This document shows, piece after piece, positions 1 to 26,976 of a DNA stretch of 26,976 nt. The translations under genes and the position numbers were made by a program. Each line of letters opens with the position of its first letter. Position 1 is the stretch's first letter. The notes below the pieces were generated by a model. It searched no databases, had not been told where the DNA came from, and saw only the letters and a list, made by a program, of their open reading frames with translations. Source of the DNA: Agmasoma carcini (nom. nud.) (Eukaryota > Microsporidia > Thelohaniidae); assembly GCA_029232285.1 (NCBI GenBank), contig JAOXFI010000041.1, forward strand, positions 1-26,976, given 5' to 3'.

Positions 1-25
1 CTATACTATACTATACTATACTATT
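1..25. repeat. CTATA pentanucleotide microsatellite
   Basis: Five successive CTATA units open the window, followed by a looser CTATTATACTTATA tract. It is a simple-sequence repeat. It does not match a canonical TTAGG/TTAGGG-type telomere, so I do not call a chromosome end. Confidence 0.8.
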
Positions 26-51
26 ATACTTATATTTATATACTTATAAGA

Positions 52-105
52 TTTCCACATCTAATTACAAACTTTTCATATCAATCTATAAATTTTTATT
101 CATTA
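52..105 (+). repeat. Fragment of dispersed AT-rich CACATCTA repeat
   Basis: Two degenerate units of about 21 bases (CACATCTAATTACAAAC, then CATATCAATCTATAAA) match similar units at 9926-9965, 12750-12920 and, inverted, 15940-16235. The recurring core is CAyAyCTA followed by a T/A-rich half and CTTT. It lies downstream of the eL21 stop. No coding potential is seen. Confidence 0.5.
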
Positions 106-247
106 AATTTATTAATTCTATAAAATATACAAGAAATAATATTAAATTAAAATTTTATTTGAAAATTGATATACAAAGTTTGCTATTAGATATATATAAA
201 ACATGTATTTTTAAAAAAACTATAATAATATTTAAAATATTAAAAAT

Positions 248-691
248 TTAATAACGAGTAAAAACTTGCTTATAGTTAAGCTCAATTGGTTTGTTATTAG
301 CTTTTGGAATCTTAACAGCTTCTCTAGGTCCTTCAATAACTCTTCTAACATAAGTGTTGTTAGCAATAGCTTCTCTTATTTTATCTGCTGCTTCAGTAGA
401 TCTTGATTTTCTCAAATGCTCAATTCTGATATTCAAATATCTCAATATCTTCTTATGACCAGCTTTCTTCTGAACATAAACTTTAACTGCCCTCTTGTTA
501 ACATCACAAATAATTCCAGTCATACCATGGAATCTATAGTTAGGCATACCCTTATGGACCGAAGAATCTAATACTATATCAACCGTATCTCCTACATTGT
601 ACACTTCTGTTATCTTAGATGTACTAGGCATTCCTCTGACTGACTTCTTCAAAAGCTTTCTTGTTCCTCTCTTCTCTCCTTTAGATCTCAT
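248..691 (-). CDS. RPL21: Large-subunit ribosomal protein eL21
   Basis: This 147-residue basic protein is eL21, a eukaryote/archaeal-type protein of the 60S ribosomal subunit. The family hallmarks are visible: a basic N terminus (MRSKGEKRGTRKLL), the VGDTVDIVLDSSVHKGMPNYRFHG-type SH3-like barrel start (residues about 33-56), a GMTGIICDV turn, and the NIRIEHLRKSRS block (about residues 87-98) before the C-terminal extension with GPREAVKIPKANNKP. At 147 residues it is slightly short for the family (about 160), as is usual in microsporidia. The start is supported by an AAAATTTTTTTTATCC block directly upstream of the ATG. It is divergently paired with the uS4 gene across a 102-base gap. Identification is firm. 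Confidence 0.96.
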   Translation of the reverse strand: MRSKGEKRGTRKLLKKSVRGMPSTSKITEVYNVGDTVDIVLDSSVHKGMPNYRFHGMTGIICDVNKRAVKVYVQKKAGHKKILRYLNIRIEHLRKSRSTEAADKIREAIANNTYVRRVIEGPREAVKIPKANNKPIELNYKQVFTRY

Positions 692-793
692 GGATAAAAA
701 AAATTTTACATAAAAAAAAGTGTTAAATAAAAAATATTTATTTCAATTTTTTATAGTTTTTTTTTATAAAAATTTTTAAAAAAAATTTAGCAT
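692..793. promoter_or_regulatory. Shared intergenic promoter of divergent eL21/uS4 pair
   Basis: Only 102 bases separate the two ribosomal-protein start codons. Almost all of it is homopolymeric A and T. On the minus strand AAAATTTTTTTT precedes the eL21 ATG. On the plus strand TTTTTTTATAAAAATTTTT then AAAAAAAATTTAGCAT precedes the uS4 ATG. AAATTT-like signals immediately before the start codon are established for microsporidia. Such a short gap implies that control of both genes is shared or overlapping (inference). Confidence 0.6.
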
Positions 794-1348
794 ATGCCAC
801 TTAGTATTAGAAAGAAGAGAATACAAACAACACCAGCAAGGCCATACGAGAAGGAAAGGCTCGTTAAAGAGTTGGAAACTGCAGGTGTTTATGGTCTTAA
901 GAACAAAAAAGAACAAAGAACTTTATTGACTAGATTCAAAAAGGACAAATCAATGGCTAAAAATCTTCTTATCAACAATAACACAGAAGAGTTCTTCACC
1001 GGTGCAAGAGCCTTATGTTCTCAGCTCATGAAAATAGGCCTAATTGCTGGTGTCGACTTCAATGACGAGGCTGACCTTAGATCAGCACTTAATGATGTCT
1101 TAAACAAAACATTAGGTGATTATCTTGAGAGAAGGTTACAAACCGTTGTTTTTAGGCATGGTATCGCTTCATCTATTCATAGTGCTCGATTCTTTATCAC
1201 CCACAATATGATTACCGTTAATGGCAGTATTGTTGATAAGCCAGGATTTATTGTTCATGCTGATTCTGAAACTACTATTGAGAAGGTTGAGTCTAAGAAG
1301 AAGTCCAATAAGAAGGATGAGGCTGTTGAAGCTGAAAGAGAAGAATAA
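794..1348 (+). CDS. RPS9: Small-subunit ribosomal protein uS4 (eukaryotic S9)
   Basis: This 184-residue protein is uS4, a primary binder of 18S rRNA in the 40S subunit. It begins with a basic region carrying RPYEKERLVKELETAGVYGLKNKKE, typical of eukaryotic S9. The S4 RNA-binding domain occupies about residues 110-165, with LERRLQTVVFRHGIASS, ARFFITHNMITVNGSIVDKPGF. A charged Lys/Glu tail ends the chain. The length is near the family norm (about 185-195). The AAAAAATTTAGCAT block before the ATG supports the start. AATAAA overlaps the TAA stop, consistent with the very short 3' ends of microsporidian mRNAs. It is divergent from eL21 and upstream of the helicase. Confidence 0.97.
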   Translation: MPLSIRKKRIQTTPARPYEKERLVKELETAGVYGLKNKKEQRTLLTRFKKDKSMAKNLLINNNTEEFFTGARALCSQLMKIGLIAGVDFNDEADLRSALNDVLNKTLGDYLERRLQTVVFRHGIASSIHSARFFITHNMITVNGSIVDKPGFIVHADSETTIEKVESKKKSNKKDEAVEAEREE

Positions 1349-1358
1349 ATTTATAAGT

Positions 1359-1465
1359 TTTAGTTGGTTAGTCTGTTTTTTATAAGTTAGTTAGTCCTTC
1401 TTTTCACTATTTAGTTAATCTATTTTTTTACAAGTTAGTTAGTCTATTTTTTATAAATTTTATGT
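1359..1465 (+). repeat. Degenerate TTAGTTAGTCTATTTTTTATAAG tandem repeat
   Basis: Downstream of uS4 the motif TTAGTTAGTC(T/C) followed by a T-run and TATAAG or ACAAG recurs about four times at roughly 25-35 base spacing (near 1363, 1387, 1410 and 1436). It is a decayed minisatellite in the spacer before the helicase gene. Confidence 0.6.
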
Positions 1466-1585
1466 AAATATTTATAATAATAAATATTTTTCTTATTTCT
1501 TCAATAATCACAAATCTTTATCTTTTTAATAAAATTATTTTATCTTTGAATGCATAAAAAATAAATTTATTTATATTTTTTTATG

Positions 1586-1596
1586 AAAAATTTACC
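1586..1596 (+). promoter_or_regulatory. AAATTT-like start signal of helicase gene
   Basis: AAAAATTTACC abuts the ATG at 1597. The same layout (A/T block with an AAATTT core, then ACC or a close variant, then ATG) precedes the GNAT gene (AAAAAAATTAAACC), and a related form precedes the 408-residue protein (AAAAAAAATTTAATATACCC). This agreement decides the starts chosen. Confidence 0.5.
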
Positions 1597-4500
1597 ATGA
1601 CTATTCCAACTAAGGAAAACATTACATTGAATTATAAAGGCATAGGTTACTGTTTAATATGTCTTAACAGTCTTTTGACCACCTGTGAAATCAATTTTAA
1701 CTTAAAGTTAAATCAATTGCCCTTACGCTCAATTTCTATGGTTCTTAAATATTACTTAGACAATCTTAAGGCAAGTGGGTTGAAAAATATTAAACTTATC
1801 GCTTATGACGAGCATGACATCCACAAAGCTTTCATTATAAGATATTTAATCAATGAATTCACCATTATTGAAGATATTGATCACTTTTTCTCAAATAATA
1901 ACGTTGCTTTAATCTTTTTAGATGAAAACTCCCCTCATAACTCACTTTATCGAGACTATGGTGCAAATATCGCCTTTCTTGAATATTTAATGTTCTCAAT
2001 GCCTTTCTGTTTCTCATTTGTACACAAACATTCAGATCAGATCATTAAAAGGTCTCTTAATAAAACTATAAAACCTTTAGAACTTGATTCTAATATCACT
2101 TATCAAGAATTACTTGAAAATTATGGCTTTTCAATTGAAAATATGAAATCAGAATTTGAGAAAATTGGTCATTTTGTTTATATTGAGAGTAAAGCTATTA
2201 CTAACGATGAATTAGGTGCAATATACAAGTTTATGTCTAGTGATACACTCTATTTCGATGGTAGAATACTTCATAAGGCAAGGAAAGAATCTTCTTTACC
2301 CCTTGAAACACTTAGTATCAAGGAAAAGGTTAAATTTAATGTACCTTGGGAAGGTAAAGATTTTGAACTACTTCTCACTGATAAATATACCGATAAATTA
2401 TCTTTCTCCCATCAACAGAACTTAAGAGACTCTGCATTAAGTATGTATGGTGGTAAATTTCAATATTCTCTTCTTAGAAAACCAAAAACGGTTTGTGTCG
2501 TTAAGTCTAAAAAAAGTCAAAAAATAATTGAAGAAAACAACAAAAGAATGGCTGAAGAGGAAAGAAAGGAAAATATAAAATTTTTAAAACAATTCTATGC
2601 ATCATATCAATCACTTAATCTTAAACAAAAAAAGGAAAAAATAGAAAGTGTGAATATCACAAGCAATTTATTAAAAGAGAAAATTTTAATACTTAAAATT
2701 GAACTTCTTAATGATATTTGGGATATTGAAATGAAATCGGGCAACTTTAACGAGAAGAAGCTTGTGGAATTATATCTTTGCAGCATTGAGTTTATAGAGT
2801 TGTTTCATGATAAAAAAGACGAGGCTGAATTTGTTTTTGAGCTGCTAGAAAATTTAGGATTCAAGGCATCCGTTGCTGAAATGAAATTGAAGTATGGATT
2901 TACAGAAGACCCTATGACTATTAGTGATTTTGATATTTCATTTCAATTTAAATATATGGGTGAGCATCTTAAGAGAACACTCGGCACTCAGCCTGATGAT
3001 AGAGTGCCCTTTTCACCTGATGCTTGGCAGAAAGATTTATTAGATGCTGTCGATGATAACAAAACTGTTGTTGTGTCAGCACCTACTAGTTCTGGTAAAA
3101 CATTTATTTGCTTCTATGCCATTGAAAAGGTTCTTAAAGAATCCGATGAAGATGTTGTAATCTTTTGTTTACCCACAAAAGCCCTGGCGAATCAAGTAAG
3201 TGCTGATATTTACGCTAGATTTACTCCAAAGAGATGTAAAAAACAATTACAAGGCTTGATATTGAGAGATTGGGCTGTTGGTCCATACAACTCACAAATT
3301 ATTATAACTGTTCCTGAAATGTTAGAATCGTATATGAAGCTTGATTTACCAATTAAGTATATTATTATTGACGAGGTTCATGTAATAAATCAACCTCAAG
3401 GTATGTTCATTGAAAGGGTTATTCATCAAGCTAAATGTCCACTACTTTTGCTATCAGCCACGATTGGTAATACTGAAAATTTCTATTCTTGGGTAAAATC
3501 AATTCATAATGATGCTGTACTTGTTCAACATCATGAAAGGTTTTGTGAATTAAGAAAGTTTGTGTATAGCAACAAAAATTTGACTCGTTTGACTGGTATG
3601 TTTGCTTATTCTTATGAACATATCAAGAATTTTGGTTTTAATTCGGAGATTTCTCTTTTACCAGAGGAATTACTTGATCTTGTGATATTTGTACAAGAAA
3701 TCTTGAAGGTAAAGAACAGGAAGCTTGCTAAAAGTATTTCTCCTAAGAAATTCTTCAAATCAAATTTTATCTGTAAATCAGATATAAGACAATATCAAGA
3801 TTATATATTTAATTTTATAGAAGAAAGTGTTAAGAATGATGTTCTTGTAGAGGAAGATCTTAAATCTATATATAGTAAGCTTACAAAGGAGGCTGAAGAT
3901 GAGTGTGGCAAGGTTACTGATCTAAGTAATGACTATCTGACTAAGAACCTACTTGATTTGTTGAATCTGCTTGAAGAAAAGGACATGTTACCAGTAATTA
4001 TATTTAATAGTGACAGGGATTTTATAAATGAAATGGCTGAAGGTCTATTAAAGTTAATCACTCAGGATGATAAAGTTAACAAAGATTATGAAAAATATGT
4101 TAAGGAAAGGAAAAAGACGAGGGATCTTAAGCCTGCCAAAGATGCTTGGATAGATGAAAGTACAAGCACAAAGGTAGAAGAAATCAAGTATGGAAAGACC
4201 TTTTTAGATCCAAGTGTTAAAATAACTACTGATTTAAGTATATTTTCGGCTAAGAATGCTGAGTTAGTCAAGAGGGGTATAGGTGTACATCATTCTCGTA
4301 TATCAAGGGGTGCTCGTTGTACTACTGAAATTTTATTTAGAAGAAAACATATAAGAGTGTTATTTGCGACTGAGACTTTAGCTTTAGGTGTGAATATGCC
4401 TTGTAGGACTGTTATTTTTGGTGGTATGAATGTTGATCCTATGCAGTACAGACAGATGGCAGGTCGTGCAGGAAGAAGAGGGTTTGATCTTGTTGGGAAT

Positions 4501-5265
4501 GTTGTTTTTTATGGTATGGAATTATCAAATATTAAGAATTTGCTTGGAAGTATTGTTCCTGAGGTTAAAGGTAATTATGTTTATTCTAACAGTTCTTTTA
4601 TTAATTTTGATATTGAGAAGTCACTTGTTGAAAAGCCATTATTTTTATATGATAAACCCGATTATTCACCTTTGGCATTGAATTTAGATCCTGAGGTAGT
4701 TATTAACCTTCAAAGGAAGGCTTATGAGTTTATATTTAAGCCAAATGCAATATGGAATTTATTTATATCGTCTAAAGAAAATGATCCTGGTGTTTTTATA
4801 TTAGGTTATTTAATTATAGAAGATTTGATTGATTATGAAAATTTGATGAATTTGATAGCAAATTTATTTGAAATAATACCTGTTACGAATACGTTTGATA
4901 GATATCTTGATACGCCTGAGTGTTTAAAGAGTATAAAATATGATATTAGTGGTTTGTATGGATGTGAATTAAAGGAATTACAAAGCTTGTCGAAGCACCC
5001 TTTGCATTATTTAAAATCGTTTTTACATTTTAATGATGAGCGAAAGAATTCTTATATTTTTGATTTTTATAAGCATGGATCATCGAAGAGGATTAAAGAT
5101 GAGAATAATGTTAGAGAGAATGTGTTATGGCTTGCGCTTTCGAGTGTTGATATGTTGTTAAAGAATACAGTTAAAGTATTAAAAAGTATTGATAATGATA
5201 ATTATAAGAAGGTTGAGAAGATTTCAAAGATATTCAACATTAAGTTTGTTGCTATAAATGCATAA
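1597..5265 (+). CDS. DDX60/Ski2-like superfamily 2 RNA helicase
   Basis: This 1222-residue protein is an ATP-dependent SF2 helicase closest in motif wording to the DDX60 branch of the Ski2-like group. Visible motifs are: PDAWQKDLLDAV before the fold (about 474-485); Walker A APTSSGKT (495-502); PTKALANQV (motif Ia, near 530); DEVH Walker B (592-595); SAT (620-622); GVHHSRISRGAR (near 891-902); ATETLALGVNMP (motif V, near 924-935); and QMAGRAGRRG (motif VI, 953-962). About 470 residues precede the helicase core, as in DDX60, which carries a PIN-like N-terminal domain. I see a plausible alpha/beta region there but no proven nuclease residues. The C-terminal 250 residues are helical. The core helicase motifs are complete, so it should be an active enzyme. 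Role on RNA surveillance or decay is inferred. AATAAA overlaps the stop. It converges with the GNAT gene. Confidence 0.9.
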   Translation: MTIPTKENITLNYKGIGYCLICLNSLLTTCEINFNLKLNQLPLRSISMVLKYYLDNLKASGLKNIKLIAYDEHDIHKAFIIRYLINEFTIIEDIDHFFSNNNVALIFLDENSPHNSLYRDYGANIAFLEYLMFSMPFCFSFVHKHSDQIIKRSLNKTIKPLELDSNITYQELLENYGFSIENMKSEFEKIGHFVYIESKAITNDELGAIYKFMSSDTLYFDGRILHKARKESSLPLETLSIKEKVKFNVPWEGKDFELLLTDKYTDKLSFSHQQNLRDSALSMYGGKFQYSLLRKPKTVCVVKSKKSQKIIEENNKRMAEEERKENIKFLKQFYASYQSLNLKQKKEKIESVNITSNLLKEKILILKIELLNDIWDIEMKSGNFNEKKLVELYLCSIEFIELFHDKKDEAEFVFELLENLGFKASVAEMKLKYGFTEDPMTISDFDISFQFKYMGEHLKRTLGTQPDDRVPFSPDAWQKDLLDAVDDNKTVVVSAPTSSGKTFICFYAIEKVLKESDEDVVIFCLPTKALANQVSADIYARFTPKRCKKQLQGLILRDWAVGPYNSQIIITVPEMLESYMKLDLPIKYIIIDEVHVINQPQGMFIERVIHQAKCPLLLLSATIGNTENFYSWVKSIHNDAVLVQHHERFCELRKFVYSNKNLTRLTGMFAYSYEHIKNFGFNSEISLLPEELLDLVIFVQEILKVKNRKLAKSISPKKFFKSNFICKSDIRQYQDYIFNFIEESVKNDVLVEEDLKSIYSKLTKEAEDECGKVTDLSNDYLTKNLLDLLNLLEEKDMLPVIIFNSDRDFINEMAEGLLKLITQDDKVNKDYEKYVKERKKTRDLKPAKDAWIDESTSTKVEEIKYGKTFLDPSVKITTDLSIFSAKNAELVKRGIGVHHSRISRGARCTTEILFRRKHIRVLFATETLALGVNMPCRTVIFGGMNVDPMQYRQMAGRAGRRGFDLVGNVVFYGMELSNIKNLLGSIVPEVKGNYVYSNSSFINFDIEKSLVEKPLFLYDKPDYSPLALNLDPEVVINLQRKAYEFIFKPNAIWNLFISSKENDPGVFILGYLIIEDLIDYENLMNLIANLFEIIPVTNTFDRYLDTPECLKSIKYDISGLYGCELKELQSLSKHPLHYLKSFLHFNDERKNSYIFDFYKHGSSKRIKDENNVRENVLWLALSSVDMLLKNTVKVLKSIDNDNYKKVEKISKIFNIKFVAINA

Positions 5266-5299
5266 ATAAAAAGAATTTATAAGAGAAATAGTTTTAATA

Positions 5300-5548
5300 T
5301 ATTGAAATATTGATTATATAGTAGTGAAATATTGATTAAATAGTAATGGAATGATTATATCATAATAGTGAAATATCACTTATAGTAATGGAATGATTAT
5401 ATTATAATAGTGAAATATCACTTATAGTAATGGAATGATTATTATATAGTAGTGGAATAATCTTTATTTAGTAATATAATATCACTTATGGTAGTGAAAT
5501 ATCACTTATTTAGTAATGGAATATCAATTATAAATTAATGAAAAAACT
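5300..5548 (+). repeat. TAGTAATGGAATGATTA / TAGTGAAATATCACTTA minisatellite
   Basis: The spacer between the convergent helicase and GNAT genes consists of two alternating submotifs, TAGTAATGGAATGATTATAT and TAGTGAAATATCACTTA, making a compound unit of about 43-45 bases. The unit is nearly exact in the middle (5344-5440) and decays toward both ends. GTGAAATATCAC is itself an inverted repeat. No gene is seen. Confidence 0.8.
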
Positions 5549-5567
5549 AATTTTCAATTATTTTTTA

Positions 5568-6080
5568 TTAAATTTTTGATTTAATAAATTTTTTTTCACT
5601 CATCAAAAAAAGTTTATTACCTTTATAAAACCCCATTTTAGAATAAATATTATTATAAAGAGACTTAGTACTTGTTCCCCAGAACATTAAGCTATTGTTA
5701 TCAACTCCATCCATAACAGCCAACCTTGTAAGTGAACCACCGAACCCAGAACCTTTAAAAGACCTGTTGACAACCAAATCTTCAATAATTGAAACGCTTG
5801 ATCCATCAAATTCTTTTTTATTGTGAATTGATATTGTGCCAATAGGTAAATTTTTATAAAGAAGAACGTAAATATTTAAATTTGTTTGTTTAAAATTTTT
5901 AAATATTTTTCCATTTTTGATATTTAAGCTATGAAATTTAGCTTTACTAAATCCATTTAGAACAAAATCAAGTCCGTTATGGATGTGGTTTATGTTTAAT
6001 AATTCAAAGGTGTAATCTTGACACATTCTAATCAGTTCTAAAGAGAGACCAAGGATTAATGCAAGGTTAAGAAAAAGCAT
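5568..6080 (-). CDS. GNAT-family N-acetyltransferase, GNA1-like
   Basis: This 170-residue protein has the GNAT fold. Motif A is SIIEDLVVNRSFKGSGFGGSL (about residues 97-117), whose FKGSGFGG matches the acetyl-CoA pyrophosphate loop R/Q-x-x-G-x-G/A. Motif B is NNIYSKMGFYKGNKLFLM near the end. The IEDLVV...GxGxG and YxKMGF wording resembles glucosamine-6-phosphate N-acetyltransferase (GNA1), which feeds UDP-GlcNAc to spore-wall chitin. That assignment is likely but not proven. The start at 6080 is favoured by the AAAAAAATTAAACC block before it. It adds a hydrophobic stretch (LFLNLALILGLSL) that GNA1 proteins normally lack; Met19 (6026) would remove it. Tail-to-tail with the helicase gene. Confidence 0.75.
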   Translation of the reverse strand: MLFLNLALILGLSLELIRMCQDYTFELLNINHIHNGLDFVLNGFSKAKFHSLNIKNGKIFKNFKQTNLNIYVLLYKNLPIGTISIHNKKEFDGSSVSIIEDLVVNRSFKGSGFGGSLTRLAVMDGVDNNSLMFWGTSTKSLYNNIYSKMGFYKGNKLFLMSEKKFIKSKI

Positions 6081-6706
6081 GGTTTAATTTTTTTATTTTT
6101 TTAAATACTTTTTTGCAAATAAATTTATTAAAAATTAAATCTCAAATTTTTATAAAATAACTAATTTTTGATTATTTAAATATTTTAAGATAAAAATTTA
6201 TTTCTTTTATAATTTAAATATTTAATTATTGATTTTATTAAGTGTCAAATATTTTATAAAATATAAAGAATTAAAAAATAATTAATAATAACAATTTTTA
6301 TAACAATTTATATAACAATTTATATAATATTTTATATGATATTTTTAATAATAATTTTATTAATATTCTTAATAATAATTTATATGATATTTTTAATATA
6401 ATAATTTATATAATAATTTATATAATAATTTTATTTATATTTTTTCAAATAATATTTTCCAGATATAAAAACTAAAACAATTAAAAAAAATTTAATATAT
6501 GATAAATAAAATTAGGTCAAGTTATAAGTGAGACATCATATCAGACTTAATAATTTATATTTGATCATGACTTGATACATTATATCTAGAAACTGTTTAT
6601 AATCACAAATATTCAATATTTACATTATATATTTAAATTTGGTATTTTTATAGTAATAAAATCACATAATATATTGGTAAAGGTTAAATCTGGACTCATC
6701 CAAAAC
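6081..6706. other. Gene-free A/T-rich spacer
   Basis: Over 80 percent A/T with many near-repeats of TTTATATAATAATTT (6290-6440). I find no gene, RNA or transposon signature here. Confidence 0.6.
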
Positions 6707-6854
6707 ATTATAACAAAAATATGTAATTTTTATATATTATAACAAAAATATGTAATTTTTATATATTATAACAAAAATATGTAATTTTTTATATATTATA
6801 ACTAAAATATGTAATTTTTTATATATTATAACTAAAATATGTAATTTTTTATAC
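6707..6854 (+). repeat. Five-copy 29-30 bp tandem repeat
   Basis: Units start at 6707, 6736, 6765, 6795 and 6825. Each reads ATTATAAC(A/T)AAAATATG then TAATTTTT and a TATAT join. The first three carry AACAAAAA and the last two AACTAAAA, with one extra T, so the array grew in two rounds. No open frame runs through it. Confidence 0.92.
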
Positions 6855-7269
6855 ATTTCTGGTCTTTAATTATCATAAAAAGATTATTATTTATCTATAT
6901 AGTGAAAGTTAACTATTTAAATAAGAAAATATTTTTTAATAAATAAATACAATTTGATTATTTTCTTTTAGCTTTGTTTGTTGACTCTTAGATAAAATTT
7001 TGTTAATCCTTTGGATCAAATCAAGAATATTCTTCAAATTAAATTATATTTTCTATTCTTTAGCTGGGGTATTGGAAATATTTCAAATAAGTTATTATAT
7101 CTCTACTTGTAAAATATAGTTTTTTAGTTATTAACTGGCTTAAACTGTAGAATTTGATTAAAATCATTTCTATTTGTGATCATTGCTGCATTCCAGCACA
7201 ATAAATAAAATATGCACGTTCAATTGATTTGTATATGTGAAAGTGTAATAATAACACTTGTGTAAGATA

Positions 7270-7388
7270 TAAGAAAAGATTTTCAATAAAGGAAAGGTTT
7301 TTAATAAAGATAAGAATTCCGATAAAGAACGGTTTTCAATAAAGGAAACTTTTTAATAAGGATAAGATTTTCAATAAGACAAGGATCA
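7270..7388 (+). repeat. Degenerate GATTTTCAATAAAGGAAA tandem repeat
   Basis: Variants of AAGATTTTCAATAAAGGAAAG(G)TTTTTAATAAAG recur about six times with half-units of about 18-20 bases (AAGATTTTCAATAAAGG, AGGTTTTTAATAAAGA, CGGTTTTCAATAAAGG, CTTTTTAATAAGG, AGATTTTCAATAAGAC). It is a decayed minisatellite directly before the first ISXO2-like relic. Confidence 0.65.
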
Positions 7389-7539
7389 ATCTTTTCAAAA
7401 TCACTTCTTCAATCTTGGGTACATAATATGTATATATGGTCTGAGCATTGCCATAAACAATTATTAATATATATAAGCTACTTGGGTATGTTATATATCT
7501 TTATTTTAAAGAAATTTAATAACTTTAGATAGACAAAGT

Positions 7540-7975
7540 ATGATTTTACGGGTTCATGAATCTTGTTTTTCACATATACTAAAAATCATATAAAAGGTCA
7601 AGTAAAACATAAAATTATTGATACAAATGTTAATAGTATATACAGAAATTGTGTTACATAGAATGCTAATATTCTACTTCTAATCATACATTCAGATGAG
7701 TGGAGAGCTTATAAAAACATAAATTTATTTGGTTTTACCCTGTTAACAGTTAATCTTGGTTTACACTTTTTTTTTGAGTCGGTGACCGGAATTCATACTC
7801 AACATATAAAATCATATTAGGGAAATCACATGTTAAAACAATTCAAGAGGGGTAAAAATAAATTTATGTGGGCAACCGTTTTTATCAAATATTAAAGAAT
7901 ATCTCCCAATGTGAATTTATAGATAAAAGAGACATGTGGTATATATTGTTAATAAATGTAGGATTGTTATTATTT
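7540..7975 (+). mobile_element. Dead ISXO2/Merlin-type transposase (relic 1)
   Basis: Translation of the plus strand in shifting frames gives the middle and C-terminal catalytic part of a DDE transposase of the ISXO2/IS1595 (Merlin) kind. SDEWRAYKNINLFGF (from 7692) carries the second catalytic Asp. LLTVNLGLHFF follows, then SVTGIHTQHIKSY (from about 7776), which corresponds to the family's TGIHTQ.IE.fW block where the third acid is expected; here that residue is Lys. The Trp codon after SY has become TAG. Further downstream FKRGKNKFMWATVF matches the end of the domain. The frameshifts and stops make it a non-functional fossil. No terminal repeats were found by eye. Confidence 0.72.
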
Positions 7976-8389
7976 ATATATTATCTTCTACCTTTCAACT
8001 TAAAAACTTAAAATAAAATTTCTATATTCAGGTAGGTGTTGCAAAAGCTTATTGTTTTCATTTGATCAAGTCTTTAATAAATACATATTTTAAGAGTAGA
8101 GTGTTAGTTTGTAATTTATGATTTTTCTTAATAATTCATCATATTCAATACCTTAAATATATTAAATTTTACATACGAATAATGTAAATAATAGCTTTTA
8201 TTATTACAAATATATCAAACTTTCTTTATTTAGTTATTTTTTTAAAAACAACATATAAATAATTTATGAAACAAGATAAAAATTTAAATTTACTATGGTT
8301 TAAATTATATAACTTGGGTTAGAAAAATTGATGTAATAGCTTGAATGTATCAAGAATTTTACCGATTTTTTATTATAATTTAAAAAATA

Positions 8390-8960
8390 GCCTATCATAA
8401 TATGCATCGATTCATATTTCTTTTACAAAATTACTTAAATTATTATATGACACACCTCTTCTTAATTTCAGTTCAATTTTAAGATCCGATCATAAACTTT
8501 CTATAGTATTTGTATGTTCTCTCTTCTCGTTCATAAACCCCTTACTCTGGTTAATTTTACTATGTCGACATCCAAAGTTTTTAACAGCTGCAGTATAAAA
8601 TAAAATCTATCAGATTTTATTAAGGTACTATTCATTATGTTATTTTTATTAATATTTCAAATGTCTTAATTCTTTTGTTATTTCATATATTGCACCAATA
8701 ATCCATTTAATACCTCGTATTTCAATCTTCATGGTTGTGGGTTTAAAAATAAGCTTTCTACGGCAGTATTACGTTTCTGCGATTGGTATTGACCTTCCAA
8801 TTCTTTCAATAAAAACGCTTTTAAGTTTAATACAAGTTTTTTTCGCTTAAGTTTAATTACGCAACAGTTGATTAATTTGGTGTTTTATATGCATATAAAT
8901 ATGCTGACAATACATTTTTGTTGATTTTTATTCTGGGACAATTAATAAGCGTGAAGCAAA
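8390..8960 (-). mobile_element. Dead ISXO2-type transposase (relic 2)
   Basis: On the minus strand, decayed ISXO2/IS1595 DDE sequence can be read from about 8840 to 8390. FIERIGRSIPIAET carries the position of the first catalytic acid. RRKLIFKPTTMKIEIRG and IKWIIGAIYEITKEL follow. Then AVKNFGCRHSKINQSKGF, EHTNTIESL (the catalytic Glu block), a TGA in place of the conserved Trp codon, SDLKIELKLRRGVSYNNL and NFVKEIWIDAYYDRL. Stops and frameshifts are frequent. Its wording (NFGCRH.K.NQS.GF, NTIE) belongs to a different subfamily from relic 1 (TGIHTQ) and from the element at 25514-26480. The upstream part to 8960 is an extrapolation. Confidence 0.75.
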
Positions 8961-9440
8961 CAATGTTTTTTATATATAAAAAACTTAAATTTACTTTTTT
9001 TTATTTTTAATTTGAAGTCAAATCTATTTTTGCAAATAATTTAAATATATATTATGAAAAAATATAATTTTCTATAGAAGTATATGAGCGGTAAATATCA
9101 AAATTCGAGTAAAGATGTGACAGTAAGGATATTAGGATTACCATTCTTATTGAATATTTAAATAAACAATATTTTTAAAATATATATTAACACTTAAAGA
9201 CATGGTTTTTAGTCCCTTTATTGATATAATGTTTAAAAATCAAGAAGTCTTGGGTTTATTGTTGTTTAGGTGAATGAGAACATATTAAATTTTAGATCAA
9301 AAGTCAAAGGGGTGAATACAAGAGCATTTACTTAAATTATTTCTAACAAAAGGGGATTAAGTTTAATCCCAATAATTATTATTCAGAAGACCAAAATAAA
9401 CATAAAATTTATATCATTTTGTATAAATTAGAGTTTTAAT

Positions 9441-9875
9441 CAGTAACGTTGGAAACGACGGCTAATAGGGCTATAACAGGTCAGGTCGTATTGATACAGA
9501 TAACTTTGCTCACTCTGGAAACTGGTTCGTGGTCGATAGACAAATTTCTTTCCCCATTGGCAGGGAAATACCATTTCTTAAAGATATAAGATAGGATGTA
9601 CGTAATAGTACTAAGCCCAACTATAATATATTATAGTGTCTTTAAAGTCTTATTCCCACCTTCTAAGATACATTGAAAACAATTTTTCTACTTCCTTTTA
9701 CCAAAGCACGAATAGTGTATGGTCTTTAATATCTGCTTTTATATTTTATTGTTGCTGTTTAATTTAGAAGTTTTTACTTGCAGGTTCGGTTTTTATCCTC
9801 TAGTAAGTTTATTGATAATTAAAATTCTTTGTAAAATACGTGAATACTAGCGTTTGAAATCGATACTACTTTGAG
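9441..9875 (+). repeat. Structured repeat family, copy 1
   Basis: This copy aligns by eye with the copies at 20046-20340 (inverted), 20440-20965 and 21061-21176 (inverted). Shared blocks in order are: CAGTAACGTTGGAAACGACGG; CACTCTGGAAAC then GTCGATAGACA; AAAGATATAAGAT; GTACGTAATAGTACTAAGCCC (4-bp stem, 9598-9611); a perfect 18-base palindrome at 9620-9637; GTGTCTTTAAAGTC; the ACCA...TGGT hairpin at 9700-9723; TTAGAAGTTTTTACTTGC; and an end block GTAAGTTTATTGATAATTAA...TCGATACTA. There is no open frame. Several short helices are kept with changed base pairs between copies, which suggests descent from a folded RNA. Confidence 0.75.
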
Positions 9876-9919
9876 TCTTATTTAATACTTTAATTATTAT
9901 AAATAATAATTTATTCATA

Positions 9920-9970
9920 TTATATAGTCTCTATCTAATTACAAACATTTCACATCAAACGTAAACAATC
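9920..9970 (+). repeat. Fragment of dispersed AT-rich CACATCTA repeat
   Basis: TATCTAATTACAAACATTTCACATCAAACGTAAAC matches the units at 52-105 and 12860-12900 (CTTTCACATCAAGCTACAAAC). The rest of the spacer up to 10440 is featureless A/T-rich sequence. Confidence 0.5.
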
Positions 9971-10440
9971 TAACAATATAATAATATATATTAATTTAAA
10001 ATTTACAACTAGGTATGAATTATTTACAATTAGATGGAGAAACGCTATATAATATCTACATTCATTTTTTTTAAAAAAACTTATTTGATAAAAACAAATA
10101 AATCATGTAAAGCTACGTAAGTCACCAACTTATCCATTATTATCATTAATATATTTTCCTAATGATTTGATTTGTCAATTCAATTTAACTATAAATAATA
10201 TAGTTACATCATTAATTTATTTATAATCATATTTTTCAATTGATAATGACACAACAATTCAATATTTAAATACAACAAAACATGAAAAATCAATACTTTA
10301 AAAAGCTTGAGATTGATAATTTCAATGTATAAAACTAAAAACATGTTTAAATATAAATTTATTTTGATTAACTAACTAATCTTAATATTTTACATTTTTC
10401 ATAATATTTTATTCATAATTGAAAATTTTTATTTTTTTAC

Positions 10441-11088
10441 ATGGAAGGAGGTTTCACATCTAGTCAGAATAATCAAGTGACAACAGCTAAAACTATACGC
10501 AACTTAACATCTAAACAAGTAAGCAATTGTATAGTTGACAATAATAACTTTATACTCAACAATATTGAATTATCTACCGTCGTAATGACTGGCCTTGTAA
10601 AAACTAAAACAGTCACAAGCAATGGTGCAATATTTGAAATTGATGACACCACAGGCAATACAAATTGCACAATGTGGACAAATTCTGTATACGATGAGAT
10701 GTCCTTGTCTAGATTGGATGGGTTGGTCAAGCTGGTTGGAACATTGAGGGTTTATAATGAAAAAAAAATATTATCGGTAAGCGGTGTGAAGCGTGTTGAA
10801 CCAAATTATTTGATTTATCATTTAACTAAGTGTATTTATGAATATTTAGGTGTTACTAATAGTCTTTTTAAGGAACAAAAGAAGTTTTCTAAGTTTAGTA
10901 AAGTGCAAGATGATATATTGAAGGTATTTAGAAATAATCAAGATGATAATGGATTGGATGTTGATACTGTAATATCAATGCTATCTTCTAAGTATCGTAA
11001 AGATGACATCTCATCGAACATTGAAATGCTTGCACGTGATTGTCATTTATATCCTGTTGCTGAAGGTATTTATAAGACAATTAATTAA
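10441..11088 (+). CDS. RFA2: Replication protein A 32-kDa subunit (RPA2)
   Basis: This 215-residue protein is the middle subunit of the RPA single-strand DNA-binding complex, acting in replication, repair and recombination in the nucleus. The Gly/Phe/Ser start (MEGGFTSSQ) corresponds to the N-terminal region phosphorylated in other eukaryotes. The OB fold spans about residues 36-125, with VVMTGLVKTKTVTSNGAIFEIDD, TGNTNCTMW and VKLVGTLRVYNEKKILSV in the expected order. A C-terminal winged-helix region (about 150-215) contains VQDDILKVFRNNQDDNGLDV and ends with the DCHLYPVAEGIYKTIN pattern. Length is slightly below the usual 250-270. The start follows AAAATTTTTATTTTTTTAC. It stands alone between transposon-rich spacers. 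Confidence 0.93.
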   Translation: MEGGFTSSQNNQVTTAKTIRNLTSKQVSNCIVDNNNFILNNIELSTVVMTGLVKTKTVTSNGAIFEIDDTTGNTNCTMWTNSVYDEMSLSRLDGLVKLVGTLRVYNEKKILSVSGVKRVEPNYLIYHLTKCIYEYLGVTNSLFKEQKKFSKFSKVQDDILKVFRNNQDDNGLDVDTVISMLSSKYRKDDISSNIEMLARDCHLYPVAEGIYKTIN

Positions 11089-11139
11089 ATTAATTTTGTT
11101 TATAAAATTTTGATACAAAATATTTGGTGTTTGATTGAA

Positions 11140-11440
11140 TTATGACAGGGGGTGGAACCCACTAAAATTTTAAAATAATTGTTTGATGTTATATACTGTA
11201 ATTTACCTTTATAAGCTTTACGAAGAATCAGAAGTACAATTATAAATGATGATAAGGGGTTACGTATAAGCTTTAAACTTTAGCTAACGACATTTTCAGC
11301 GAAGATTAATCAATTCTTGAAGATATAAGTAACTAAAATGTAAAGCTTTAAATTTAACTGTAAATGTATTATATGGTAATGTCTATGTTTTTGAAATCAC
11401 CATCCAGGGTGGTATGAAGGCCAGTTTTTGCTGCTATTTT
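11140..11440 (+). repeat. Structured repeat family, divergent candidate copy
   Basis: Weak resemblance to the family: GATAAGGGGTTACG then TTTAGCTAACGACATTTTCAGCGAAG; ATTCTTGAAGATATAAG; and ATCACCATCCAGGGTGG, in the same order and spacing as in the copies at 17791 and 22437. The conserved 5' and 3' ends are not recognisable. Treat as tentative. No gene seen. Confidence 0.35.
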
Positions 11441-11689
11441 ATAAAATATGATTACTATTAATGTTATCCATTACTTCTTTACTGATATGTTCCCATTGTT
11501 AGGATTTTTACCACAAGTAATTTTATTTTGTGCTTTTATATATGAACTTTAATAATAAAATTTTTAAATATTATTTAACTGATGTTGAATTTGTTTTATA
11601 TTTTAATATTATACCACTGTTAAAAAAATTGTAGTGATTTATAAATGAGAGCAGTAAATATTATATTCAAATCGTTTATATAAAGAATG

Positions 11690-12490
11690 ACCAATTATAT
11701 CTACATTTAAATATATCTGAATTTGATAATTCCTTATTTCACATTGACTTAACAAGGGTATGAGTTGTAATAGAATTGCTAAAAATATAAATTTTGGGTG
11801 ATATGCAATAAGACAAAAGCAACAGTCATATGGCAATAAAACATTGTTCAAAAGGGTGAAGAAGTATATAACTAGTTTAAATAAGAATGTCAAAGTGTCG
11901 TACTTGTTATTTTCTAAGGTATGGTTTAATAACCAGTTTACCCGTCAAAAACAGTATAATTCTTTTTTTTTATTTAACTAAGTATTTAAAATGAACCCCA
12001 AAACATAATTTTCACTGAAAAAGTAAAATTCAATGTATTTAATACTGATGGTTGTTGTTATATAAGACATTTCAAAGGAGAAAAGTATGAAACAAAACAT
12101 TATTGGATCTGTTAAGCACGGTGGAGGTAATATTTCGGTATAAAAACATATGAAGGGACCGAAGAATAGTTGTTTATCAAAGATACAATAACTGTTGCAG
12201 CATATAGACAAACAATATCAAAAATCTAAGGAAAATATTATCTGAAATGGGGCTTGTAAATTCTATTTTTGAACATGATATTGACCCAAAACATACATCA
12301 AGTATTGTAAGTACATTGATGTGTTATAATGGCTTCCTAAAGACCAGATTTGAATACAATAGAACATGGTTCGACTTATATTAATACTTATTTAAGTAAA
12401 AAGGAAGATCTAAACAATAAATCATCATTATTTGAAATTCTATTACTCTGTAAATGATCAAACCATACATTTAAGTTTCTCAAGCAGAAT
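11690..12490 (+). mobile_element. Dead Tc1/mariner-like transposase
   Basis: Plus-strand translation with frame changes gives a Tc1-type DDE transposase. IFTEKVKFNVFNTDGCCY (about 12008-12062) aligns with the first-Asp block, but the catalytic Asp is replaced. FKGEKYETKHY follows, then SVKHGGGNISV (about 12110-12142), the TVKHGGGSVMVWG hallmark. SEMGLVNSIFEHDIDPKHTSS (12240-12303) carries the second Asp block normally written QQDNDPKH. A garbled SPDLNPIEH block with the third acid follows at about 12340-12370. Several in-frame stops are present. No terminal repeats were identified, unlike the related element at 18267-19398. Confidence 0.8.
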
Positions 12491-12739
12491 TTGGTTATTT
12501 ATAACACAAAAAAAAAGCATACAAATTATTAAAATATAACACAATGGTACATGATTCTTATTTATTCTTGTATATATATTGTTTGTAAAATATATATATA
12601 TCTTTTAAAGTATTTAAATATATTTGTTTACGTCTTACAGTATAATAAATTTTAATAATTATTGTAAATACTAATAATATTGAATTTTTTTTATTAAGAT
12701 TAATATTTATTATTAAATTCAAAAATTAACGAAAAAATT

Positions 12740-12920
12740 GCAAATACTACACATCTATTTATATTTCAATAAAAAATCAAATCTTTCACATGTATATTTA
12801 AATTTTTCTTTTTAACGCGTAAAATTGGTTAAATTTTCGTTATATTTCACATATATTTTAAATCTTTCACATCAAGCTACAAACATTACATACCTAATTA
12901 TAAAATTTTATATTATAAAA
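12740..12920 (+). repeat. AT-rich CACATCTA repeat, left inverted copy
   Basis: CACATCTATTTATATTTCAA, CTTTCACATGTATATTTAAA, TTTTTAACGCGTAAAATTGG then TTAAATTT, and CTTTCACATCAAGCTACAAAC then CATACCTAATTATAAAA. In the same order but on the opposite strand these blocks recur at 15940-16100, including the rare ACGCGT and TTTTGGTTAAATTT. The two copies bracket about 3 kb that holds a LINE relic and an IS630-like relic. Confidence 0.7.
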
Positions 12921-13079
12921 ATAATATATTGTTTCTGGTATATATCACATTAAATATGAACAAATCATACCAGAATATATTGATTGGCTGATTATCCATA
13001 ATATGGTTAAAATAACATCTATTCTAAAACCCAACATTATATCAAGGCGATTTTATTACATAAACTTGAATTTACATAT

Positions 13080-13570
13080 ATATACAATATTTTCATCCGG
13101 TTGTCTACCACCGCAAAGTTTTCATTCTAAAGAATAAAGGTATTTGTATCATTTACAAGAAATAGACCTCTCCATCGCTTATATGGTTTATATAACCGAA
13201 TACAAAAACAAGTTTATTGATTGGGATGTCCTATAGGCAAAAAACATAACACCTATCTATCCTAAGGGTTATCAGGGTCTGTAAACTCAGATTGACTACC
13301 ATATACTCATGGCACTTTAGTTTAAGAGAAGATGTAAAAATATGCAGGCATCATTATTACAACATATATAGTCGTTCGGAGTTAGGGTTGCGATAACAAG
13401 TGCAACGGCAAAGCCTCTCAGTCCAGAGGTAGGCAATTTTTCTTTGAAAGCTAGTTGCTAGTCACCATTTGTTAGATCTTTATTGTATCAATGCAGCGTG
13501 ATTGACTTCATCGTATGGTTATGAGTGACCACCTTTTAACATTTAGAGTGTATTACTTTATACGTCTTAA
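13080..13570. other. Unassigned island of more mixed base composition
   Basis: Noticeably richer in G and C than its surroundings. It contains small potential hairpins, CCTCT-CAGTCC-AGAGG (about 13411-13427) and TTGC...GCAA (about 13388-13406). No frame stays open and I recognise no protein, tRNA or rRNA. It could be the 3' end of the adjacent LINE relic or a decayed member of another repeat family. Confidence 0.3.
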
Positions 13571-13999
13571 ATTATTTGTATAGCGAAATTAGTTTTTTAT
13601 AAAATTGTTCTAATAATTTTTTTGGGTTTATTTTTAAACATTATATCACATTATAATACTTTCCTCATTAGCTCGTATTTACTCCATTTATATTTTTCAA
13701 AAATATTTCTCTTTTGTCATTCACAAGTTCATGGTCTTTTAATATATGCATAGTATTGTCTATACCTTTTCTACTATATCCAATACATTTTAAGAATGGT
13801 TGTATAAAGCTTAAAACTATTACTAAATCTTTGGTATTAAAGTAAACATCTTAGGATCCAGTTGTATAGATGGTAGTTGTCATAGTCTTATACTGATTGA
13901 TGAATATATATTTATATTTGGTAGAGATTATTGCTTTTTGACTAATTTTGCAAAAATCAATTTTTATTTCCTTTGACTTTCTTGGTATATTCTTTTTTT

Positions 14000-14900
14000 G
14001 TGTTTTTTAATTTGCTCAAAATATTGTTTTAAATATATCTTACAATATAACTTTTGTGATTATCATCTACGTTCTTCTTTTCATTTTGGGAAGAGGTAAA
14101 AATATATATAATTATTGTGTTTGAAATTCTTTATTTGATATACTATAATCTTGTTTATATCAGTTCTAGTAGTTGGATGAGATAAAACAAACTCATCACA
14201 AGCTTTTTTTCTGTTGAACATGCTTCTTCTTAGCACTACAGTCATTATTTCATCAATTTTTTATTGTTATTATAAAGAGTTCAGAGCAATATAATAGAGT
14301 CGATATTCCTATGTTTCAAATTTTAAATTTTAAAATGTATTGGAAATATTTTCCGGAATAGTAACTGTTTGAAGGTTTTAATTTTGCTACATTTCCTCCT
14401 TATGTTAAACTTTACAATATCATCGATACTAAAATTTTCGGTTATTTCTAGTCCTAGGTATGTATATGATTTTACAAATTCTATCTTTATATTTCAATCA
14501 GTACCGGAAGAGGTAGATAATCATTAAACCACTCTTTTTATAGTTAATTGCTATTTTATTAACTATCTCTCTAGCTTTTCTCATGGTTTTAAAGCTGTTG
14601 TCAGCGAACTGCAATTTTTTTATTTTCTCATTTAATTGCTACGAATATTCTTTCTAAATTATCTAACATATTATTTCATATATGTTAAGGAGCATCGGGG
14701 TCGATGAGCAGCCTTGACATACACCTTTTCCCATAGAAAAGATTCAGTATATGTAATATGATTGAATATATTTATTTAAAAATGTTTCTCGTGCAATTGA
14801 TTTATCTAAATAACAGAGAATATTTATAAAATAACCATTATAATTATCAGAAATATATTATTAAACCCGTTTTTAGTCAATCCCCTAAGCTCAATCTTAT
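14000..14900 (-). mobile_element. LINE (non-LTR retrotransposon) reverse transcriptase relic
   Basis: Minus-strand translation from about 14870 downward gives a decayed non-LTR reverse transcriptase. MGKGVCQGCSSTPMLLNIYE (about 14675-14734) is the GVrQGcpLSPtLFNiY motif. SLQFADNSFKTMRKAREIVN (about 14560-14620) matches the region following the catalytic FADD box, though the second Asp is Asn. VKSYTYLGLEITENF (14431-14475) is the K..YLG block characteristic of LINE C-termini, and TEKKLVMSLF lies further on. Frames change repeatedly. The N-terminal part is missing, probably lost or displaced where the IS630-like relic begins. The clade cannot be set by eye. Confidence 0.72.
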
Positions 14901-14929
14901 TTAAACCCTCGCCTCACATAAAATAAATT

Positions 14930-15770
14930 CTTTCACTTACTGAAGCATATTTCAATATAATTAAGAAAAAGTGAATAAGAGCAGATATAGTAGCTCTAAT
15001 TCTTTGGTGCATTGACATTTTTAAGCCGCTTTATTGATTATCCCTGCATTATCTAGAATGATAATTAGAGTTAAAACACTATAAACAAAATTATCTCTAA
15101 CTATAATAGTGATTCCTTAATTATTATTCATTGCGCAAACACCGAATATTCTTAGACATAGCCTCAGAGACGTCTACATAGGCTGATTTTCTAACCGAGG
15201 AACTTTAACGCTCAGGTCTAGTGACAACATAAAAACCTATTTTATCAATGAAAGCTAAGTTTTTGTGATTAGAAGTCAGTATTGCTCTTTAAAACTTGTA
15301 TCACATTCTAATCGTAGTCTTTATGACTCTCACAATTCCTCTTTTCGGGAATTAAGGTTACTTGTTTAAAGCTATAGTGAAATCTTTTAATATACTTGCC
15401 TAATATTGTAATTCCTATTGATATACCTAATAAATCATTAAGAAGGTTTCTTAATTCATTTTAATACAACAGTTGATTAGCTTTAATCCAAGATGAAACC
15501 ATATACACTTGATCAGATGTCAATCTTGCCCATTTATCACCACTTCTGCGCTTTAAATTAATTTTTCATGTGTGAAAATAGATAAACGCAATACTTCTTA
15601 TGGTATGATAAAAAGGATTATCCTTTAGTGATCTACCCATGGGTTTTGCCCTAAACCAACTTCTCGGCTATTCTCCTTCTGTCAGTTAGGCTAATTGTAT
15701 CATTGTGTCTTCGCACACCATTGTTAAAAGAAGAGTCAATGTTTCCACAGTCGTCATCTTTAAGTGAATT
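14930..15770 (-). mobile_element. Dead IS630/Tc1-superfamily transposase
   Basis: Read on the minus strand from about 15740. ISLTDRRRIAEKLV and a following GKTHG...ITKG form the helix-turn-helix. AQKWW-like and MVSSWIKANQLLY lie in the region before LNDLLGISIGITILGKYIKRF, the second DNA-binding helix set. QVTLIPEKRNCESHKDYD leads into the catalytic core: LAFIDKIGFYVVTRPER (IDEtGF block, Glu changed to Lys), VRKSAYVDVSEAMSKNI, and LTLIIILDNAGIINKAA (about 15025-15075), the block with the second Asp. The final PyspfLNPIE block is scrambled. Multiple frameshifts. It lies against the LINE relic on the same strand. Confidence 0.75.
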
Positions 15771-15939
15771 ATAAATTGAACCTTCATTTTTATTTTGTCA
15801 AATGCGCTATTTATTTTTCACAAACACACTTACTCTATGTAATATTTATCTATTGTTTTTGATGGATTTATGTGTATTTCTACACATAATACTTAAATTT
15901 TTTCATGATTATCTAAAAAATAAAATTTCCAAATTTTGA

Positions 15940-16240
15940 TTATATTGCAATTAAGTATGTAATATTTATCTATCGATTTAGAAGTAAGTAGGAAACATTA
16001 TAGAAATTTAACCAAAATTTTTAAGTTAACGCGTTGATAGGAAAGGTTTAAAAATAGGTATGAAGGATTTGAAAATAAATAGATGTGCAATTTTTCATTA
16101 AATTTAATAGTAGATATGCATAGTTTAAAATAGATAGAAAAGAATAGATAATTTTATTTATTTAAATTTTATTTGTGTCTTGATGTGAAGATTTTAGACG
16201 TAGGTATGCAATCTTTGAAAATAGATGGACAAACCCTATG
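15940..16240 (-). repeat. AT-rich CACATCTA repeat, right inverted copy
   Basis: On the minus strand: CATCTATTTTCAAAGATTG, CATACCTACGTCTAAAATCTT, CACATCAAGACACAAA, then CACATCTATTTATTTTCAAA, CATACCTATTTTTAAACC, ATCAACGCGTTAACTT and TTTTGGTTAAATTT. These match the opposite-strand copy at 12740-12920. The first three blocks lie inside the 3' end of the 408-residue gene and encode its last residues. Confidence 0.65.
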
Positions 16241-17388
16241 AAAATCAATAAACCACCTGCAACAAAAAAACCTATAGTTGATAAGTTTTGATTAGAATCC
16301 TCATCAAGATCACCATTTATTATCTTTTCCGAATCTTCTTGACTTTCAGTATTTGATTCGGTTGAATCTAAATTTTTATCATTTGATTCATCTGAATCAA
16401 GTTCAATTTCAAAATAATTGGATTTTTCAGATTGTTTAGGCTTTTCAGATTGATCAGTTTGTAAGTTAGAAACTTCTTGATTTTCATCTCCAAGTGGTTT
16501 TGGTTCAACAGGTAGAGATTCGGTATTTTTATTCTCCTCCATGGATTCATTTTCAGAATCTAAAGTTAAATTTTCATATACCACATTATCTGATGGGTTG
16601 CTATCCTTTTCTTCCCGATAACAAACTGTATTATTTAAACAAAAATTGTCATCAAGTATTGCTAACACATAAGAATAATCAGCTTCAAATTCAATATAAC
16701 GTGGTAGATTGAATTCATTTGTATATTTCTTAAAATAATCTTTTCCCTTTGAATACCTCGAAATATAAAAAAGTTCCCAATCTTCCTTTGAATAATCCTC
16801 ACCATTATCTCTCTTTCTAAAATAAATAAAATTTTTAAAATTTTTAGAATAAAATTGGAAAAAATTTTGATGTAAACAGATATTTAAAGCTTCTCCCTTA
16901 AAGCCTTTTTCATTAATATTTTTTGGAAATACTCGAAAATTCTGACTATTAACAAAAATTATTTCTTTTATAAAATTCCCCTTGATAAAAATATTTTGAT
17001 CTTTTGAATCATGCTCTTCAAAAAATTTTTTAAATAAAGCACATCTTAATATTTTACTAGCTTTTGCAAGATCTTTTGGTGTATTCAATTTACATAAGCT
17101 TTCATATTCTTTATTTTCTTCTTTTGTACATTTAGATAATAATTTTTTAATGAGAATTTTGGTATTTTGTTTGTAAATTTGCTTTATAACATCTTTTTTG
17201 TCTTCTGATTTATTCTTTAATGTTTTGCACGTGTTTTTTATGATTTTTTTGCTAATATTTGATTTTTGAATCATATAGTTAGTAGTTCTTTGATATATAG
17301 ATTCAGCTTCGGGTGTTTTATCTTGTGAATCATCTTTATTTTTATCACAAGTAGCTTTTATAATAAAAATAAAATTAAATATTTGCAT
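16162..17388 (-). CDS. Unknown protein: candidate signal peptide, acidic stalk, C-terminal membrane segment
   Basis: I do not recognise this 408-residue protein. It starts with a hydrophobic stretch (MQIFNFIFIIKATC) that could be a short signal peptide. A Lys-rich helical region (about 20-110) follows with several Cys. Residues about 130-255 look folded and aromatic-rich (FRVFPKNINEKGFKGEAL, FYSKNFKNFIYFRKRD). Residues about 262-365 are a low-complexity Glu/Ser/Asp/Asn stalk. One strong membrane segment, IGFFVAGGLLIFIGFVHLF (about 372-390), is followed by a short basic tail. This suggests a type I surface or secretory-pathway membrane protein (inference). The start follows AAAAAAAATTTAATATACCC. 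The membrane-proximal tail and stop lie within a dispersed repeat. The long intact frame in AT-rich DNA makes it a convincing gene. Confidence 0.8.
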   Translation of the reverse strand: MQIFNFIFIIKATCDKNKDDSQDKTPEAESIYQRTTNYMIQKSNISKKIIKNTCKTLKNKSEDKKDVIKQIYKQNTKILIKKLLSKCTKEENKEYESLCKLNTPKDLAKASKILRCALFKKFFEEHDSKDQNIFIKGNFIKEIIFVNSQNFRVFPKNINEKGFKGEALNICLHQNFFQFYSKNFKNFIYFRKRDNGEDYSKEDWELFYISRYSKGKDYFKKYTNEFNLPRYIEFEADYSYVLAILDDNFCLNNTVCYREEKDSNPSDNVVYENLTLDSENESMEENKNTESLPVEPKPLGDENQEVSNLQTDQSEKPKQSEKSNYFEIELDSDESNDKNLDSTESNTESQEDSEKIINGDLDEDSNQNLSTIGFFVAGGLLIFIGFVHLFSKIAYLRLKSSHQDTNKI

Positions 17389-17399
17389 GGGTATATTAA

Positions 17400-17790
17400 A
17401 TTTTTTTTAATAAAAATTTTATTAAAAAAATATATTAATTTAATTATTTAAAAACAATTAAATGAAATGATTTAGCTGATTTTTATTTTATATTTGTAAG
17501 AATTATAAAAATTAATAAAGATATATAGATAAGTTGTTAATATTATAAATATTTTTAATTGTAAGTGAATGCCCCCTTATCTATTTTAATATATCAAAAT
17601 TATCAGATTTAATTTAACATTAAATGAGCTGATGTTGAATAATATTGTAATCGCTGTCTTATATACTTTGAAAATATATTTATTTTGCTATTAAGTAAAA
17701 ATTTAAATAGTAACCTAAACAGTAATACCGAAATTCTTATATCAGGTATCAAATACACTTTATAATTATTTATTCTATGAAAAGTCTATA
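17400..17790. other. Gene-free spacer
   Basis: The first 60 bases carry the A/T start signal of the 408-residue gene. The remainder is A/T-rich with no supported gene, RNA or element. Confidence 0.5.
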
Positions 17791-18105
17791 CCTCTACATG
17801 GTTCAGAGTGGAACATCAGTTAATTGGGATAAGACAAAGGGAGGGGTGAGAAAAAGGGACAATCTTGATCACTATAAATGACAATAAAACATATACACCT
17901 CTTAGAAGATAAAAAAATCTAATTCTTGAAGACATAGCTGGTTGCTGTGCCTAATATCACTCAAAGTAACCACAATATAGCATGATTGTATTTAAAGTCT
18001 TACAGTCACCATATATGAAGACAAGACAAACAAGTTTTCTTCTCTATTACCTAAGTGTATGATTACTATCTCTAGTCATTCCGTTTTATCTCACTGTTGA
18101 TGTGT
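17791..18105 (+). repeat. Structured repeat family, copy 3
   Basis: It begins CCTCTACATGGTTCAGAGTGG, cognate to the CCTCCACGTGATGCAGAGT start of the copy at 20440. It continues with GGGATAAGACAAAGGGAGGGG (like the 79-base units at 22463-22780), GATCACTATAA, ATTCTTGAAGACATAG, TTTAAAGTCTTACAGTCACCAT, and TTCTCTATTACCTAAGTGTATG. The order of blocks is conserved but internal helices have decayed more than in copy 1. No open frame. Confidence 0.6.
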
Positions 18106-18266
18106 TACAATATTTAAGTTTTATCACTATTATATACATTTTTTAATTTTTTTCTTTTATCAGACAATTTTCCTGGTTGGCCCAATAAATTCACATTTAT
18201 TAAAATATCTAAAGTTTTATTTCATTTTTATCAATATAAGTGATGCTTATTTATATTTTAAACTTA

Positions 18267-18281
18267 CAGTGTTGGGAAACC
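18267..18281 (+). repeat. Left terminal inverted repeat of Tc1-like element
   Basis: CAGTGTTGGGAAACC directly follows a TA dinucleotide (18265-18266). It pairs with the reverse complement of 19384-19398. Confidence 0.75.
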
Positions 18282-19383
18282 CCAGAAATAACAAAAAAGG
18301 CATATAAATACATTAAAAAACATTTTTGTATATTTGAACAATGTGTGTATATATTGCCTTAGCGGTATGGCGTACCAAGTCTCAGCAAATATCTTATATA
18401 AATAGATTTGATTTCATTAGTTTTATTTAATCTTGTTTAGTGTCTCTAATAGCTCTGCTTGTTCTGCGGAAAAAAAAATTTTTTTATAGTCTCCACTTGG
18501 TTACTACAATATATATTTACGAAATAAAATTTAATATTTAGTATGCCAATATATTGTCCTGATACAATCAATATACTTTGATTTTATACTACTTGCTAGT
18601 TTTTGATATTAACTTTAAGGTATTTCACTCCAAATTCTTTAAATGAATTACCAACATTTTTACATATGAAATTTTATTGTTTTTATCAGACAAGTTTAAT
18701 GGCTGTTAAAGATTCTCAATTTTTTTTTGAATAATACTGTGTATATTGGAAAATCGTTGTATTATTAAAAACTAAATCATATATTTTTAATCGACCCAAT
18801 ACTAGAATTGACTATTCAACACAATTCGAGTTGAAATGACCACAAATCATAACTTTATCATCACCGTGCTTAACTGTCGACACAAGATGGTTGTGATTAA
18901 GCGATGTAGACTCCTTTTCTCAGAATTGTCAATTGTTCTTTACAAATAATATAAATGTTGATCCATCTGAACATAATATTTTACACAAATATTATTCTAA
19001 TATATCCACTTCTTTGTAAAACTTAATCTTTAAATATTTTCCTGTTCACTAGGGGTTTCGAACATCAACACGTCCTTTAAACCCTTCCAGGTTAAAATAA
19101 TTATAAATTATACAGGCAGTTATATTTTTGAAATTTTTGCTATCTAAAAACGACCCAAACTGTTTTCTTTGTTTTTATAGCTATATCTTAATACTTTATG
19201 TATATATCTAATATTATACTGATAAGTAAATCTACCTTATCAGTTATACCCTTAAGCTTTAAACTTTGGTTCCTAAAAGCAATTATTCGACCTTTAACAA
19301 GGCTTGATACATGTTTACCCATTAACAGATTTTTTTGTAAATATAAATAATTTTTATTTTATTTTATATGTATTTATATGCAC

Positions 19384-19398
19384 TTTTTTCTAACACTG
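19384..19398 (-). repeat. Right terminal inverted repeat of Tc1-like element
   Basis: The minus strand reads CAGTGTTAGAAAAAA, matching the left end with few changes. TA (19399-19400) follows the end on the plus strand. Confidence 0.75.
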
Positions 19399-19549
19399 TA
19401 TATATACAATTATTTTATAATCACAAAAAAAACCGTTGTATTAACAGGATTCAATTCATTATTCTCTAATTTAATATAAAGCTAACATTCACCATTTAAT
19501 CTAGACTCTTTTAAATTAAAATCACAAAAAAAATAAATAAATTTTATTT

Positions 19550-19886
19550 ATGAAATTTTACTGTATTTTAGTAGGATTATTATTGAATATAGTAGATGCC
19601 ACAAATACAGAAAATTATACTTTGAAATTATTAAATGACTATAATTTTGATTTTGAAAAGGAATAAAATGATAAGGATGCTGAAATAAAAGTAGAAACAA
19701 CAGATACAGGATTACTAACTAACTAACATCAAATGTAATAGAAAAACAAATTCAAATCCAGAAGTAGTAGTTGAAGATATTTTAGATACAAACTTAGTAG
19801 ATGAAACAATTTCAAATCTAGAAGTAGCAGTTGAAGATATTTGTTGTAGTGATTGTGGTTGTTATAGGTGTTATGGTAATGATTGA
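19550..19886 (+). pseudogene. Small secreted protein gene broken by one nonsense codon and one CTAA-repeat frameshift
   Basis: The ATG at 19550 follows ATAAATTTTATTT, the usual start signal. The first residues (MKFYCILVGLLLNIVDAT) are a good signal peptide. The frame stops at 19664-19666 (GAA TAA AAT) after 38 codons, continues acidic to a second stop at 19724-19726, and resumes in the next frame to TGA at 19884-19886. The shift coincides with three CTAA units at 19715-19726; two units would put the whole into one frame. The 3' part has an exact-spaced 60-base (20-residue) duplication, with SNPEVVVEDI and SNLEVAVEDI, and a Cys-rich end CCSDCGCYRCYGND. So two lesions separate it from an open frame of about 110 residues. 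Product unknown. Confidence 0.7.
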
Positions 19887-19930
19887 TTATATCTCATGAT
19901 TTATAGTATATTATAAATCATGAGATATAA
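19887..19930 (+). other. Perfect 19-bp hairpin directly after the stop codon
   Basis: Bases 19887-19905 and 19912-19930 are exact reverse complements separated by a six-base loop GTATAT. The left arm starts at the base after the TGA of the broken secreted-protein gene, and an AAAA run follows the right arm. It could act in 3' end formation, or be a miniature inverted-repeat element or scar. No similar perfect hairpin follows the other genes. Confidence 0.85.
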
Positions 19931-20045
19931 AAAGTTTGGCCTTTGATTGCAGGACAAATTTAAATAAATAATTTGAATTTAGTTCTACAACAATTACTAT
20001 TAATAAGATGTTTATTTTACTCAGGCAAAGATATGAAAAATAAAA

Positions 20046-20340
20046 ACACAAAATAGTATCGATTGGAAACCTCTCCAATAATATTCACATTTTTTACAAG
20101 GAATCTTAATTATCAATAAACTTACAATATGAGAATCAAAAAACAATAATAAATATAGAAGAGACGAAAGTAGATATTAATGACCATACACTATTCGTAC
20201 TTTGCTAAAAACAGTAGAAAAACTTGATTGTAATGCCCTTATAGATGGTGACAGTAAGATTTTAAAGACATCATACTATATTGTAGCTGGCTTAGTGCTT
20301 TACGCACACTAACCAATTTATATCTTTAAAAAATGGCATT
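20046..20340 (-). repeat. Structured repeat family, copy 4 (inverted, truncated at tRNA)
   Basis: On the minus strand it reads CCATTTTTTAAAGATATAA, GTGCGTAAAGCACTAAGCC (stem, 20295-20307), GATGTCTTTAAAATCTTACTG then TCACCATCTATAAGGG, AGCAAAGTACGAATAGTGTATGGT (20182-20205), TTAATATCTACTTT, and GTAAGTTTATTGATAATTAAG...AATCGATACTATTTTGTG. This matches copy 1 closely over 9588-9875 but lacks the TTAGAAGTTTTTACTTGC block. The 5' half is absent: the match breaks off 2 bases before the tRNA-Gln gene. Confidence 0.8.
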
Positions 20341-20342
20341 AA

Positions 20343-20414
20343 GGTTTTATAGTGTAATGGTTAGCATTCGGGACTTTGAATCCCGCGACCTGAGTTCGAA
20401 TCTCAGTAGAACCA
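20343..20414 (+). tRNA. trnQ-UUG: tRNA-Gln (anticodon TTG)
   Basis: A full cloverleaf is present in 72 bases. The acceptor GGTTTTA pairs with TAGAACC (one G-T pair) and the discriminator base is A. The D arm is GTGT-AATGGTTA-GCAT. The anticodon stem is CGGGA/TCCCG with loop CTTTGAA, giving anticodon TTG. The variable loop is CGAC, and the T arm is CTGAG-TTCGAAT-CTCAG. No intron and no encoded CCA are seen; the CCA at the end belongs to the acceptor plus discriminator. The internal A and B boxes (TAGTGTAATGG and GAGTTCGAATC) support RNA polymerase III transcription. It decodes CAA (and CAG by wobble). Inverted copies of a structured repeat flank it on both sides. Confidence 0.95.
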
Positions 20415-20415
20415 A

Positions 20416-20421
20416 TTTTTT
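20416..20421 (+). terminator. RNA polymerase III T-run terminator
   Basis: Six T residues begin two bases after the tRNA-Gln discriminator base, the standard pol III stop signal. Confidence 0.8.
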
Positions 20422-20439
20422 GGCTCTTCGAAAAGTTCA

Positions 20440-20965
20440 GACCTCCACGTGATGCAGAGTAGTAAAGTTGTATAAAAGCGAAACTAATTAAACTATAACA
20501 GGTTGGGTCCTGTCAGGGGTTAAACCAAGTCCAAATGGATATGTAATATCTTGTTTACTCTGGAAAACAAGTTTGCCTTCGAGTGACAGACACCTCTTCT
20601 ATCAGTAGGGAAGTGCCACTTCAGGATCTCGAAGATATAAGATGTTTGAAGTGCGTCATAGCACTAAGCCCATCTGCAACCGCATCCTATAGGTTGGTGT
20701 CTTTAAAGTTTTGCTGAAACCTTTTCAAAATGATTTAAGATAGCTTGACGAACTTATCTACTTGTTACCAAAGCGCTTTTGCGTATGGTTGTGTTATTCA
20801 CCCGCTATCAGTTTCTTCTTTGAGCTTTTTTATGATTGATTTTACTGAGTTTAGAAGTTTTTACTTGCTGGTTTGGCTTTTCATCATTTTTTAATTATTA
20901 CTGATATTATAGACTGTTTGTAGAAAAACGGGAAATAAGCGGACAGGATTTCTGCCTCTTTTGTT
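20440..20965 (+). repeat. Structured repeat family, copy 5 (longest single-unit copy)
   Basis: The start is CACCTCC-like (ACCTCCACGTGATGCAGAGT). It then has ACAGG-TTGGGT-CCTGT (hairpin), TTTACTCTGGAAAAC, GAGTGACAGACA, GGGAAGTGCCACTTC, CGAAGATATAAGAT, GTGC-GTCATA-GCAC then TAAGCCC (20651-20664), CAACC...GGTTG (20677-20696) then GTGTCTTTAAAG, ACCAAAGCGC-TTTT-GCGTATGGT (20767-20789), TTAGAAGTTTTTACTTGC and a 3' block to GCGGACAGGATTT. It is richer in G and C than its surroundings and has no open frame. It starts 25 bases after the tRNA. It is the best template for a family consensus; function unknown. Confidence 0.8.
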
Positions 20966-21060
20966 TAGTGTGTGTTTTTATAGTAGCTTGAAAAATTGAT
21001 TTTTACAATCGCTAGATTAAATAAATCCATTATTATTAAATGGCACTTATATTAACGAAG

Positions 21061-21176
21061 AATATGTGTATGTCTATCGACTGCAAATCAGTTAACCAGA
21101 GTAAACAAGGTTAACTGTAACTCCTAAGGCTTTGTTTAGCCATTGATTCTAACGTTACCAGTCTGCATCACGTGGA
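21061..21176 (-). repeat. Structured repeat family, copy 6 (5' part only, inverted)
   Basis: The minus strand begins CCACGTGATGCAGACTGG, the same start as copy 5. It continues TAACGTTAGAATCAATGGCT, GTTTACTCTGGTTAACTG and GTCGATAGACATA, which match copy 1 (TAACGTTGGAAACGACGGCT, CACTCTGGAAACTGG, GTCGATAGACAAA). The match ends after that block. Copies 5 and 6 thus face each other. Confidence 0.75.
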
Positions 21177-21179
21177 ATT

Positions 21180-21660
21180 CTTGATTCATCAATTACAAGA
21201 TAAGTAAATCTTTATAAATATTATTTTTAAACAATTAATAAATAAAATTGATGTAATCAGTTAATACATTTTCTATAATGTAATTAAATATTATTATTAA
21301 TAGGTCTACTGCTTTAGATTGATAAAAATACATAAAAATTGATGTTGTTACATTTTTTGTTACACTTGTGATCTTGTCTACAAAATATGTTGTATAAAAT
21401 TAAAAGAAAACATAATTTGATATTTTTCTTAAATAATATGCTAAAGATTTTTATGAAGAAATAAGTATAATGAGATTCTAAGAAGAAACGGGAAAGAAAA
21501 ATGATCAATATATTATAATATATGAGTGTTAGAGTTTGATATGAAGAGTATAATAAATTTATCATTATGTTGTTAAAACAAATGCTTTTGTGCGCTAATG
21601 ACATTCATTGTCAATGTTTTTAATTTAAACCTTCAACCAGCCATATTTTAGTATTAACAG
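21180..21660. other. Gene-free spacer
   Basis: A/T-rich. A 96-codon minus-strand frame (21314-21604) is rich in Ile/Tyr/Phe/Leu, as expected by chance at this composition, and lacks the usual start signal. I do not call it. Confidence 0.45.
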
Positions 21661-21717
21661 GTTGCAGCCCTTTGACAATATGTAAGTGTTATGAATTTTC
21701 AGGGGTGTTTTTACCAA

Positions 21718-21860
21718 ATTTAAAAAAGGTTAGAACAACAAGAGTCGATTATTATATTGTGAGTGATTACTTGTATTTTTACCAATTTTATTTCTATTTA
21801 AAAAAGGTTAGAAGAATAAGAGTCGTTTATTATATTGTGAGTGATTACTTGTATTTCTAT
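21718..21860 (+). repeat. 78-base direct tandem repeat (two copies)
   Basis: Units start at 21718 and 21796. ATTTAAAAAAGGTTAGAA and GAGTCGATTATTATATTG then TGAGTGATTACTTGTATTT recur with few changes. The unit is a multiple of three, so a 76-codon frame (21672-21902) runs through both copies as a 26-residue repeat (KKVR..RV.YYIVSDYLYFY). The frame lacks the start signal of the other genes, so coding is doubtful, though a small repeat protein cannot be excluded. Confidence 0.8.
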
Positions 21861-22436
21861 TTGGTTCCGATACGAAAAATCAAAAAAGAACCAAAGGAAT
21901 AAAATTAATGGGCCATGTTTTTGGAATGATTAAAGGGATATATCACAGTTAATTATATGTTTATTCCATTGAGATGAATTATTGTTTAAAAAATGATTGC
22001 TTTAAATTTCAGACATTTTACAATAAAAAATCTTTAAAAAAATAAAACTTACCACACCCCTCATACTTCAAACAAATTTAGATTAGAATTGTAGAAAGTA
22101 TAGAAGTGATTAATATTTTTTGCTTAATACGAGATATATCCACAAATTAATAATAAAAACCATTTATTTATGATGATATTCTCTTTTAAATAAAAATTTT
22201 GTAAATTTTACCACTAATCAGATCTAATATAAAATTTATCATTTTTATAAAAATATGCTGTAATAAATATCATTACAGATTCGATTCTTTTATATTGACT
22301 TTTTATTTAATTTTAAATTAGTACAAATAACAACAAAAATTATAAAATATTTTATTTAAATATTTTATTTTAAATATTTGATTTGTGTTATTTATGTATA
22401 TATAGCTTTGTAAGATGGTTCTTTATAAATTTAGAT

Positions 22437-22912
22437 ATTCACGTGGTGAAGAGTGAAAAAATGTTAATTTAACTATAACTGATTAGGGTAGGGGCGAAAA
22501 GAGAACTTGTTGACTATAACTAGCGTTAGAAATCTCTTCTTTGTTAATTTAACTATAATGATTAAGGTAGGGCGAAAGGAGAACCTGTTGACTATAACTA
22601 ACGTTAGAAATCTCTTCTTTGTTAATTTAACTATAATGATTAAGGTAGGGGCGAAAGGAGAACCTGTTGACTATAACTAACGTTAGAAATCTCTTCTTCG
22701 ACAATTTAACTATAACTGATTAAGGTAGGGCGAAAAGAGAACTTGTTGACTATACATAACGTTAGAAATCTTCTCTTCATTGTAGGGAAATACTATTGCT
22801 TTAAGATATAAGCTGATCGATATGGATAAAGCTTTAAAACCGTTTTCTAAGTTTGAGGTGTATTTATAGTTCACTATCACCATCTAAGAGAGAATAACAA
22901 GTTATTGGTTGT
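22437..22912 (+). repeat. Structured repeat family, copy 7 with internal amplification
   Basis: It starts ATTCACGTGGTGAAGAGTG, cognate to the CCACGTGATGCAGAGT of copies 5 and 6. The interior is expanded by four tandem 79-base units (22463-22780). It resumes with TAGGGAAATACTATTGCTTT then AAGATATAAG, and TTCACTATCACCATCTAAGAG, as in copies 1, 3 and 4. The 3' hairpin blocks are lost. Confidence 0.65.
22463..22780 (+). repeat. Four tandem 79-base units within repeat-family copy 7
   Basis: Units begin at 22463, 22543, 22621 and 22700 (80, 78, 79 and about 80 bases). Each contains AATTTAACTATAA(C)TGATTA, GGTAGGG(G)CGAAA, GAGAAC(C/T)TGTTGACTATA, and ACGTTAGAAATCTCTTCTT. GAGA at the start and TCTC at the end of the second half can pair. 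Identity between units is high, so the amplification is recent. It is too long and regular in unit-to-unit contact to be a CRISPR array. Confidence 0.92.
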
Positions 22913-23119
22913 TCAATCCTTATAAATTATTACATATTGTATCGCCAGTTATTTTTATTTATTTTCTTATAAAATATAAAAAATATAATTATATTGAAAA
23001 ACAATTACTATGAGTTTTTCTTTTTCCAATATAATTATAAATATTATGATTTAATATATATATATTTAATTAAAATATGTTTATTTATAAATTTTTAAAA
23101 ATAGGGCATATATTTACAA

Positions 23120-23929
23120 ATGTTACTTGTAATCATAATTAAAATAATATCTACTAAGGTAATTGATAATAATGATATTTATAATTTGATGAAGGAGGAA
23201 TTTAGACAACATGGAAATAACGTTTACATAAATATTGGAGAAGATATAGTTAAAAACGAAGAAAGACGTATAGATATAATAAAACGACCAACCAAAACAT
23301 TAAGAATATTCCATAATTTATATAATTATTTTTCTAAAAAAATAAATAAATTTAGAACAACAAATAACTATGAAAAACTACGTGAATCAATCACTTCATT
23401 CAACAAAATAATCCCTTATGATAAAAAAAGGTACATTTTTTATGAAAACCCGACTAGAGAAAATAATTACAATTTAGATATTAAATATGCCCATGAAAGA
23501 ACAAAATTTAGTGATATGATAATTGGTCATAAAAATTTAAATGAACACGTCCCAATATGTTTGTTAATTGGTGAAATTTGTAAAAATAATTGTGTTAAGA
23601 TATTCAATGGATATGAATGTACTACAAATGTTAAAGATTGCTCACTTCATTACTCTTTTGTAATTAAAAAATCAGACATTGAGATCTATGATTATATAAA
23701 CAGAATTGATTTATGTGTTATTGTGATTTTAGATAAGGAAAAGATTCGAACATCTGATAAAAATATACATACAATCAGTTTTGACAATGAAAAACTTAAA
23801 AATTTGAAATGTTGTGTGTATACTCATAACAAATTCTTGAAAAGAAGGAAATTTATGTATAAATCTAAAACATATGACGTAATAATAGATGTTGATAAAA
23901 GTGATGTTGTTGCTAATCCAAAGATATAA
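23120..23929 (+). CDS. Unknown 269-residue protein with hydrophobic N terminus
   Basis: I do not recognise this protein. The N terminus MLLVIIIKIISTKVIDNND could be a short signal peptide or anchor. The rest is hydrophilic and Lys/Asn/Ile-rich, with no second membrane segment. Residues about 145-175 hold a Cys cluster (CLLIGEICKNNCVKIF and YECTTNVKDCSLHY), which may form disulfides if secreted; two adjacent Cys follow near the end (LKCCVYTH). The upstream sequence has AAATTTTTAAAAATAGGGC about 20 bases before the ATG, a looser version of the start signal. Length and composition are distinct from chance frames, so I accept it as a gene, possibly one of the lineage-specific secreted families common in microsporidia (inference). 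Confidence 0.68.
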   Translation: MLLVIIIKIISTKVIDNNDIYNLMKEEFRQHGNNVYINIGEDIVKNEERRIDIIKRPTKTLRIFHNLYNYFSKKINKFRTTNNYEKLRESITSFNKIIPYDKKRYIFYENPTRENNYNLDIKYAHERTKFSDMIIGHKNLNEHVPICLLIGEICKNNCVKIFNGYECTTNVKDCSLHYSFVIKKSDIEIYDYINRIDLCVIVILDKEKIRTSDKNIHTISFDNEKLKNLKCCVYTHNKFLKRRKFMYKSKTYDVIIDVDKSDVVANPKI

Positions 23930-25513
23930 AAAATTGAAATAATTTTATATAATAAAATTATTTGTACATATTTTATAATATAATAATAATTTTGTACATA
24001 TTCAATAATATAATAATTATGGTGGTATTTTTATGATCACAAAAATATTTTTGGGTTCGGGTTCATTTTAAGTAATTTTTTATAATTATAAACATAGTAA
24101 GATTACCGAATAAAACTATATTGTATTATAGAGCTATTTTTGATAAATTCTTTAATTACCCTACGTGTAAAGACTTACTATACTTAAAACTCAAAGATAA
24201 ACAAGAGAGATTCAATGGCTAGCATAGTTTAGATTCTGTGTGAATACAATGAATTGTGCGGCATGTAAAAACTTAAGGGTACTGATTAGCGATAGTTCAA
24301 CATCTAAAGGGTATTTTTAGAAATAACCGAGTTGAAACATTATATTATTATAAAAAATAAAATCTTATTTTATATATATAAAATTATGTAAATAATATAC
24401 AAAATAAGTTTTGATATAATGTTAAAACATCATATATCAATTAAAAACAGTTAAGGATGGAAAAGAGGTGAATAAAAATAGTGCAATGTATTTTCTTATG
24501 AAAAAAAACAAGAAAATGGGGGTTTAAATATAGATAGAAGTAAGAAGGTGGTTGAGAGCTCATCTTTAAACGCAAAAATTATAGAGGAAAGACAAAAATC
24601 AATAATTAGGTAAATAAGAGAGAAACCAGCAACTGCTTCATAGGTGTAGTTGAATACAAAAATATACAGAAATTATAGTAATTAATAAAAAAAGATCTTT
24701 AAGAACAAAATGATCATGATGATATGTAGAAAGCGTTCAAATCCGCATTTAATTTACTATTAACATATATGAGCATTATATGGTAAATCATCTCATAATT
24801 TCGTAGATTCGATTAATCTGCGCGTGCATACCCAAACAATCAAATAATAATTTATGTTTAAGATAAAAATTGACTTAGATTTTATGTTCTGCTTATTATT
24901 TAGAGTTCTGAATAATATGACCAGAATTTAAATTTGCTTTTGTCATTTTCAATAAACCAAATACGGTTCTGTCTCGTTTGCAATATACAGAAAATTAGAC
25001 TAAATTCCAAACATAAGCTTTGTATACAATAAATAACAAAAATAAGGGTATTTGAGATATAATATTACCATAAAACAACTAGATATTATTGAGCTGGTCT
25101 CAATTGTTAAGCAACAATATATTACTTCGTTCTTAATACAAAGTATAAAGGTTTTGTTTAACCTTTACCCATCGCATCATAGAGAACACAACACCCAGAA
25201 CAAGCAACACCTAGCACGCGGCAACAACAAGATTAATAAATCATTTATAAAAAATATATTTATGTACAACGCTTTTTGGTACAACCCATAACGTGAATCA
25301 CAGCAATATATTATATAATGACAAATTATCATTTTTAAGATTATAAATTTATTGTTCAATGTCTCATAACATATTATTATCATTTTTATATGTCTATGAT
25401 ACTATAAAAATATCATATTTTAAGGTTTAATATACTATTTAAAAACAATCTATACTATAAAATAATTTAATTGTTATTATATTATATAAAATATATTGCA
25501 AACTAAATAATTT
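23930..25513. other. Long gene-free spacer
   Basis: No intact gene in about 1.6 kb. A short coding-like remnant may exist at about 24510-24640 (plus strand, GGLNIDRSKKVVESSSLNAK, then stops) but matches nothing I know. The stretch 25145-25230 is less A/T-rich and contains AAAGGTT-TTGTTT-AACCTTT, a small hairpin. A 79-codon frame at 25052 looks random. Confidence 0.5.
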
Positions 25514-26480
25514 CGGATCAAAATTGAATCTGACCAGGGCGAGATTTCCGATCTTGAAATTTTTTCAAAAGATATTAAATAAAATAACAATAACAATATT
25601 TTTCTTATGGATCAATTTATAACATAATTCTTTTATAAAAACATCACAATTATCTGTTTTGATTCCTCCTCTAGTTTTAATTTTAAGTTTGATGCAATTA
25701 TTAAAGTTTTAACGTTCTGAGAGTCTACCCAAGTGCTCTATCAACAAACCTATAATTATGATACATTATACCATGTTCAAATCCCATTCTTGTCAAATAT
25801 TTATAAACCGGAGCTTCATCAGTGTATAAATAGTTGCGAATTGTTTATTGGGTATAATTTTTGCAAAAACAAGCCAGATTTACGTGTTTTCTATCCCATT
25901 ATACATAGTGCATCTTAGCGATTCGTAGGGAAAAACTTAGGTCCATTTACACTTGTAATTTATTATAGTTTCATCGATTTATACAATTCTTCTAGCACCA
26001 CCAGGTTCATCATAAGAAAAATCAGGATTATAATTTTTTTTAATAAATGACCAATTATTTTCTTAACAGTGAATTTACAATATTATTGTTTAGAATTAAA
26101 ATAGATCTGACACTACAATGAGAAAAATATTTTACTATAACTGAAATTATCACTCTTATATCAACGTTAAAATTACCAAAAAACTACCAGATCTTATAGA
26201 AACGTATCTCTTAAATCTATACAATCTCTGTTTATACATCTTCAAGCATATCCATTAATGTTTTTTCTTTGTATTTGTGTTCATACGTTTTTGATATTTT
26301 GACCAAAAACCTTCTCAGTAAATCAATGAATTGGTTTGTAGCATTTCTACTAATTCAAAATCATCAATGTTGTTAAGATGCCTTTCAACCTCATCTAATG
26401 TTTTTTACTAATGTTAATTGTTATTAGGGTAATTTTTTGGGGAAAATTCCGACCTGATCCAAAATTTCAATTTAGATCGC
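25514..26480 (-). mobile_element. Dead Merlin (ISXO2/IS1016-type) transposon with imperfect terminal repeats
   Basis: The ends (25514-25549 and 26441-26480) are imperfect inverted repeats: CGGATCAAAATTGAA...CCAGGGCGAGATTTCC against GCGATCTAAATTGAA...ATCAGGTCGGAATTTTCC. Between them the minus strand carries a decayed transposase. VERHLNNIDDFELVEMLQTN is near its start. FGNFNVDIRVIISVIVKYF then SHCSVRSI (about 26090-26165) matches the family's second helix set. IDETIINYKCK (25940-25980) is the first catalytic Asp. KIIPNKQFATIYT, TDEAPVYKYLTRMGFEHGI (second Asp, 25765-25825), YHNYRFVDRALG and VDSQNVKTL follow, the last at the position of VNTQAVES. Frameshifts and stops are frequent. It lies about 75 bases before the GlnRS-like frame. 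Confidence 0.85.
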
Positions 26481-26555
26481 AAATCGAAACAGCACCAAAT
26501 AAACATTATTTAACTTTTCAATATAAATAATGTTAAAATTTCTACTTCTATGTAG

Positions 26556-26976
26556 AGGAACTTATATGAAATTAAAAAGAAACTATCTGAAAGCAATATA
26601 TATGACATTTATTATACAATGGGCAATATTTCAAAATTAAAGGCTATGCTTGTTTGCATAACCCCTAAACAAGTGGATGTCACTAAAATAGCACCACATC
26701 CAGATAAAACACGAAAGTATGATGAGGCCATCTATAATTACATACTAAAGAAAAATAATGACATTAAAACCTATTTAAATCAAATTCTAACACAAGCAAC
26801 TTAATGAAGAAAAAAGGCTAGAACACCTTAAAAGAACTGGTGGTAAAGTTATTACAAGATTTCCACCTGAGTCTAATAGGGTTCTTCATATTGGACATTC
26901 CAAAGCAATTAATTTTAGCTTTTGTTACGCTAATAAATTCAATGGCTATACATTTTTGAGATATGATGACACAAAT
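26556..26976 (+). pseudogene. 5' part of glutaminyl-tRNA synthetase gene, frameshifted, cut by window end
   Basis: From 26788 to the window end one frame gives [37 protein letters not shown] and [12 protein letters not shown]. This is the start of a class I GlnRS catalytic domain, including the HIGH ATP-binding motif (LHIGHSKA) and the FDDTN-like block. No ATG is available in that frame: TAA lies at 26788. Another frame, open from 26556 with an ATG at 26619, ends at 26802-26804 and would supply the N-terminal appendage (ISKLKAMLVCITPKQ..., YDEAIYNYILKKN). So a single-base shift between about 26788 and 26804 separates the two. FPPEPNGYLHIGH is altered to [13 protein letters not shown], suggesting relaxed selection. 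Alternatively the shift is an assembly error and the gene is live. Confidence 0.72.

Follow-up and report, generated by a model that had tools for sequence, protein, structure and literature searches.

Among the closest described systems to the repeat element reported here are the R2 SIDEs (short internally deleted elements) of Drosophila, which, in the cited sections of PMC3774820, consist only of a 5′ HDV-like ribozyme and sequence resembling a LINE 3′ UTR. The microsporidian element similarly combines a 5′ HDV-like ribozyme with a LINE-like 3′ end, and its anatomy is that of SIDEs. In contrast to R2 SIDEs, which by that account lie in 28S rDNA, it lies scattered through the genome and has a long middle part without explanation, and none of the LINE sequences examined shares its 5′ end. 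The trypanosomatid NARTc, RIME and SIDER elements are short truncated or degenerate retroelements that also carry a 5′ HDV-like ribozyme, several of which are active in vitro (PMC4035085, sections on these elements). They belong to the L1Tc/ingi clade with its Pr77 hallmark and share the short, ribozyme-headed form with our element, but occur in another host kingdom, and the best Rfam model here is HDV-F-prausnitzii.

Two further systems resemble one particular insertion, in which a tRNA is fused to the element. In the WEIRD/Mg-SINE/MGL chimeras of Magnaporthe, different RNAs are fused directly, one unit carrying a 14-bp direct repeat (PMC2104539, in the part describing these units). As in these chimeric retrogenes, formed by LINE template jumping, copies of different RNAs are joined and flanked by a duplication; here, however, a pre-tRNA supplied the upstream part, and the end of the downstream template falls on a ribozyme cut site. 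Mammalian U6-L1 chimeras are comparable products of LINE template jumping. Phage theta ribozymes are HDV-like, with a tRNA at most 5 nt from where they cut, as stated in the relevant part of PMC10879173. The distance here is 8 nt, but theta ribozymes belong to phages, as far as that part goes, whereas our tRNA neighbourhood stems from one retroposition and the ribozyme copy is degenerate.

We hold with high confidence that the element is a non-autonomous, LINE-mobilised, SINE/SIDE-like retroposon with a 5′ HDV-like ribozyme that follows the cycle proposed below and gave rise to the tRNA chimera. If so, HDV-like ribozymes and the retroposons headed by them extend into Microsporidia, a group known for the most reduced eukaryotic genomes. 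Since each insertion preserves where the element RNA began, such copies can test the idea that ribozymes set the 5′ ends of mobile RNAs. Among the open-access titles and abstract starts listed on microsporidian SINEs or non-LTR elements and on HDV-like ribozymes in connection with fungi and non-LTR retrotransposons, a body that leaves most subscription papers outside, none describes such a ribozyme or retroposon in Microsporidia. Open-access literature combining microsporidia, hepatitis delta and ribozyme comprised, by abstract, only work on virus origins. A survey of microsporidian transposable elements counts LINE families, with zero occurrences of "SINE" and "ribozyme" in its main text (PMC4202319).

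In the proposed cycle a copy would be included in a longer transcript, whose first approximately 75 element nucleotides fold as an HDV-like ribozyme and presumably cut exactly before nucleotide 1, giving the correct 5′ end without a start site of the element's own. The reverse transcriptase of a LINE may then recognise the 3′ hairpin, with an AT-rich tail in subfamily A, both common to the resident LINEs. Shared 3′ ends and target-site duplications suggest that this enzyme copies the element RNA into a nicked target.

The repeat family and its copies

The window, the whole analysed stretch of 26,976 nucleotides, was searched with profiles of two subfamilies, A (8 copies) and B (11 copies, or 19 in a wider profile). 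A sequence-only reading had proposed a dispersed family of non-coding repeats of about 500 bases. This family is real: all six main places were found, and since 20 Markov-shuffled windows gave only one match at E≤1 (E 0.43; A and 11-copy B profiles), we regard them as genuine. The element is about 500–620 nt long, its subfamilies are about 67% alike, and at least about 77 insertions are present in the 4.26-Mb genome. In the following list, R1 scores refer to a ribozyme model built from 19 copies, the copy at 20423 among them.

9426..9912, +: subfamily-B copy (nhmmer E 8.3e-99; R1 32.4 bits)
11297..11442, +: possible very decayed copy (nhmmer E 0.0013 with the wider, 0.94 with the narrower profile)
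17772..18111, +: B-like copy, decayed, its ribozyme start still recognisable (nhmmer E 5.5e-24; R1 35.7 bits)
20003..20340, −: older subfamily-B copy, second half (profile 181-571; nhmmer E 8.8e-67)
20423..21037, +: full-length subfamily-A copy (A profile 1-624 of 626; nhmmer E 2e-205, inflated because the A profile includes this copy)
21038..21197, −: older subfamily-B copy, first half (profile 7-187; nhmmer E 3e-26; R1 35.3 bits)
22417..22925, +: decayed copy with an internal tandem array that adds to its length (nhmmer E 1.8e-10 for 22764-22902)

With the B profiles, which do not include it, the 20423 copy reaches E 4.3e-81 (11-copy) and 8.3e-79 (19-copy). Profile matches at 9443-9891(+), 17774-18103(+), 20340-20015(−), 21191-21039(−) and 22764-22899(+) plus 22425-22497(+) bear out the places proposed at 9441-9875(+), 17791-18105(+), 20046-20340(−), 21061-21176(−) and 22437-22912(+), respectively. 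The copy placed at 20440-20965(+) is real as well and spans 20423-21037(+), but had been started too late: its first base lies 17 nt upstream of the proposed "CCACGTG" start, at 20423 instead of 20440. The two minus-strand places belong to a single older copy, which was interrupted when the 20423 copy inserted. The 9426..9912 copy is 5′-truncated inside the ribozyme and begins near element position 40. In the 22417..22925 copy, R1 gives 30.6 bits at 22418-22476, and the array covers 22462-22771 (period 79, 3.9 copies). A tentatively proposed place at 11140-11440(+) is probably a very decayed copy: the narrower profile gave E 0.94 there, the wider one E 0.0013, at 11297-11417. In agreement with the absence of an open frame claimed before, no window copy contains an ORF of at least 60 aa that starts with ATG.

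The tRNA-Gln chimera

The full-length A copy is preceded by a tRNA-Gln, and a single 8-bp duplication flanks tRNA and element together:

20331..20338, +: target-site duplication, 5′ copy (AAATGGCA)
20339..20342, +: 5′ leader of the tRNA part (3-4 nt)
20343..20414, +: tRNA-Gln (TTG), co-inserted with the A copy (ARAGORN; Rfam 67.2 bits)
20415..20421, +: 3′ trailer, A plus six T, ending inside the T-run (eight T in the parent, C31)
20423..20496, +: predicted 5′ HDV-like ribozyme of the A copy, now degenerate (R1 67.5 bits, E 1.3e-12, with this copy among those of the model)
21038..21045, +: target-site duplication, 3′ copy (AAATGGCA)

One extra G, at 20422, separates T-run and element. The unit of leader, tRNA-Gln and oligo-T is fused to the A copy, and one insertion event appears to have brought both into the older copy. 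The parent tRNA-Gln gene is located at G000:C31, where 54962-55043 is 99% identical to window 20340-20421 only; the two differ by one base over this length, and beyond it the flanks do not match.

Judged from the junctions and the one duplication, the chimera is most simply explained by a template jump from the ribozyme-cut end onto the pre-tRNA. Copying would have run off the ribozyme-defined 5′ end and onto a pre-tRNA-Gln transcript ending in oligo-U, and the resulting tRNA-element chimera would have been inserted into the older copy. The single unit with one duplication also fits a read-through (5′ transduction) from an element that once stood directly behind the tRNA gene, without any template jump. 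We consider this rather unlikely, though the ribozyme at 20423 is mutated (10 substitutions in 74 aligned positions compared to the A majority sequence) and could have failed to cut if these changes preceded the insertion. Against it, the shared part stops inside the parent T-run, after six of eight T, and no more than 1 nt lies between the start of the element part and the position where the ribozyme would cut. Further, no element is found beside the parent tRNA at C31, from which the nearest clear copy is separated by more than 1 kb, and a tRNA adjoins the element in only one of 30 loci scanned, the 20423 copy itself.

That the chimera at 20331-21045 turned an unprocessed pre-tRNA into a second tRNA-Gln(TTG) gene, maintained by selection, is a speculative and on balance unlikely proposal. 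It would mean that a functional tRNA gene of a compact eukaryote owes its origin to a LINE enzyme and a helper RNA cut by a ribozyme, and that tRNA-ribozyme neighbourhoods of the theta type could come about in the same manner. In tests of tRNA retention chosen after seeing the data, changed positions amount to 1/72 in the tRNA compared to 10/74 in the adjoining ribozyme (Fisher p 0.009) and to 40/611 in the whole element (p 0.11).

The predicted ribozyme at the 5′ end

Element nucleotides 1-75 are predicted to fold as an HDV-like self-cleaving ribozyme. The Rfam model RF02682 (HDV-F-prausnitzii), which is independent of element sequences, aligns end to end with the element 5′ end. It matched at least 20 places at E≤1 in the element's own genome (best 1.2e-4; 61 of 121 first-look candidates scored), compared to 0/14 control genomes. 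Among the matches listed, 20/20 lie on the repeat, as 15 are already listed element copies and the other five unlisted ones; 19 start at element position 1, and the weakest (E 0.45) starts 19 nt further in. All scores are below gathering (best 35.3 bits vs 44), which weakens the claim of RF02682 membership, not that of the wider HDV-like fold.

The HDV-like order of a nested double pseudoknot is present, with P1 (7 bp), P2, P3 (3 bp), P1.1 and P4. The alignment comprises 19 of the 28 copies with a 5′ end, the other nine, rearranged or diverged, being left out. Over these helices 88.4% of 455 pair cells hold standard pairs compared to 30-49% in slid versions, a comparison that favours the drawn structure since it was drawn on the same 19 sequences. 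The first P1 pair is G-U in 12 and A-U in 6 of the aligned copies. The ribozyme would cut before P1 nucleotide 1.

Covariation was considered as proof of the ribozyme and failed: with 5 both-side cells vs 3.9 in shuffles it is not above shuffles in the 19 copies and lends the fold no positive support, as expected for copies that decay independently. Four of the nine left-out 5′ ends have in common a 10-nt deletion removing P3′/P1′. The deletion occurs at two or more positions in the tree, and certain copies may thus have been mobilised with a defective ribozyme.

It might be argued that the element is a retroposon whose 5′ fold is no working ribozyme, being HDV-like by descent only or serving another role. 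The sub-gathering Rfam scores and the lack of covariation within the family would agree with this, as would one copy (L053) that has lost P1′ and yet carries a flush target-site duplication. We regard this explanation as improbable, because the listed HDV-model matches all fall on the repeat, 19 of them at its first base, insertion starts coincide with the HDV cleavage position (element position 1), and the catalytic C at the start of J4/2 is invariant (19/19).

The 5′ HDV-like ribozyme, the most informative structure of the family, was missed in the sequence-only reading, since copies had been started 17 nt late and a pseudoknotted P1/P2 is hard to spot by reading. In the LINE sequences examined, from which intact 5′ ends may be absent, R1, Rfam and a hand-written descriptor found no ribozyme that could point to a LINE parent of the element 5′ end. 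The descriptor found 2/2 positive controls, one with a P2 partner other than proposed.

The 3′ hairpin, duplications and class of the element

Three helices had been proposed that keep pairing while the bases change, which holds for the third. Helix 3 (ACCAAAGCGC/GCGTATGGT) corresponds to a LINE-type 3′ hairpin and covaries across LINE1, LINE2, LINE3b, A and B, in 13 both-side cells vs 4.3 in shuffles (0/500 as high). In the window this hairpin is found at:

9700..9723, +: within the 9426..9912 B copy
20183..20206, −: within the older B copy
20767..20789, +: within the full-length A copy

Helix 1 (GTGC/GCAC) is unsupported, with 0 both-side changes and 82.6% paired vs 83.4% in shuffles; the segment was found in 39/41 copies, 26 of them without indel and 23 distinct, the first copy (GTAC/GTAC), which carries an extra base there, not being among the 23. 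Helix 2 (CAACC/GGTTG) is absent from the family majority and no family feature, since both subfamilies read CAACC...GTTTGG.

Subfamily-A tails score 34-43 against the LINE3 tail in 7/7 copies tested, with maxima of 26 in 1000 shuffles and 24 in 1000 window pieces. Subfamily-B tails score 9-16 against LINE3 (no match in 10/10 tested), and blastn of LINE1 or LINE2 3′ ends against five element 3′ parts gave no match; the LINE link of subfamily B therefore rests on the hairpin. In LINE3a a remnant of coding sequence persists, with a relationship to LINE2 (E 1.1e-18).

Target-site duplications above control (95th percentile of 756 mismatched flank pairs) occur in 13/28 copies with a 5′ end, although in one of these (L057) the partner sequence resembles the tail of the element itself; 15/28 show none above control. 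In 11/13 the duplication stops no more than 1 nt from element position 1, and its length varies from 11 to 22 in the 13 best.

Strong conserved blocks along the aligned copies, the covarying 3′ hairpin and the large number of places might be expected of a multi-copy family of functional ncRNA genes, each copy encoding a conserved structured RNA. This we consider very improbable: target-site duplications at the ends, 5′ truncation and nesting, broken ribozyme helices in several copies and the LINE-type 3′ end speak against it, and the 28 copies compared are all diverged, no pair being more than 94% identical. An LTR-derived TRIM or a DNA-transposon MITE, suggested by a short, non-coding, dispersed, AT-rich element and a Ty3-like RT frame in the genome (L032; class by eye), is dismissed with near certainty: no direct or inverted terminal repeats were seen at the defined and aligned element ends, the duplications vary in length and the hairpin is of LINE type.

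Target-site duplications, LINE-type 3′ end, nesting and lack of terminal repeats point to a LINE-mobilised retroposon; variable duplications, a 3′ end common to LINEs and no coding capacity were found as well. The earlier view of a SINE-like element with a structured RNA is retained, whereas its other options, a multi-copy ncRNA or a TRIM-like element, are unsupported. At gathering score, Rfam found only tRNA in the whole window, the element body being without known RNA, and at E≤5 in 10 loci only flanking 5S rRNA and HDV families; neither search matched tRNA, 7SL or 5S inside copies. As no 5′ part derived from a Pol III gene was matched, we call the element SINE-like or SIDE-like and not a classical SINE. 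Strings resembling A and B boxes were noticed in the element by eye only.

Ends and insertions of the repeat family

Three DNA searches of the genome returned 151 matches to the element, which, together with four profile intervals of the window, merged, once gaps of up to 350 bases were closed, to give 73 places spread over 41 contigs and covering 33.1 kb. Five more places were contributed by the ribozyme search described below. Two window places being halves of one copy, about 77 insertions result in total; this is a lower bound, since the searches scored 40 of 60, 160 and 124 candidates, and a split copy could enter the count twice. Mean identity is 87% among the 8 copies of subfamily A, 81% among the 20 subfamily B copies that have a 5' end, and 67% between the two subfamilies; the nearest pair among these 28 copies is 94% alike. 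One copy contains an array at 22462-22771 (79-nt unit, 3.9 times, 93% matches); a search seeded with that copy found no second array of this kind. Another copy is flanked by a 5S rRNA gene (L002, 234-353(+), 85.5 bits).

In an oriented alignment the A copies have sharp ends, starting with GCTCTGCGAAGAGTCC and ending with AAATAAATCCATTATTATT. The 5' flank of each of the 28 copies with a 5' end was compared with its 3' region, with 756 mismatched pairs as control. Duplications above the 95th percentile of the control are present in 13 copies, with lengths of 11 to 22, and in 11 of these the duplication ends within 1 nt of element position 1. In one of the 13, L057, the pairing partner seems to be the tail of the element itself; the scores of the other 15 copies are not above the control. 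Duplications flush with position 1 are the mark of target-primed reverse transcription.

An HDV-like fold at the 5' end

Over element positions 1-75 the 5' end folds as an HDV-like ribozyme, with P1 (GCUCUGC/GCAGAGU), P2 (AGUCCAG/UUGGACU), P3 (ACC/GGU, loop UCCACGU), P1.1 (CC/GG) and a P4 that carries a GAAA cap in subfamily B. HDV ribozymes characteristically have a G-U pair at the cut site. The catalytic C lies within GGCUAAU; such a C is also described for HDV-like ribozymes in passages of PMC10879173. Judged from its sequence, the 5' end would be self-cleaving.

With a permissive threshold, Rfam reported HDV-F-prausnitzii (RF02682) in six of 10 loci, with E-values between 0.0056 and 0.27; one of those six also matched HDV_ribozyme (E 3.1). 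Over the whole genome, with scores computed for 61 of the 121 first-look candidates, RF02682 matched 20 places at E<=1. Every score lies below the Rfam gathering score, and 14 control genomes gave no match at E<=1. Fifteen of the 20 places overlap element copies already known, and scanning with the repeat profiles identified the other five as element copies as well. The match starts exactly at element position 1 in 19 cases; the weakest, on contig C26, starts 19 nt further in.

Across 19 of the 28 5' ends, 88.4% standard pairs were found in the ribozyme fold, compared with 30-49% in slid structures. Changes on both sides of the helices are not above shuffles in these 19 ends; each copy decays on its own. 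The nine ends outside this alignment include four (L050, L053, L066, L076) with a common 10-nt deletion between direct repeats, CAC-GTGGTGCAGA-GTGG, by which P3'/P1' is lost. L058 is without the P2 3' strand, L062 and L073 are without P4, and the 5' ends of L057 and L077 have diverged. Carriers of the deletion do not form one clade but fall into two or more separate parts of the element-body tree, so that either recurrent slippage or mobility of ribozyme-less copies is possible.

A nested tRNA-element chimera

An older B copy, lying on the window's minus strand, is interrupted at 20340/21038, its halves overlapping at profile positions 181-187. The duplication AAATGGCA occurs at 20331-20338 and 21038-21045 and encloses, in this order, 3-4 nt, a tRNA-Gln(TTG), ATTTTTT, a single G and the full-length A copy. 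Contig C31 carries another tRNA-Gln(TTG) gene, followed by eight T, which matches exactly 20340-20421 with one difference; no element adjoins it, the nearest clear copy being more than 1 kb off. Taken alone, the A copy (L001) showed no duplication above control. One duplication around the whole unit, the limits of the C31 match and the lack of a duplication for the A copy alone point to a single insertion of a pre-tRNA copy, from 5' leader into T-run, fused to the element. The element part starts at the ribozyme cut site. We infer template jumping, which would explain the chimera best, and likewise the order of events; read-through is a possible alternative route to the same fusion. LINEs of a fungus are known to have made chimeras of this kind, according to the abstract of PMC2104539.

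In this A copy, 10 of 74 ribozyme positions (20423-20496) are changed versus 30 of 537 in the rest; eight of these 10 changes are G to A or C to T, the pattern expected if a G+C-richer part decays with a bias towards AT. The tRNA part (1 of 72 changed) is less altered than the adjoining ribozyme (p 0.009); compared with the whole element, its change is not clearly less (p 0.11).

A 3' end shared with resident LINEs

LINE pieces are clustered at one end of contig C48. LINE1 and LINE2 have RT matches and are 52% identical to each other over 126 aa; of LINE3, one copy still has a remnant of coding sequence related to LINE2 (E 1.1e-18), and another has only the tail. Named relatives of the LINE1 RT are Smittium and Zancudomyces proteins, labelled LINE-1, jockey or TX1 by their sources. 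At the contig edge lies the 3' end of a microsporidian SSU rRNA (L033, 2851-2912, Rfam match); behind it, in the same orientation, come several pieces and tails of LINEs, which here adjoin rDNA. The stretch is perhaps subtelomeric. The window holds a further LINE-like element:

14740-14549, 13841-13698 and 13321-13298 (-): decayed and LINE1-like, with an RT match at E 6e-6, a C-terminal match at E 4e-5 and, after these, a LINE-type 3' hairpin (hairpin pattern)

The 3' hairpin that the sequence-only reading had proposed as its third helix is also present in the 3' ends of these LINEs (ACCA-AA-GCGC...GCGU-A-UGGU), and its pairing is borne out by covariation across both. The alignment comprised 26 rows, 24 of them distinct (LINE1, LINE2, LINE3b, three LINE-like or unassigned, 6 A and 14 B), chosen among the hits of a pattern biased towards the outer stem and tolerant of four substitutions; LINE3a and a fourth LINE tail, both with damaged hairpins, and the remaining element copies stand outside it. 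In these rows 95.3% of cells are paired and 13 are changed on both sides, versus 4.3 in shuffles; none of 500 shuffles attained the covariation score. Pairs unconstrained by the pattern vary as A-U/G-C/G-U and C-G/U-A/U-G. In addition, the A tail matches the LINE3 tail in 7 of 7 copies (score 34-43, the highest values being 26 among 1000 shuffles and 24 among 1000 pieces of the window); B tails gave no match (9-16 in 10 of 10). The element would depend on a LINE protein.

The family works like R2 SIDEs, described in parts of PMC3774820 as having nothing but the R2 ribozyme and a stretch resembling the R2 3' UTR. It also works like NARTc, RIME and SIDER, which are short and related to the LINEs of trypanosomatids; according to sections of PMC4035085, several of these have HDV-like ribozymes that are active. 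To count as a SIDE, the family would need a LINE that shares its 5' end, and none was found in the LINE sequences scanned. Nor does it qualify as a classical SINE, since no head derived from a Pol III gene was found in the window copies or in 10 loci. Ribozyme-headed, LINE-linked retroposons are themselves known; Microsporidia would be a new phylum for that kind.

The window contig is one of 69 in a 4.26-Mb genome (contig GC 25.7%). Its long ORFs include ribosomal protein L21e, an S4-domain protein and a DEAD-box helicase, whose best named matches are microsporidian (Glugoides, Vittaforma, Nosema; 49-51% identical). Together with the microsporidian SSU rRNA match at the end of contig C48, this marks the host as a microsporidian. 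By eye, a putative decayed Tc1/mariner-like transposase, with stretches resembling KHGGG and PDLN in disrupted frames, lies at 12080-12420(+). Two 64-nt copies, 94% identical and spaced by 78 nt, are at 21718-21859. An inverted 34-nt pair (11975-12008 and 24049-24082, 76% complementary) might represent DNA transposon ends.
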